A stretch of 64,000 bases of DNA from Candidatus Peribacteria bacterium (lineage in GTDB: Bacteria; Patescibacteriota; Gracilibacteria; UBA1369; 2-02-FULL-48-14). The notes beneath the pieces were generated by a model that saw only the letters and a list, made by a program, of their open reading frames with translations, ran no database searches and was not told the origin of the DNA. The position numbers and the translations under genes are program-made. Positions within the stretch are counted from its first letter, which is position 1. Each line of letters opens with the position of its first letter. Of the stretch, positions 1 to 64,000 are shown piece by piece. The stretch spans positions 1 to 64,000 of the forward strand of contig CALRGE010000003.1 in NCBI GenBank assembly GCA_943357175.1, written 5' to 3'.

Positions 1-275
1 TCCTTCTGCCATGTTTTTTCACTTTTACTGAACCGCAGACACAAGCCTTTTTTTAGACATAGATTCGTACATAAAAAGATAAACTCTATTTAACAGCTTA
101 CATAAGCCAAAACTAAACATAAATAGCAACCAGTTTTTCCCTATATCCCTGAAAAAACAACAGGAAAGCAGGTGCAGATTTTTCTTTACGTGTATAGTTT
201 TGTAAGATTCTCTTATCGTTACATAGTCGCGTTAACCAGAGAAGAAATTTTTAGTTTTAGAATTCTTATCAGGTT

Positions 276-300
276 CTTATCGTGACACAGTCACGATAAG
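276..300. repeat. Perfect inverted repeat CTTATCGTGAC-ACA-GTCACGATAAG (11-bp arms, 3-nt loop); degenerate direct copy at 212..235
   Basis: Read directly; the second arm is the exact reverse complement of the first. Confidence 0.85.
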
Positions 301-337
301 GGATTTGAGTAGTTTTAGTGTCATCTTCTTTAGCGTA

Positions 338-365
338 TAGACAAATCTCAAATTTAACGTATAAT
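338..365 (+). promoter_or_regulatory. Putative sigma70-type promoter TAGACA-16-TATAAT upstream of ORF 387
   Basis: Consensus-like hexamers with 16-nt spacing, about 22 nt before the ATG. Confidence 0.5.
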
Positions 366-386
366 CACTTCAACTTATCCTAAAAA

Positions 387-1202
387 ATGTCAGAAATAGA
401 AAGTAAAGTACCAGTGTCGGAAGTGAACATAATCAGCCCCGAGCAGATTCCAACTTTGATTCGTAGTAATCAGGATCTTGTAAATATTTGGGTGAATGAA
501 ACTGTGAGAAAATCTTCTCCATACGTTTTAATAAGAAAAGTGCTCATGAAGAAATTGGCACAGGGAATACCTGCAATAACAGATTTTGATGCGCTGAATG
601 TAATGATGGATTTTTTCTACAGCGGTAATTCTGATCACGAAAGTTTTTTGGGGATTGCAAAAGCTTCAAAACTTGTAGAAACCTGCAGACCCTCATACAA
701 ATTTATGTATAATAATTGGGAAGCTGGAGATAAAGAAAAAGCATCGTGGGAATTTGTGCAGGAAAGGCTTTTAAGAAAAGACAACCTAGCGAAAGCAATT
801 AGTCTACCAAAAAGTCTTCTGTTTGGTTTAGATGAAACTGGAAATCCACTTGTGGCAAATGGAGGTGTAGAGCCAATTATGAAGAGAATGAATTATTCAG
901 ACTCTAGAAATGCTGTTATAAAAAAAGGTTGGGAATTATTCCCATATAAAGAGCCTTACGAAAAATCTTCTGAAATAATTAAATATGAGAAATTTACCGG
1001 CGAACCTTTAGTTGGATCTTACGGTAGAAATATATATAGATCGTCATGGCTGGAGAGTGGAGCCGATCCTGGAATTTTCGCTCGCGTTTCGAACTTCAAT
1101 CCGTACTATCAGCGTTCCTACGTGGACTATGCCTATGCGTACTTTGGGTCCCTTGAGTACGGCTATCGTGGCGTTCGGGGCCTGCTAAGGGCGAAAGCTT
1201 AG
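387..1202 (+). CDS. Hypothetical protein with C-type-lectin-like C-terminus; candidate DGR target protein
   Basis: Complete ORF; C-terminus SSWLESG...ARVSNFNPYYQRSYVDYAYAYFGSLEYGYRGVRGLLRAKA; GC content jumps in the last ~120 nt. Confidence 0.7.
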   Translation: MSEIESKVPVSEVNIISPEQIPTLIRSNQDLVNIWVNETVRKSSPYVLIRKVLMKKLAQGIPAITDFDALNVMMDFFYSGNSDHESFLGIAKASKLVETCRPSYKFMYNNWEAGDKEKASWEFVQERLLRKDNLAKAISLPKSLLFGLDETGNPLVANGGVEPIMKRMNYSDSRNAVIKKGWELFPYKEPYEKSSEIIKYEKFTGEPLVGSYGRNIYRSSWLESGADPGIFARVSNFNPYYQRSYVDYAYAYFGSLEYGYRGVRGLLRAKA

Positions 1203-1313
1203 TATTTAAGCTTTAAATTTTCTTAAACTTTAACTTTTAATTTAAAATTTCCAGAAACGCTTGATCGAATTAAGATTCCTCACTAGAATACCCACACATT
1301 AAGCCAAAAAAAC

Positions 1314-2282
1314 ATGCTCTCCCCAGAAATCATTGCCTCACAGATCCCACATGTTCTGAAAGGCACAAATTTTACGAATCTCGGTAACTATTACGAAGGT
1401 AAGGTTCGAGATAATTACACTCAAGGTGACAAAAGAATTTTGGTCACCACGGACCGTCTTTCCGCTTTCGACAGTATTATCGCCCTGATTCCTTTTAAAG
1501 GTCAGGTTTTAAATGCGATGACAAAATTCTGGTTTGAAAAAACTAAAGATATTTGCCCGAATTATATAATGGAATACCCTGATCCAAACGTGATTGTGGG
1601 GAAGGAATGCAAACCAATAATGGTTGAAATGATTGTGCGTGGGTACATTACAGGTAGCACAACAACTTCAGCTTGGTATAACTATGAAAAAGGTGTTCGA
1701 AATTTCTGCGGCAATGAACTACCTGATGGCATGATTAAGAACCAAAGGCTTCCGATGCCAATTATCACTCCAACAACAAAAGCTGCTCACGGTGAGCATG
1801 ATAAGAATATAACTCCTGCCGAGATTGTTTCTACAGGTCTACTTTCTCAAGAAGATTGGAATAAACTTTCTCATTACGCGCTCGCTCTTTATATGCGAGG
1901 TGTTGAAATTGCCGCCGCAAACGGAGTAATTTTGGTTGATACTAAATACGAATTTGGAAAAACTGCCGATGGAGAAATTGTTGTCATCGATGAAATTCAC
2001 ACGCCAGATTCCTCAAGATATTGGATTGCTGAAACCTATGCTGACAGAATGAAAGAAGGGAAGGAACCTGACAACATCAATAAAGAATTCCTTCGACTTT
2101 GGCTTTCAAACCAAGGATATATGGGCGAGGGAGAAATGCCTGCAATTCCTGAAGAAATTATTGTTGAAACAACTCAGAAATACATCCAGGCTTTCGAGCT
2201 AATCACAGGCCAGGAATTCAAAGGTGAAGAAGGCGATCCATTGCCAAGAATCACAAAAAATTTAGAATCTTATTCAATTTAA
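1314..2282 (+). CDS. purC: Phosphoribosylaminoimidazole-succinocarboxamide synthase
   Basis: YEGKVRDNY, TDRLSAFD and MVEMIVRGYITGS motifs; followed by purE and purB. Confidence 0.95.
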   Translation: MLSPEIIASQIPHVLKGTNFTNLGNYYEGKVRDNYTQGDKRILVTTDRLSAFDSIIALIPFKGQVLNAMTKFWFEKTKDICPNYIMEYPDPNVIVGKECKPIMVEMIVRGYITGSTTTSAWYNYEKGVRNFCGNELPDGMIKNQRLPMPIITPTTKAAHGEHDKNITPAEIVSTGLLSQEDWNKLSHYALALYMRGVEIAAANGVILVDTKYEFGKTADGEIVVIDEIHTPDSSRYWIAETYADRMKEGKEPDNINKEFLRLWLSNQGYMGEGEMPAIPEEIIVETTQKYIQAFELITGQEFKGEEGDPLPRITKNLESYSI

Positions 2283-2283
2283 T

Positions 2284-2739
2284 ATGTTTGTACCATTTAT
2301 TTTAGGATCAAAAGTTGATAACGACCACGCAATGAAAATTGCAAAAACTCTCGAAGAGTTTGGCGTTCCTTACAAAATTCACGTTTCTTCGGCACACAAA
2401 GTTCCTGAAAAAACTTTAGCTATAATTGATTCATATAATAAATCAGGTGATAAAATTGTATTTATCACAATAGCCGGTCGTTCAAATGCACTTTCTGGAG
2501 TGGTTTCAGGAAATACTAATTACCCAGTAATTGCCTGCCCACCATTTAGTGATAAAGCTGATTATTTAATTAATATTCATTCTTCAATACAAATGCCCAG
2601 CGAAACACCAGCAATGACTGTGGTTGATACTCAAAATGCAGCAATGGCAGCTTTAAAAATTCTTGCTTTAACAGATGAAGGTCTAACTGAAAAAATTAAA
2701 ACTCATATTCAATCAGTAAAAGATTCATTCGATGCTTAA
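2284..2739 (+). CDS. purE: 5-(carboxyamino)imidazole ribonucleotide mutase, PurE family
   Basis: GSKVDNDHAMKIAKTLEEFGVPYKIHVSSAHK...AGRSNALSGVV. Confidence 0.93.
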   Translation: MFVPFILGSKVDNDHAMKIAKTLEEFGVPYKIHVSSAHKVPEKTLAIIDSYNKSGDKIVFITIAGRSNALSGVVSGNTNYPVIACPPFSDKADYLINIHSSIQMPSETPAMTVVDTQNAAMAALKILALTDEGLTEKIKTHIQSVKDSFDA

Positions 2740-4072
2740 TTCTATTTCCCCATTAGACGGCCGATATATTGGAAAAGTTTCTGAACTTGTTGATTACTTT
2801 TCCGAAGCCGCTCTAATAAAAAATAGAATTGCGATTGAAGTTGAATGGTTAATTTTTATCTGCAATAAATTGAAATTGGAGGGAACTATTGTCCTTCACG
2901 AAACAGAAATCGAATCACTGAGAAAACTTTATTTAGATTTTCAGAATGATTTTGCAGAAGAAATTAAAGAAATCGAAAAAACTACTAAGCATGATGTAAA
3001 GGCTGTTGAATATTTCCTACGAAAAGCCTTAAAAGTTTTAAAAAAAGAAGAACTGATTCCATTTTTGCATTTTGCCTGCACCTCTGAGGATATAAATAAT
3101 CTTGCATATGCCACGATGGTTAAAGGCGGACTTACAAAAGTAATTATTCCAAATATTGATGAAATTCTTGGTGTTCTACAAAAACTCGCATTCGAAAATC
3201 AGGAAATTCCAATGCTTTCTCACACTCACGGCCAGGCAGCTAGCCCAACAACAGTTGGAAAGGAATTTAAGAATTTTGGTGCTCGATTATTCAGACAAAT
3301 TGAAACTCTAAAAAAACTCGAAATTTTCGGAAAAATGAATGGCGCAACAGGCAATTTCAATGCACATTGCGTGGCATACCCTGAAATTGACTGGATGAAG
3401 GCATCGATGGAATTTGTGGAAGGTCTTGGCTTTAAATGGCAAAAACTGACTACTCAGATTGAACCGCATGATTATCTCGCTGAAATTTTCGACTCAATCA
3501 AACGAATCAATGTTATTTTGATTGATCTTGATCGCGACATTTGGTCTTACGTTTCATTCGGATATTTCAAACAAAAAACTGTGGCAGGCGAGGTTGGTTC
3601 ATCAACAATGCCTCACAAAGTGAACCCTATCGATTTCGAAAACAGCGAAGGAAATCTTGGTCTCGCAAATAGCTTTTTAAATCATCTTTCTGAGAAACTT
3701 CCGGTTTCAAGAATGCAGAGGGATCTTACAGATAGCACGGTTTTAAGAAATATCGGAGTGGCTTTTGGCTACTCACTACTCGCTTACAAAAGCACAATAA
3801 CCGGCCTCGGAAAACTTGAAATCAATAAGGAAAAAATCTCAGAAGATCTAGAAAATAACTGGGCAATTTTGACTGAAGCAATTCAAACTGTGATGAGAAG
3901 ATTCGGAATTGAAGATGCTTATGAGAAATTGAAAGAGCTGAGCCGCGGCAAGGAAATAACAAAAGAAAAGATTCATGACTTTGTGCAAGCCCTTGATATA
4001 CCCGATGAGCAAAAAAATCGCTTGCTTAAGCTGACTCCTAGCTCGTACATTGGATTGGCAAATAAATTTTAA
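2732..4072 (+). CDS. purB: Adenylosuccinate lyase
   Basis: SPLDGRY start, TSEDINN, GSSTMPHKVNPIDFEN fumarase/ASL signature. Confidence 0.95.
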   Translation: MLNSISPLDGRYIGKVSELVDYFSEAALIKNRIAIEVEWLIFICNKLKLEGTIVLHETEIESLRKLYLDFQNDFAEEIKEIEKTTKHDVKAVEYFLRKALKVLKKEELIPFLHFACTSEDINNLAYATMVKGGLTKVIIPNIDEILGVLQKLAFENQEIPMLSHTHGQAASPTTVGKEFKNFGARLFRQIETLKKLEIFGKMNGATGNFNAHCVAYPEIDWMKASMEFVEGLGFKWQKLTTQIEPHDYLAEIFDSIKRINVILIDLDRDIWSYVSFGYFKQKTVAGEVGSSTMPHKVNPIDFENSEGNLGLANSFLNHLSEKLPVSRMQRDLTDSTVLRNIGVAFGYSLLAYKSTITGLGKLEINKEKISEDLENNWAILTEAIQTVMRRFGIEDAYEKLKELSRGKEITKEKIHDFVQALDIPDEQKNRLLKLTPSSYIGLANKF

Positions 4073-4082
4073 CACGCACGTA

Positions 4083-4700
4083 ATGATTCTCTCAGATCGC
4101 GATATTCGAAAGCAAATTGCCGAAGGCCGAATTGAAGTTGATTCACCTTTAGCTGACCATGACCAAAATATTCACGCCTCAAGCATGGATATGCGCCTTG
4201 GTAAATTTTTCAAAGTGTATGAACATACAAAGTTCGCAGTTCTTGATCCAATCAAAGCGGAATCATTCAAAGATTTAACAAAATTAATAGAAATTACAGA
4301 TCCAGGTGAACCTTTCATTGTTCACCCTGGTGATTTCGTTTTGGGCGTTACAATTGAAAAAATCAAACTACCTGACAATATTGTTGCACGTGTTGAAGGC
4401 CGAAGTTCTCTTGGCCGTCTTGGCATTATCGTTCATTCAACAGCAGGTTTCATCGATGCTGGTTTCGAAGGAACAATCACTCTCGAAATTTCAAACATGA
4501 ATCGAGTGCCAGTTGCTTTATACCCAGGAATGCGAGTTTGCCAGTTAGCATTTGAAGAAATGAGCTCTCCTGCAGACGTTCCATACAACAAGAAAAAATC
4601 CGCAAAATACCAGAATCAGGAACTCCCAGAAGAAAGCCGTCTTTCTATCGACCCTGAGTTTAACAAGGTGATAAGCGGGCTTTATTCAACTAAGTATTGA
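4083..4700 (+). CDS. dcd: dCTP deaminase
   Basis: MILSDRDI start, VEGRSSLGRLGI and TAGFIDAGFEGTITLE motifs; start moved from 4050 to ATG 4083. Confidence 0.92.
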   Translation: MILSDRDIRKQIAEGRIEVDSPLADHDQNIHASSMDMRLGKFFKVYEHTKFAVLDPIKAESFKDLTKLIEITDPGEPFIVHPGDFVLGVTIEKIKLPDNIVARVEGRSSLGRLGIIVHSTAGFIDAGFEGTITLEISNMNRVPVALYPGMRVCQLAFEEMSSPADVPYNKKKSAKYQNQELPEESRLSIDPEFNKVISGLYSTKY

Positions 4701-6214
4701 GCCGCAAAAGCATCTAGCTCTCGCCACTGAGTTTCAAACCCAGGTATATGGGCCTTTTCAGCAGGTCCGTGTGGACCGAATCCAACTCCACCAAATACAA
4801 CAGCCCTCGCAATTGGTTGTCCAGTGTGAGTGTGCCCATCACATGAATGGATAAAGGCGGAGCCATCGTTAAAGAAAACTTTTACAGCAGATTTTGCTTG
4901 CTCGCCTGTAACATCTTCGAATGAATTTCTAAGTTTTCCTAAATGATGGTTGCTTTGATCACAAACCCATCCACTTCTTTCTGTTGAAATATCAACTTTT
5001 CCTCTAAATCTAGCAACGCCGTTCCTCATTCTTTTTACAGAATCTGTAACTAACGCCGCATGAATAGGAGCCTCTCGCATTTCAATCCCAGCTCGTAACA
5101 TTGTTCCACGTTCAATGTCACCAAAATTTATAACTTCAACTTTACCCGCACCTGCCAAAACACTTTCAGCAATTTTTTGTCCGTATCCATCGTTATTTCT
5201 GTGAGCGATTTCAATTGTAGATGTAGAACTAATTGTATTGTAATTATTTACTCCCTGACCAACTGAAAATCTTAAAAGTTGAAAATCATTTAATTGTTCT
5301 CCAAGTAAATCTACTCGTTTTAATGCCTCTTCAATTGGCGTCGATTGACTAGGTTTTGATTGAGCAGAGTGCGTAGTATTCAAGTCATTTGTACTTAGTC
5401 TCAAAAAACCGTGAGAACTAGCTCCCGGATCAAGCCTGGCTCTGTAATCAATAAATGGCGCTGCAAAAGTAGTTCCAACTCCATCTTTAGAATTAGCAGC
5501 GGCAAGTCTTTGTCTAAATCCACTCATAAGATGGTTAACATTCATTAAAACTGAAATAGACTGCTCGTTATTTCTATTACTTAAATCTTTGCTGATTTCA
5601 TATCTTCTGAGACCATAATTACTATCTCGAATTGTGGAAGTCACAAGTTCATCAGGATTAGTCATTTCGCCTGTTCGTTCTCCAATAATTGCAAATTCAA
5701 TATCTGCAGCATATTTATCTTCTAAAAATTTACGAGCTGTGTATGTGTTGTGACCAAGTGCTGAATCATTTTCTTCAGTAAAAGAAAGCATCAGCATAAA
5801 AGGCGGCTTCTTTCCACCTGCTAATTGTTGAGTTCTCATCCATTCCAAGAAAACTGAATCAACTCCGAGCATGTCCGTTGTTCCTCTACCGTGAATAAAA
5901 TCTCCTTCTACTCTTGCAGTGAATTGATCAGGTTTTTGAACATCAACAACGTCCATGTGTCCAACTAACGCAATCTTCGCAAGCATTTTCCCATCCTGAA
6001 CCATTTCAGGAAAAGTGAGAATTAGAAATGGACAAGGATTTTCTGCACTTTCCTTCATTTCAATGACTTCCAAACCTGCACTTCTTGCTCTTTCAACAAC
6101 AAAATCTCTTCTTTTATAAAGACCATTTAAATCGATTTTATTATCCGGCACAGTTACTCCACCCATTGGGACAAGGGCTTTAATATCTTCAATAACATTA
6201 TCAATGTGTTCCAT
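4682..6214 (-). CDS. M20-family metallopeptidase/deacylase
   Basis: GHMDVVD...GRGTTDMLGVD...SFTEEND metal-site motifs. Confidence 0.8.
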   Translation of the reverse strand: MEHIDNVIEDIKALVPMGGVTVPDNKIDLNGLYKRRDFVVERARSAGLEVIEMKESAENPCPFLILTFPEMVQDGKMLAKIALVGHMDVVDVQKPDQFTARVEGDFIHGRGTTDMLGVDSVFLEWMRTQQLAGGKKPPFMLMLSFTEENDSALGHNTYTARKFLEDKYAADIEFAIIGERTGEMTNPDELVTSTIRDSNYGLRRYEISKDLSNRNNEQSISVLMNVNHLMSGFRQRLAAANSKDGVGTTFAAPFIDYRARLDPGASSHGFLRLSTNDLNTTHSAQSKPSQSTPIEEALKRVDLLGEQLNDFQLLRFSVGQGVNNYNTISSTSTIEIAHRNNDGYGQKIAESVLAGAGKVEVINFGDIERGTMLRAGIEMREAPIHAALVTDSVKRMRNGVARFRGKVDISTERSGWVCDQSNHHLGKLRNSFEDVTGEQAKSAVKVFFNDGSAFIHSCDGHTHTGQPIARAVVFGGVGFGPHGPAEKAHIPGFETQWRELDAFAAQYLVE

Positions 6215-6217
6215 AAA

Positions 6218-7876
6218 TTATTGTTTAAGTTCTTTTGCCAAGCCTAGTAAATAAGAGATGAATGGTTGATCTACACCTGGTAGGCCTGGTAAATCTTTTT
6301 CAATTTCTGAAAGCTCTATCGTCATACCTTTTCTAGTTCTATCAAGCAACTCATGTTGATAAGCATTATCCGGTAATGCCCTGCTTGTACTCCTATCTGT
6401 ATTCATTCCGTATTTTTCACCAACTTCACTACGTAATCTTTCAGCAGGCGTTTGCAATTTCCCATCTGCAATATCAATTATTAATTGCAAATCTTCAGTT
6501 CTATCCATCGCCACAGCTAGCTCTCTTAATTCATTCAAAATAATTTTCAATGATGACCTTGCTGACATCTCACTATTTTTTGGCAAAAATCTAACTCTTG
6601 CATCTAAGCCTTTTAATAAAACCGCCTCTTCATTTCCTCTTGTTCTTCCTAAATTTTGCTCATCATATCTCAGGCCATCAAGGATTTTTGGACTTTCAGA
6701 AATCCATATAAACAGAAGCTCTTGGAAGGTATGAAACGCTTTTATATATTTATAAGGGCTCATAGAATCTGCATCGCCATTTGCTTCAAAGTAGAATGGG
6801 GTTTCTCCAACTCGATTCTCTACACGATTTTTTGGTCCTGCAATCACGGCAGCAATTTCCTTTTGCCTCCATGCTTCAATTTTCTTCCAATCAGGATCAT
6901 TTTGTAGCGGATTTTCAGAAGAATTTGGCCCGAATTTATAGCTTGCAGTTAATGCTTCTCGTAGAAAATTTTCATCTTTTTTCTCAAGTGAAGAGTCAAC
7001 GAATTTATCAAATTTTTCTCCTGATCCATTTATAGTTTGAGCCCTCACTGGTAACCAAATGGCTCTGCTTGAAGGCAATGTCCCATCTGCCGCCCAACCT
7101 CTCATTGTTTCTTCATAGCTCTCAATATTATCCCATAATGTTGAGACATCCATGTCAGTCCTGCCTCTCCAAACTAGAAAAAGTCTTGCACTATCATAAG
7201 GTGTTAATACTGATGTATTTGAGCTTTCACTGTTAGGACTGGATGCGTAATAAAACGGCGAACTTGTTCCCAACGCGTGATACAGAGGACTACCAACCAA
7301 TCTATCCATCCCAGCCATTCTGATCATTTTGTTTGAGTAATCACGCTCTGAGCTATGCCTAGCTCTCCATGGTAGAGATAAGTTGTAGTGATCACCCATT
7401 GCATCTGCAACTTTGTCACCGTTTTTTGCTGCTTGAAAGGCGTAGTAAACTTGTTTATCAAAAGGGACATTTGTTGAAACATCAGCGCTTGTAACATTTG
7501 ATGGTCTCCACGCCGCCCCATGCAAAGTATGTAAATTTCTACCTTCCATATCACTAAAATTTTGAATTGCCTCATCTATAATAATTGACATTAATCTTTG
7601 AGCGGCAGCAGTACTTCTTGGGTGACTAAGAGGAGGTGGATTTCCTTCAATTGTAAGTGCAGTAACATCTGGAGTTATAAAACTCAAAACTTCTTTTGCT
7701 CTCTCACCAAAACTATTCTGAATATATTCCATGCACGCATCAGTAGGCGACTTACCTCCAATGTCATGAACAACATCTAAATTACTATCAATAACAATCG
7801 CCTCAGTTTCTGCCCCTAAACGAGGCTCATGTTTCGTGGCTTCTTCTACAACATAATCAATTCGTTTTTTATCCAT
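6218..7876 (-). CDS. Divergent glutamate-cysteine ligase-like (GCS2/carboxylate-amine ligase) protein
   Basis: N-terminal RLGAETEAIVID, GDHYNLSLPW (GCS-like HxNxS block), DARVRFLP. Confidence 0.6.
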   Translation of the reverse strand: MDKKRIDYVVEEATKHEPRLGAETEAIVIDSNLDVVHDIGGKSPTDACMEYIQNSFGERAKEVLSFITPDVTALTIEGNPPPLSHPRSTAAAQRLMSIIIDEAIQNFSDMEGRNLHTLHGAAWRPSNVTSADVSTNVPFDKQVYYAFQAAKNGDKVADAMGDHYNLSLPWRARHSSERDYSNKMIRMAGMDRLVGSPLYHALGTSSPFYYASSPNSESSNTSVLTPYDSARLFLVWRGRTDMDVSTLWDNIESYEETMRGWAADGTLPSSRAIWLPVRAQTINGSGEKFDKFVDSSLEKKDENFLREALTASYKFGPNSSENPLQNDPDWKKIEAWRQKEIAAVIAGPKNRVENRVGETPFYFEANGDADSMSPYKYIKAFHTFQELLFIWISESPKILDGLRYDEQNLGRTRGNEEAVLLKGLDARVRFLPKNSEMSARSSLKIILNELRELAVAMDRTEDLQLIIDIADGKLQTPAERLRSEVGEKYGMNTDRSTSRALPDNAYQHELLDRTRKGMTIELSEIEKDLPGLPGVDQPFISYLLGLAKELKQ

Positions 7877-9245
7877 TTGCGTTTTCTAGTAATTTTCTAA
7901 CAACATCTCCGACCCTTCTAATTTCTTTCTCAGTTGAAGCCGCGGTAAATCTTGCCAATAAATTTGCCCCTTCCGGTCTAAACATTTCACCGGGAGCAAC
8001 CATTAATTTATGCTCATTTGCAAGAATACTCATTGCTTCTTGTGTTCCGGAAACAGGTCTACCATTTTTATCACGAACCAATGGCTGACCATCTGGTCCC
8101 ACCAAAGCACCAGTTCCGTAAAATGAATCTCCAATTTGGAAGGGAATTTGAGACGACAACTGCTCATCCATGAGATTTCTTGCTGCATTAATTGCTATAT
8201 ATCTTTTACCCATAGCCGCATGTATTCCACGTGGATCTGACCATAGAGCATAAGCAGTATTAGCTTCATCACCTCTTGTGTAGGCATTCCAATTTCCCTT
8301 TACTTTCCTTGCTGCAGCCATATATGATTTTGCCATTTCATCGTGGCCCTGAGGTGCAAGCCAAAGCATAGTGGCTGTCTTTTTCTGTGAATCTGTTACT
8401 TTCGTTTCTCCGACTAAAACTGAAATTTTCCCAAGCACTTCTGGAGGCAATTTTTGCAAATCCTTCAGTCCTAAAATATCAACTCCATTACGAGCAATCG
8501 GAGAATAGAATGCATCTATGTTGAAGAACACATTATATTCAGCACAAATTTCTGCAATTTCGACTATTGTTTCTTTTGAAACTCCAAGACCAGTAGGATT
8601 ACTTGGTTGAATTGTATTAACACCCATCAGTCTCAATGTCGAATCATTTTTAACAAACTCAATCGCTTCTCTGACTCCATCTGGACTTTGCAAAAGACCA
8701 TGACCATCTGTTGTAGGAGAGTAAACCAATTGAATACCGATTTCTTGTGCAGAATCTTGATAACCTGACCAAGTTAGTGGGTCAACAATCATAGTTGGTT
8801 TTGCTCTAACTCCAGTTTCCGCATCAATTTTTTCAGATTTTTGTCTTACTGCAGTTAAAAAAGAATTTATCGCAGCTCTACCTGAAATTGTTGACATCCC
8901 CTGGTATGACGTCGTAATTCCTAAGCCATTCCTAGCTATTAAATCAACAACCTTTGGATACTCTGCAGCATAATTTTGTGGCAAATCATAAACCCCCGGA
9001 TTTTTTGGATCAGCTTCAATTCCAGTCAATTTACCAATATCTCTTCTGTATTCTTTAAATGCTGGATCCAAATCTTCACCAACTAATGAAATATCTCCTG
9101 CAGATTGATCAATAATATCACCACCCAATTTTTGTGCAGCCGCTTTCATCTCCTGCAAACTCGCTCCCTTATAAGGTCTCCCCAAAACCGGCCTTTTCAA
9201 TGCATCGTTTCCTGAAACAAATTCTTCCATTGAGGGCTTATTCAT
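7869..9245 (-). CDS. Class I/II pyridoxal-phosphate aminotransferase-like enzyme
   Basis: QPSNPTGLGVS motif, VGETKVTDSQKKT candidate PLP-lysine block; overlaps the next gene. Confidence 0.7.
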   Translation of the reverse strand: MNKPSMEEFVSGNDALKRPVLGRPYKGASLQEMKAAAQKLGGDIIDQSAGDISLVGEDLDPAFKEYRRDIGKLTGIEADPKNPGVYDLPQNYAAEYPKVVDLIARNGLGITTSYQGMSTISGRAAINSFLTAVRQKSEKIDAETGVRAKPTMIVDPLTWSGYQDSAQEIGIQLVYSPTTDGHGLLQSPDGVREAIEFVKNDSTLRLMGVNTIQPSNPTGLGVSKETIVEIAEICAEYNVFFNIDAFYSPIARNGVDILGLKDLQKLPPEVLGKISVLVGETKVTDSQKKTATMLWLAPQGHDEMAKSYMAAARKVKGNWNAYTRGDEANTAYALWSDPRGIHAAMGKRYIAINAARNLMDEQLSSQIPFQIGDSFYGTGALVGPDGQPLVRDKNGRPVSGTQEAMSILANEHKLMVAPGEMFRPEGANLLARFTAASTEKEIRRVGDVVRKLLENANG

Positions 9246-9419
9246 ATTTTATGATTAACAAAATAAGACAACAAATTATCCTCTTGTCACAAGCAAGTAA
9301 ATTCAATTCCGGCTTTTGTGCTTGACGATTGTGGCGAAATCTTAGCTTCATAGCTTATATGTGGCTTGATGAGCCGAATAAGTACGAGTAGAATTCGCTG
9401 GAAAATAAATTTAAAAAAT

Positions 9420-12400
9420 ATGTTCCGCCCAGTCGACCCAAAAACAGATTTACCAGAAGTTGAGAAAAAGCATCTTGAATATTGGAAAAGAAAAGATATT
9501 TTCAAGAAATCGGTGGAGCAAAGAAAAGGGAAGGAGAAGTTTGTTTTCTTCGATGGACCACCTTTTGCAAACGGTCTTCCACATTACGGTCACATAATGG
9601 CAAATTCTTTGAAAGATGCAGTGACTCGTTATAAATCAATGCAAGGATTTTATGTTCCTCGAACAAACGGATGGGATTGTCACGGCTTGCCAGTTGAATA
9701 CGAAATTGAAAAACAGTTGGAACTTTCAGGTAGAAAACAGATTGAAGAATATGGAATAGAAAACTTCAACACAAAATGCCGTGAAAGCGTTTTTAAATAC
9801 ACAAAAGAATGGGAAACACTTTTGGAGAGAATTGCTCGTTGGGTTGATATTGAAGACGGCTACGCAACTCTCGATTCAACATACATGGAGTCAATTTGGT
9901 GGGTTTTCAAACAAATTTGGGATAAAAAACTTATCTATCAGGGGTTCAAATCAATGCATATTTGCCCTCGTTGTGCGACTCCGCTTTCAAATTTTGAAGT
10001 TTCTCTTGGTTATAAAGATGTTACTGATCTCTCAGCAACAGTAAAATTCAGATCAAAAGAAGATCCAAATACATATTTCTTGGCATGGACTACAACTCCT
10101 TGGACACTTCCTGGAAATACGGCATTAGCAGTTGGAGCGGATATCAAATATGTAAAAGTTACTAGAAACGGAGAACACTTTATTCTTGCAAAAGATCTTC
10201 TTGAGAAAAATTTTGAGATGGATGGGTTGATAATTGAAGAGGAAATGGATGGCGCTGCTTTGAAAGGTAAGAAATTCGAGCCTCTCTTTAATTACTATGT
10301 AAATTCAGGCCTTCCTGGAATCGAAAATGCCTTCAAAATAATTACTACAGATTTCGTCGATACAGCAACAGGAACAGGAATAATTCATATTGCAGGTGGT
10401 TACGGTGAAGATGATATGAACGCCGTGATTGCAAACGATATGCCAATAATTCAGCACGTTGATATGAACGGTAATTTCAACCCTGAAGTTACAGACTTTG
10501 CCGGAAAATTTGTGAAAGGGCAGGATCAAAATGTGGCAGCTTTCATTGAAAAAAATGGTCTACTTTTCAAAAAAGAAAATATTCGACATAGCTATCCACA
10601 TTGCTGGCGCTGTGATACTCCACTTTTAAACTACGCAACAAAGGCCTGGTTTGTGAGAGTTACAGATTTGAAAGATAAATTAATTGCAAACAACAAAAAA
10701 ATTCATTGGCAGCCTGAACATCTTCAAGAAGGACGATTCGGAAAATGGCTTGAGCAAGTTCGTGATTGGAATATTTCCAGAAATCGTTTCTGGGGCTGTC
10801 CAATGCCAATTTGGCAGTGTGAATGTGGAGTTTTTGAATGTATCGGATCAATGGCTGAGCTCAAAGAAAGAGCTGGTTCCTTGCCAATGCGTGATAATGA
10901 AATCGATCTTCATAAACCATACATCGACGAACTCACAATGGAATGTAAGGCTTGTCACAAAACTATGAGAAGAATTCCGGAAGTTTTGGATTGCTGGTTT
11001 GAATCAGGTGCAATGCCTTATGCTCAGCTTCATTACCCATTTGAAAACAAAGAAGAATTTGAGAAAAATTTTCCTGCAAATTTCATTGCAGAAGGAGTAG
11101 ATCAAACTCGTGGTTGGTTTTATACACTCCACGTTTTAGCGACAATTTTATTCGATGAACCCGCTTTCAAGAACGTAATTGTAAACGGAATCCTTTTGGC
11201 TGCAGATGGTGAAAAACTTTCAAAAAGAAAGAAAAATTACCCTGATCCAAATAAACTTTTTGATGAAAAGGGAGTGGATTCCACAAGAATGTTTCTTTAC
11301 ACCTCAACTGCCCCGCTCGCAGAAGACGTTCGTTTTTCAGAAATGCACGTTGAAGAAATAGTGAAAAAATTCACTTTAACACTTTGGAACACTTATAGTT
11401 TCTTCGTGACATACGCAAACATAGACAATTTTAAATTCGACGAAAAATTACCAAATTCAGAAAATATTCTTGATCAATGGATTCTTTCAAAATTAAACTC
11501 ACTGATCAAAGAAACAACTGAGCAAATGGAGGAATACAACTTAACAAAGGCAACAAGGCCGATGCTAGATTTTGTTGATAATCTTTCAAATTGGTATTTA
11601 CGTAGAAGCCGAAGAAGATTCTGGAAATCAGAGAATGATGCTGATAAAAACCAAGCCTACCAAACCCTATATGTTGTGCTTGTTGAGTTCTCAAAACTCA
11701 TAGCACCATTCATGCCATTTATTTCCGATGAAATTTTCAGAAATCTAACAGAGAAAGAATCAGTTCACTTAGAAGACTGGCCGACAGCTAATGAAGATTT
11801 AATTGATGAAGAACTTAATGCAGAAGTTGCAGCTGCTAGATTAATTGTAACACTTGGCCATGCAATTCGTGGGAAAAAGAAAATCAGAGTAAGGCAACCA
11901 TTAAAAAAAGTTCAGATCGTTCTATCTAAATCTGTGAAACCGGAAGTGATAGAAAATCAACGAGAAGTTATATTAGAGGAATTGAATGTTAAAGAGCTAG
12001 AAATCATAAATGATGCAAAAGAGATTGCAGATGTATTAATTCAGGCAAATGCAAAACTACTTGGCCCAAAATATGGAAAAGAAGTTCAAAGTATTATTAA
12101 TGCAGCAAAAGCTGGAAATTATGAGATTTTAGAATCAGGACAGGTTAAAATATTAACATTCACACTTGAACCTAATGAGATTGACTTCATTTATAAAGGC
12201 AAAGAAGGACAGGATGTTGAAACTCAAAATGGAGTGCTTGTTTCACTAGATACAAATCTTTCAGAGGAGCTTATAAAAGAAGGCTACATGCGTGAAATCA
12301 TCAGATTCATCCAAGATATGCGTAAAGAAGCAGGATATCAGGTTAGTGATAGAATTTTGTGCTTGGTCGAGTCCGAACCTGCAATCAATGAAGCAGTACT

Positions 12401-12539
12401 ACTACATTCTGACACTATCAAAACTGAAACACTTTCAAATGAGCTACAAGTAGGCGGTGATCTTGAATGGGATCTTGAAAAAAATGTGGAAATTGAAGGT
12501 TATCTAACTAAGCTTGCAGTAAAACTCTATAAGTCATAA
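9420..12539 (+). CDS. ileS: Isoleucyl-tRNA synthetase
   Basis: FFDGPPFANGLPHYGHIMANSLKDAVTRYK and KLSKRKKNYPDP; start moved from 9366 to ATG 9420. Confidence 0.95.
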   Translation: MFRPVDPKTDLPEVEKKHLEYWKRKDIFKKSVEQRKGKEKFVFFDGPPFANGLPHYGHIMANSLKDAVTRYKSMQGFYVPRTNGWDCHGLPVEYEIEKQLELSGRKQIEEYGIENFNTKCRESVFKYTKEWETLLERIARWVDIEDGYATLDSTYMESIWWVFKQIWDKKLIYQGFKSMHICPRCATPLSNFEVSLGYKDVTDLSATVKFRSKEDPNTYFLAWTTTPWTLPGNTALAVGADIKYVKVTRNGEHFILAKDLLEKNFEMDGLIIEEEMDGAALKGKKFEPLFNYYVNSGLPGIENAFKIITTDFVDTATGTGIIHIAGGYGEDDMNAVIANDMPIIQHVDMNGNFNPEVTDFAGKFVKGQDQNVAAFIEKNGLLFKKENIRHSYPHCWRCDTPLLNYATKAWFVRVTDLKDKLIANNKKIHWQPEHLQEGRFGKWLEQVRDWNISRNRFWGCPMPIWQCECGVFECIGSMAELKERAGSLPMRDNEIDLHKPYIDELTMECKACHKTMRRIPEVLDCWFESGAMPYAQLHYPFENKEEFEKNFPANFIAEGVDQTRGWFYTLHVLATILFDEPAFKNVIVNGILLAADGEKLSKRKKNYPDPNKLFDEKGVDSTRMFLYTSTAPLAEDVRFSEMHVEEIVKKFTLTLWNTYSFFVTYANIDNFKFDEKLPNSENILDQWILSKLNSLIKETTEQMEEYNLTKATRPMLDFVDNLSNWYLRRSRRRFWKSENDADKNQAYQTLYVVLVEFSKLIAPFMPFISDEIFRNLTEKESVHLEDWPTANEDLIDEELNAEVAAARLIVTLGHAIRGKKKIRVRQPLKKVQIVLSKSVKPEVIENQREVILEELNVKELEIINDAKEIADVLIQANAKLLGPKYGKEVQSIINAAKAGNYEILESGQVKILTFTLEPNEIDFIYKGKEGQDVETQNGVLVSLDTNLSEELIKEGYMREIIRFIQDMRKEAGYQVSDRILCLVESEPAINEAVLLHSDTIKTETLSNELQVGGDLEWDLEKNVEIEGYLTKLAVKLYKS

Positions 12540-12548
12540 AATCTAAGC

Positions 12549-12917
12549 ATGATTGTTTCAATAATTTACACACTACTTGCGAACGCAATTGCACTCTTTA
12601 TAAGTGATAAAATTTTAGATGGGCTGAGCATTGATGGTGGATACATTGCCTTTATAGTAGTTGGTCTCACAATTGCCGCATTAAATTTCTTCGTAAAACC
12701 AATCCTAAAATTTTTAGCCTTTCCCCTTGTATTTTTTAGTGCAGGTTTATTTTTATTTGTAATTAATGCATTTATAATTTACCTCGCCAAATATCTGATA
12801 GATGTTATGGATATCAGTAATATTGCTATGCATGTAGATAATCTATTGACCTATGTGCTTGCCGCTATTATCTTTGGCCTCGCAAACTGGTTTATTTCAT
12901 GGTTAACAAAAAATTAA
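12549..12917 (+). CDS. Phage holin family 4 / YvlD-like four-TM membrane protein
   Basis: Four hydrophobic segments with ALNFFVKPILKFLAFPL pattern. Confidence 0.7.
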   Translation: MIVSIIYTLLANAIALFISDKILDGLSIDGGYIAFIVVGLTIAALNFFVKPILKFLAFPLVFFSAGLFLFVINAFIIYLAKYLIDVMDISNIAMHVDNLLTYVLAAIIFGLANWFISWLTKN

Positions 12918-12918
12918 T

Positions 12919-13146
12919 ATGTTAGAAAAAGTTTTAATGATTCTACAGGCAATATCTGCAATATTTCTTGTTATTAGCATCATCGTTCAAGAAAGAGGAG
13001 GAGGATTATCAGACGCAATTGCAGGTTCTGCAGGTTCAAATACTATCCAAACAAGCAAAAGAGGTGCTGAAAAAGTGCTTTCTTACTTAACAGTAGTATT
13101 TCTTGTTGCATTTATTCTATTGTCCTTAGTTCTCAACTTTGTATAA
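12919..13146 (+). CDS. secG: Preprotein translocase subunit SecG
   Basis: 75 aa, two TM segments, VQERGGGLSDAIAG motif. Confidence 0.9.
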   Translation: MLEKVLMILQAISAIFLVISIIVQERGGGLSDAIAGSAGSNTIQTSKRGAEKVLSYLTVVFLVAFILLSLVLNFV

Positions 13147-14799
13147 ATGGAGCTCTTCTGGAAAACAATTAAATCCTTAAATAGTAAGGAGAGATTGGCG
13201 TCATTTTTTCTGTTAGCAATTTTTTTTCCAAGCACCATTTCAATAATACTTAAAGATAGTAATAGTTTTTCACAAAATACAGGTTCAAAAATTTATACTG
13301 AGGCACTTGTAGGTCAAATTACGCATTTAAACCCTGTATATACTGAGTTATCCGATGTTGATTCAGATATTTCAAGTTTGATTTTTTCAGGTTTAGTTAG
13401 ATATAACCCTAAAACAAAAGAATTCGACGAAGATATTGCAACTCATACACTCAGTGAAGATAAATTAATCTATACTTTTACCCTTAAAAACGGAATTATT
13501 TGGGAAGATGGTCTAGAAATGACTGCTGATGATATTTATTTTACATATGTCGATGTAATTCAAAATGAAAATTTTAAAAATCCTATTCTAAAATCAAATT
13601 TTCAAGGAGTAAAAATTGAACAGCCTAATTCACGCACAATTACCTTCACGCTAAATGCTCCAAATTCATTCTTTTATTCTGAGTTAACAACCGGAATTTT
13701 ACCAAAACATATTTTGCAAGACACACCTGTTGAAGATATTGATAAGAGTGATTTTAATAAAAGCCCGATTGGTGCGGGCCCATATAAAGTAGAGGGCAGT
13801 TATCAAACAAATAGTGATTCAACATCTACAGTTACGCTTATAAGAAATGATAAATATTTTGGGGCTACACCGTCAATTGAAAAAATTAGATTTATTGCAT
13901 ATACAAATATAAATGAATTGATAGATAACAGATCAGTTTGGCATGGAGCAGGCCGAATTAAATCATCACAAATTGCAGATATTGATACTTCTGATCTTTC
14001 CTCAATATCTTATGAATTACCTCAATACACTGCATTATTTTTAAATACAGATTCAAAATTTTTAGGTAAAAATAAAGTGAGATTGGCAATTTCTAAAGCA
14101 ATTGATAAAACGCAAATCTTATCAATCACTTCTTACACAAAACAAATTGATACTCCACTTTTAGAGTTAAACCAAAATAATTGGTCAAATAAATATAATT
14201 TGTCTGAATCTCAAGGAGCACTATTTGATTCAGGTTGGAAATTCAATGAGGCTGAAATATTTCGTAAAAATGCAGATCAAGAAACATTAAGTTTAAGATT
14301 GATAAGAAGAGATTTCTCAAATACAAATGAAAATCAAGAAAAAACTTTTTCAGATGTATCTGCCGTAATTGCAGAACAACTTAAAGTAGTAGGTATTGAA
14401 GTAAAAATTGAGGCATATGAAGTTGCAGCCCTAAATGAAATAATAATTAACAGAGATTATGACATGCTTTTATCAGGTCAAAGCCTAGGATATAATCTTG
14501 ATACTTTCTCATTTTGGCATTCAAGCCAGTCTAATGAAAATGGCTTGAATTTATCAAATTATCAAAATCCTAAAGCTGATTATTTAATAGAAAATATTAG
14601 AAAAACATTCGGACAAACTGAGAAAGAAGAAGATCTGACTTCACTAGCAACTGTTATTGCAGATGATGTACCGGCAGTTTTCTTATTTACACCAACATAT
14701 TATTACCTAGTTGATAAAAGTATATCTGGAATAAACCTTGAGAATATATTATTGCCAAAAGATAGATTTGCAAATATATCAGAATGGATATTTAATTAA
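13147..14799 (+). CDS. Peptide/nickel ABC transporter substrate-binding protein (SBP_bac_5 family)
   Basis: LNPVYTELSDVDSDISSLIFSGLVRYNP...GIIWEDGLEMTADDIYFTY...SPIGAGPYKVEG. Confidence 0.88.
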   Translation: MELFWKTIKSLNSKERLASFFLLAIFFPSTISIILKDSNSFSQNTGSKIYTEALVGQITHLNPVYTELSDVDSDISSLIFSGLVRYNPKTKEFDEDIATHTLSEDKLIYTFTLKNGIIWEDGLEMTADDIYFTYVDVIQNENFKNPILKSNFQGVKIEQPNSRTITFTLNAPNSFFYSELTTGILPKHILQDTPVEDIDKSDFNKSPIGAGPYKVEGSYQTNSDSTSTVTLIRNDKYFGATPSIEKIRFIAYTNINELIDNRSVWHGAGRIKSSQIADIDTSDLSSISYELPQYTALFLNTDSKFLGKNKVRLAISKAIDKTQILSITSYTKQIDTPLLELNQNNWSNKYNLSESQGALFDSGWKFNEAEIFRKNADQETLSLRLIRRDFSNTNENQEKTFSDVSAVIAEQLKVVGIEVKIEAYEVAALNEIIINRDYDMLLSGQSLGYNLDTFSFWHSSQSNENGLNLSNYQNPKADYLIENIRKTFGQTEKEEDLTSLATVIADDVPAVFLFTPTYYYLVDKSISGINLENILLPKDRFANISEWIFN

Positions 14800-14802
14800 G
14801 TT

Positions 14803-15243
14803 ATGAAAATAATATTATTACAAAGTATCAAAAATATAGGCCAGAAAGGTGAGGTGAAAGAAGTTTCTGAAGGTTATTATAGAAATTTTTTATTACCAAG
14901 AAATTTGGCTTTAGTGGGTACAGATAAACAGATTACCCATATTCAGTCACAAAAAACCAAAGCAGTTGAAAAACTTGAAGGAATGAAAGAAAGTGCTCAT
15001 TCAATTAAATCTAAACTTGAGGGCCAAACATTGATTTTAAAGGAGAAATCCAGTGAATCTGGCTCACTTTATAGAGCAATTAATGAAAAAATCATTGTAG
15101 AACTGATTAAAGATCAACTTCATGCAATTATTCCTGCAAACTCAATTAAATTAACTGAGCATTTTAAAAATACTGGGACTTTTCAGGTAAAAATCAATCT
15201 TTTCAAGGGTGTAGATGCAAATTTAAATTTGAAAATTGAGTAA
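14803..15243 (+). CDS. rplI: 50S ribosomal protein L9
   Basis: MKIILLQSIKNIGQKGEVKEVSEGYYRNFLLPRNLA. Confidence 0.95.
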   Translation: MKIILLQSIKNIGQKGEVKEVSEGYYRNFLLPRNLALVGTDKQITHIQSQKTKAVEKLEGMKESAHSIKSKLEGQTLILKEKSSESGSLYRAINEKIIVELIKDQLHAIIPANSIKLTEHFKNTGTFQVKINLFKGVDANLNLKIE

Positions 15244-15268
15244 TTCTGATCGAAGCTCAGGCATAACT

Positions 15269-15658
15269 ATGAAAGGAAAAATCTTAGCCTTAGACCTTGG
15301 AACAAGAAAAACAGGTCTTGCTATTTCAGATATAGATCAAACAATGGGTTTTATGCGGCCTGAGATTATGCATACCTCAACTGAAGAGCTAATTTTAGCT
15401 ATCAAAACACTCATTCAAAGCGAATCTATTCAAGAATTGCTACTAGGTCTGCCATTATCTTTATCTGGTGAAATGGATGAGAATAACAAGGTTTTTCAGA
15501 TAATAAAAAGAATTGAATCGGAAATCAAAATCCCAATAAATAAAATAGATGAAAGATTAACAACTAAACAAGCAATTTCAAAAAGTTCAAAAAATGAAGA
15601 AGACGATAGTCAATCAGCATTAATATTGTTACAAAATTATTTAGATATCAAAGCCTGA
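15269..15658 (+). CDS. ruvX: Holliday junction resolvase-like protein RuvX/YqgF
   Basis: ILALDLGTRKTGLAISD; DERLTTKQA; start moved to ATG 15269. Confidence 0.9.
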   Translation: MKGKILALDLGTRKTGLAISDIDQTMGFMRPEIMHTSTEELILAIKTLIQSESIQELLLGLPLSLSGEMDENNKVFQIIKRIESEIKIPINKIDERLTTKQAISKSSKNEEDDSQSALILLQNYLDIKA

Positions 15659-16821
15659 ATTCCTGGTAAGGTTTTCCCCTCCAAAAATTCTAGCATCGCA
15701 CCACCTCCTGTAGAAATGTGCGTGAATTTTTCCAATGGTATATTAAACTTATTTATTGCATCTATGGTGTCACCTCCACCAATAATTGAGCTAATCTTCA
15801 TCTCAGAAATTTTTAGCGCTAAATCTCTTGTCCCAGCCACAAATTGAGGATATTCATATAAGCCCATTGGCCCATTCCAAATCACGGTTGAAGATTCTCT
15901 AATAACATCTTGAAAATTCATTATTGTTTTACTACCAATATCCAATATTTTCATATCATCTAAAACTGAATCAGAATTAAGAGTTTCTGCAGGGGCATCT
16001 TTATTTATTTGCTTTGCCACAACTACATCAACAGGAAGTAAAACCTTTTTTCCCATTTTCTCCGCATCAATTAAAAATTTCTTCGCAACTTCCAATTTTT
16101 CTTTCTCAAACAGAGAAGATCCAATATTTTTTCCTTGTGCTGCCAAAAAAGTATTCGCAAGTGCACCACCAATTAAAAAAGAGTCTGCAATTTGAAGGAA
16201 ATTATTCAAAATACCAATTTTTGTATCAATTTTTGCTCCACCTGTTAATAAACAAACAGGCTTCTTTGGGTTCTGTAATAATCCTGATAAAACTTCTATT
16301 TCTTTTTGAAGAAGTAAACCGGCGTAAGAAGGTAAAAATTTAGCTACTCCAGCAGTACTTGCATGTGCTCGATGTACAGTTCCAAAAGCATCATTAACAA
16401 ATATATCAGCATAAGACGCCAGTTGTTTCGCAAAATTATCATCATTTTCCTCTTCCTCAGGATGGAATCTTGTATTTTCTAGCAAATAAACGCTAGATTC
16501 CATTTCCTTTAATTTATTCAGAACTTCTTCTCCAATACAATCATCCAGCTTAACAACATTAGTTTTTAGTAGATTTTCAAGTTCTTTTGCTATTACGTCA
16601 ACTTTCAAATTTTCAACAAATTTTCCATCAGGTCTGCCAAGATGACTTAAAATTATTACTTTTCCCTCATGGCTTAAAATATATTTTATTGTCTCGAGAC
16701 TTTCAACAATCCTAGTATTATCTTCAATTTCTCCTGCATCAGACAAAGGTACATTCAAATCACATCTTAATAAAACCTTTTTACCCTTTAAATTGGCATC
16801 TTTTAAAATAGGAATATTCAT
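15637..16821 (-). CDS. pgk: Phosphoglycerate kinase
   Basis: KKVLLRCDLNVPLSD, LSHLGRPDG, GGGDTIDAINKF, STGGGAMLEFLEGKTLPG. Confidence 0.96.
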   Translation of the reverse strand: MNIPILKDANLKGKKVLLRCDLNVPLSDAGEIEDNTRIVESLETIKYILSHEGKVIILSHLGRPDGKFVENLKVDVIAKELENLLKTNVVKLDDCIGEEVLNKLKEMESSVYLLENTRFHPEEEENDDNFAKQLASYADIFVNDAFGTVHRAHASTAGVAKFLPSYAGLLLQKEIEVLSGLLQNPKKPVCLLTGGAKIDTKIGILNNFLQIADSFLIGGALANTFLAAQGKNIGSSLFEKEKLEVAKKFLIDAEKMGKKVLLPVDVVVAKQINKDAPAETLNSDSVLDDMKILDIGSKTIMNFQDVIRESSTVIWNGPMGLYEYPQFVAGTRDLALKISEMKISSIIGGGDTIDAINKFNIPLEKFTHISTGGGAMLEFLEGKTLPGIQALISK

Positions 16822-17213
16822 AAAATTTTTAACATTTTAGTGGCTAGAAATGAAGCTTCATAGGCTTTATGAATTCTTTTAACTGCATGTGACTTTTTTG
16901 AGCACATTAAAACTTCAAAAATAATAGGAACTCTATATTTTAAACTAATTTGCATGATTCCATCTGAGCACATTTCACAAACTCTATCATAATGATCTGT
17001 ATCTCCCTTCAAAACCAAACCAAGGGCCACAATAGATGAAATTTTTTTCTTTAAAATTAATTCTTGAGCCGCGAAAGGTATTTCTAATGCTCCCGGAACT
17101 TTTAAAACTAAAGGCTTGATATTTTGCTCTTTAAAACCCTTCAAGGATTCCTCCAACATTTTCTCTGTAATTTCAGAATGAAACTCAGAAACAATAATTG
17201 CAAATTTTTTCAT
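16818..17213 (-). CDS. ribH: 6,7-dimethyl-8-ribityllumazine synthase
   Basis: VSEFHSEIT, VPGALEIPFAA, LGLVLKGDTDHYD; adjacent to ribE. Confidence 0.92.
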   Translation of the reverse strand: MKKFAIIVSEFHSEITEKMLEESLKGFKEQNIKPLVLKVPGALEIPFAAQELILKKKISSIVALGLVLKGDTDHYDRVCEMCSDGIMQISLKYRVPIIFEVLMCSKKSHAVKRIHKAYEASFLATKMLKIL

Positions 17214-17779
17214 TTTTTCAGTGAATTTACATACCTTGCGAGAATATCTACTTCAATATTTACCTTATCACCAGCTTTTAAAAACTTCAAATTCGTATTT
17301 TTTAATGTTTCAGGTATTAGAGAAATGAAAATTTTATCACTTTTTCGATTTTGAACAGTTAAGCTTACACCATTTACAGTAATTGACGCTTTATCTGGAA
17401 AGAATTTAATATATTTTTTTTCGATTTTTAAAGATAAAACTTCGCCCGACTGAATTACTTCTGCAAGTGAATCAACATGACCTGTAACAATATGTCCTGA
17501 TATAAAATCAGTTGCTCTTAAAGAAGGCTCAAGATTTACAAATGATCCAATCTCAACGAATCCCAAATTAGAAGTTTCATATGTCTCTTTAACTAAAGAA
17601 ACAGAAAATTCCTTGTTCTTGTATTTCTCGACTGTAAGGCATGTTCCATTAACACAAATACTCTCTCCTCTAGAGAAAAAAGATTTATTTAGCGTAGTTT
17701 TAATATCTAAGACAAGTAAATTTTTATTTTTTTTTACATTTTTTATTTTCGCCATCTCTTTAACTATACCTGTAAACAT
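17210..17779 (-). CDS. ribE: Riboflavin synthase alpha chain
   Basis: MFTGIVKE start, duplicated lumazine-binding domains, VNGTCLTV / VNGVSLTV, GHIVTGHVD. Confidence 0.93.
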   Translation of the reverse strand: MFTGIVKEMAKIKNVKKNKNLLVLDIKTTLNKSFFSRGESICVNGTCLTVEKYKNKEFSVSLVKETYETSNLGFVEIGSFVNLEPSLRATDFISGHIVTGHVDSLAEVIQSGEVLSLKIEKKYIKFFPDKASITVNGVSLTVQNRKSDKIFISLIPETLKNTNLKFLKAGDKVNIEVDILARYVNSLKK

Positions 17780-17861
17780 TGATGAAATTATTTAAGGAAA
17801 ATTTCAGGACTAATTCAGATCTCTATGGGAAAACTATATTGTATTCTCTAACCCAATTTAT

Positions 17862-18233
17862 ATGAGAAGCGTCAATAAAGTAACACTTTTAGGTCATATA
17901 GTAAATGATCCTGAATTAAAGAAAACAAAAAACGGTAAATCCGTTTCAAGTTTTTCAATCGCCACAAACAATGAGTGGAACGATGCGGATGGAAATCCAA
18001 AGCGAAGCGCTGATTTTCACAGGATAGTAACCTGGGACAAGCTGGCCGAGATAGCAGTGAAGCATCTAAGAAAAGGTTTTCCTGTTTACCTTGAAGGTCG
18101 ACTAACAAATCGTAGCTATGAAGGCAAAGATAAGGTTCAATATTTTATTACAGAAATTGTTGCATCAAACATTCATATCCTTAAATGGGAAACTGAAAAG
18201 AAAGAAATGGAAACCCTTGAGCTTGCAGCTTAA
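17862..18233 (+). CDS. ssb: Single-stranded DNA-binding protein
   Basis: SVNKVTLLGHIVNDPELKKTKNGKSVSSFSIATN OB-fold. Confidence 0.93.
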   Translation: MRSVNKVTLLGHIVNDPELKKTKNGKSVSSFSIATNNEWNDADGNPKRSADFHRIVTWDKLAEIAVKHLRKGFPVYLEGRLTNRSYEGKDKVQYFITEIVASNIHILKWETEKKEMETLELAA

Positions 18234-18256
18234 TAAAAATCCATTAGAGTATTAAT

Positions 18257-19159
18257 GTGCACAAGCCATTTCTAACAGTAATAATCCCAACATTTAACAG
18301 GAGCACCTGCCTTGAACTTTGTTTAGAACGATTATTCTCTCAAAATTTATCAAAGGACAGTTTTGAAATAATTGTTGTGAATGATGGAAGCACTGATGAT
18401 ACAGAAAATGTATTAAAAAAATTTAAACAGAGAGAAAACTTTAGATACTTTCATCAGAAAAATTCAGGGCAGGGAAATGCTAGAAACTTTGCGATTAATC
18501 ATGCTGAAGGACAAGTAATTTTATTTATAGGCGATGACATTTATGCAGAAGAGGGTTTTTTACAAAAACATGTCGATTTTCACTTAGATAATCCACAAAT
18601 AAATTATTCCTGTTTAGGTAGGATAGAATGGTTTCCTGAGAATCAAATTACTTCTTTTATGGAATGGTTAACAAATGGTGGCCCACAATTTGCTTATCAG
18701 AAACTTATAGATTCGAAGGAAGCTAGTTTTTGGTATTTTTATACCTCAAATATTTCGATCAAGAAGGAAATACTTTTAAATGAAAAATTCGATCCTGATT
18801 TCAAATCATATGGATGGGAAGATATTGAACTTGCATATAGATTAAAAAATAAATTTGATTTAAAAATAATCTATAAATCAAATATCCTAGCATATCATGA
18901 TCATCAAATATCTGAAGACTCATTAAAAAAAAGAATGATATCAATTGGAAAGTCAGCGAAAATTTTTGAATATAAAGCCAAAAATCTTAATGTGGTTCCA
19001 AAAGGTATTAAATTAGTACTTTTGACTTTAATATCATCTCGAATCAGTCTATTATTTCTATGGATTTTGAAATATCTTATAAATAATCCATTTCAAAAAT
19101 ATTACTGGTATGCGCTTTCAAAACGTTACTTTTTAATCGGTCTAAAAAATGTTAAATAA
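18257..19159 (+). CDS. Family 2 glycosyltransferase
   Basis: GTG start; TVIIPTFNRSTCLELCLERLFSQ...VVNDGSTDDTE. Confidence 0.9.
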   Translation: MHKPFLTVIIPTFNRSTCLELCLERLFSQNLSKDSFEIIVVNDGSTDDTENVLKKFKQRENFRYFHQKNSGQGNARNFAINHAEGQVILFIGDDIYAEEGFLQKHVDFHLDNPQINYSCLGRIEWFPENQITSFMEWLTNGGPQFAYQKLIDSKEASFWYFYTSNISIKKEILLNEKFDPDFKSYGWEDIELAYRLKNKFDLKIIYKSNILAYHDHQISEDSLKKRMISIGKSAKIFEYKAKNLNVVPKGIKLVLLTLISSRISLLFLWILKYLINNPFQKYYWYALSKRYFLIGLKNVK

Positions 19160-20531
19160 AAAATATATTGTAGCCTTAATTATATTTCCAATTGTCTTTA
19201 CGGCATGTTTAAGAAAACAAGAGGTTCAAGTAGTAAAAAATGAAGCGATAACACTCACATTTTATGGACTTTTTGATAATGAAGATCTATATGCACCAAT
19301 AATAAAGGCATTTGAAACTGAAAATAAAACTGTTTCAATAATCTATAAAAAATTCACAGATCCAGAATCATATTTAACATTAATTGTTAATGAACTTGCA
19401 GAGGGGAAAGGCCCAGATATTTTCATGTTACACAACACTTGGTTCCCTGATAATTATAAAAAACTTAAAGCATCTCCGTCAACTATTGTAACACCAGAAA
19501 CATTTAGAACTGCATTTGTTCAGGTGGCTGCAGATGACATGATTATACCTGATGCAAATAATGTTGAACAGGTATATGGAGCACCAATTTATGTTGATAC
19601 ATTGGCTTTATATTACAATCAAGATCAACTTAATGATGCCGTGCCAGAACGAGGCAAACCTGCAAGTACATGGGATGGAATAGTTTCAGATGTGACTAAA
19701 TTAAATAAACAAGATAATAGTTATGAGAGATTTAAGAGGTCAGGAATTGCAATGGGAAGAAGTGATAATATTTTACGTTCATTTGATATTCTCATGCTTC
19801 TGTTCTTACAAAATAAAGTAAATTTTTATACATCAGATTTGAGGAATGTAGATTTTGAAAATGATACTAATGCAGTTACAGCATTAGATCTTTATTCAAG
19901 TTTCGGTTTGCCAAGTAAGAGCAATTATAGTTGGAATAAATATATTTCTGACGCAGATTCTTCAGAGAAAGAAATTACAACCTTTGCGAAGGGTAAAGTA
20001 TCAATGATTTTTGGTTACTCATACACATATGAAGATATATTAAATGAAATTTCAAGGTTAAAAGCCTTGGGAGAAGAAACAATAGATGTAAACTCAATTC
20101 AAATTCAAGAAGTGCCACAAATGTTTGAGCCATCAGCATCTGCTGAAACAAGAAAAACATATGCCAGTTATTTTGCTCCAGTCGTTGCTAGGACATCTGC
20201 AAACTCAGATATGGCATGGAAATTTATTGCTACAATGGTGTCAGAAACAAATCAAATATATTTAAATGAGAATACCCACAGGCCATCTGGTCGCAGGAGC
20301 TTGATTGCATCTCAATCTGAAGATCCAATTTACGGGGCTTTTGCAGATCAAGTTGGCTATGCACAAAGCATACCAATGTATAATTTTTACAAATACAAAA
20401 CAGTATTTTTAAATGCCATTTCTGAGATATTAACAACAGCTGATACCGCAAAAGTAATTAAACAAGTGGCTGAAGAAATTCAAAACTTGATTCCAGTTAA
20501 TGGCATAAAACCAGTATTAAAAATTGAGTGA
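19149..20531 (+). CDS. Extracellular solute-binding lipoprotein, sugar-type (SBP family 1)
   Basis: Lipobox VFTAC; ITLTFYGLFDNEDLYAPIIKAFETENKTVSI...GPDIFMLHNTW. Confidence 0.82.
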   Translation: MLNKKYIVALIIFPIVFTACLRKQEVQVVKNEAITLTFYGLFDNEDLYAPIIKAFETENKTVSIIYKKFTDPESYLTLIVNELAEGKGPDIFMLHNTWFPDNYKKLKASPSTIVTPETFRTAFVQVAADDMIIPDANNVEQVYGAPIYVDTLALYYNQDQLNDAVPERGKPASTWDGIVSDVTKLNKQDNSYERFKRSGIAMGRSDNILRSFDILMLLFLQNKVNFYTSDLRNVDFENDTNAVTALDLYSSFGLPSKSNYSWNKYISDADSSEKEITTFAKGKVSMIFGYSYTYEDILNEISRLKALGEETIDVNSIQIQEVPQMFEPSASAETRKTYASYFAPVVARTSANSDMAWKFIATMVSETNQIYLNENTHRPSGRRSLIASQSEDPIYGAFADQVGYAQSIPMYNFYKYKTVFLNAISEILTTADTAKVIKQVAEEIQNLIPVNGIKPVLKIE

Positions 20532-21843
20532 AATATTAAATAAAATTCAAAAGTTTTTATTATCACTTTTAATTGTATGCCTACCGTTTCAGATAAATAC
20601 TTTAATTTATCAAAGTGACTGGGGAGGTGGAATTTTCAATCCATACACAAGCATTAATCTAACTTTTACTGAGGTTTTATTGTATTTAGTGACAATCTTT
20701 TTTTTAATTAGTTCATATTTAGAAAAAAAGAAAATTACATATGGAGAAAAAAGTTTTTTTCTTGTTCTATTAATAATAATATCAACATTTTTATTGTCAC
20801 TACTAAATAGCGACTTTAACGATGCAAAATTAAAACTTTTATTATCTATTAAACTCTTTGATATACTCATTTTCTATATCCTGATTGTCAATAAAATCTT
20901 AGCAATCAAGGAGCTAATAACCGTCTTGGTTTTCAGTATGGGATTCCAAGCAATAATTGGAATCTTACAGTTTAGTTTGCAATCAGATCTGAATCTAACA
21001 TTTTTAGGTGAAAATATTTTAAATAAATTTAATCCGCAAGTTGCAAAATTTTATTATCAAGAAACAGCAATTTTAAGATCATATGGAACATTTCCACACC
21101 CAAATATATTTGGAGCATATCTCTTAATTTCAATTCTACTATTATTAGTGATTTGGAAAGAACTTAAAATATACAAAAAATATCCTTTGTTGTTTTTAAT
21201 TTTAACAGCAATTCTATTAACATTTTCTAGATCAACAATACTCGCATCATTAATCAGCTTATTTGTTTTACTATATTGGTATTTAAATGAACTTAAAATT
21301 AAAAATAGGTTAAGATTTTTAATAATTTTCGGCTTATTATTAAGTCAAATTCTATTCCTTTGGACATATAGAATTCTAAGTACATTTACTGATAATTCAA
21401 TATCTGAAAGATTGGAAGGATATAAAGATGCAATCTCAATTTTCCTTAAATATCCCACCGGTGTTGGATTTAATTTATCAACACAGTATCTAGATATATC
21501 TACATTAAAAAACTATCTTCCATGGGAATATCAGCCACCACACAATATTTATTTATTAATTTTAGCTGAGACAGGCTTTATTGGAAGCCTTGTTTTCATT
21601 TTTTCAGTATTCTTCGTAATTCACAAAATAACATTAAAAAGGAAAAAATTATTGGATACATCACAAACAATTAACTGGAGAATTTTTCTATGTATATTTC
21701 TATCGTTACTTATTATAAGTTTCTTTGATCACTACCTCATAACACTTGAGCAGGGAAGATATCTATCCGTAATTTGTTATGCTATTTTTGCAATTTTTTA
21801 TAGTAAGAAAAAAAATATTGTAGCAATCAAGAAGGAAGGGTAG
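20524..21843 (+). CDS. O-antigen ligase/polymerase-like membrane protein (Wzy/WaaL type)
   Basis: Multi-TM; TFPHPNIFGAYL, FSRSTILAS and PPHNIYLLILAETGFIG motifs. Confidence 0.82.
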   Translation: MSEILNKIQKFLLSLLIVCLPFQINTLIYQSDWGGGIFNPYTSINLTFTEVLLYLVTIFFLISSYLEKKKITYGEKSFFLVLLIIISTFLLSLLNSDFNDAKLKLLLSIKLFDILIFYILIVNKILAIKELITVLVFSMGFQAIIGILQFSLQSDLNLTFLGENILNKFNPQVAKFYYQETAILRSYGTFPHPNIFGAYLLISILLLLVIWKELKIYKKYPLLFLILTAILLTFSRSTILASLISLFVLLYWYLNELKIKNRLRFLIIFGLLLSQILFLWTYRILSTFTDNSISERLEGYKDAISIFLKYPTGVGFNLSTQYLDISTLKNYLPWEYQPPHNIYLLILAETGFIGSLVFIFSVFFVIHKITLKRKKLLDTSQTINWRIFLCIFLSLLIISFFDHYLITLEQGRYLSVICYAIFAIFYSKKKNIVAIKKEG

Positions 21844-22750
21844 TTCCACTAGATAATTTCTGACCTGAAATAAACTCTTTTGCCGATACGATATTTTTTG
21901 ATTCCAATTGTAGTGAACTTACTGAAACAGAACCATTTAAAGTACCAATTTTTATTGCTGAATTCTCACATTTTATTTCACCAGGTTTTAATACATCATC
22001 AGAAATACAAAGATCAATAATTTTTAATTTCAATTTATTGTAGCTAGTCCAAACACCTGGCCAAGGAGAATATGCCTTAAACATTGAGAAAATTTCAGAT
22101 GATGTCTTATTAAAGTCCAAATATGCATCATCTTTAGTGATTTTTTTTGTAAAAGTGGCAAGTTGATGATCTTGTTTGAATAAAATTACATCAGTATTAA
22201 TATTTACTAATTCATTTGGAACAATTTCAGCAGATAAATTTGCAATTTGTTCGTGTAAATCACCGGCTGTCCAATTCTCATTAATTTGAATTTTCTTCGT
22301 GCTAACAATTGGCCCGGCGTCCATTTCCTTCACCATCTTCATTATACAAATCCCAGTTTCTTTCTCTGAGTTTAGAATTGCCGCTTGAATAGGTGAAGCA
22401 CCTCTATATTTTGGGAGTAATGATGCATGAATATTTATAGGAGCAATTTTCGGTAAAGACAATAAGGCTTCAGGCAATATTTTCCCGTATGCAAAAGTTA
22501 AAAATATATCTGCCTTTAGTAAAGCTAATTTCTCTATTGATAAAGAATCTAGTTTTTCAGGCTGAAAGACCTCAATACCTAACTTTTCAGATAATAACTT
22601 TATTGGATTTTTCTTCAGTTCTAAACTTCTTCCTGCAGGTTTGTCAGGTTGAGTTACAATCATTAAAATTTTATACCTTGAATCCTTTGCTAAAGCACAT
22701 AATAATGGGGTTGCAATATCCGAACTGGAAAAAAATACAATTTTAATCAC
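21827..22750 (-). CDS. fmt: Methionyl-tRNA formyltransferase
   Basis: NIHASLLPKYRGASPIQAAILNSEKETGICIMKM; VTQPDKPAGR. Confidence 0.94.
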   Translation of the reverse strand: MIKIVFFSSSDIATPLLCALAKDSRYKILMIVTQPDKPAGRSLELKKNPIKLLSEKLGIEVFQPEKLDSLSIEKLALLKADIFLTFAYGKILPEALLSLPKIAPINIHASLLPKYRGASPIQAAILNSEKETGICIMKMVKEMDAGPIVSTKKIQINENWTAGDLHEQIANLSAEIVPNELVNINTDVILFKQDHQLATFTKKITKDDAYLDFNKTSSEIFSMFKAYSPWPGVWTSYNKLKLKIIDLCISDDVLKPGEIKCENSAIKIGTLNGSVSVSSLQLESKNIVSAKEFISGQKLSSGTTLPS

Positions 22751-22770
22751 AAAAATAATTTACCAGAATT

Positions 22771-23097
22771 ATGAAAACAAAGCGAAAAGATCAAGTTACA
22801 GAATTAATTACCAGAGAGATCTCATTACTCCTGCCTAAACATATTAGAAGTGAGACTTATAGACTACTTTTTATTACACATGTTGAATTAAATTCAGATT
22901 CATCTCAGGTTAAGGTTTGGATCTCAGCACAAGAAAATATTGAATTATTGCAAAAAGAACTTAATTTTAAAGTTAGGGATATTCAATCTGAATTTAATAA
23001 GATGATTCATATGAAAGTAGTTCCTAAATTAGTATTGAAAGCAGATGAGAAAGATCCTGAGTTAGAAAGAGTAGAGAATTTACTAAACAAATTATAA
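22771..23097 (+). CDS. rbfA: Ribosome-binding factor A
   Basis: Small basic protein, ITREISLLLPKHIR...VELNSDSSQVKVWIS, KH-type layout. Confidence 0.75.
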   Translation: MKTKRKDQVTELITREISLLLPKHIRSETYRLLFITHVELNSDSSQVKVWISAQENIELLQKELNFKVRDIQSEFNKMIHMKVVPKLVLKADEKDPELERVENLLNKL

Positions 23098-23098
23098 A

Positions 23099-23494
23099 TT
23101 GCATACATTAAATACGGGGCATCATAAAGTTTTATATGTTATCAGCATTGCAACAATTATAAGTTGGCTTTCTTGGATTTTGGTTATCATGAATCTGGAC
23201 CCTTACACTTCAACTGGAATGGGGTTAGGCTTATTTTTTATTAGTTTAACACTTGCATTAATAGGCACTTTTACGCTAATTCTCTTCTTCTTAAAAAAAC
23301 TACGAAACCAGAATGAAGTTTACATAAAACATGTGATGATCTCACTGCGACAGGGAATATTACTCTCAATGTCAACAACTATCTGTTTAAGCTTCTTAAT
23401 GTTAGGTTTACTAAGAATCTGGAATGGATTATTGATTGTAATAATAATCACATTACTTGAATTTTATTTAAGCGGGAAAGACGAATTAAATTGA
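23099..23494 (+). CDS. Hypothetical membrane protein (four predicted TM segments)
   Basis: TTG-start ORF, hydrophobic profile, directly after rbfA. Confidence 0.55.
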   Translation: MHTLNTGHHKVLYVISIATIISWLSWILVIMNLDPYTSTGMGLGLFFISLTLALIGTFTLILFFLKKLRNQNEVYIKHVMISLRQGILLSMSTTICLSFLMLGLLRIWNGLLIVIIITLLEFYLSGKDELN

Positions 23495-24151
23495 ATAATC
23501 AGGATTAGAAATCCATCTAATATGAGTCAATGGGAAGACTACAATCTTAACCTCTCCTTGAATATAATCGAAATCTAAATATGGTGAAGATTCTGTATTA
23601 CAGCCCAATTGATTAAAACATCTTCTTGAGTCAGAGCTCTTATTTCTATTATCACCCAATAAAAAATATTTATCATCGGGAACTTCATACTCTTGTTCTA
23701 TAGTTCGATATGTATAAGTTTTACCAAGGTTATCCTCATTAAGATAATCTTCATCCAATTTTTGGTAATCACCTTGTGCATCCATAAGATAAACAAATCC
23801 ATTGGCAATCTTTATTTTATCTCCAGGTTCTCCAATTACACGTTTAATATAGTATTCACCTTCAGTAAGACCAGGTGCTTGAAACACTAAAATATCTCCT
23901 CTATTAATCTCTCCGGGTCTCCATCCAAAAAGTGAAATAACAGAAAATTTCGAAACTAAAATATATTCTCCATCACCGTTGTAACATTCATCATTATAAA
24001 TATTAAATGTATTACACATTGATGGCCCATGAACTCTAAAAGGAGCAAAAATATAGAGCCTGATAACTTGAACTAGTAGAAATACAACAACAACATCAGT
24101 GATGACATCTATAAGAAATCTCTTTATTGTGAATTCAGTATTTTTCTTCAT
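23486..24151 (-). CDS. lepB: Signal peptidase I
   Basis: FRVHGPSMCNTF catalytic Ser block, YIKRVIGEPGDKI, LGDNRNKSSDSR. Confidence 0.94.
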   Translation of the reverse strand: MKKNTEFTIKRFLIDVITDVVVVFLLVQVIRLYIFAPFRVHGPSMCNTFNIYNDECYNGDGEYILVSKFSVISLFGWRPGEINRGDILVFQAPGLTEGEYYIKRVIGEPGDKIKIANGFVYLMDAQGDYQKLDEDYLNEDNLGKTYTYRTIEQEYEVPDDKYFLLGDNRNKSSDSRRCFNQLGCNTESSPYLDFDYIQGEVKIVVFPLTHIRWISNPDYSI

Positions 24152-24202
24152 AATATTTTATGCTTGCCAGAAGAGGATACCAGCAAATATAATTAAATAA
24201 AT

Positions 24203-24754
24203 ATGATTATCGCAGAAATAGTATTCAGAAGTTTGCTTGGCAAGGGTGAGACGATACACTATGTGGCTCACTCACATCCTTTTACAATATATCCAGATTT
24301 ATTTCGAATAATGTTTTTTGGTATTTTAATTCCGTTAGGATTCTACCTATTAATTCCACCATTTTTATATTTATGGATAGCATGGGGAGCAGTTGGCAGC
24401 TTGTTATTCCTATATAGATTATCAGTTTGGTATCAAGATGTATGGTTAATCACAAACCATGGAATTATTGATCATGAATGGAAAACATTTTTTACAAAAA
24501 CAACAACAAGAATTGAATATGATTTTATAGAGGGTATTTCCAACGAAATTTCGGGTTTCTGGCCAACAATACTTGGATATGGCAATATAAAAATAGAACA
24601 CATGAGCGGTTCAATTATCACATTAAAAAATATTACGTCACCTAGAAAAGTTGAGTCAAAAGTTATGAACCGTCACCAGGAATATCATAATAATCAAAAA
24701 TTTAAAGATCACCAGAATTTAAAAGATTTAATTACTAAAATGATAAGATCATAA
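24203..24754 (+). CDS. Membrane protein with bacterial PH-like domain
   Basis: Two TM helices followed by VWLITNHGIIDHEW...IEGISNEISGFWPTILGYGNIKIE. Confidence 0.65.
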   Translation: MIIAEIVFRSLLGKGETIHYVAHSHPFTIYPDLFRIMFFGILIPLGFYLLIPPFLYLWIAWGAVGSLLFLYRLSVWYQDVWLITNHGIIDHEWKTFFTKTTTRIEYDFIEGISNEISGFWPTILGYGNIKIEHMSGSIITLKNITSPRKVESKVMNRHQEYHNNQKFKDHQNLKDLITKMIRS

Positions 24755-24755
24755 T

Positions 24756-26192
24756 ATGACTAAATTCGAAACAGTAATCGGTTTGGAAATTCACGCTCAG
24801 TTATCAACAAAAACTAAGCTTTTTTGTTCTTGTGACAATGATTCATTTAATAAAGAGGCAAATACTAATGTTTGCCCTATTTGTATGGGTTTTCCAGGAA
24901 TGTTGCCTGTTACAAATAAAGAAGCACTTGAGAAAGGATTAATTGCATCATTAGCATTAGAGTGCACAATTAATAAAGATTCTAAATTTGATAGAAAAAA
25001 TTATTTTTACCCGGATCTTCCAAATGGTTTTCAAATATCACAATTTGATCAGCCACTTGGAGTTCATGGCAACTTAAAAATTATTCTAAACGGTGAGAAG
25101 AAAAATATTAGAATCACTCGACTACATTTAGAAAATGATGCAGGAAAATTAAGCCATGAGGCTTCAGGTACATTGCTCGATTTTAACAGATCAGGTACAC
25201 CACTTGCTGAAATTGTTTCTGAACCAGATATAAGAACAGCTGAGGAAGCAAGAATATACGCAGAAACAATGCATAAGTTATTAAGATATTCAGGAGCTTC
25301 TGATGCAGATATGGAAAAGGGAATGATGAGATTTGATGCCAGCGTTTCAATTAGACCAATGGGTGAAACCAAATTATATCCAAGAGCTGAGATAAAAAAT
25401 TTAAATTCATTTAGATCACTTGAATCTGCAATTAATTATGAGGTTAAAAGACAAATTGAATTATGGGAATCTGGTAAAGCACATGCAACAGAAGTAACAG
25501 TAGGTTGGGATGAAGAGAAACAGATGACCAAAATTCTACGTGAAAAAGAAAGTGCAGCTGATTATAGATATTTTCCTGAGCCTGATTTGCCACCACTTTT
25601 TGCAAGTGATGAGCTTATCGCAAAATGCAAAGCAATGATTCCAGAATTGCCGACAGAAAAATTTGAAAGATTAATCAATGATTATAAAGTTTCTGAATCA
25701 GATGCAAAGTTTTACATTGAAGATTTAGGTCTTTCTAACTTCTTTGAGGAATGTGCTAAGAAATCAAAAAATCCAGCACTTTCAAATTCATTCGTACTAT
25801 CAATTTTAATGAGTAAATTAAATGAAGTAGAACAAAAACTTTCAGATACTAAAATTACAGCTACGGATTTAGCTGATTTAATTTTGTTAATTGATTCAGG
25901 AACAATTTCAAATAACGTAGCTAAAAGTACAATTTTAGATGAAATGATTTCCACAGGCGATAAGCCAGAAAACATTATTAAAAAACTAGGTCTAACACAA
26001 ATAAGTGATACTTCTGAAATTGAGGATTTCTGTAAAAAAGCAATGGAGGCAAATCCTAAGGCTGTTGCTGACATAAAGGCTGGTCAAGGAAAGGCAATGG
26101 GCGCACTTGTTGGAGGAGTTATTAAAATTAGTGGTGGCAAGGCAAATCCAAAAATGGTAAATGACATTTTGAATAAACTTCTGTTACAATAG
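24756..26192 (+). CDS. gatB: Asp/Glu-tRNA(Asn/Gln) amidotransferase subunit B
   Basis: ETVIGLEIHAQLSTKTKLFC, FDRKNYFYPDLPNGFQISQ. Confidence 0.96.
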   Translation: MTKFETVIGLEIHAQLSTKTKLFCSCDNDSFNKEANTNVCPICMGFPGMLPVTNKEALEKGLIASLALECTINKDSKFDRKNYFYPDLPNGFQISQFDQPLGVHGNLKIILNGEKKNIRITRLHLENDAGKLSHEASGTLLDFNRSGTPLAEIVSEPDIRTAEEARIYAETMHKLLRYSGASDADMEKGMMRFDASVSIRPMGETKLYPRAEIKNLNSFRSLESAINYEVKRQIELWESGKAHATEVTVGWDEEKQMTKILREKESAADYRYFPEPDLPPLFASDELIAKCKAMIPELPTEKFERLINDYKVSESDAKFYIEDLGLSNFFEECAKKSKNPALSNSFVLSILMSKLNEVEQKLSDTKITATDLADLILLIDSGTISNNVAKSTILDEMISTGDKPENIIKKLGLTQISDTSEIEDFCKKAMEANPKAVADIKAGQGKAMGALVGGVIKISGGKANPKMVNDILNKLLLQ

Positions 26193-26213
26193 AATCATTA
26201 ATAACCACTCGCC

Positions 26214-26468
26214 ATGGAAACAATCAATATCTTATATTTAACACTTTCAGTTTGTGTAGCTTTACTAACAATTTTCTTATCTATAACATTAATTTATTTA
26301 ATGTTTATTTTAAGAGATGTAAGCAAGGCAATTGATAGCGCAAAAGATGCCATCGAAAAAGTAAATGAATACATCACAAGACCGATTCTTATGACAAAAT
26401 CAGTAATTGAATTTATCATGCCATTTATAAATCACGCAGAAGAGAAAATTAGCGGGAAGAAAAAATAG
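26214..26468 (+). CDS. Hypothetical small membrane protein
   Basis: 84 aa with one long N-terminal TM, directly after gatB. Confidence 0.5.
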   Translation: METINILYLTLSVCVALLTIFLSITLIYLMFILRDVSKAIDSAKDAIEKVNEYITRPILMTKSVIEFIMPFINHAEEKISGKKK

Positions 26469-27231
26469 CCGTAAGAGGGAAAATAACTAGGGCATTGAAA
26501 ATTCTTTTTGAACGTTTTATTGGATTTAGAAACAAGCGCCAAAGCCATTCTAATCCAATATTTCTGATAAAATTCGGAGCTCTTTTGATATTACCTGAGA
26601 AAAAATCAAATGAACCTCCAACACACATTGCAATTGATAAATTATCAAGTTTATCAAAATATTTAGAAACAAATATCTCTTGTTTTGGAGCTCCATATGC
26701 AACAAATAAAATATCTGCATTGCTTGATTTCACTAATTCAAATGCCTTTTCAGATGGGTCAATATTAGAAAATCCAGCAATTTTTAAATTACTATGAGCA
26801 TTTTTAAAATAATTTGCAGTTTTTTCTGCAGAATTTCCAAATGCTCCTAAGAAAAAAACTGATTTATTATTTAATTCAGCCCAAGAAACAAGGATTAACA
26901 TAAAATCTGATCCATGAATAATTTCAGGAAATATTTTTTTAAAAGGTCGTTTCCAAAATAGGAAAATCAACAAAAAAGGGAAATAAAAAAGTACTCTGAG
27001 AAATTTCGATTTAAACTTCAATAATGTGCTAACAAGTTGCAAGCCATGACCATCTGGTAACATTAAATCACCCTGAAAAAGTGCAGTTTTATACTCAGGA
27101 TTTCTTTCTGACTCTAATAGAATTTCTGGATTTGGAGTGTAAATTTTCAATCTTTTTTCACCAAGTACAGAAATTGCTGAAGTTAAATTGATTGTATTAA
27201 TCGGAATGTCAAAAATTTTATAACTATTCAT
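26449..27231 (-). CDS. WecG/TagA/CpsF family glycosyltransferase
   Basis: YTPNPEILLES, LPDGHGLQLV, VAYGAPKQEIFVSKY, CVGGSFDFFSG. Confidence 0.9.
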   Translation of the reverse strand: MNSYKIFDIPINTINLTSAISVLGEKRLKIYTPNPEILLESERNPEYKTALFQGDLMLPDGHGLQLVSTLLKFKSKFLRVLFYFPFLLIFLFWKRPFKKIFPEIIHGSDFMLILVSWAELNNKSVFFLGAFGNSAEKTANYFKNAHSNLKIAGFSNIDPSEKAFELVKSSNADILFVAYGAPKQEIFVSKYFDKLDNLSIAMCVGGSFDFFSGNIKRAPNFIRNIGLEWLWRLFLNPIKRSKRIFNALVIFPLTAIFSSR

Positions 27232-27904
27232 ATTTTGCTACTGATATTATATTTTTTGCTCTAAATATTCCTGAAACATTTGAACCATGATAGTAATCAT
27301 TTATTTTAACATTATAGCCGGAATCATGGAAAAGTTTTTGAAGCCGTTTTTTTGAAAAAGCATAATAATATCTCATTACTTTATTTTTCCATGGAATTAA
27401 TAGCCCAAAAAAACCGTACTTCGGCATTAAAATTGATAGCAGATAGAATAAAAAGTACTTTTTTTGTCTTAAATTCCAATTTGTCATAAAAATATATCCA
27501 CCTTTATTTAAATAATTTTTACAATTTTCCAAGGTTTCTCTCTGAAGTTCTCGAGGGATATGATGAAATGAAGCAATAAAAAAAATCGCATCAAATTTTT
27601 TCTTAAATTTCATTTTTTTTGAGAAATCCATTGCTTTAAATTCTTCATCAGGAAAATTCTTCTTAGCAAATTTCAACAATTCCACACTTTGATCAACTCC
27701 AAGATAAGATCTATATCCTTTTTTCCTTAAAAAAGTTAAGAGTCTACCATTGCCACAACCAAGATCTAAAACATCCGATTTTTTTTCATAAAATTTTTCA
27801 AAAATCTTGAATTCATCCCAAGGAAAATTTCTTGTTTCAGAAAATTCTGCAGCAATAGAATCATAGTCTTTCTTGACCTTTTCTGTAATTATATTAGAGT
27901 GCAT
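27224..27904 (-). CDS. Class I SAM methyltransferase, Trm9/ALKBH8-like
   Basis: VKKDYDSIAAEFSETRNFPWDEF...DVLDLGCGNGRLL...GVDQSVELLKFA...ASFHHI. Confidence 0.75.
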   Translation of the reverse strand: MHSNIITEKVKKDYDSIAAEFSETRNFPWDEFKIFEKFYEKKSDVLDLGCGNGRLLTFLRKKGYRSYLGVDQSVELLKFAKKNFPDEEFKAMDFSKKMKFKKKFDAIFFIASFHHIPRELQRETLENCKNYLNKGGYIFMTNWNLRQKKYFLFYLLSILMPKYGFFGLLIPWKNKVMRYYYAFSKKRLQKLFHDSGYNVKINDYYHGSNVSGIFRAKNIISVAKYE

Positions 27905-27921
27905 AAGCTAAACCCAATTCA

Positions 27922-29511
27922 ATGCAAATTATCAGTAAAGAGAATATCCTTAAGAATCTATTAAAACAAGCCTCCAAACTTTCTTTAAGAAGTGAAGAAG
28001 ATTTACATAAGTTAAAAAAAGCCTTCTCAAGAGAATTCAAAACAGATTTACCAACAAACTTCAGCCTTCAGGTGGCATATGAGGAATTGATAAAAGAAGG
28101 ATGGGAAGGTGACCCTGAGATACAAAGACTTGTAAGAAAAAGGAAAATACGAACATTATCTGGAGTGTCTGTGATAACTGTTCTTACAAAGCCATATTCT
28201 TGCCCAGGAAAATGCGTTTTTTGCCCAACGGAGCCAGGAATGCCAAAATCATATCTATCTAACGAACCCGGAGCCATGAGGGCAGTTCTTGATGATTTTC
28301 ATCCAAACGATCAAGTTACAACAAGAATATTAAGTTTAAAACTTCAAGGTCATGAAACAGAAAAAATTGAAATGATTGTATTAGGAGGCACTTTCTCTTC
28401 ATATAACAGGAAATATCAAAACGATTTTATTCGAGCGCTATTCAATGCATGTAACGAAAAAAAGGGTAAATCATTGAAAGAGGCACAAGAAATAAATGAA
28501 TCATCAAAAAACAGAATAATTGGACTTAGTCTTGAAACTCGACCAGATCACATAACAAAATCAGAAATCAAAAGAATGCGGAATTTAGGCTGCACGAAGG
28601 TTCAAATTGGAATCCAGCATACAGATAACGCAGTTCTTGAATACAACAAACGTGGAGAAACAATTGAAGATTCATATAAAGCTATCAAATTGATGAAAGA
28701 TGCAGGTTTGAAAATTGCGGTTCACATGATGCCAAACCTCCCGGGAAGCAATCCAGAAATGGATGTTCAAGCCTTAAAAGAAGTGTTTCAAAACCCGATG
28801 TTAAAACCAGATCATCTTAAAATTTATCCATGTGTTGTGACGCCATATTCAGAGCTTGAAATTTGGCACCGAGATGGGAAATTTGAAACTTACGATGATG
28901 AAACTCTTATTAGAATTCTAATCGAGATGAAAAAAGATATTCCTGAATATGTTAGAATTGAAAGACTTTTCAGAGATATTCCAGGAGAATCAATTATAAA
29001 TGGAAGTCAAAAAACTAACATGCGTCAACTGCTTGAAGAAATTATGAAAAGGGAAGGTGTTAAATGCAAATGTATCAGGTGTAGAGAGATAAAAGGGGAG
29101 AGCTATGACCCTGAAAAAACAGAGTTAAGGGTTCTAGAATATGATGCCTCAGATGGGAAAGAATTTTTCCTTTCATACAACCAAATTGAAAATGATAAAT
29201 TATGTTCACTTTTAAGGTTGCGTTTCAGCTCATACAGCCAAACAGGGAAGAAGCATTTCATAAAAGAATTGGAAGGTGCAAGCATCGTTAGAGAAGTCCA
29301 CACATACGGTTATCAAGTTAAAATCGGTAAAAAAACAGAAGACGCTTCTCAACACGCCGGACTCGGTAGAAAATTGATGCTTGAAGCTGAAAAAATTAGC
29401 AAAAAAGCTGGCTTCAATAAAATCGCCGTAATTTCAGGAGTGGGTACTAGAAATTATTACAGAAAATGGGGATACGAGTTGGAGGGGACTTATATGACTA
29501 AGCAGCTTTAG
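27922..29511 (+). CDS. elp3: Elp3-type tRNA uridine-34 carboxymethyl-forming radical SAM/GNAT enzyme
   Basis: KPYSCPGKCVFCPTEPGMPKSYLSNEPGAMRA, CKCIRCREI, GNAT block QHAGLGRKLMLEAE. Confidence 0.95.
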   Translation: MQIISKENILKNLLKQASKLSLRSEEDLHKLKKAFSREFKTDLPTNFSLQVAYEELIKEGWEGDPEIQRLVRKRKIRTLSGVSVITVLTKPYSCPGKCVFCPTEPGMPKSYLSNEPGAMRAVLDDFHPNDQVTTRILSLKLQGHETEKIEMIVLGGTFSSYNRKYQNDFIRALFNACNEKKGKSLKEAQEINESSKNRIIGLSLETRPDHITKSEIKRMRNLGCTKVQIGIQHTDNAVLEYNKRGETIEDSYKAIKLMKDAGLKIAVHMMPNLPGSNPEMDVQALKEVFQNPMLKPDHLKIYPCVVTPYSELEIWHRDGKFETYDDETLIRILIEMKKDIPEYVRIERLFRDIPGESIINGSQKTNMRQLLEEIMKREGVKCKCIRCREIKGESYDPEKTELRVLEYDASDGKEFFLSYNQIENDKLCSLLRLRFSSYSQTGKKHFIKELEGASIVREVHTYGYQVKIGKKTEDASQHAGLGRKLMLEAEKISKKAGFNKIAVISGVGTRNYYRKWGYELEGTYMTKQL

Positions 29512-32500
29512 CAGCATCTGCCGCTTCCTTTTCAGCAAGTTTTTTATCAATTTCAGCTTCTGCAGATATAATTGACTCTAAATCTTCATCACTTATTGAT
29601 GCAACTTCATCACCCTTTACATCAAAAATTGCCATATTTTTCACTTCAGCACTTCCTAATGAGTAAACTTCATAACCAAGAACGCCCTTTCGCTTAATTT
29701 TAACAACAGCTTTTTCCTCTTTCATCAGCTCATCAAGCAATCCATCAGCAGTATCAAATTTCATCACTTCATATTTAGTCTTCATTTCAGCAGGCGAAAT
29801 AATCTCAAATTCCTCCATTTCCTGAGTCATTCGTTTCTCAATTTCCTCTGACAATATATAACCATTATAAATAAGTGTAGCAATGTCATAAACATCTTTA
29901 ACTGCCCATGCCACAAGAAGCACACCAATAATATCTCCAATTGGAAGCGGACCATCAATAGCTGCTGTCACTCCGGCTCCAACAACTTTTGTACCAACTG
30001 AAGCCGCTAATTTTTTTATAATCTTTCCACACCCTGTTGCAAGTAAATCTTTAGTAAATTTGCCAATTGCACTGTTTCCAATTGCAACACTTACACCTTT
30101 TACAGCTTCTTTCGCTAAAACCTTCTGAACCACTTTAGTGCCAGCTAAACCATAAACTGATCTCAATGTAGTAACCAATGTTACATCTTGCAGTAAACCG
30201 GAAACTCCCTCCTCAATAATCTCATTCCCATTTGGAAATTTAGCGACATATGAATCAATAAATTTAGAAATAGGCTCACTAAATCCAAGCGCTGCAGCAA
30301 TTCCTCCGAAAATTGAGAAAATTGGAATTAATCTTTTGTCCAACTTTGCACCCAACATTGCTGCGCCCTTCATACCTGTAAGAAATGTTAATACAGCGGC
30401 AAATTCTTCTGCAACAATCTCTCTTAATTTATCCTTATCATCTGTTGTTGAAAGCTTATAAAAAAGATTCACCGTATATGCAATACCAAATACTTCAAGA
30501 ACTGGCTGTGCAAATTTTAGTACATCTTTAATCTTATCAAATTTAATTACTTTCCCAACTTTCTCTGCAGCTAATTTAATTTTAGAAATTACTCCAGGAT
30601 CATCAACTAATTTTATAATTTTACCATTTAATTTATATTGAAATTTACCACCTGGTAGTTCTTCACGAATCAATCTATTTATTACGGATCCAGAACCATC
30701 AGTAGGATTTAAATATTTTTTAAAATCAGCTAATTTTACTCCATTAAATAATTTATCAAGATCTGCTACTTCTTTTGTAGTAAAGACAACATTTTCTGTT
30801 AAAGATTTAACAAACTTATCAAAGAGTTCTGGCTTTGCTTTCCCCATATCGAATAATCTCAATAACAATCTTTTATGCTCAATCAATTTTTTTGTATCAA
30901 TTAATACAGGATTTGTACTACCTTTAATATTATCAATCTTCAAAAGTAATTTATCTAAAGCTTCAATCCTACCTGTTGGCGGCACTCCATCATCAAAATA
31001 TTCCAATGCTTTTTTAATTTCATCATCATTCTGCAACATGTGTAGTAATTCATCTACATCATTTATTTTAGATATTCCATGAAGATATCTACGCAGAGTG
31101 GAATCTGTATCCATTTTATCAATATATTTCTTTGCTGTAGCTAACCTCTGCTTAATGTCAGTTGCATCAAGATCGCCAGATAATAACTTAATAAATAACT
31201 CATCAGGAGTAAATTCAAAGGCTTTCTTAAATTTGAATGCATCAATCGTAAGAATACCAAGTTGAAATGGTACCTTCACCGGCCCCGTCACAATATTCTT
31301 AGCAGCAATCCAAACAATTTTTCCAGGACTTAGATTTGCTGTAGTTGCATATTCAGTTAAAGCACCGGCAACTTGGGTAAAGGCCAAAACATAGACAATC
31401 GTATCAGTTTCATCATCAACAAGTTCCTGCATTTCCCAACCAATAACCTTTAATACATTTCCACAAACACCAACTAAAACAAATTCACCACCTTCCATAA
31501 GATCTTCCATGTTTAACTCCTTAATATCTTCATTACCCTCACGAACACGAGTTTCGTTTGCAGATACAATTGCGTTATTGATTTTAAACTTAAGATCAAC
31601 TATCTCCTTCTTTAATGTTTCATATTCAGCCTTAGTTTTTTCCGTCCATGGTTTTTCTTCCTTATGGTCAACGAGAAAATCATTAAAATCAGCAACTTGT
31701 CCCTGCATTTCTTCAAATGCTTCATGATCTTTAGACATTCCAGAATCCACATTTCCAAGCATATATTCTCTTGCTCGTTTCAGATCTCCATATTCCATAT
31801 TATCATCCGCATCTGGTGGCCAACCAATTGCTGCCTCCATTTGAACTAACATATTACCCCAAACTGAATCAACACTAGAATCTAAGAGTTGGATATCATC
31901 AATTAATTTTCTATTCATTTCAATAATTTCATCAGGATGTTCTTCGGGATTAGATAATTTATCCCCATATTCTTTCAATTCTTCTTTACTCTCTGCCTTA
32001 TGTTTTGAAACATCTTCTTGTTGACCGCTAGTTAAATCACTCTGATCAACCTCAAATATAATTCCGCGCTCTAATCCAGAAATCATCACTTGCCCTACAG
32101 TCATTTTTGAAAGGTCACTTGTTGTTGATTTTATATCATCTAAATAAAAGTCTTTAATTCTTGCGCGAATTTTCTCTTCTGATTCTTTTGATGAGCCAAA
32201 TGAAAACATTGAAGACGATTTTCCATCAATAAATTCGTTAAAGTTCATTCTTGATATTGCTGTAACTCTATCAACATCAGTATCAAGTATAGTTGCTAAT
32301 TTTTTATATTTGACCTTATCTTCAACTGAAATTGCTCCGTACAAAATTGAATTCATCGCATTTTGAAATTCACCGTCTGCTGCAGAAGTTAATGCCTCGA
32401 TATATCTTGAATTGATCCAAGAATTGTTGTCTTTTGAAAGGTAATTTCTAACTTCTTCCATTCCCAATATTTGACCGGCAACGAATGCTCCACCGGCAGC

Positions 32501-33241
32501 CATTAATCCAACTTTTGCTCCAGTAGCAACTAAACCTGATCCGCTTTCTCCTTCCTTTTTTTCATCAGAAAATAATTTTTTATACATCCAAATTCCACCA
32601 ACTGCCGCACCTGCAAATGCAAATAGACCAACTACAGTTTTATTTTTTTCAGCAAAATCCTTAACTCCATCGACAAAAGAATCATTTGAGTCTTTAGATT
32701 TTTCATCATCTTTAGATTTTTTTTCACCAGAAATAACATCCATCATAACATGACCGGCTGTCGCTAATTCCTTCGATTTTTTCTTTGCAGCATCAAATCC
32801 TTCAGACAGAAACCACTTTGAAACTGGAGAATCAGTATTTTTCTGTATATAAACCAGTGCTGTAACAAATGACCTGGAAAATGATTTCTTTTCAAAAGTA
32901 AATCCGTCAATAATATCCATTGGAGAATCACATTTTTCTCCTTTAATTAATTGTATTGCTAGAAAAATTTCAGTAGCTGCAGATATTGTTTCCTTCATTT
33001 GGTCATTAAATGCATCAACATTTTCAATTTTATCTAAAAGTGAAATATCAGTACTGTTAAAAACCTTATCCAATGAATCAAGTAATAGTTTTTCACGTTC
33101 ATCTGCAGAATTTTTTTGACTATCAAGTGAACGCTTAAATTCATCTAGTTTATCACTAGTATCGGGGGAGGAAGGAGCATCACTAAGTTTATCGATTTTT
33201 TCTGCTCCAGTTATTCCTGTATTTTGATTAGTAGTTGCCAT
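29498..33241 (-). CDS. Very large (1247 aa) hypothetical membrane protein
   Basis: Uninterrupted ORF with several hydrophobic segments (e.g. VVGLFAFAGAAVGGIWMYKKLF, LPIGDIIGVLLVAWAVKDVYDIATLIY); no family recognised. Confidence 0.85.
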   Translation of the reverse strand: MATTNQNTGITGAEKIDKLSDAPSSPDTSDKLDEFKRSLDSQKNSADEREKLLLDSLDKVFNSTDISLLDKIENVDAFNDQMKETISAATEIFLAIQLIKGEKCDSPMDIIDGFTFEKKSFSRSFVTALVYIQKNTDSPVSKWFLSEGFDAAKKKSKELATAGHVMMDVISGEKKSKDDEKSKDSNDSFVDGVKDFAEKNKTVVGLFAFAGAAVGGIWMYKKLFSDEKKEGESGSGLVATGAKVGLMAAGGAFVAGQILGMEEVRNYLSKDNNSWINSRYIEALTSAADGEFQNAMNSILYGAISVEDKVKYKKLATILDTDVDRVTAISRMNFNEFIDGKSSSMFSFGSSKESEEKIRARIKDFYLDDIKSTTSDLSKMTVGQVMISGLERGIIFEVDQSDLTSGQQEDVSKHKAESKEELKEYGDKLSNPEEHPDEIIEMNRKLIDDIQLLDSSVDSVWGNMLVQMEAAIGWPPDADDNMEYGDLKRAREYMLGNVDSGMSKDHEAFEEMQGQVADFNDFLVDHKEEKPWTEKTKAEYETLKKEIVDLKFKINNAIVSANETRVREGNEDIKELNMEDLMEGGEFVLVGVCGNVLKVIGWEMQELVDDETDTIVYVLAFTQVAGALTEYATTANLSPGKIVWIAAKNIVTGPVKVPFQLGILTIDAFKFKKAFEFTPDELFIKLLSGDLDATDIKQRLATAKKYIDKMDTDSTLRRYLHGISKINDVDELLHMLQNDDEIKKALEYFDDGVPPTGRIEALDKLLLKIDNIKGSTNPVLIDTKKLIEHKRLLLRLFDMGKAKPELFDKFVKSLTENVVFTTKEVADLDKLFNGVKLADFKKYLNPTDGSGSVINRLIREELPGGKFQYKLNGKIIKLVDDPGVISKIKLAAEKVGKVIKFDKIKDVLKFAQPVLEVFGIAYTVNLFYKLSTTDDKDKLREIVAEEFAAVLTFLTGMKGAAMLGAKLDKRLIPIFSIFGGIAAALGFSEPISKFIDSYVAKFPNGNEIIEEGVSGLLQDVTLVTTLRSVYGLAGTKVVQKVLAKEAVKGVSVAIGNSAIGKFTKDLLATGCGKIIKKLAASVGTKVVGAGVTAAIDGPLPIGDIIGVLLVAWAVKDVYDIATLIYNGYILSEEIEKRMTQEMEEFEIISPAEMKTKYEVMKFDTADGLLDELMKEEKAVVKIKRKGVLGYEVYSLGSAEVKNMAIFDVKGDEVASISDEDLESIISAEAEIDKKLAEKEAADAAKAA

Positions 33242-33315
33242 ACATAAATTAGATCAGATTATTATATCATAATTATGAGGCTAAGTGAATAGCAGGTGAG
33301 TATAGTAAGCCTAAA

Positions 33316-33357
33316 CACAGAGTCCCGCACAATATATCTTGCGCGGACCTCTTTGTG
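33316..33357 (-). terminator. Imperfect GC-rich hairpin, possible terminator for 33384..34004
   Basis: AGAGTCCCGCACAA...TTGCGCGGACCTCT pair with bulges, just downstream of the minus-strand stop; no strong U-tract. Confidence 0.35.
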
Positions 33358-33383
33358 CATAAAATCAGTTTTCAGGGTAGAAC

Positions 33384-34004
33384 CTATATGGAAGTCCTAG
33401 GATTGAATAATTTTATTTCTTTAATAAAATCCTCTTCTGTTAACAATTTAATTTTCTCTTCAGCTGGAACTTTACGTAAATTCATGTAGATATTTAAAAT
33501 TTCTTGAGACAACTCAGAGTTCATACAGACTAAATATACTGGTCCTAGTGAAAAGTTTTTATATTTTCCATACTTTAAATTGAAGTTATTTATCAATCCT
33601 ATTCTATTTTTTGGATAGAAAGTATCAACACCAAAAATACCTTCGGCGTGGTAAACTTGAAAATCTACTCTATTACGATACGAAAATTCTCGTTCTTTAT
33701 GTACACATATTTCACCAAAATATTTTACAAGAATATTCTGCATTTTATCCTCATGTGATTTAGCTCTATCATTAAGTGTTTTATTTAATTCAGACCTAAC
33801 CTGACCTTTTGTATAATCCTCAATACCAAATCCGAACTTTTTTCTAAACATTGGAATCCCTCCATATAACCTTCTTATTGTTTCAGGATCAGGTAAATAA
33901 TCCGTAAATTGAAAATCATGTTGTCTAGGATAATCACCATTTTCAGATCGAAATTTTTCAACTGCTTCTAATACTGTAGCATCATTCCATTTAGCTTTTT
34001 TCAT
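33384..34004 (-). CDS. Hypothetical protein with homing-endonuclease-associated-repeat-like N-terminus and possible nuclease C-terminus
   Basis: ALEAVEKF-type block EKFRSENGDYPRQHDF...PDPETIRRLYGGIPMFRKKFGF; start moved to MKKAKW at 34004. Confidence 0.5.
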   Translation of the reverse strand: MKKAKWNDATVLEAVEKFRSENGDYPRQHDFQFTDYLPDPETIRRLYGGIPMFRKKFGFGIEDYTKGQVRSELNKTLNDRAKSHEDKMQNILVKYFGEICVHKEREFSYRNRVDFQVYHAEGIFGVDTFYPKNRIGLINNFNLKYGKYKNFSLGPVYLVCMNSELSQEILNIYMNLRKVPAEEKIKLLTEEDFIKEIKLFNPRTSI

Positions 34005-34099
34005 AATATTTATATAAATCAAAATCAATATAACCGAAGTATATTCAATGTAAATATCTCCGTTTATACGCATTATTATTATAAAAACGACTTACTTTA

Positions 34100-36142
34100 T
34101 TACACCTCTGCTATTTCCGTCTGCGACTCTATTTTAGCGATTTTCTTCGCAAGAGCCTGATAAGACTTCAAATCAATGTCTTCATTTACAAGTCGCTCAG
34201 CGCATGATCTCACGCGATCTAAAAGTTCTTTGTCGCTGAATGTTGCCATTCTTAGATCAGGAATTCCACTTTGTTTTACTCCATAAATTTCTCCGGGGCC
34301 ACGAATTTTTAAATCCATTTCAGCCAAATCAAAACCCGAAGTATATTGAACCATGAATTTTAATCTTTGCAAGGCGTCATCTGAGTTTGAATCTGTAAAC
34401 AGGAAGCAATAGGACTGATTTGAGCCCCTTCCAACCCTTCCCCTAAACTGATGGAGTTGTGCCAAACCAAATCTATCAGCACCTTCAATCATCATAATCG
34501 ACGCATTGGGAACGTCTATTCCAACTTCAATCACGGAAGTTGAAACCAAGATATTAATTTCTCCCGCAGAAAAAGCTTTCATAACTGCCTCCTTTTCATC
34601 ACCTTTCATTCGTCCATGTAAAAGCGCCAACTTATGCTGTGGAAATATTTCTTTCGAAAGTCTTTCATATTCGAGCGTCGCAGCCTTCACTTGAATTGCT
34701 TCAGATTCTTCAATCAAAGGGCAAACAATAAAAACCTGATGACCCTTCGCAACTTGATCTGATACCCAAAACTCCGCATCTTTTCGCTTAGCCTCAGGCA
34801 CAAGTCTTGTGACAATTGGAGTTCTACCTGGAGGCAATTCATCTAAAATTGATAAATCTTGATCACCATAAATAGTTAGTGCCATTGTTCGAGGAATAGG
34901 AGTCGCAGATAAATTTAAAAGATGAGGAAAGCCCTGAGTTTTAAGTTTTGCTCGCTGTTTCACACCAAAACGATGTTGTTCATCAATCACAACGAGCCCA
35001 AGTTTTGGGAATGTAATTCCTTCTTGAATCAGTGCATGCGTTCCAATAACAAGATCACAGGTTCCCGTGGCCATTTGTGTTACAACGGCATCATGCTCAC
35101 TTGCAGACATTGATCCGGTTAACATTTGTATATTAAAAGCAAAATCCGCAAATAAATTCACTAAATTTTTGTAATGCTGTTTTGCAAGAATTTCAGTCGG
35201 CGCCATCAAAACACATTGATATCCGGATTTAATCATTGCAAAAATCACCGCTGCCGCAACTGCCGTTTTACCCGAACCCACATCCCCTTGAACTAATCTA
35301 AGCATTGGAAAATCACGACTAATATCAGTAAAAATTTCTTCAATCGTGCGTTTTTGTGCTCCAGTTAATTCAAATGGAAGTGCTGAATAAAATTCAACCA
35401 TGTCAAGTTTTGTACTAAACCGTTTTTTCTCACCGGTAAAACCTTCTTGCCACCATTTTTTTCGTCGCAGTGCCATAAATTGCAACATAAATAACTCATC
35501 AAATGCCAATCTTTCACGAGCTTTCTTCAAAAACTCTTCATCTTTAGCAAAATGAACATGATAAATTGCGTCTGCAAAACTGAGTAAACCCTCCCCTTGC
35601 AAAACCCAAGACGGAAGATATTCATCAAAATATTTTGCATATGGCAAAACGTGGAATATCTTTTCCCTAAGCCATTTTGAAGTAATTTCCTCACTCTCGG
35701 GATAAACAGGAACAATTCGACCGGTATGCAACAAAATCGATGAGGGTTTTTCATATTTGGGACTCACCATTACAATCCTTCCCTGCTCAAATTTCGCCTT
35801 TCCTGTTAAAATAATTTGACTACCTTTGAAAAACATCTGTTTCAAATGTCTTTGATTGAACCACATAACAGAAATTTCTCCAGTATCATCCCCAACAACT
35901 GCCCTCGTAATCACTCCCCCGGCCCTTGTTGGCAAAGTCATAATAGTTTTAATTTTTACCTCCAAAACATTCACTTCATCAGTCTTCAATTCATTAATTT
36001 TTGTAAATTCCTGCTCGTCTCTATAAGCGCGCGGGAAATATGTCAAAAGATCTCCCAAAGTCTTAATTCCCATCTCCTTAAGCTTCACTATATAGGAGTC
36101 CTTGGTCTTCAACATAGCGGAATCAAGTCTTTGATCTAGCAT
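34100..36142 (-). CDS. recG: ATP-dependent DNA helicase RecG
   Basis: LVQGDVGSGKTAVAA, IDEQHRFGVKQR, ATPIPRTMALT, QFRGRVGRG. Confidence 0.96.
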   Translation of the reverse strand: MLDQRLDSAMLKTKDSYIVKLKEMGIKTLGDLLTYFPRAYRDEQEFTKINELKTDEVNVLEVKIKTIMTLPTRAGGVITRAVVGDDTGEISVMWFNQRHLKQMFFKGSQIILTGKAKFEQGRIVMVSPKYEKPSSILLHTGRIVPVYPESEEITSKWLREKIFHVLPYAKYFDEYLPSWVLQGEGLLSFADAIYHVHFAKDEEFLKKARERLAFDELFMLQFMALRRKKWWQEGFTGEKKRFSTKLDMVEFYSALPFELTGAQKRTIEEIFTDISRDFPMLRLVQGDVGSGKTAVAAAVIFAMIKSGYQCVLMAPTEILAKQHYKNLVNLFADFAFNIQMLTGSMSASEHDAVVTQMATGTCDLVIGTHALIQEGITFPKLGLVVIDEQHRFGVKQRAKLKTQGFPHLLNLSATPIPRTMALTIYGDQDLSILDELPPGRTPIVTRLVPEAKRKDAEFWVSDQVAKGHQVFIVCPLIEESEAIQVKAATLEYERLSKEIFPQHKLALLHGRMKGDEKEAVMKAFSAGEINILVSTSVIEVGIDVPNASIMMIEGADRFGLAQLHQFRGRVGRGSNQSYCFLFTDSNSDDALQRLKFMVQYTSGFDLAEMDLKIRGPGEIYGVKQSGIPDLRMATFSDKELLDRVRSCAERLVNEDIDLKSYQALAKKIAKIESQTEIAEV

Positions 36143-36149
36143 AGGCGAA

Positions 36150-37355
36150 TTATACTCTCACCTTTCTAAAATTTCTCTTTCCAACCTGTAAAAGTCCTGC
36201 ATTTTTACTTAGAACAATTTCCATTTTTATATCTTCAATTTTTTCATTTTCCCATTTCACTCCTCCTCCTTCAACCAAACGCCTTGCATCACTCTTTGTA
36301 CTCGCAAGTCCTAAATCAGAAATCAAATCGACAATATTCCAGTTTTTAACAACAAGAACAACCTCTTCAATTACATCTGGCAACTCCTTTTTTTGATGAA
36401 CAGTTTTGAAATGTTCTTGGGCTTTAACTGCCTCATCTTCTCCTCTGTATAACTTAACAATTTCAAAAGCCAATTCCATTTTTAAATTACGCGGATTTTC
36501 AGTCGTCAGTCTATTTTTTACAGATTGAAGCTCATTATCACGCGCTCTAGCAGCCAATTCAAAATACGTCAGAATCAATTCATCAGGAATTTTCATTGTC
36601 TTACCATAAATATCAATTGGATCTTCATTAACTCCAATATAATTGCCAGTTGTTTTACCCATTTTCATAGAACCATCTGTTCCAACCAAAATTGGCACAG
36701 TCAAAATATTTTGAGGTTCCTGGCCATAAGCTTTTTGAAGAACTCTACCAGCAAGAAGATTGAAGGTTTGATCTGTACCGCCTAATTCCACATCTGCCTT
36801 AAGAGCAACAGAATCATAACCCTGCATAAGCGGATACATTAATTCATGAATAGAAATTGGCTGATCATTTTTAATTCTGTCCTGAAACATATCTCTCTCG
36901 AGCATCTGGGCAACTGTAAATTGTGAAGCAAGAGTCACCACATCTGAGAAATTCAATTTAGCTAACCATTCGGCATTCCATCTGATTTCAAGCTTAGAAA
37001 CGTCTAAAATTGAGGAAACTTGCTCAATATAATGTTTCGCATTTAATTCCAGCTCTTCTTGAGTTCGCATTGGTCTCGATTCATTTTTTCCTGTTGGATC
37101 TCCAATTTGGCCTGTAAAATTACCAAAAAGTAAAATAATTTGATGACCTAAATCTTGAAATTCTTTCAGTTTATGCACAACAACCATATGACCTAAATGC
37201 AAATCCGAACCTGTTGGATCAATTCCTAACTTAATTCTTAACTTTTTACCACTCAATAATTTTTTCTTCAAATCAGCCTTAACAATTACATCTGCAACTC
37301 CATCAGATAAAATACTGTCGACTAATCGCTCGACATCTTTTTTTAAGGAAAGCAT
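36150..37355 (-). CDS. tyrS: Tyrosyl-tRNA synthetase
   Basis: GIDPTGSDLHLGHMVV, ELGGTDQTFNLLAGR, KMGKTTGN, C-terminal S4 domain. Confidence 0.93.
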   Translation of the reverse strand: MLSLKKDVERLVDSILSDGVADVIVKADLKKKLLSGKKLRIKLGIDPTGSDLHLGHMVVVHKLKEFQDLGHQIILLFGNFTGQIGDPTGKNESRPMRTQEELELNAKHYIEQVSSILDVSKLEIRWNAEWLAKLNFSDVVTLASQFTVAQMLERDMFQDRIKNDQPISIHELMYPLMQGYDSVALKADVELGGTDQTFNLLAGRVLQKAYGQEPQNILTVPILVGTDGSMKMGKTTGNYIGVNEDPIDIYGKTMKIPDELILTYFELAARARDNELQSVKNRLTTENPRNLKMELAFEIVKLYRGEDEAVKAQEHFKTVHQKKELPDVIEEVVLVVKNWNIVDLISDLGLASTKSDARRLVEGGGVKWENEKIEDIKMEIVLSKNAGLLQVGKRNFRKVRV

Positions 37356-37414
37356 ATCTATAAGTGAAAAAACTTGGTATAAGGCTATAGCACACTATCA
37401 AACACAGAAATTAA

Positions 37415-38299
37415 ATGCAATTTCAAAGCTTTACAATCGGCGCAGAAGAATCAAATGAAAGATTAGATCTTTGTCTCACAAAAAAAACCGGTTTAAGCCG
37501 TAATTTTATTCAGAATCTGATTAAAGACGGAATGGTACGAGTTAATAAAATTCAGATTGAAAAAACAGGATTTAAAGTTTCAGCAAATGATGAAATCGCT
37601 TATAAAATTCTTGAGAAAGACAGCACAGTCAGAGCAGAAAATATAAAATTAGAAATAATTCATGAAGATGAAAATCTTTTAGTAATTAATAAACAGGCAG
37701 GTTTAGTCGTGCATCCTAGTGATAGCGGCCATACAAGCGGTACAATCTTGAATGCAGCACTAAATATAGATAAAAACGCCAGTCTACTTCATAGACTTGA
37801 TAAAGACACATCAGGCGTTCTACTTATCGCCAAAAACCAAGCAACAAAAAATCGACTTTCAAAAATGTTTAAAGACAGAAAGGTTGAAAAAACATATTGG
37901 GCGCTAGTTCGAGGAGTTCCTAGTAAAGAAAAAGGTAAAATTGAAGCGCCTTTAAAAAGAAACACAAGCAATAGAATGAGAATTTCCATAAATTCTACAG
38001 GTAAGATGGCGATTACTAAGTTCAAAGTTTTAGAGATTTACAAAAATGCATCTCTTCTAGAAGTGAATATTGAAACAGGAAGAACTCATCAAATCAGAGT
38101 TCATATGGCAAGCATTGGGCACCCTGTTATTGGAGATATAAATTATGGAGATGCTAAAATCAACAAAGAATATGCTGAAAAGTACAATCTAAATAGACAG
38201 TTCCTTCATGCAAAAGAAATAAAAATAGATGGTCAAACTTATTCAGCAAAACTACCAGACGACATAGAATCAGTTTACAACATTCTTACTCACTCTTAG
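37415..38299 (+). CDS. rluD: RluA/RluD family pseudouridine synthase
   Basis: S4 domain then LLHRLDKDTSGVLLIAKN, ETGRTHQIRVHMASIGHPVIGD. Confidence 0.88.
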   Translation: MQFQSFTIGAEESNERLDLCLTKKTGLSRNFIQNLIKDGMVRVNKIQIEKTGFKVSANDEIAYKILEKDSTVRAENIKLEIIHEDENLLVINKQAGLVVHPSDSGHTSGTILNAALNIDKNASLLHRLDKDTSGVLLIAKNQATKNRLSKMFKDRKVEKTYWALVRGVPSKEKGKIEAPLKRNTSNRMRISINSTGKMAITKFKVLEIYKNASLLEVNIETGRTHQIRVHMASIGHPVIGDINYGDAKINKEYAEKYNLNRQFLHAKEIKIDGQTYSAKLPDDIESVYNILTHS

Positions 38300-38723
38300 C
38301 CACTTTTTTCTTAGCTGGAGCTTTTTTTGTAGCTGCCTTTTCTTCAACTTCTTCAGAAGCTACCTCTGCAACATCATTCTCAACAGTAGATGCCTTCTTT
38401 CCACCAACAGTAGAAATTTTCAAAACTTTCAACATTGTAGAGAAAGTTCTGTGTCCGTAAGTCTTCTGGTATCTCTTTTTCGCGTGGAATTTGAAAACCT
38501 TCATCTTTTCTGATCTTTCCTGGCTCATAACCTGACATTCAACATGAGCACCAGCAACATAAGGCATTCCAAGCTTCATTACAGAAGCGTCATCCTCAGC
38601 AACTAGATAAACATCTTTAATTTTAATGTTTTCACCTTCCTTTAAATCAAGTTTTTCAACTAGAATTTCGTCTTTTTCACGAACCTTGAACTGCTTAGCA
38701 CCTATTTTTACTACTGCGAACAT
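38286..38723 (-). CDS. rplU: 50S ribosomal protein L21 with Lys/Ala-rich C-terminal extension
   Basis: MFAVVKIGAKQFKVREKDEI; FKFHAKKRYQKTYGHR; tail AATKKAPAKKKVAKSE. Confidence 0.93.
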   Translation of the reverse strand: MFAVVKIGAKQFKVREKDEILVEKLDLKEGENIKIKDVYLVAEDDASVMKLGMPYVAGAHVECQVMSQERSEKMKVFKFHAKKRYQKTYGHRTFSTMLKVLKISTVGGKKASTVENDVAEVASEEVEEKAATKKAPAKKKVAKSE

Positions 38724-38763
38724 ATTAATTTATTAGAGCGAGAAGACTTTAAGGGTAAATTCT

Positions 38764-39300
38764 TCAAATGGCAAGAGAATTTTTCAAGACAGCAAGACCT
38801 TCAGTAACAGAATCAACAAAAATTTTCATCTCTTCATCTGTAAACCTACTTAAAACAAAGGCATCTAATGGAAAATTTTTATTAGTTCTTGATTCAATTC
38901 CAAGCCTTAATCTTGGAAAATCTTGTGAACCTAAACAAGAAATTATAGATCTCATGCCATTATGAGTACCTGCCGACCCAGTTTTTCTATATCTAATGCT
39001 ACCAAGCGGTAAATCAATATCATCGTAGACAATAAAAATATCTTCGGGAGCAATTTTATAAAAATTAGCGATTTTTGAAACTGATTCGCCAGATTTATTC
39101 ATAAAAGTAAGCGGTTTCACAAAAATCACTTTGTCATCACCATCTCCTGAATCAGCAATCATTGCATTAAAATCATTTTTTTTCTTAAATTCACTCGCAT
39201 TCAGTTCACTTGCAAATTTATCAATAAAAATAAAACCTGCATTATGCCTAGTATTTTTATATTCATCACCTGGATTTCCTAATCCGCAAATCAGTTTCAT
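38764..39300 (-). CDS. pth: Peptidyl-tRNA hydrolase
   Basis: GLGNPGDEYKNTRHNAGF, KPLTFMNKSGES, AGTHNGMRSI. Confidence 0.95.
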   Translation of the reverse strand: MKLICGLGNPGDEYKNTRHNAGFIFIDKFASELNASEFKKKNDFNAMIADSGDGDDKVIFVKPLTFMNKSGESVSKIANFYKIAPEDIFIVYDDIDLPLGSIRYRKTGSAGTHNGMRSIISCLGSQDFPRLRLGIESRTNKNFPLDAFVLSRFTDEEMKIFVDSVTEGLAVLKNSLAI

Positions 39301-40688
39301 CTTTTGATGTCGTGAAATTCATAGATGTGCGGTTCAATTTTAACCAAATCGCCATTTTTTGCACCTATTTTTTTCAACTCATTGAAAATCTTCATTTTTT
39401 GCAATACATCTTCAACTCTTGCCACACCATCATCTTGATCAGTATTAGTCATTCTAGAAATTTGTTGAATTCTCTTACCAGTAACCTCGAAAATTGTTCT
39501 TTCAGGCAAAACTTCAGGTGGAATTAACATACCAACAATTGGCTTTTGAAATCCATCAAGCTTCACGGAATACATTTTTTTAACAGTGAATGAATGTTCA
39601 TCAATATGTAATCCTGGTGTGTAATCATGATATTCAGATGCTTCAACAGGAATTTCTTTAGTTTTCCCTTTTTTCTGAAGCATTTTAAATAAATCAAAAG
39701 CAAGTTTATCAAGATTCTCTCCGCTAACTGCAGAAATAAATTTTAATTTTAATTTCATTTTAGGAAATTTCTCAAGAAAATCTTCTTTCAAAGTTTTTCT
39801 ATCCTCATCAGATAATGCATCAATTTTATTAACACAAACGATAAATTGTTTCTTCAAAAGATTTTTGTCGTATTTAGTTATTTCATTTTGAAGAATTTCA
39901 AATTGCTCAGCGATAGTCTTTTCATCATATGGATATGGATCCAACAAATAAATCAAAGTAGCTGTTCTTGAGATATGACGTAAAAATTTATCACCTAAGC
40001 CCTTCCCTTCAGATGCACCTTCAATAATTCCTGGCATATCAGCAATAACAAAAGTTTGCGCAGAATCACCTCCAAATTTTTTCAAATTCACAACTCCAAG
40101 ATTCGGAACAAGTGTTGTAAATGGATAATCACCAATTTTCGGTTTGGCCTCAGAAAGATGTGAAATCAAAGTCGATTTTCCTGCTGAAGGAAAACCCAAT
40201 AGTCCAACATCAGCAACAATTCTAACCTCAAATTTAACCTTTTTGAGCTCACCAATATCACCTAACTCCGCAAATTTAGGAGCTTGTCTTGTACTTGAAA
40301 CGAAATGTGCATTTCCATATCCACCTCTTCCACCCTGAGAAATCACAAATTGCATTTTATTTTTAATCAAATCAACAATCAAAGTATTGTCATCTTGATT
40401 AATCACAAGTGTTCCAACCGGAACCTTTAAAATTAAATCTATACCATTATGACCAGCACGATTGTTTTTGTGCCCGTCAGTTCCTGGATCAGCCTTATAA
40501 TTTTTTCTACCTTGAAAGTGTTGAAGAGTATTATAGTTCTCATCAGCCTCAAGAATTACTGATCCACCATTACCGCCATCTCCACCGTCAGGAAATCCTT
40601 CATCGATAAACTTTTCTCTGTGAAAACTTATGACACCACAGCCTCCGCGGCCACCCTCAAGCTCGAGGCTTACTTCATCGAAAAACAT
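39297..40688 (-). CDS. obgE: GTPase Obg
   Basis: Gly-rich N-terminal Obg fold, GFPSAGKSTLIS, DMPGIIEGASEGKGLG; C-terminal OCT domain. Confidence 0.95.
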   Translation of the reverse strand: MFFDEVSLELEGGRGGCGVISFHREKFIDEGFPDGGDGGNGGSVILEADENYNTLQHFQGRKNYKADPGTDGHKNNRAGHNGIDLILKVPVGTLVINQDDNTLIVDLIKNKMQFVISQGGRGGYGNAHFVSSTRQAPKFAELGDIGELKKVKFEVRIVADVGLLGFPSAGKSTLISHLSEAKPKIGDYPFTTLVPNLGVVNLKKFGGDSAQTFVIADMPGIIEGASEGKGLGDKFLRHISRTATLIYLLDPYPYDEKTIAEQFEILQNEITKYDKNLLKKQFIVCVNKIDALSDEDRKTLKEDFLEKFPKMKLKLKFISAVSGENLDKLAFDLFKMLQKKGKTKEIPVEASEYHDYTPGLHIDEHSFTVKKMYSVKLDGFQKPIVGMLIPPEVLPERTIFEVTGKRIQQISRMTNTDQDDGVARVEDVLQKMKIFNELKKIGAKNGDLVKIEPHIYEFHDIKR

Positions 40689-40697
40689 ATTTTTAGG

Positions 40698-41450
40698 TTA
40701 TTTGAGTTCAGACTCTATCACAGATTGAAAATGTTCGAAAGACTCAGCACCTAAAACCATTTTTCCATTTATAAAGAAAGTTGGAGTTCCGCCCACACCG
40801 TAACCTCGTGCAGCAGTATAATCATCTGCAACTTCAGATTTCATATCACCATTATCCAAACAAGCAGTGATATCAACACCTATTTTATTTCCGTATCCAA
40901 TGAAAACATCCTTCGCGGATGCATTTCCAGACCATTCTGGAAGACCGCCGAAAATCATGTCATGCATTTTATAATAAGATTCATCTTTTTCTGTTGCAGA
41001 CAAAGATCTAACACATTCTGCTGATTCAGCCGCAAGCCCAGCTTGTGGATGAGAAGGAATTGGGAAATCTCTATAAACAAATTTAACTTTTCCTGTGTCT
41101 ATATATGCAGCTTTAATTTTTAAATATGTACTTGACCAAAAACTATGGCAGTAAGAACATTGATAATCACTGAATTCAATCATTGTTACAGTAGCGGTTG
41201 GACTACCCTGAACAGCGTCATTATCGGCAGATACATTAACAACAGGCAGTTTATCTACATCAAAGACAGGCGGCTCATTTGAAACTTCTGCTGGGTCAAT
41301 TCCCGCGCTGCTTAAAAATGACTTATCTGTGATCAAAAGTCCTATTAACAAACCTATTACAAGAAAACTTACTGAGACCCAAAAAGTTTGGTTATTTTGT
41401 TTAGACATGGTGTGGATTTTAAGTGATTTGATAATATCATATTGTTTCAA
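40698..41450 (-). CDS. Membrane-anchored DsbA-like thioredoxin-fold protein
   Basis: One N-terminal TM; VTMIEFSDYQCSYCHSFW (CSYC active site); GVGGTPTFFING cis-Pro loop; likely start is the internal MSKQNNQTF. Confidence 0.85.
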   Translation of the reverse strand: MKQYDIIKSLKIHTMSKQNNQTFWVSVSFLVIGLLIGLLITDKSFLSSAGIDPAEVSNEPPVFDVDKLPVVNVSADNDAVQGSPTATVTMIEFSDYQCSYCHSFWSSTYLKIKAAYIDTGKVKFVYRDFPIPSHPQAGLAAESAECVRSLSATEKDESYYKMHDMIFGGLPEWSGNASAKDVFIGYGNKIGVDITACLDNGDMKSEVADDYTAARGYGVGGTPTFFINGKMVLGAESFEHFQSVIESELK

Positions 41451-41468
41451 ATCAACAAATGGTATAAT
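41442..41468 (+). promoter_or_regulatory. Putative tRNA promoter TTGTTT-15-TATAAT
   Basis: Consensus -10 about 11 nt upstream of the mature tRNA 5' end; short spacer. Confidence 0.45.
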
Positions 41469-41478
41469 TTTTGTCCGC

Positions 41479-41565
41479 GCCGGAGTGGCGGAACTGGCAG
41501 ACGCGCGAGACTCAAAATCTCGTTTCCCTCGGGAAGTGTGGGTTCGACCCCCACCTTCGGCACCA
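41479..41565 (+). tRNA. tRNA-Leu (anticodon CAA) with encoded CCA
   Basis: Acceptor GCCGGAG/CTTCGGC, anticodon stem CGAGA/TCTCG with loop CTCAAAA, long variable arm, GGTTCGACC T-loop, 3' ACCA. Confidence 0.95.
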
Positions 41566-41583
41566 AATTTTTAATCACATTTC

Positions 41584-42141
41584 ATGAAAAAAACATTATC
41601 ATTAGGCTTGATTGCTATTTCTATTCTCTTCATTTCTTGTGAAAAAGAAGTAGACATAAACACTATAAATGAAATTGAAAACATTGAATCTACTGGCAAA
41701 ATTGCAGATGAAATAAATATGGAAGAAGAACCAGTAAAAGAGGAAAAGAAAATTATAATTGAAGAAAAAGTGGAGATATTGCCAGAAACAACTACTGCAA
41801 CAAAAACTGAGGAAACAAAAGTTGATGATAGTAAAAACGAGGAGACAATCTCAACACCTGTGAGCACTATAAAAAACTTCTCAATCACAGCACAACAGTG
41901 GTCATTTTCACCAGCTACAATTACCGTGAATAACGGAGATACAGTTAAACTTTCAATAAAAAGTACAGATGTAGATCATGGATTTTTCCTTGCTGATTTT
42001 GGAGTAAGTGAAACATTGAAAGCTGGAACAACAACAAACGTAAGTTTTATTGCAAACAAATCAGGTACATTCTCATTTTCATGCAGTGTTTTCTGCGGAA
42101 GCAGTCACTCAAGCATGGTTGGAACATTGATTGTTAAATAA
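41584..42141 (+). CDS. Lipoprotein with C-terminal CuA-type cupredoxin domain (COX2-like)
   Basis: Lipobox ILFISC; VDHGFFL...CSVFCGSSHSSM = CxxxCxxxHxxM. Confidence 0.85.
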   Translation: MKKTLSLGLIAISILFISCEKEVDINTINEIENIESTGKIADEINMEEEPVKEEKKIIIEEKVEILPETTTATKTEETKVDDSKNEETISTPVSTIKNFSITAQQWSFSPATITVNNGDTVKLSIKSTDVDHGFFLADFGVSETLKAGTTTNVSFIANKSGTFSFSCSVFCGSSHSSMVGTLIVK

Positions 42142-42580
42142 GCTGCTTTTCAACCATCTTTTTTACTACTGAGCCATCAGTTTTTCCTTTGAGCTTATTC
42201 ATAACTGCACCCATCAGTTTACCCATACCACTTTTATCTGTAACAGACATTTCAAGCATAGTTTCTTTCACAACAGTCTCTACTTCAGCTTCACTCATTT
42301 GAGCTGGCAAATAAGCCTGTAGAATTGTCATTTCTAATTCTTCTTTTGCAGCAAGTTCTGGTCTATTTCCTGCAATAAATTGAGAATGAGAATCTTTTCT
42401 TTGTTTCAACATTCTTCTAATTGAATCAAGAATAATTTCTTCATTAATTTCACGTCCGCTACCATCAGTTTCAACTTTCATCAATTCTGCCTTAAGCATT
42501 CTAATAACTGAAGTTTTAAGCTCATCTTTTGCGAGCATTGATTGTTTTAAATCGTCAACGATTTTTTCTTTAGTAAGCAT
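42134..42580 (-). CDS. GatB/YqeY domain-containing protein
   Basis: DDLKQSMLAKDELKTSVIRMLKAEL...MGKLMGAVMNKLKGKTDGSVVKKMVEKQL. Confidence 0.9.
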   Translation of the reverse strand: MLTKEKIVDDLKQSMLAKDELKTSVIRMLKAELMKVETDGSGREINEEIILDSIRRMLKQRKDSHSQFIAGNRPELAAKEELEMTILQAYLPAQMSEAEVETVVKETMLEMSVTDKSGMGKLMGAVMNKLKGKTDGSVVKKMVEKQLI

Positions 42581-42581
42581 T

Positions 42582-44789
42582 TTATTTTGTTAAGTGTAAA
42601 TGTATTTTCTCCGCAATTTGCATTCCAGTCAATGCCGCGATTTCATCTAAACTTGCAGATTTTATCATTTCAACCGAAGAAAATTTCTTTAAAAGTTTCA
42701 TTTTTGTTTTTTCACCAAGTCCATCAATTTCATCTAATATAGATGATTGATCAGTTTCCTTACGTGAGCTTTTCTGGAAAGTAATTGCAAAACGATGTGC
42801 TTCATCACGAATTCGTCTAAGCAAAAAATTCGCTTGTGAATCCTTATCAATATTCAATGGATACTGCAGTCCCTCTATATAAACCTCCTCTTCCCTCTTT
42901 GCTAAAGATATAATAGGAATTTTCAAATTTAGTTCATCTCTAGCTTTTATTGCAGATGAAAGTTGTCCTTTCCCTCCATCAATTACAATTAAATCCGGTT
43001 TAGATAAGAAAGAAGCATCATTTAGTTTCAATTTATCAAATGCCCATAAATGCTCGCCTTTTACGAACTCATTAAACTCATCAGGAATTTTTTTTATTAT
43101 CTCAAAACCAAGATTTTCTAAATATTCAGATTTTTCCACTGTCGAGATATATGCTCGTTTTACCTTTTTCTTTTCCATTACATATCTCAAAAACAATTTT
43201 TCTACTTCTTTATTTCTATATTTTTCTGGAAAATCAAAGTCTGTTATAAAAATACCCGTTTTTGATGACTCAACTTTCATTTTTGAAATCGATTTTTTAT
43301 TCAAAAAAGCCTCGAATTCTGTATCCGATTTTTTAGTTTTTTTGAAGGTAAATTTTGAATATGTCTTACATAAATATAGAAGTCTTCTAAAAATAACTTC
43401 TTCCATCGATTTAAAATCATCAATTTCACCTTCAGCAAGATTTCTAATCCTAAATTTTCGATAATCAGAAGATTTAGACCTTCCCTTTTCAAAAACAACC
43501 ATTGAAGCAACAGTATTCGTTCCACTTAAATGTGATATATCATAACATTCAATTCTAAATGGATTTTTTTCTAAACCTAAATGCTTTGAAAGCTCAACTA
43601 GAGCAATATTGTCATCATTTGAACTTAGTTCCCATTTAACAATATGCTGTTTTCTAAAGCTTTCGGCATTTTTTTTAGCTAAATCTAACAATGCATGTTT
43701 ATTTCCACGTTGAGGAATGAAAATTCTAATTTTTGAACTACTTAAGTTTTCTATCCATTTATTGAAAAAAGTATCTTGATCAAGCTCAATCGGAATTAAA
43801 ATTTCTCCAGGAAATTGAAGGGCTTTTGAATAATACTCAAATAAAAAACTTTCAAGAATCTCCACAGCATTTTCTTCATCATCTTTTTGATAACCTGGAG
43901 CATCTAAAATAAAATTCTCCTGGTTAATAAGGTGACCTTCACGAACCATAAACAAATTAAAATATGCCTTTTCATTATCAATTACAAATGAAATGACATC
44001 AGAATTATTGTGCTCAGGAGAAGAAATTATTTGCCTCTCACTCAAATCTTTAATTGCATTTAATTTATCTCTTGTTTTTGCAGCCATTTCAAAATTTTTC
44101 TGATTTGCATAAAAAAGCATTTTTTCATTTAGCGCTCCCTCAATTTCTCCTGTTTTTCCTTCAATAAATCTTTCAATCTGAGAAATATTCTTTCTATATT
44201 CTTCTGGAGTAATTTTCGCAATACATGGCCCTTCGCACCTCTTGATATGATAATCCAAGCAAGGATAAGCAATCGTTTTATTCGAAATCTTAACTTGACC
44301 AATATTCAGCCAATTAATTCCCAAGCTACAACTTCTATAATTAAAAATTTTCTGAAGTACATTTAAAATTTTCTCAACCTTATGTGCGGCTGTTTTTGGC
44401 CCATAATATTTCGCCCCGTCTTTCAAAACTTTTCTTACAATTTCTATTCTAGGAAAATCTTCTTTTGTAATTTTTATATAAACAAAATTCTTATCATCTT
44501 TCATCAAAACATTGTATTTTGGCAAATATTCTTTTATCAAATTTGTTTCCAATAAAAGCGCCTCCAAATCTGAACCAACCTCTATCCATTCAATATCAAC
44601 AATTTGTTCAACAAGTTTTTGAGTTCTAATTGGTACATCATTCTGTTTCCGAAAATATGACTTTACTCTTTTATTAAGTGATTTTGCTTTTCCAACATAC
44701 AAAATCTTATCTGAAGAGTCTTTCATTTTATACACCCCGGGTGAATTGGGGATTTTCTTCAAAATTTGCTCAATTTTTTTGTCAGACAT
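42582..44789 (-). CDS. uvrC: Excinuclease ABC subunit C
   Basis: IPNSPGVYKMKDSSDKILYVGKAKSLNKRVKSYF GIY-YIG; ECYDISHLSGTNTVASMVVFEKG; DLIVIDGGKGQL. Confidence 0.95.
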   Translation of the reverse strand: MSDKKIEQILKKIPNSPGVYKMKDSSDKILYVGKAKSLNKRVKSYFRKQNDVPIRTQKLVEQIVDIEWIEVGSDLEALLLETNLIKEYLPKYNVLMKDDKNFVYIKITKEDFPRIEIVRKVLKDGAKYYGPKTAAHKVEKILNVLQKIFNYRSCSLGINWLNIGQVKISNKTIAYPCLDYHIKRCEGPCIAKITPEEYRKNISQIERFIEGKTGEIEGALNEKMLFYANQKNFEMAAKTRDKLNAIKDLSERQIISSPEHNNSDVISFVIDNEKAYFNLFMVREGHLINQENFILDAPGYQKDDEENAVEILESFLFEYYSKALQFPGEILIPIELDQDTFFNKWIENLSSSKIRIFIPQRGNKHALLDLAKKNAESFRKQHIVKWELSSNDDNIALVELSKHLGLEKNPFRIECYDISHLSGTNTVASMVVFEKGRSKSSDYRKFRIRNLAEGEIDDFKSMEEVIFRRLLYLCKTYSKFTFKKTKKSDTEFEAFLNKKSISKMKVESSKTGIFITDFDFPEKYRNKEVEKLFLRYVMEKKKVKRAYISTVEKSEYLENLGFEIIKKIPDEFNEFVKGEHLWAFDKLKLNDASFLSKPDLIVIDGGKGQLSSAIKARDELNLKIPIISLAKREEEVYIEGLQYPLNIDKDSQANFLLRRIRDEAHRFAITFQKSSRKETDQSSILDEIDGLGEKTKMKLLKKFSSVEMIKSASLDEIAALTGMQIAEKIHLHLTK

Positions 44790-44822
44790 AATTCCATGCT
44801 ATTATAATCTAAAAGATGAAAA

Positions 44823-45740
44823 ATGGAATTTTTAAGCAAAAATAAGACATTAGATCAGGCAATTTTAGCAACTTTGTCATATTTTGATATTTTCAAAATA
44901 CCACTTTCTAAATCTGAAATTATAGAAAATTTACTTTTTTTGAAGTCTGATGAAAAGACCGCAGAAAAAGAACTAATAAAGATAAAAAATGAAAATAATT
45001 ATTACTCATTAGATCTTAAAAAATCTGATTACGAAGAAAAATTCGAGAGATCAAAAGAATACTGGAAGAAAGTTGATAGATTCAGATTTTTATTTTCACT
45101 TTGCCCATTCGTAAAATTAGTTTGCGTTTGCAATAGTCTTTGCATAAATGATACAGATGAAAACAGCGATATAGATCTGTTAATTGTCACAAAAAAAGAT
45201 AAGATTTTCTTGGCACGAGTATTTATAACAATTTTAACTTCAATTTTTGGCGTTAGAAGACACGGACTGAAAATTAGAAAAAGATTTTGTTTGAGCTTTT
45301 TTGTAAGTGAATCAAATTTGGACTTCTCAAAAATTGCAATAAAACCTTACGACATCTACTTAGCCTTCTGGATAAAAACTCTAGAACCAATTGCAGGAGA
45401 TTACAAAATCTACGAGAAACTCATCTCTGAGAACAGTAGATTTTTAAGTGAATATTTCGGAAATCCAATTTCAGTAAAAAAAGATCATTTCAAAAAAAGG
45501 AACACTATTCAAAATTGCACAAAAAAACTATTTGAAAAAGTATTTTCACCAAAATTCATAAACTCAAAATGCAGAGAAATTCAGTTAAATCGTGCAAGAA
45601 GTAAAATGGAAACATTATCAAATCAAAGTGGCACAATCATCAACGATGAAATGTTAAAATTTCACGACAACGACATGCGAGAAAAAATTCGCAATAAATG
45701 GGAAGAAAGACTAAGTCTTATCGTGAAACCTACTCTTTAA
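44823..45740 (+). CDS. Nucleotidyltransferase-fold protein
   Basis: SLCINDTDENSDIDLLIVTKK Pol-beta-type NTase motif. Confidence 0.6.
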   Translation: MEFLSKNKTLDQAILATLSYFDIFKIPLSKSEIIENLLFLKSDEKTAEKELIKIKNENNYYSLDLKKSDYEEKFERSKEYWKKVDRFRFLFSLCPFVKLVCVCNSLCINDTDENSDIDLLIVTKKDKIFLARVFITILTSIFGVRRHGLKIRKRFCLSFFVSESNLDFSKIAIKPYDIYLAFWIKTLEPIAGDYKIYEKLISENSRFLSEYFGNPISVKKDHFKKRNTIQNCTKKLFEKVFSPKFINSKCREIQLNRARSKMETLSNQSGTIINDEMLKFHDNDMREKIRNKWEERLSLIVKPTL

Positions 45741-47075
45741 TGATTCACCTGCCTTCCTGAAAAGCAATTTCAATGAAGTTCCTGTAAATCCAAAATGTTC
45801 TCGTAGAGAGTTTTCCAAATATCTTGAATATGAGAAATGCATAATTTCTGGCCATTTACAGTGGAACAAGAATACCGGAGGATTCCTATCAACCTGCTCA
45901 ACACTCAAAATTTCAAATTTACGTTTTCCACGAGTCAAATTGCCTGGATGCTTTTTCAAAGCAGCATCAAGCCAAACACTCAAATCTTGTTTTGGTACTT
46001 CTTTATTTCTCTGTTCATCAATTTCAATTGCTAAATCTAATATTTTATATACGTTTTTCTTGTCTTTAGCAGATGTAAAGACAACCGGAGCCCATGGAAT
46101 ATACGCCATGTCTCTTTTTAAATAGAAAATAGTCTGATTTTCCTTAACTTCCCTTTCCTCGCCTTTCAAAGTATCAATTTTATTAACAACAAGAACCAAA
46201 CCTTTGTTTTGCTCTAGAATGAACTGACTAATATGACAATCTTGATTTGTAACTCCCTCCTCAAAATCAATCAACAAAATACAAATATCAGCCATTTCAA
46301 CCGCCTGCAGCGATCGTAAAGAACTGAATTTCTCTATTCCTGCCTCAATATCACCTCGCCTTCTCAAACCTGCCGTATCAATCAAAACGAAATCCTTTTT
46401 ATCATATTTAAAAGGGATTTCAGTTGAATCTCTTGTTGTACCTGGAATTTCTGAGGTAACAACTTCATTTTTTCCTAATATCGCATTTACCATTGTCGAT
46501 TTACCAACATTTGGACGGCCGACAAAGGCAATTTTGATCCCCTTTACATCATCTTCATTCAAATCTTTCTCAAATTTCAATGCAGTTAACTTTTCCTCAA
46601 TTTTCGATTCAAGATCACCAATACCCATTGAGTGGATTGCAGAAACCGGAAGTGGTTCGCCAAAACCAAGCTGGAACATGTTGAATCTTTGCTCTTCGTA
46701 ACTTGGATTATCACATTTATTTGCAACCAAAATCACTGGTTTCTTTGATTTTCTCAGTAACATTGCAGCATGAAAATCATCAGAAGTTAAATCAACTCTT
46801 ATATCTACAACAAACAAAATCACATCCGCATCATCAATTGCAACTTTGGATTGCTCCTGAACATTCTCTTCAATATCATTTCCGGTTTCAGTTTCAAGTC
46901 CACCAGTATCAACTAAAATCACCTTAAAACCGTTCATATCAAGCTTCCCATAAAGTCGATCTCTAGTTGTTCCAGGAATTTCAGACTCAATTGCATGACG
47001 TTTACCCAAAAACTTATTGAAAATTGTTGATTTTCCAACGTTTGGACGACCGACAATTGCAACTAGTGCAGACAT
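45711..47075 (-). CDS. der: Ribosome assembly GTPase Der (EngA), two G domains
   Basis: VAIVGRPNVGKSTIFNK and IAFVGRPNVGKSTMVNA. Confidence 0.96.
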   Translation of the reverse strand: MSALVAIVGRPNVGKSTIFNKFLGKRHAIESEIPGTTRDRLYGKLDMNGFKVILVDTGGLETETGNDIEENVQEQSKVAIDDADVILFVVDIRVDLTSDDFHAAMLLRKSKKPVILVANKCDNPSYEEQRFNMFQLGFGEPLPVSAIHSMGIGDLESKIEEKLTALKFEKDLNEDDVKGIKIAFVGRPNVGKSTMVNAILGKNEVVTSEIPGTTRDSTEIPFKYDKKDFVLIDTAGLRRRGDIEAGIEKFSSLRSLQAVEMADICILLIDFEEGVTNQDCHISQFILEQNKGLVLVVNKIDTLKGEEREVKENQTIFYLKRDMAYIPWAPVVFTSAKDKKNVYKILDLAIEIDEQRNKEVPKQDLSVWLDAALKKHPGNLTRGKRKFEILSVEQVDRNPPVFLFHCKWPEIMHFSYSRYLENSLREHFGFTGTSLKLLFRKAGESLKSRFHDKT

Positions 47076-47111
47076 AGGTATAAGATAAGGAATAGCAAAG
47101 TAACAGATAAA

Positions 47112-47696
47112 ATGAAAAAACTCAAGCTAGTACTTGTAACTAAGAAGCGTCAACCTGAAGAAATTCAGAAAATTATACAAAAATATAATATAAAAAGAAT
47201 AGCCGAAAACAGATTAGAAGAGGCTATGAGCAAATTTCATTTGCTGCCAAATTTAGAAAAACATTACATCGGTAAACTTCAAACAAGAAAAATCAAAAAA
47301 ATCTGCGAATTATTCGATGTAATTCAAACCGTTGAAAACATTGAACAAGCAGAAAAAATCAACTCTTTCGGTAAGAAAAAGATTATGGTTCAAGTAAATA
47401 TTGCAAATCTACCGCAAAGAAGTGGTGTACAAATTGAAGAAGCCAACTCACTAATTGAAGAAATCAAAAAACTAGAAAATCTTGAATTGATAGGAGTGAT
47501 GGGAATGGCGAGTCAAAATGAAGACCTAGCCAGAAAAGAATTCAAAATTCTAAAGTCATTTCAAGGCAATTTAGAGGAATGCTCGATGGGAATGTCAGAT
47601 GACTTTCAAATCGCAATAGAAGAAGGTTCAACAATGCTCAGACTCGGACGAATTTTATTCGAAGAAAACTTGCCCTCTGAGCTCAAGTATGAGTAA
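47112..47696 (+). CDS. YggS/PLPBP-family PLP homeostasis protein
   Basis: LVLVTKKRQPEEI...IAENRLEEA...HYIGKLQTRKIKKI...SMGMSDDFQIAIEEGSTMLRLGRILF. Confidence 0.9.
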   Translation: MKKLKLVLVTKKRQPEEIQKIIQKYNIKRIAENRLEEAMSKFHLLPNLEKHYIGKLQTRKIKKICELFDVIQTVENIEQAEKINSFGKKKIMVQVNIANLPQRSGVQIEEANSLIEEIKKLENLELIGVMGMASQNEDLARKEFKILKSFQGNLEECSMGMSDDFQIAIEEGSTMLRLGRILFEENLPSELKYE

Positions 47697-47705
47697 ATAT
47701 CAATA

Positions 47706-48200
47706 ATGAAATTTCTCAAACACGCATTCCTCGCACTAACAATTTCAATACTGCTTTTGGGAAACACGGTTTTTGCTGCAGAAACGGATTATAAATCTAG
47801 CAATACAATACTTCCTTCAAATGACTTTGTTGAGGATTCCACTGAGCAGGAGTGCATAAAGAGTATAAAGGAATTAGGTGATGATGATCTAGAAGAATAC
47901 ATGAAAAATGGTGGTGCAGAAGCAAGAGATGGAATTATGGGTTGTGCCATCAAATCCGGCTACATAAAATTCTGGATGATTCCTTACTTTATAAAATACA
48001 TGCTTGAGTGGGTTATTAATTTGGCAGGTCTGATTTCAGTTTTGATGATATTAGTTGGCGCATACTTTTACATTTGGGGTGGAATTTCTGATGATAAAGA
48101 AAAAGGAAAAAAAGTAATTATGTATGCAATTGGCGGCCTAGTTCTAACTACAGTAGCTTGGTTCTTAGTTAACGTTATTTTACTTGCAATTACTGGTTGA
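47706..48200 (+). CDS. Type IV secretion-like pilin/VirB2-like small membrane protein
   Basis: Signal peptide plus two C-terminal TMs separated by GGISDDKEKGKKVIMYAIGGLV. Confidence 0.65.
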   Translation: MKFLKHAFLALTISILLLGNTVFAAETDYKSSNTILPSNDFVEDSTEQECIKSIKELGDDDLEEYMKNGGAEARDGIMGCAIKSGYIKFWMIPYFIKYMLEWVINLAGLISVLMILVGAYFYIWGGISDDKEKGKKVIMYAIGGLVLTTVAWFLVNVILLAITG

Positions 48201-49428
48201 TATGAAAAAAATGTTTGGATTTAATAAATTTTTAAAAAGTACTGGAGAAAATGTTGTTAAACTTAAACATAAAGTTGAAGAGCTTAAAAAGAAACAACAA
48301 GAGATTTATGAAAAATCGATACCAGAACCACACAAACCAAAACTTGAAAAACATGAGAGTATACTAATTGAATTTTCATTATTAAGTGTAACAAAAGCTA
48401 CACTTGTCGTAATCGGCTTGGTAATTTTGACTCAATTTCTAAGTGAAATTTCTGAAATTTTACTTATATTTTTTATTGCATATTTATTCTCAGCAGCCTT
48501 ACATCCAACTGTAAAAAGTTTGGAAAGATATAGAATACCAAAAGCCGTTTCTATTATCTTAATTTACATTCTTTTATTATTACTACTTGGTTTCTTTATC
48601 ACACAACTTGTTCCTTTAATCGCGATTCAAATCATTGAACTAGCAAGGAATTTAAGTCAAATTGTTAGTAGTATTGATACAACTGGCACTAATAGTGACA
48701 ATTTTATTGTCCAACAAATTAAGCCATTTATTGATAGTTTTGCTAAAGATATTAATAAAGATCTAATCATAAATGAAGCTAAACAATATTTAGAAAGTAT
48801 AGGAACTCAACTTCAATCATTTGCAGGCAATACCTTTGCTGTAATTAAAACTGTATTCCAAGGCCTACTAAATTTTGTTCTAGTATTGATTCTAACTTTC
48901 TTTTTAACAATCGAAGAGAAAGGTGTAAATAATTTTTTCATATCACTCTTCCCTTCAAAACACGGTCAATACATAATTGAAAAAATTGAAACGGTAAAAC
49001 AAAAAGTCGGATTCTGGTTAAGAGGAATAGTTACTATGATGGTAATAATGTTTAGTTTAACACTAACTGGACTATTAATTTTAGGCGTAGATTATGCATT
49101 AACATTAGCAATGATGATTGGTATTGCTGAACTCATTCCAGTTGTTGGTGTAATACTATCTTCAATTGCGGCAATTTTAGTAGCTTTCAATCAATCTCCA
49201 TGGCTTGGAGTATGGGTTTTGGGATTGTATATTCTTTTACAACAACTTGAAGGACATATAATTGTTCCACTAGTAATGCGTAAAGCTGTGGGTCTAAGTC
49301 CGATAGTAATTATACTATCAATGCTTGTGGGATTCACAACACTTGGAATTTTGGGAATGATTATTGCTATTCCTGTTGCAACATCACTTTCTATTTTCGT
49401 TATTGATTACACGGGTAAAGAAAAGTAG
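48184..49428 (+). CDS. AI-2E family transporter
   Basis: Multi-TM; ELIPVVGVILSSIAAILVAF, EGHIIVPLVMRKAVGLSPIVIILSMLVGF. Confidence 0.9.
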   Translation: MQLLVDMKKMFGFNKFLKSTGENVVKLKHKVEELKKKQQEIYEKSIPEPHKPKLEKHESILIEFSLLSVTKATLVVIGLVILTQFLSEISEILLIFFIAYLFSAALHPTVKSLERYRIPKAVSIILIYILLLLLLGFFITQLVPLIAIQIIELARNLSQIVSSIDTTGTNSDNFIVQQIKPFIDSFAKDINKDLIINEAKQYLESIGTQLQSFAGNTFAVIKTVFQGLLNFVLVLILTFFLTIEEKGVNNFFISLFPSKHGQYIIEKIETVKQKVGFWLRGIVTMMVIMFSLTLTGLLILGVDYALTLAMMIGIAELIPVVGVILSSIAAILVAFNQSPWLGVWVLGLYILLQQLEGHIIVPLVMRKAVGLSPIVIILSMLVGFTTLGILGMIIAIPVATSLSIFVIDYTGKEK

Positions 49429-50448
49429 CGCTCTTTTAGAAGCATTTTCCCAAGAATAATTACCTCTAGTTTTTGGAATTTCTCCATAACCCATACTAAC
49501 TTTTTTTACGGCCAAAATTAGTTCTTCTTGTGTTTTTACGAAGAAATTAGAAATGTATAGTTCCCTGTGAACAGAAATGTCAGATAAGATTACAGGAGAT
49601 TTTGCCTTAATTGCCTCCAAAACAGGTAGATCAAAGCCCTCATAATCACTTAAAGCCAATAAAGCTTTTCTATGCTTGAAAAGCCATGATTTTTCTTCTT
49701 CAGAAACTTCATTCAAAATGATTAAATTTGAATATTTTTTTTGTTTAAATATAGAGAATCTTTTATCATTTTTTTTATGACCAGCAATTACAAAATTTAA
49801 GTTAGGAAAAAATTTAGCAAGTTTATAAATCTTTTTTAAACCTTTACGTGGATCAGCAGGGGAAATTGAAAGAAAGAAATCTTTACTAATAATTTTTTTA
49901 GATTTTAGTGGTACTACTGTATTTTTAGAAATTCTAGCACCCTCAAAAGTGACCTCAAAAGGTGGAGCATCAAGTCCAAGTGACGAAGCTGTGCACAAAC
50001 TTGGTACAAGAACACCGGAGCAGAGTTTTTTTAATCTATTATAAGAGAAAAATTTATGCCAAATTCTAGCCTTTAATGACATTGAACCAGGAAATAACTC
50101 AGGAACGAAATCATGAATTGTCATTACAATCGGAATATCACATTTATAAAACGGTCTTCTATCAGGAATCCAAATTAAGTTCGGTTTTCTTTCGAAGTAA
50201 TAATCAGGCAATAATTGAAATGAGAAAATGGATTTTAAATTGAATACAAAATTTGAAATTGGTATGTATCTTACTGATGGGAAAATTTGATGAATCTTTT
50301 CAAATCTTTTTCCTGCCTGATAAAAAAGATCAAATTCAAAATCAGAATTTTTCATCATTTCAATGAGCATTTCTCTAGTATAGACCTTAACCCCACCTTC
50401 AAAATCTTCAAGTAGTGGACGAAGGTCTACTCCAATTTTTGGACGCAT
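49384..50448 (-). CDS. Family 1/4-type glycosyltransferase
   Basis: GVDLRPLLEDFEGGVKVYTREML; FFLSISPADPRKGLKKIYKLAKFF; LSDYEGFDLPVLEAI. Confidence 0.85.
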   Translation of the reverse strand: MRPKIGVDLRPLLEDFEGGVKVYTREMLIEMMKNSDFEFDLFYQAGKRFEKIHQIFPSVRYIPISNFVFNLKSIFSFQLLPDYYFERKPNLIWIPDRRPFYKCDIPIVMTIHDFVPELFPGSMSLKARIWHKFFSYNRLKKLCSGVLVPSLCTASSLGLDAPPFEVTFEGARISKNTVVPLKSKKIISKDFFLSISPADPRKGLKKIYKLAKFFPNLNFVIAGHKKNDKRFSIFKQKKYSNLIILNEVSEEEKSWLFKHRKALLALSDYEGFDLPVLEAIKAKSPVILSDISVHRELYISNFFVKTQEELILAVKKVSMGYGEIPKTRGNYSWENASKRALLFFTRVINNENRK

Positions 50449-50986
50449 ATTCTAAAATGAACAAACAAAAACCTGTAACTAAAGTTGTTAGCAAAACGAT
50501 TCCTAGTAAAATTCTAAAATCAGATCTTTCAGAATCAAGTTCTGAGTATCTAGATAACGCAATTAAATAACCAGCATTTGTTGCAGCATCGTATTCATTA
50601 ATCCTTGATTTTAACAAATTTAAAAATTCTTCAGCTGCTGACGCGTTAAATGAGCTCGGATCGCCGCTCAAATAAAAAATCAAATTTTGTTTTTCTTGTC
50701 TTAATCCGGAATAATCCAAATGATATTTAAGTTTTAAATCAATTTCTTTCGAAAATGAAGGTTCATTAACCCAGCCTAAAACTAAATCTGAAAAATGCTC
50801 GCTTGCACGCTGAATTTCATAAGATGAAGATTCATTTAGCAAAACTTTTTGATTTATACCAATTGTAAGAAAAAGAAGTCCTCGAGAATCAGGTTCTGGT
50901 AAATTATTTACATAAAATAACCCAGCAACAAAAGAAAATAAAACCGCACAAACCAGAATCCAAACGCTTAATTTCTTGATTTTCAT
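50408..50986 (-). CDS. Hypothetical protein with N- and C-terminal TM helices (Wzz-like topology)
   Basis: TM-extracytoplasmic-TM layout between two glycosyltransferase genes. Confidence 0.5.
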   Translation of the reverse strand: MKIKKLSVWILVCAVLFSFVAGLFYVNNLPEPDSRGLLFLTIGINQKVLLNESSSYEIQRASEHFSDLVLGWVNEPSFSKEIDLKLKYHLDYSGLRQEKQNLIFYLSGDPSSFNASAAEEFLNLLKSRINEYDAATNAGYLIALSRYSELDSERSDFRILLGIVLLTTLVTGFCLFILEYASKNWSRPSSTT

Positions 50987-50990
50987 GAGC

Positions 50991-52106
50991 TTAGACTAGC
51001 ATTTTCTTATGTTCTTTCCAAGCTTTCTCAATAAAATGTAATATCTCAACCCTAAATCTAGCAGGAGAAAACTTATTTACACTTTTTACTATTTCATCAG
51101 TATTCCATTCCATTTTTTCAAATTTTTCAATTGCCTTCTTCAAAGCCTCTTCATTTTGCTCATGAAAGAAAATACCTGAAATATTCTCCGTGACACTTTC
51201 CATTGCACCACCTTTAGCATATGCAATAACAGGTATCCCTGAGGCCATTGCTTCAAGTGGAACAATTCCAAAATCTTCAACTTGAGGGAAAATTAGTGCT
51301 TTAGCAGATGAATAAATATTTTTTAAATCTTCATCACTAACTTTTCCTAAAAATTCAATATTTTTCTTTGATTTATTTTTCAAATCTTTAAATTCAGGTC
51401 CATCACCCACAATTTTCAAAGGCAATTTTAATTCATTAAAAACTGAAATCAACAAATCAAACCTCTTATATGGAATCAATCTACCAACGCCCAAGTAATA
51501 ATTTTCACGTTTTTCAGCAGGTCTAAAAAAATCAAAATTAACAGGCGGATATATTACCTTACTATCTCTTTTATAATATTTTTTAATTCTCTTCGAAATG
51601 TATTTTGAATTAGAAATATAAGTATCTACCCTATCCGCAGCAACCCTATCCCATTGTCGAATTCTATGAAGAATTGGTGAATATAAAAATTTCAAAGGTA
51701 AAAAAAATTTGAAATTCTTCTGATAAGAATGCGATTGATCCCAAACATATCGCATCGGTGAATGACAATAAGAAATATGCAGAGTTCCAGGTTTTGTAAT
51801 TATTCCTTTCGAAGCCGAGTGTGAAGATGAAATAACAATATCATATTCAGAAAGATCAATTCTTTCAAAAACGATTGGCATAAATGGTAGATAAAGGCGA
51901 TGAAATCGCCTAGCAAATGGTAAATATTTCAACCATGACTCAACAACATTTCTATCTTTAAAAGCCGCACAATTTTTATCATCATAAAGAGAAGTATAAA
52001 TAGTAGCTTTTGGGAAAAGACGAGAAAGTTCAAAAACAACTCGCTCGGCGCCTGCAAAGACTGTGAGCCAATCACAAACAATAGCTATCTTTAAATCATC
52101 AAGCAT
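50991..52106 (-). CDS. Family 4 glycosyltransferase
   Basis: GAERVVFELSRLFP; YLGVGRLIPYKRFDLLISVF; EDFGIVPLEAMASGIPVIAYAKGGAMESV. Confidence 0.92.
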   Translation of the reverse strand: MLDDLKIAIVCDWLTVFAGAERVVFELSRLFPKATIYTSLYDDKNCAAFKDRNVVESWLKYLPFARRFHRLYLPFMPIVFERIDLSEYDIVISSSHSASKGIITKPGTLHISYCHSPMRYVWDQSHSYQKNFKFFLPLKFLYSPILHRIRQWDRVAADRVDTYISNSKYISKRIKKYYKRDSKVIYPPVNFDFFRPAEKRENYYLGVGRLIPYKRFDLLISVFNELKLPLKIVGDGPEFKDLKNKSKKNIEFLGKVSDEDLKNIYSSAKALIFPQVEDFGIVPLEAMASGIPVIAYAKGGAMESVTENISGIFFHEQNEEALKKAIEKFEKMEWNTDEIVKSVNKFSPARFRVEILHFIEKAWKEHKKMLV

Positions 52107-52117
52107 GAATTTTTTTA

Positions 52118-52489
52118 CTACTGCATTATAGCCAACTTCGCCTCCTCAATACTAGGGAAAGCATTTATTAACTGAGTCAGACCAACAACCTGTAAAATAT
52201 CCAAAATATTTTCTCGAGCCATTGCAATAACAACCTTCCCTCCCATTGCAGAAATTTTACTATACCAATCAGTTAAATAACCAATTGATTTAGAATTCAT
52301 ATATTCAAGTGCAGAGAAATCAAAAATTATATTTAAACCTTGTGGACCTGCTTCAATGAGGGAATATATTTTTTTAGCCTCTTCATCAACATTTGACTCA
52401 TCAAGTTGTCCTACAATATGAACAATTTTCACAACTTTCCCACCTGGCATGTTCGCAACGTCTTCAAATGTAATTTGTACAGCTGTCAT
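52118..52489 (-). CDS. STAS-domain anti-sigma-factor antagonist
   Basis: GLNIIFDFSALEYMNSKSIGYLTDWY with Ser phospho-acceptor region. Confidence 0.85.
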   Translation of the reverse strand: MTAVQITFEDVANMPGGKVVKIVHIVGQLDESNVDEEAKKIYSLIEAGPQGLNIIFDFSALEYMNSKSIGYLTDWYSKISAMGGKVVIAMARENILDILQVVGLTQLINAFPSIEEAKLAIMQ

Positions 52490-52493
52490 AAAT

Positions 52494-53081
52494 TTATTTT
52501 AATACAATATGATTAGTAGTTCCAACAGAGGATACAGTGTCCTCTTCCTTTCGTAAATATTTCTTTATTTTAACTCTTATTCCTCCCCCATCAACATCTT
52601 CAAAAACCAGCTCATCAGTCCATTCAGCAATAATTTTTGGTAAACCTCTACCTCTAAAACCAAGGTATTGACCAGTCATCATTTGTTTTCTTGTTTTCAA
52701 AAGTTCAGTTAGTTGTGCAGCTGTCATTTTTTCCTTTGAGGTACCTGTATCTTCAACAGAAACTGCTAAAGAAATACCTTTTTCACTAAGAAATTTAATC
52801 TTAATATCTTTACCTGGTGCACTACCATGTTCAATTGCATTATTACATAGTTCATCCACAATTGCCTGGAAACGAAACGCCCATTTTTCAGAAAATCCAG
52901 TTAAATTCTGAGTCATATGCAGTGTAAAATCACGAATTCCAGAAATAAAATATGCCTGTGTTGGCAAAATAATTACAATTTCAATAGGTTTTTCAATAAT
53001 AAGTGCAGGATTAGCTAGAGTAGCTTGAGCCTGCTGAGGTGTTTGTTCTAACTGTGTTGTTATAGCTGTATCCATATTCAA
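52494..53081 (-). CDS. RsbW-like serine kinase/ATPase (HATPase_c_2)
   Basis: FQAIVDELCNNAIEHGS N-box; SVEDTGTS; LGFRGRGLPKI. Confidence 0.82.
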   Translation of the reverse strand: MNMDTAITTQLEQTPQQAQATLANPALIIEKPIEIVIILPTQAYFISGIRDFTLHMTQNLTGFSEKWAFRFQAIVDELCNNAIEHGSAPGKDIKIKFLSEKGISLAVSVEDTGTSKEKMTAAQLTELLKTRKQMMTGQYLGFRGRGLPKIIAEWTDELVFEDVDGGGIRVKIKKYLRKEEDTVSSVGTTNHIVLK

Positions 53082-53129
53082 AATTTATCACTAAATTCTA
53101 TCATCTTTTGACCTGAAAGTCAAATGAGC

Positions 53130-53157
53130 TTGCAGATTAAAAATAGATAAGTATAAT
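53130..53157 (+). promoter_or_regulatory. Putative rpsB promoter TTGCAG-16-TATAAT
   Basis: Consensus-like hexamers in the intergenic region upstream of rpsB. Confidence 0.5.
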
Positions 53158-53256
53158 TTCATTACTTTAATTTAGCTGTTTACTTGATTTTGCCATCCTG
53201 ACCTGAAAAGGTTTAAAGCAAAACGTGAAAGTACTCAGTATTTAACCCCAAGGATT

Positions 53257-53952
53257 ATGTCAGATCAAAAGACACAGATGCGAGATATGCTCGCGAATGC
53301 AGTTCATTTTGGACACAAAAGTACAAAGTGGAACCCAAAAATGGCTCCTTACCTTTATGGAGTAAGAGATGGTGTTCATATTTTCGATCTTAACAAAACT
53401 TTTGTTGGATTGATTGAAGCTAAAAACTTCCTAAAATTAGCTTGTTCACAGGGTAAAACTGTTTTAATGGTTAGTACAAAACAACAATGTGCTGATTTGT
53501 TACAATCTCAAGCTGAAGCCTGCAAAATGCCATACGTTACAAAACGTTGGATTCCAGGTTTACTGACAAATTTCAAAACTGTTAAAGCAAGAGTTAAATA
53601 CATGCAAAAGTTAAGAGATGAAAGAGACAACGGTGGCTTTGATAAATATACAAAAAAAGAAGCTCTTGAGTTCGGAAAAGAAATTGAAAAATTGGAATAC
53701 GCCTTGAGTGGTGTGGAACACATGGAAAGAACTCCGGATATCGTTTTCGTTGTAGATGTTTGCAGAGATAAAATCGCTGTAAAAGAAGCAAGAAAAGTAG
53801 GCGCAAAAGTTGTTGCGATTGTTGACTCAAATTCTGATCCAGATGATGTAGACTACATTATTCCTGGTAACGACGATGCAATTAAAGCAATTACATACAT
53901 TGTAAACGAAGTTGCAGGAGCAATTAACGAAGGAAAACTGGCTAAAAAATAA
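53257..53952 (+). CDS. rpsB: 30S ribosomal protein S2
   Basis: ANAVHFGHKSTKWNPKMAPYLYGVRDGVHIFDLNKT. Confidence 0.96.
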   Translation: MSDQKTQMRDMLANAVHFGHKSTKWNPKMAPYLYGVRDGVHIFDLNKTFVGLIEAKNFLKLACSQGKTVLMVSTKQQCADLLQSQAEACKMPYVTKRWIPGLLTNFKTVKARVKYMQKLRDERDNGGFDKYTKKEALEFGKEIEKLEYALSGVEHMERTPDIVFVVDVCRDKIAVKEARKVGAKVVAIVDSNSDPDDVDYIIPGNDDAIKAITYIVNEVAGAINEGKLAKK

Positions 53953-53955
53953 TTC

Positions 53956-54459
53956 ATGACGGATTTAAATCAAATTAGTCAGGAAGAAAAGCAGAACAGA
54001 TTTCTTGATGCCTTAAGTTATGTACCATTTCTATTCATTTTGAATACACTTCAGAATGGAAAAAATGAGGGTGCGATGTGGCATGCAAAAATGGGAGCCC
54101 TTGCAACAGCAATCTTCATGATTCCAGTATTTGTTGCAGCATTTGTATCTGTATTTTTCGGAGGAATGCTATATGGATTCTTCTTTCTATACATTGGCTT
54201 ATCAGCATACAAAGCATGGAATGCTGACAAACTAGATATTCCGGCATTGAGCAAAATAGCGTCAAAAATTCCACTAGAATTAATACTGAAAAAAACGGCT
54301 AAACCAGTAGTTGAAGTTCCAACTTCATCGCAAATTGTTACTACCGCTTCAGCGGAAGCTATAAAAGTTCCAGCTACGCCAGTAGCACCGATTGCTCCCG
54401 TAGCTCCAACAACTCCAATCACAACTACTCAACCAACTAACACTAACCAAACAACATGA
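53956..54459 (+). CDS. Hypothetical membrane protein with Pro/Ala/Thr-rich tail
   Basis: ORF between rpsB and tsf; ATGA overlap with tsf. Confidence 0.7.
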   Translation: MTDLNQISQEEKQNRFLDALSYVPFLFILNTLQNGKNEGAMWHAKMGALATAIFMIPVFVAAFVSVFFGGMLYGFFFLYIGLSAYKAWNADKLDIPALSKIASKIPLELILKKTAKPVVEVPTSSQIVTTASAEAIKVPATPVAPIAPVAPTTPITTTQPTNTNQTT

Positions 54460-55217
54460 CAGTTACATTAGATCAAATTAAAGCACTTAGAGAATTAACA
54501 GGAGTTTCAACAATGTCTTGTAAAAAAGCATTGGAAGAGGCTGAAGGTGATGAAAAATTAGCTATCGAAATATTAAGAAAAAAAGGTGAATCAAAGGCTG
54601 CTGAAAGAACAGACAGAGAAACAAAATTTGGAGTTGTAGTTATTGAAAATGGTGAAGGAAAAGCTGCAATTCTTTCTCTAGGATGTGAAACTGACTTCGT
54701 TGCAAAAAATGAAGATTTCATTAAATCTGCACAAGGTTTAGCTGCAAAACTTTTGAAAGAAGGTGAAAATGCAGATTTCTCAAGCGAAATTTCTGATTTA
54801 AACATCAAAATGGGTGAAAAAATCGAGATTAAAGATAAAAAAATTGTTGAGGGAAAAAATCTTGGTAAATACATTCACTCAAATAATAAAATTGCTGTAT
54901 TGGTATCAATGAATGGTGGTGATGAAGAAACATCAAAAGATATTGCAATGCATATTGCCGCAATGAACCCAAAAGTTTTATCTGCAAAAGAAATTTCTGA
55001 AGATTCAGTGACTAAAGAAAAGGAAATCTGGGCTGAACAATTAAAGAATGAAGGAAAACCAGAAAATATGATTGAGAAAATAATGATGGGAAAAGAGAAA
55101 AAATTCAGAGAAGAAAATGCATTATTAACACAACCTTTCGTTAAAGATCCTTCAAAAACAATCGAATCTCTACTGAACGGAGCCCAAATTGATGGATTCT
55201 GGAGGTTGGAAGCCTAA
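54456..55217 (+). CDS. tsf: Elongation factor Ts
   Basis: [39 protein letters not shown]. Confidence 0.95.
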
Positions 55218-55227
55218 CTTTTCACAC

Positions 55228-56427
55228 ATGTGGAGTAGCATCGACGAAGCCATTGCAGAAATAAAAAAGGGCAACATGGTTATAGTCGTTGATGACGAAG
55301 ACCGTGAAAATGAAGGTGATTTAATAATGGCAGCTGAACTTTGTAATAAAGAAGATGTTAATTTTATGATGAAAGAAGGGCGCGGCTTAATTTGTGTTCC
55401 ATTAAATGAAGAAATTGCAGAAAGATTAGATCTGAGTCCAATGACAGGTCAAAGAGCAGAAAACGGTAAATGTAATTTTACAGTTTCTGTAGATTATAAA
55501 ATTGACACAAGCACAGGTATATCCGCATCAGATAGAGCAAAAACAATTCGCGCACTTGCGGATGATAAAACAAGCAAATTAGATTTTTTCAAACCAGGAC
55601 ATATATTCCCAATCATCTCAAGAAAAGGAGGAACATTAGTAAGAGCGGGACACACGGAAGCGGCTGTTGATTTGGCGGAGTTGGCCGGTCTAAGTCCGGT
55701 TGGAGTAGTTTGCGAAATTGCAAAAGAAGATGGCGAAATGGCTAGAGTAGATTATTTATTGGAATACTCAAAAAAACATAATCTAAAAATCATCACGATC
55801 AAGGATTTAATTTGTTACAGAAGAAAAAATGAAAAATTAGTTAATCGTGAAGTTGAAACTGAAATTGAAACTGAATATGGAAAATTCACAATTATGGTTT
55901 ACAGCAATAAAATTGATGACAAAGAGCATGTAATCATGAAAATGGGAGATATAGAAAATAAAAAAGATGTTCTTGTTAGAGTCCACTCAGAATGTATGAC
56001 TGGTGATATTTTTAATTCATTGCAATGTGATTGTCATCTACAATTCGAAGCTGCAATGGAAAAAATTTCAAAAGAAGGCATAGGAGTTATGCTTTATTTA
56101 AGACAAGAAGGACGAGGAATTGGTTTAATTAATAAATTAAAAGCTTATAAGCTCCAGAAAGATGGCTACGATACAGTTGAAGCTAACACTATGCTTGGTT
56201 TCAAAGCTGATTTAAGAGAATATGGTCTAGGCGCACAAATTTTAAAAGATTTAGGATTAACTAGCATTCGACTTATGACAAATAATCCTCAAAAAATTGT
56301 GGGCTTGGAAGGACATGGCTTAAGTGTTAGTGAAAGGGTTGAAATTGAGCTAAAGCCAAACGAACACCAACATAAATACTTAAAAACAAAAAAAGATAAG
56401 ATGGGTCACATACTAAACCGTGTCTGA
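55228..56427 (+). CDS. ribBA: Bifunctional DHBP synthase / GTP cyclohydrolase II
   Basis: [64 protein letters not shown]; start moved to ATG 55228. Confidence 0.95.
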
Positions 56428-57421
56428 AAAACTACTAAATCCAGTCGGGCACATGAGAAGAGCTTTAAGGCTTGCTGAAAAGGGCATGTGCCATGTTTTA
56501 CCGAATCCAATGGTTGGAGCAATCATTGTAAAAAATGGTGAAAGAATTTCCGAAGGATTTCATGAAAAATTTGGAGGAGATCATGCAGAAATTGTAGCTT
56601 TGAAAAACTGTAAAGAATCTATTGAAGGTGCAACTTTATATGTGACATTAGAGCCTTGCTGTCATCAAGGAAAAACCCCTCCATGTACCGAAGCAATCAT
56701 CAAGGCGGGAATTAAAAAAGTTGTAATTGCATCATTAGATCCATCAGATAAAGTAAATGGTAAGGGAATGGAGAAATTAAAAGAAGCTGGTATTGAAATT
56801 GAACTGGGACTTTTAAAAGAAGTTGCAGAAGAATTAAATGAACAGTTTTATACATTTCATAAGAAAAAACGGCCATTTATTTCATTGAAAGCTGCACTTT
56901 CTATTGATGGAAAAATTTCAGTATCAAAAAATGAAAGAATATTTTTAACAGGAGAAAGAGCAAAAAAAATGACAGAAATATTAAGGAGCAGACATCAAGG
57001 AATTTTAGTTGGAAGTGGAACTATAATCACTGATAATCCAAATCTGGGACTTACAATGGTGGAAGGAAAAGAGCCATTAAGAATTATTTTAGGAAAAGAA
57101 TCTAAAATCAAAAACGATTCAAAAATTTTCAGAGATGAGAATTTTTTAATAATAGAAAACTCAAATTTAAAAGAGCTGATGAATCACTGTTATGAAATGG
57201 GAATTTTATCAATTTTAGTTGAAGGTGGGCATGAAATATTTTCTTCTTTTATTAAAGAAAATTTTGTTGATAGATATTACTTCTATCTTGCTCCTCAAAT
57301 TTTAGGTCAAGAGGCACTGGATTTTACAAATATTGAAAGTCCGGTTTCACTAAAGTTTGAATCTGTGCAAAAATTAGGAGCGGATATTTTCATCAGCGCC
57401 GTAAAAAATGAGCATAATTGA
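56420..57421 (+). CDS. ribD: Riboflavin biosynthesis deaminase/reductase RibD
   Basis: [12 protein letters not shown]...[45 protein letters not shown]. Confidence 0.95.
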
Positions 57422-58145
57422 CTTTCTGATTTATATTCTCAGAAGAATTTTTCTTCCAAATTCCATAAAAACATTGGAGCTACAGATGTTTTTTTTGCTT
57501 AATCGAGATAGAAGAAGAAATCATTTGAGATCACTTTTTTTTCAGGATGATTTAAGTTATGTAGCAAGAAAACACAGCAAAGATATGGCAAAAAAAGATT
57601 ATTTTGAGCATGAAAATAAATTAGGTTATAACCATGCAGATAGGTATAAAATTGAAAGAATAACAGAAGTAACTTCAGGAGAAAATTTAGCAAAAATTGG
57701 TGGCTACCCCTTGCCTGTTCATCGAGCAGAAATCGGATTAATGAATAGCCCAGGCCACAGAGCAAATATATTAAATGAAAGTTACAATTGTGTTGGTATT
57801 GGTATTCATAAATCAGAGAAAAAAGTTTATTATTTCACACAAAATTTTGCTTATAGACCATTGATTTTTCTCGGTAAAATTCCTGAAAAAATTAAAGTAA
57901 ACAAAGGAATCAATCTAATTTTTAAACCTGCAGAAAGAGTATATACGGGTATCTACAGAATAAAATCTGGGAAAAATATTATAAGAGAAAAAAGTTTCAA
58001 TGTACTTGAAGGAAAAAACATTTTAAAAATTCCTTTTTCAGAAACAGGTTTTTACTCAATTGAAATATTCACAAATATAAAAGGCCACAAAGGTTTTAAT
58101 CTATCAAATTCTTTTCAACTGCGTGTAGGTTCGGGATGGTTTTAA
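57408..58145 (+). CDS. CAP/SCP-domain secreted or membrane-anchored protein
   Basis: ARKHSKDMAKKDYFEHEN...SGENLAKIGG...GLMNSPGHRANILNESYNCVGIGI. Confidence 0.9.
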   Translation: MSIIDFLIYILRRIFLPNSIKTLELQMFFLLNRDRRRNHLRSLFFQDDLSYVARKHSKDMAKKDYFEHENKLGYNHADRYKIERITEVTSGENLAKIGGYPLPVHRAEIGLMNSPGHRANILNESYNCVGIGIHKSEKKVYYFTQNFAYRPLIFLGKIPEKIKVNKGINLIFKPAERVYTGIYRIKSGKNIIREKSFNVLEGKNILKIPFSETGFYSIEIFTNIKGHKGFNLSNSFQLRVGSGWF

Positions 58146-59619
58146 GAAAATATGAAATCGCAAAATATACTGCAAAACCTATAATTCCAGGTAGAAACAA
58201 ATTATATAAAATTGAATCTGTAGAGAAAATTTGAATTGTAAGAACTGAAGCTGTCATTATAAAAGTTGAAATTAGAATTTTCAAAATTCTTGTGAAATCA
58301 AAAAATTGAGAGAAACTTGTTCCCATTTTTTTTGAAAGAGAAAAGATCAAAATTAATGCATTAATTGAATTACTTATAATCGCAGAAATTGCTAATGCCC
58401 AAACAGGCACAGAATATAATTGTGTAAGAATTAATCCAATAATCATATTCGCTAAAACGGCAATAAAAGCGCTAAGAACTGGTATTTTGGTATTCTCTAA
58501 TGCATAAAATGCCCTAGCAAAAAGTGGAATGATGCTTTGAGGTAAAGTTGCCCAAATAAAAATTCCTAAAGTTAATGCAGTCAAATTTGCAGAATCTTGA
58601 CTAAATGCACCACCCTTTAAAATAAAATCAACAAGTGGAACTCTAAGCAAATAGACACCCAAAATTGCAGGAATTACCCAAAAAAGAATAAGTGTATTTG
58701 ATTTTTTTATAGTTTCAATAAATTTAGCATTATCACCTGCCTGTTCTGATAATGTAGAAAAAATGGCCATGCTGAGTGAAACCGCAACAACCGCATAAGG
58801 CAGACTTTGTAAATTAATCGTAAAATTTAGAATTGATAAACTTCCAACACCAATCAGAGTTGCAATAGTTGTATCTATTAATATACCAAATTGACCAACT
58901 GATAGACCGAAAATTCTTGGTATACTTAATTTTATAAAATTCCAATATTCTTTACTTTTAGAACGAAAAATAAACTTATATTGAAAATTTAAATTAAATA
59001 TAAATGGAATTTGAATTAAAAAATGTAATGCAGAACCAAGAACGACGCCATAAGAAATTGCTTTCAAGCCATAAGTTCCTGAAAAAACATAAGCTGAAAT
59101 AATAATTGCTAGATTATAAAAAATTGGAGCAAGTGATATTCCAAAAAAAACTTTTTTTGCATTTTGTATACCCTGTAAAACACTGCTTAAACCTAAGAAA
59201 ATTGGTGAAAACAACATGATGCGAGTTAGTTCTATTGAGACTATAAGATCAGCAGGATTTAAACCTGGCGCTAAAAATGGAAGGATATAGGGAGTAAATA
59301 TAAAAAATAATCCGCTAATTATGAGTAGCAATAAAAAAATAGAATTAAAAATCTCACTGGCAAAATCATCAGCATCAGTTTTATTTTTCTGAAGCAATTT
59401 TGCATAGATTGGTACAAATGCAGCAGACATTGCACCAAAAACCAACAAATTATAAATCAAATCAGGTATTCTAAATGCCAAAAAATACGCATCTAATGTA
59501 TTTCCATATACATTAGCAAAAACGTGATCTCTAAGAACACCAAGCAATCTACTTAAAATAGAAGAAAATCCAAGTAAAATTGCTCCGAAACCTACGACAG
59601 AAAGATATTTTTTCTTCAT
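58096..59619 (-). CDS. murJ: MurJ-type lipid II flippase (MVIN family)
   Basis: LSRLLGVLRDHVFANVYG; MSAAFVPIYAKLL; multi-TM; LFARAFYALENTKIP. Confidence 0.92.
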   Translation of the reverse strand: MKKKYLSVVGFGAILLGFSSILSRLLGVLRDHVFANVYGNTLDAYFLAFRIPDLIYNLLVFGAMSAAFVPIYAKLLQKNKTDADDFASEIFNSIFLLLLIISGLFFIFTPYILPFLAPGLNPADLIVSIELTRIMLFSPIFLGLSSVLQGIQNAKKVFFGISLAPIFYNLAIIISAYVFSGTYGLKAISYGVVLGSALHFLIQIPFIFNLNFQYKFIFRSKSKEYWNFIKLSIPRIFGLSVGQFGILIDTTIATLIGVGSLSILNFTINLQSLPYAVVAVSLSMAIFSTLSEQAGDNAKFIETIKKSNTLILFWVIPAILGVYLLRVPLVDFILKGGAFSQDSANLTALTLGIFIWATLPQSIIPLFARAFYALENTKIPVLSAFIAVLANMIIGLILTQLYSVPVWALAISAIISNSINALILIFSLSKKMGTSFSQFFDFTRILKILISTFIMTASVLTIQIFSTDSILYNLFLPGIIGFAVYFAISYFLKTIPNLHAVEKNLID

Positions 59620-59645
59620 TTATACTAAATAATATTTTCAGGTTA

Positions 59646-59681
59646 GATAGCCTTGAAGCTATCAGCTAAATATGTTATAAT
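59646..59681 (+). promoter_or_regulatory. Putative promoter TTGAAG-17-TATAAT with the -35 inside the dyad GATAGC-CTTGAA-GCTATC
   Basis: Hexamers and palindrome read directly, upstream of the GTG start at 59703. Confidence 0.5.
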
Positions 59682-59702
59682 TATGAGATATAAAAATTAA
59701 TT

Positions 59703-62039
59703 GTGCAGAAACTAAACAAACTATTAAACATTACAAGTTCGGAATGGCCGAGAATAATTGTATCATGGACTGTAAATTTTCTACTTAGATTCGGTTTCAT
59801 TTTGGGTTGGACGATTATTGTAGCTGGATTCCTAAATAGAGTTGGAATTCAATTTTTGCCTGTTCTATTTTTAGGAAACGCTCTTTTAGCAATGATTGGT
59901 ACAATTATTTATAGAAATTTTATACATAAAATCAGAAAAGAGGTACTGATTTCATTTAGTGTCCTAATCGCTGCAGCACTAATTATCACTTCATTATTTT
60001 TTAGCAGAGATCATAGTTTAATATATCTAACAATTCTATTAATCACCGGATCTGTTATTTTATCTCAAGTATATATTATTGCATCCTTATTTTTTGAAGA
60101 ATTATTCACACCGCTAGAGAGTCAAAGAACATTCCCATTGATAGAGTCATCAGAAATATTCGGAACGATGGCAGGTGGTCTTGTATTAAGCATATATGCA
60201 ACAACAATGGCACCATATAAATTTATAGCTATGTGGGCAATTTCATTGATTCTAATTTTACCTGTTGTGCTCTTATTCAACAGTAAAACGATGGAAATAC
60301 CTAAACTTGAAAATGAAGAAGAAATATTAAAAAAAATAAAGAAAAAGAGCCTTGCCGAAAGTTTCATTCAAATAAAAAAAGTAAGTTTTTTGAAGGCACT
60401 AATGTGGATTGTATTTTTGAATTGGGCAATAATGAATATTGTTGAATTTCAATATACAAAGGCAATTGAACTAGATGTGCTTGCAATGGGTAGTGATTTC
60501 GAAACAAATTTAGTGCAAAAACTAGGAACCTTACATGTAATTTTCAGTGCCGGTACTCTATTTATTCAGTTAGTTTTGGCAAGTAGAATAATCAGCTCAT
60601 TGGGCATTGTTTCAAGTATGTTATTACATCCAATCGTAATCTTTCTAAATGGAATTATTATTTCACTCAGATATGGATTTTCAACAGCTGCAATTACAAA
60701 AGGTACATTTGAAATAACAAACTTAATTTTCTCAAATGCTTACAATTCATCTTATTACGCAGTACCACATAATATTAGAGAAGAAAGTAAAGAATTAATT
60801 CAAGGAATAATAAAGCCTATCGGCGCATTAGTTGCTACATTTTTCATTCTATTGATATCAAATATTTTTGATAGTCAGATGGCAACATTCATATTAAATA
60901 TGATTTTGATATTTTTAAGTATCACAATGGCAGTATTAATTTCAGATTTAAAAAAGAAATACACAGATATGTCAGAAGAAAATCTCGCCAATAATCATGA
61001 TGTAAACACAAGATTAAATGCAATTGAAATTTTGGGTCAAAATGGGCATGGAAAACTACCGATTACATTGGAGAAAATTTTAAAAAGAAAAACAGAAGCT
61101 GCCATTTTGAAAGAAAAAACACTTTACACAATTGGAAAAAGACAAGAAACAGAAAGTTTAAGTGTAGTACTAGATATGCTAGATGAGCCAGAAGACGAAA
61201 TTCGTATAGCTGCAATTTCTACAATAATGGAGTTTCACAGTTTGGAAAAAAAGATTTTTGAGCAATCTCTAACAAGATACTTTACAATCCAAAAATTAAA
61301 ATCAGCAATTGAAAAAGAAGAAAATGATTTCGTTAGAGAACTTTTAGTAAAGTCTCTATACGGTATTAGTCCAGACGAGTTAACATCCTTTCTAATTCAA
61401 TCTGTTGAAACGAATAAAAAGCATCAATCTGAATTTATAAAATTATTATCACTCTTTAAAGATGCAAACTTAATTCCATATCTTGAACCATACTTAACAG
61501 ACAAAGATATAAAATTAAGAAGCTCAGCCATAATTGCACTTTGGCAATTTAAAAAATTAAGACCGAAACTGAATCACATTTTAATCCAGATTTTAAATAG
61601 TCAAAAAACTGAAAGCGTTATATCTGGCATTGAAGCAGCAGGAATTACAAAAAATATAAGAGTCAAACAATTAATTTATAAAAATTTAAAAAGTGAAAAC
61701 ATACTAATTTTTGAAGCAACTATAATTGCCTTAGCAAGATTAGAACATGAATCAATTATTCCAGAAATAATTAAGCGTATAACAAACAAAAATCATGATT
61801 GGCATCTTAATAAAAGATACATATTTGAATCATTATCCAAAAAATTTAGTGAAAATTTAAAAAGCTCCATCAACCTATATGTGATTGAAAAAATTAATAA
61901 CATTTTATATAAAAATAAAAATGAAAGCATCGAAGTAATGGAAAAAGAAACCTTAACTGAATTGCTAAGTTTATACAGAGAAATAGATGCATATCATGAA
62001 TGCAATAAAATAGAAGAAGTACTAAAAAAAATTAAATAA
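59703..62039 (+). CDS. Multi-TM transporter (MFS / ATP:ADP-translocase-like) fused to C-terminal HEAT-like repeats
   Basis: ~420 aa of TM segments, then repeats such as LEPYLTDKDIKLRSSAIIALWQF. Confidence 0.65.
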   Translation: MQKLNKLLNITSSEWPRIIVSWTVNFLLRFGFILGWTIIVAGFLNRVGIQFLPVLFLGNALLAMIGTIIYRNFIHKIRKEVLISFSVLIAAALIITSLFFSRDHSLIYLTILLITGSVILSQVYIIASLFFEELFTPLESQRTFPLIESSEIFGTMAGGLVLSIYATTMAPYKFIAMWAISLILILPVVLLFNSKTMEIPKLENEEEILKKIKKKSLAESFIQIKKVSFLKALMWIVFLNWAIMNIVEFQYTKAIELDVLAMGSDFETNLVQKLGTLHVIFSAGTLFIQLVLASRIISSLGIVSSMLLHPIVIFLNGIIISLRYGFSTAAITKGTFEITNLIFSNAYNSSYYAVPHNIREESKELIQGIIKPIGALVATFFILLISNIFDSQMATFILNMILIFLSITMAVLISDLKKKYTDMSEENLANNHDVNTRLNAIEILGQNGHGKLPITLEKILKRKTEAAILKEKTLYTIGKRQETESLSVVLDMLDEPEDEIRIAAISTIMEFHSLEKKIFEQSLTRYFTIQKLKSAIEKEENDFVRELLVKSLYGISPDELTSFLIQSVETNKKHQSEFIKLLSLFKDANLIPYLEPYLTDKDIKLRSSAIIALWQFKKLRPKLNHILIQILNSQKTESVISGIEAAGITKNIRVKQLIYKNLKSENILIFEATIIALARLEHESIIPEIIKRITNKNHDWHLNKRYIFESLSKKFSENLKSSINLYVIEKINNILYKNKNESIEVMEKETLTELLSLYREIDAYHECNKIEEVLKKIK

Positions 62040-64000
62040 GAAAAGTTGGCAATATTATGGACTTATCAGAGTTTAATACTGATTTAATCAGATCTAAATC
62101 TCTCAAATTATATTTACCATAATATAAATCTTTCAAATCACCACCTAAAGCAATGAAGTTTTGAATTTGAAGGTAACCTCTAAAGTAAATTGCATCTTTT
62201 GTAAACACTCCAGATTGCGAAGTATCTTCCAATCCCCTTTTCACCTTGGAACATGTTCTAAATGCTTTTAATGGAGACATTCCCAGATCAAGACAATATT
62301 TTGCTGTTTGAGAGAAACTGTTATTCTCAGCAAATTTCACAATTAAAACTAACATTGCTGCTCTATAATTTTTATTCATGTCATGATTTAAAACATGTTC
62401 CTGATTCCAAATTGCCAAACCCTCTTGGGTTTCCAGGTAAAAACCAAAGCCTCTATTAAACATTCCAAAATTTTGTTTTTTTCCATTTTCAGCAGTAAGT
62501 ATATGAGTTTCAATTTCATGAGCAATAATCATTCTTAACCTATCTTCAGTAAAAGCAGAATGTTCTCGCACGAAAAGAGTACTTTCTTTCCCTGCGCTAC
62601 AATCTGCAATCATGTCTTTTTTCAATATAACTTGCCAATTTTTCAAATGATATTGTTGAAGGATTTCTGTCAATCTAGATACAATTTCATCATCTGTCAG
62701 GGTTTTACCAGTATCAGCAAAAGAATCTGGCATAGATTTAAGCTTTTGTTTTGCAGAATAAATAATTCCTTCGTCAGGTATGCCATAAAGTGCTGCACTC
62801 TTAGATGTAAAATTTTCAGTTGAAATACATTCAAGCATTTCAATTTTTTTATAAAATTCAGAAATTTTATTGATATATAATTTTCCAAGTGCAGAATCAT
62901 CACATTTATCTTCAATTTTTTTTAATTTTTCTTTTAAATGAAGCGGATCAAATTGAAGATCAGAATAAATAAACTGTGGATTATAATCATAATTATCTAA
63001 AAATTTCTCTCTTTCCTCTTCATAATTTCTTGGTCTTAGGTGATTAAGAAGCTTGGTTTGTCTATCAATAGATATAAGCGATTTATCTATTTCCAAATAA
63101 TTAGGTGAGTCATCTGCATCTAATGTTTTACTTATCTTTTCCAATCCAGTTAATTTTGCAATACCTGATCTACCTTTAGATGGATCAATTAAGAATCCTT
63201 GCAAATCACGCTTCCCAACAACTACTTCAAAAGGTTTCCCAGAAAGATCTTCAACTTGTGCAAGTGTTTGAATTCTTTGTTCTGCTAAGGAAAATTTAAT
63301 TTTAACATTTTTCAAACCAGCATCTAAACCTAAATCTTTGACTAAATCTCTATCAATTAAGGTTTTCTCTAAAAGTGGATTAATTGAAGCCCAAACAATC
63401 CTTTTTCCATCTTTATCAAGAATGGTAATTTTCTCTCTACTTCCAATAATTTCCTTACCACTAATTTTTTTTACTTCTTTTTCAACTTTATTACCAAACA
63501 TGTCCTGCGCAATTCTTACACCTTTCTCAGGGCTACCGACCTTAATTCCTTGAATTCTCTCCAATCGTTTTCTTAATGGTGCCAAATTCGCAATCTGCAC
63601 ACCTAATCCAGCCCTGGCATTGATTTCAAGCAATACAGGGCCAATATTTCTATCAATCGCTATATCAACAGCCATATAGCCTAAATTAGTTGCCATTTGT
63701 ACATTCGAAGAAATTCTTAATATTTGATCCCAATAAGGAATTTTTAATCCAGCAATTGGACCTGCACCCGGAACTTCATTTACAATCTTATTTTTATAAA
63801 CTGTATGAGTAGCAGTTCCATTTGATATATCAATACCAACACCAACTGCACCCAGATGTAAATTTGCCTTTCCATCAGATTCCTTTGTTGGCAGCCTAAG
63901 CATTGCCATTACAGGAATCAAATTATGAACAACCACTCTAATATCTGGTAGACCCTTATAAGCAAATTTTGAGATTCGATCATCACAAACAATTAACTGT
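62032..64000 (-). CDS. RimK-like ATP-grasp ligase fused to DUF1704/MATCAP-like metallopeptidase; 5' end beyond the window
   Basis: DIRVVVHNLIPVMAMLRLPTKESDGKANLHLGAVGVGID...VLLEINARAGLGVQIAN; HEIETH and TQEGLAIWNQ; frame is open to base 64000 upstream of the track's GTG. Confidence 0.85.
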   Translation of the reverse strand, partial: QLIVCDDRISKFAYKGLPDIRVVVHNLIPVMAMLRLPTKESDGKANLHLGAVGVGIDISNGTATHTVYKNKIVNEVPGAGPIAGLKIPYWDQILRISSNVQMATNLGYMAVDIAIDRNIGPVLLEINARAGLGVQIANLAPLRKRLERIQGIKVGSPEKGVRIAQDMFGNKVEKEVKKISGKEIIGSREKITILDKDGKRIVWASINPLLEKTLIDRDLVKDLGLDAGLKNVKIKFSLAEQRIQTLAQVEDLSGKPFEVVVGKRDLQGFLIDPSKGRSGIAKLTGLEKISKTLDADDSPNYLEIDKSLISIDRQTKLLNHLRPRNYEEEREKFLDNYDYNPQFIYSDLQFDPLHLKEKLKKIEDKCDDSALGKLYINKISEFYKKIEMLECISTENFTSKSAALYGIPDEGIIYSAKQKLKSMPDSFADTGKTLTDDEIVSRLTEILQQYHLKNWQVILKKDMIADCSAGKESTLFVREHSAFTEDRLRMIIAHEIETHILTAENGKKQNFGMFNRGFGFYLETQEGLAIWNQEHVLNHDMNKNYRAAMLVLIVKFAENNSFSQTAKYCLDLGMSPLKAFRTCSKVKRGLEDTSQSGVFTKDAIYFRGYLQIQNFIALGGDLKDLYYGKYNLRDLDLIKSVLNSDKSIILPTFLI

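Follow-up and report, generated by a model that had tools for sequence, protein, structure and literature searches.

The window analysed here is a stretch of 64 kb, corresponding to bases 1-64000 of contig C3, in an assembly of 20 contigs and 1.23 Mb that is rated 100% complete. Close to its start, an open reading frame on the plus strand (387..1202) encodes a protein of 271 amino acids, which, as developed below, is very probably the remote target of a diversity-generating retroelement (DGR), acted on in trans. The protein matched no Pfam or NCBIfam family, and a search of its profile against the PDB gave no match. Weak matches to DUF4256, seen in 3 of 15 members, were rejected, the probability against the DUF4256 protein of the same genome being 0.1%. 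An AlphaFold model computed from an alignment of five sequences had a mean pLDDT of 42, a confidence too low to reveal the C-type-lectin fold typical of DGR targets. The role of the protein is probably binding.

Four paralogues are encoded in the same genome, on contigs C5, C10, C8 and C2, with identities to the window protein of 53%, 45%, 49% and 48%, respectively, over the aligned parts. Among these five genes, a variable repeat (VR) close to the template sequence described below was found in the window and C8 copies only. The C-termini encoded by the other three are degenerate or unrelated; the C5 paralogue shows 25 non-adenine mismatches to the template, having drifted and lost its adenine-only character. 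Targets homologous to the window protein also adjoin the DGR in two related genomes (L133 and L146), and the template of L070, which is the same place as L133, is highly similar to that on C8.

Upstream of the gene (213..299, plus strand) there are two 23-bp palindromes resembling TTATCGTGACNNNGTCACGATAA, separated by 64 bp, which also precede the C5 and C10 paralogues. Copies of this element were located at C5:52091-52177, C10:33283-33369, C2:1477-1563, C8:45600 and C17:4437, in both orientations, and it precedes three DGR-target paralogues as well as a gene on C8 that resembles FUR (PF01475, E 8.6e-5). A function as co-regulatory operators was considered and set aside, since the C2 and C17 copies adjoin unrelated genes and both orientations occur, which now favours a dispersed intergenic element over an operator. 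A mobile or REP-like nature is possible, and so is a regulatory function.

A variable repeat with a template on another contig

In the initial annotation, the 3' end of this gene had been read as a candidate DGR variable region, with its template and reverse transcriptase (RT) placed left of base 1 or elsewhere on the chromosome, neither having been seen in the window. Both were found on contig C8, the window being the very beginning of contig C3. When positions 1000-1203 were compared by BLASTN with the whole genome, a VR at 1079..1191 (plus strand) matched with 81% identity, over 113 nt, a template repeat (TR) on the minus strand of C8 (C8:31850-31962). A second VR, with a BLASTN identity of 77%, forms the 3'-terminal part of another target gene beside the TR (C8:32237-32364). 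Directly upstream of this C8 target there is also a RelB/YafQ toxin-antitoxin pair, together with a Fic-family gene (L010:9032-10554).

The search for a template differing at adenines, suggested beforehand as the way to check the proposal, gave a clear result. Of 21 differences between the window VR and the TR over 109 aligned nt, 37 of which are adenines in the TR, 20 fall at template adenines, and for the C8 VR the figure is 23 of 23. The probability of such a concentration arising by chance is around 8e-11 for the window VR and 3e-14 for the C8 VR. Between the TR and either VR there is at most one non-adenine change in the 109 nt. Furthermore, a pattern of 83 nt taken from the TR, with its adenines written as N, was searched in the 1.23-Mb genome allowing 3 mismatches, and it matched the TR, the window VR and the C8 VR and no other place, each with 0 mismatches; the reversed pattern, used as a control, gave 0 matches in the genome.

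At the codon level, 17 of the 36 codons of the window VR differ from the template and 16 amino acids are altered. Changes are dense in a recoded stretch at 1104..1166 (plus strand), where the codon table shows 16 of 21 codons differing from the template, 13 of them aligned to AAY. These 13 codons (TAC, TAT, CGT, TAC, GAC, TAT, TAT, TAC, TTT, TCC, CTT, TAC and TAT) stand opposite AAC or AAT in the template, in line with the earlier suggestion that the clustered Tyr, Ser, Arg and Asn codons came from AAY template codons. The four other changes are GAC to GCC, GAG to GGG, GAC to GGC and the synonymous GGT to GGC.

The alignment continues into a near-invariant, GC-rich 3' end of the VR (1167..1191, plus strand), with two differences from the template, one T to C and the other A to G, and this segment is a candidate for the initiation of mutagenic homing (IMH) by its likeness to that of Bordetella phage BPP-1 (PMC3240598). 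The GC content of 1081-1200 was computed as 54.2%, in agreement with the approximately 54% counted by hand in the initial annotation, against 36.5% for the remaining part of the gene and 33.1% for the window, and 0.016% of the 120-nt segments in the 64 kb (around 1 in 6000) are as rich in GC.

Immediately 3' of the VR lies an AT-rich, 8-bp inverted repeat, AAAGCTTA-GTATT-TAAGCTTT (1194..1214, plus strand), a possible AT-rich counterpart of the hairpin of DGR targets. It is unlike the GC-rich stem with a GCAA loop found downstream of the C8 VR. Stems of at least 7 bp were detected downstream of the VR in 7 of 24 loci, versus 1.2 expected from shuffles. GC-rich stems of 7-9 bp with short loops stand 3' of the VRs of L114, L116, L124, L142, L144 and L145, and of the C8 VR, and they resemble the target hairpin of BPP-1.

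The genome has one RT gene, detected as a single RVT_1 match (PF00078, E 1.4e-14) on C8, which starts around 0.3 kb downstream of the TR on the same strand. Between them, on the opposite strand, there is a gene for a 114-aa protein of the bAvd family (PF22296, E 7.5e-11, above the cut-off), so that the search for a DGR-type RT and Avd proposed in the initial annotation found both beside the template. Because the sole RT and the Avd are on C8, the window gene is very probably a target in trans. A PDB profile search with the RTs of relatives gave as best match 8ub7 (E 6e-52), which we take to be the Bordetella DGR RT.

The disposition of these genes was compared in 35 RT loci (L113-L147) from named genomes of Peregrinibacteria, Peribacteria, Moranbacteria, Berkelbacteria, Saccharibacteria and others. 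In 33 of them the Avd homologue is on the minus strand with the RT on the plus strand, an arrangement that is stable across this DGR group. As a consequence, a transcript running from TR to RT would be antisense through avd. No description of an opposite-strand Avd was found in the literature searched, two surveys of DGR diversity (Wu et al. 2018; Paul et al. 2017) lying outside it.

A stop codon in the RT gene and repeats in the RT genes of relatives

In this genome the RT gene, when read through, gives a full-length protein with a single TAG at residue 159, the remainder being intact. The in-frame stop implies that the enzyme is off as assembled. Recoding of TAG was judged unlikely, since the target genes in the window and on C8 themselves terminate at TAG. 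Around it lies a perfect 12-bp inverted repeat, AGTGCTATCGTC-GTA-GACGATAGCACT (C8:31037-31061), with a loop that the TAG overlaps. The repeat has no other copy in the genome, and its stem length was reached by 1 of 300 shuffles of the RT gene. Alignment to relatives shows no net insertion at the hairpin: its 3' arm encodes the conserved T-I-x-L, and its 5' arm replaces residues conserved in relatives, as would be expected from a template switch in which the 3' arm served as the source of the 5' arm. By sequence, an inversion of the 3-nt loop would leave no stop. The hairpin could be either a related kind of switch, working by loop inversion, or a recent nonsense mutation, and, this being the sequence of a single assembly, the TAG could also reflect an assembly error or a dead gene.

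No simple sequence repeat was found in the RT of this genome, and the genome contains no (AC)8 or (AG)8 tracts. The situation in related genomes is different, as several of their RTs are split into two frames at (CA)n tracts. Thirteen distinct (AC)8 tracts were found in 148 related genomes, 11 belonging to DGR RT genes and the remaining 2 to type IV pilin-like genes. A search for (AG)8 in 380 Patescibacteria placed 15 of the 29 inspected tracts at DGR RT genes (8 inside and 7 at the 5' end). Others lie in genes which, from a reading of their translations, were named as those of pilins, a glycosyltransferase and a restriction specificity subunit. Long dinucleotide repeats in or near such surface or restriction genes were seen in L092, L093, L168 and L176 (pilin-like), L164 (glycosyltransferase-like) and L160 (specificity-subunit-like); pilin, glycosyltransferase and restriction specificity genes are the usual company of contingency loci.

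Within the 35 RT loci, 18 carry a dinucleotide repeat of 7-21 units (AC, CA, GA, AG, TC or CT), and a few more have a shorter repeat or a homopolymer. The repeats lie at three places of the RT gene: internally before the strand of motif A, internally before the G(M/I)PIGN motif, and at the 5' end. By frame, 16 loci are out of frame at the repeat, 3 are in frame with a repeat (L115 with AC13, L116 with AC11 and L124 with GA7), 10 are intact without a repeat and 6 are incomplete. Where the frame is broken the break falls at the repeat, and both halves of the RT are open and keep the conserved motifs. By contrast, dinucleotide repeats of at least 7 units were found in 0 of 72 DGR RTs from IMG/VR contigs (Fisher p 4e-11).

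Frame offsets of 0, +1 and +2 were counted 3, 8 and 8 times, a distribution that fits unbiased slippage (chi-square p 0.27). In-frame genes (3 of the 19 complete repeat-bearing RTs) are below the expected third, a shortfall that decay of the RT might also produce. The RT genes of L115, L130 and L138, which are 85-88% identical, carry 13 (in frame), 10 and 14 units, and at such identity these closest relatives with differing repeat lengths are different species; the length differences are thus between species, with one assembly for each. The in-frame L115 RT was modelled by AlphaFold with a pLDDT of 80.6, and in the model the residues encoded by the repeat (131-148) form a disordered loop that leads from a helix to the motif A strand, so an in-frame repeat is predicted to be tolerated there. 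In 24 of the 35 loci, 12 of the 16 out-of-frame ones among them, a local TR/VR pair shows no more than one non-adenine mismatch over 60 nt.

DGRs in general work through an RNA copy of the template: its reverse transcription introduces errors opposite adenines, and the resulting cDNA takes the place of the VR. We propose, with a probability of about 0.7, that the DGR RT of Patescibacteria is a contingency gene, in which dinucleotide slippage at any of three places (the 5' end, the loop before motif A and the loop before GxPIGN), or possibly hairpin-loop inversion in the present genome, switches targeted hypermutation on and off, useful variants being kept while the mutator is off, and that this second-order switch, random in itself and acting on a targeted mutator, has arisen several times. 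With the RT on, the adenines of the template RNA would be miscopied, and the C-terminus of the C8 target would be rewritten by the cDNA in cis and that of the window target in trans, reaching in the latter about 20 adenine-containing codons. This part is the usual DGR mechanism, and the sequences found here support it. With the RT off, the current variant of each target would be retained. The pattern of repeats and frames in relatives points to a phase-variable RT through which slippage switches targeted hypermutation. As an inference, such a switch is well supported in the relatives; in this genome it is possible. Judged from sequence, on/off slippage would account for the repeats and the adenine-only VRs together better than decay or a fixed frameshift.

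Other explanations and what a switchable RT would mean

The reading that competes most closely, to which we give somewhat less than even odds, accepts the VR as real and takes the DGR as dead in this lineage, a template-switch hairpin and its stop having made the RT a pseudogene and left the window VR as a fossil. The in-frame TAG interrupts the sole RT gene of a genome rated as complete, the arms of the hairpin look as if one had been copied over conserved residues from the other, and the C5 paralogue, with its non-adenine mismatches, is already past adenine-only change. Apart from that one interruption, however, the RT is intact, as are the Avd gene and the template, and the scarcity of non-adenine changes between the TR and the two VRs means that any loss of the DGR would be recent. 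In addition, breaks at RT loops are common in relatives that nevertheless have adenine-only VRs.

The proposed switch in relatives could be replaced by read-through of the out-of-frame repeats, by programmed frameshifting or transcriptional slippage, the RT being then always made at a low, regulated level. This is in line with the freshly diversified look of VRs beside out-of-frame RTs and with both RT halves remaining open and conserved, but the shift that would be needed is +1 in 8 loci and +2 in 8 loci, in such a way that no single frameshift signal would serve, and the repeat unit and its position vary among loci. Programmed frameshifting is thus judged unlikely, and we consider read-through as a whole improbable.

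Assembly or sequencing artefacts in the RT genes are a much weaker candidate still. All the genomes are metagenome assemblies, some contigs end in the repeat or at that spot (L142 and G074:C33), and the RT of G029 is broken across two contig ends. Real length variation would also produce contig ends at repeats, though, and artefacts would not concentrate in RT and surface genes, nor do they sit well with the same gene positions recurring, with different units, across independent studies and lineages. Finally, that the C-terminal codon pattern arose by ordinary paralogue evolution (gene conversion or convergent codon usage) with no DGR, as membership in a family of five paralogues might suggest, can practically be dismissed in view of the restriction of mismatches to adenines at the chance levels given above and of a template that adjoins RT and Avd.

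For the question of how a cell restrains a machinery that recodes the cell's own binding proteins, an unsettled one for DGRs, a repeat prone to slippage in the RT gene would offer a simple solution. A switchable RT would also give a reason for the lower apparent activity of Patescibacterial DGRs in metagenomes. In terms of annotation, RTs called split or frameshifted in these genomes may belong to live DGRs. Remote targets like the window gene, for their part, escape neighbourhood-based searches and should be sought with adenine-tolerant template patterns run over whole genomes.

Comparison with known systems

The system resembles that of Bordetella phage BPP-1 (mtd/avd/TR/brt; PMC3240598) in having an RT, an Avd homologue and a TR/VR pair with adenine-only mismatches, and also in the 3'-terminal position of the VR in the target gene, the GC-rich end of the VR and a candidate hairpin 3' of the cognate VR. 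It differs in that the Avd gene is opposite to the strand of TR and RT, the DGR is cellular and lies on no recognised phage, a second target is on another contig, and the RT frame is interrupted.

With DGR clade 2 (Roux et al. 2021, PMC8144416), which is restricted to Patescibacteria, it shares the Patescibacterial host, the cellular location, the C-terminal VR and the unannotated targets, a likeness drawn from these features. DGR activity in clades 2 and 3 was reported to be significantly below average (PMC8144416), and RTs that are mostly off would explain this for clade 2. The main text of that work makes no mention of frameshifts, pseudogenes, microsatellites or Avd (PMC8144416). Phase-variable control of a DGR RT was likewise not mentioned in the literature searched.

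The dispersed arrangement has parallels as well. In multi-target DGRs with remote VRs, such as that of Treponema denticola, one template serves several dispersed target genes, and here too a single template serves dispersed targets, although just two VRs match it closely.

The contingency loci of Neisseria and Haemophilus are phase-variable by simple sequence repeats in their coding sequences. The RT repeats of the relatives similarly lie inside coding sequence with frames near random, and some pilin-like and glycosyltransferase-like genes of related genomes contain repeats of this kind too. Unlike in those loci, the gene that would be switched is a mutator and not a surface protein, and slippage is deduced here from sequence. 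The remote VR alone would make the window gene a further case of a known kind; the new part lies in the repeats in the RT genes of relatives and in the stop within the hairpin.
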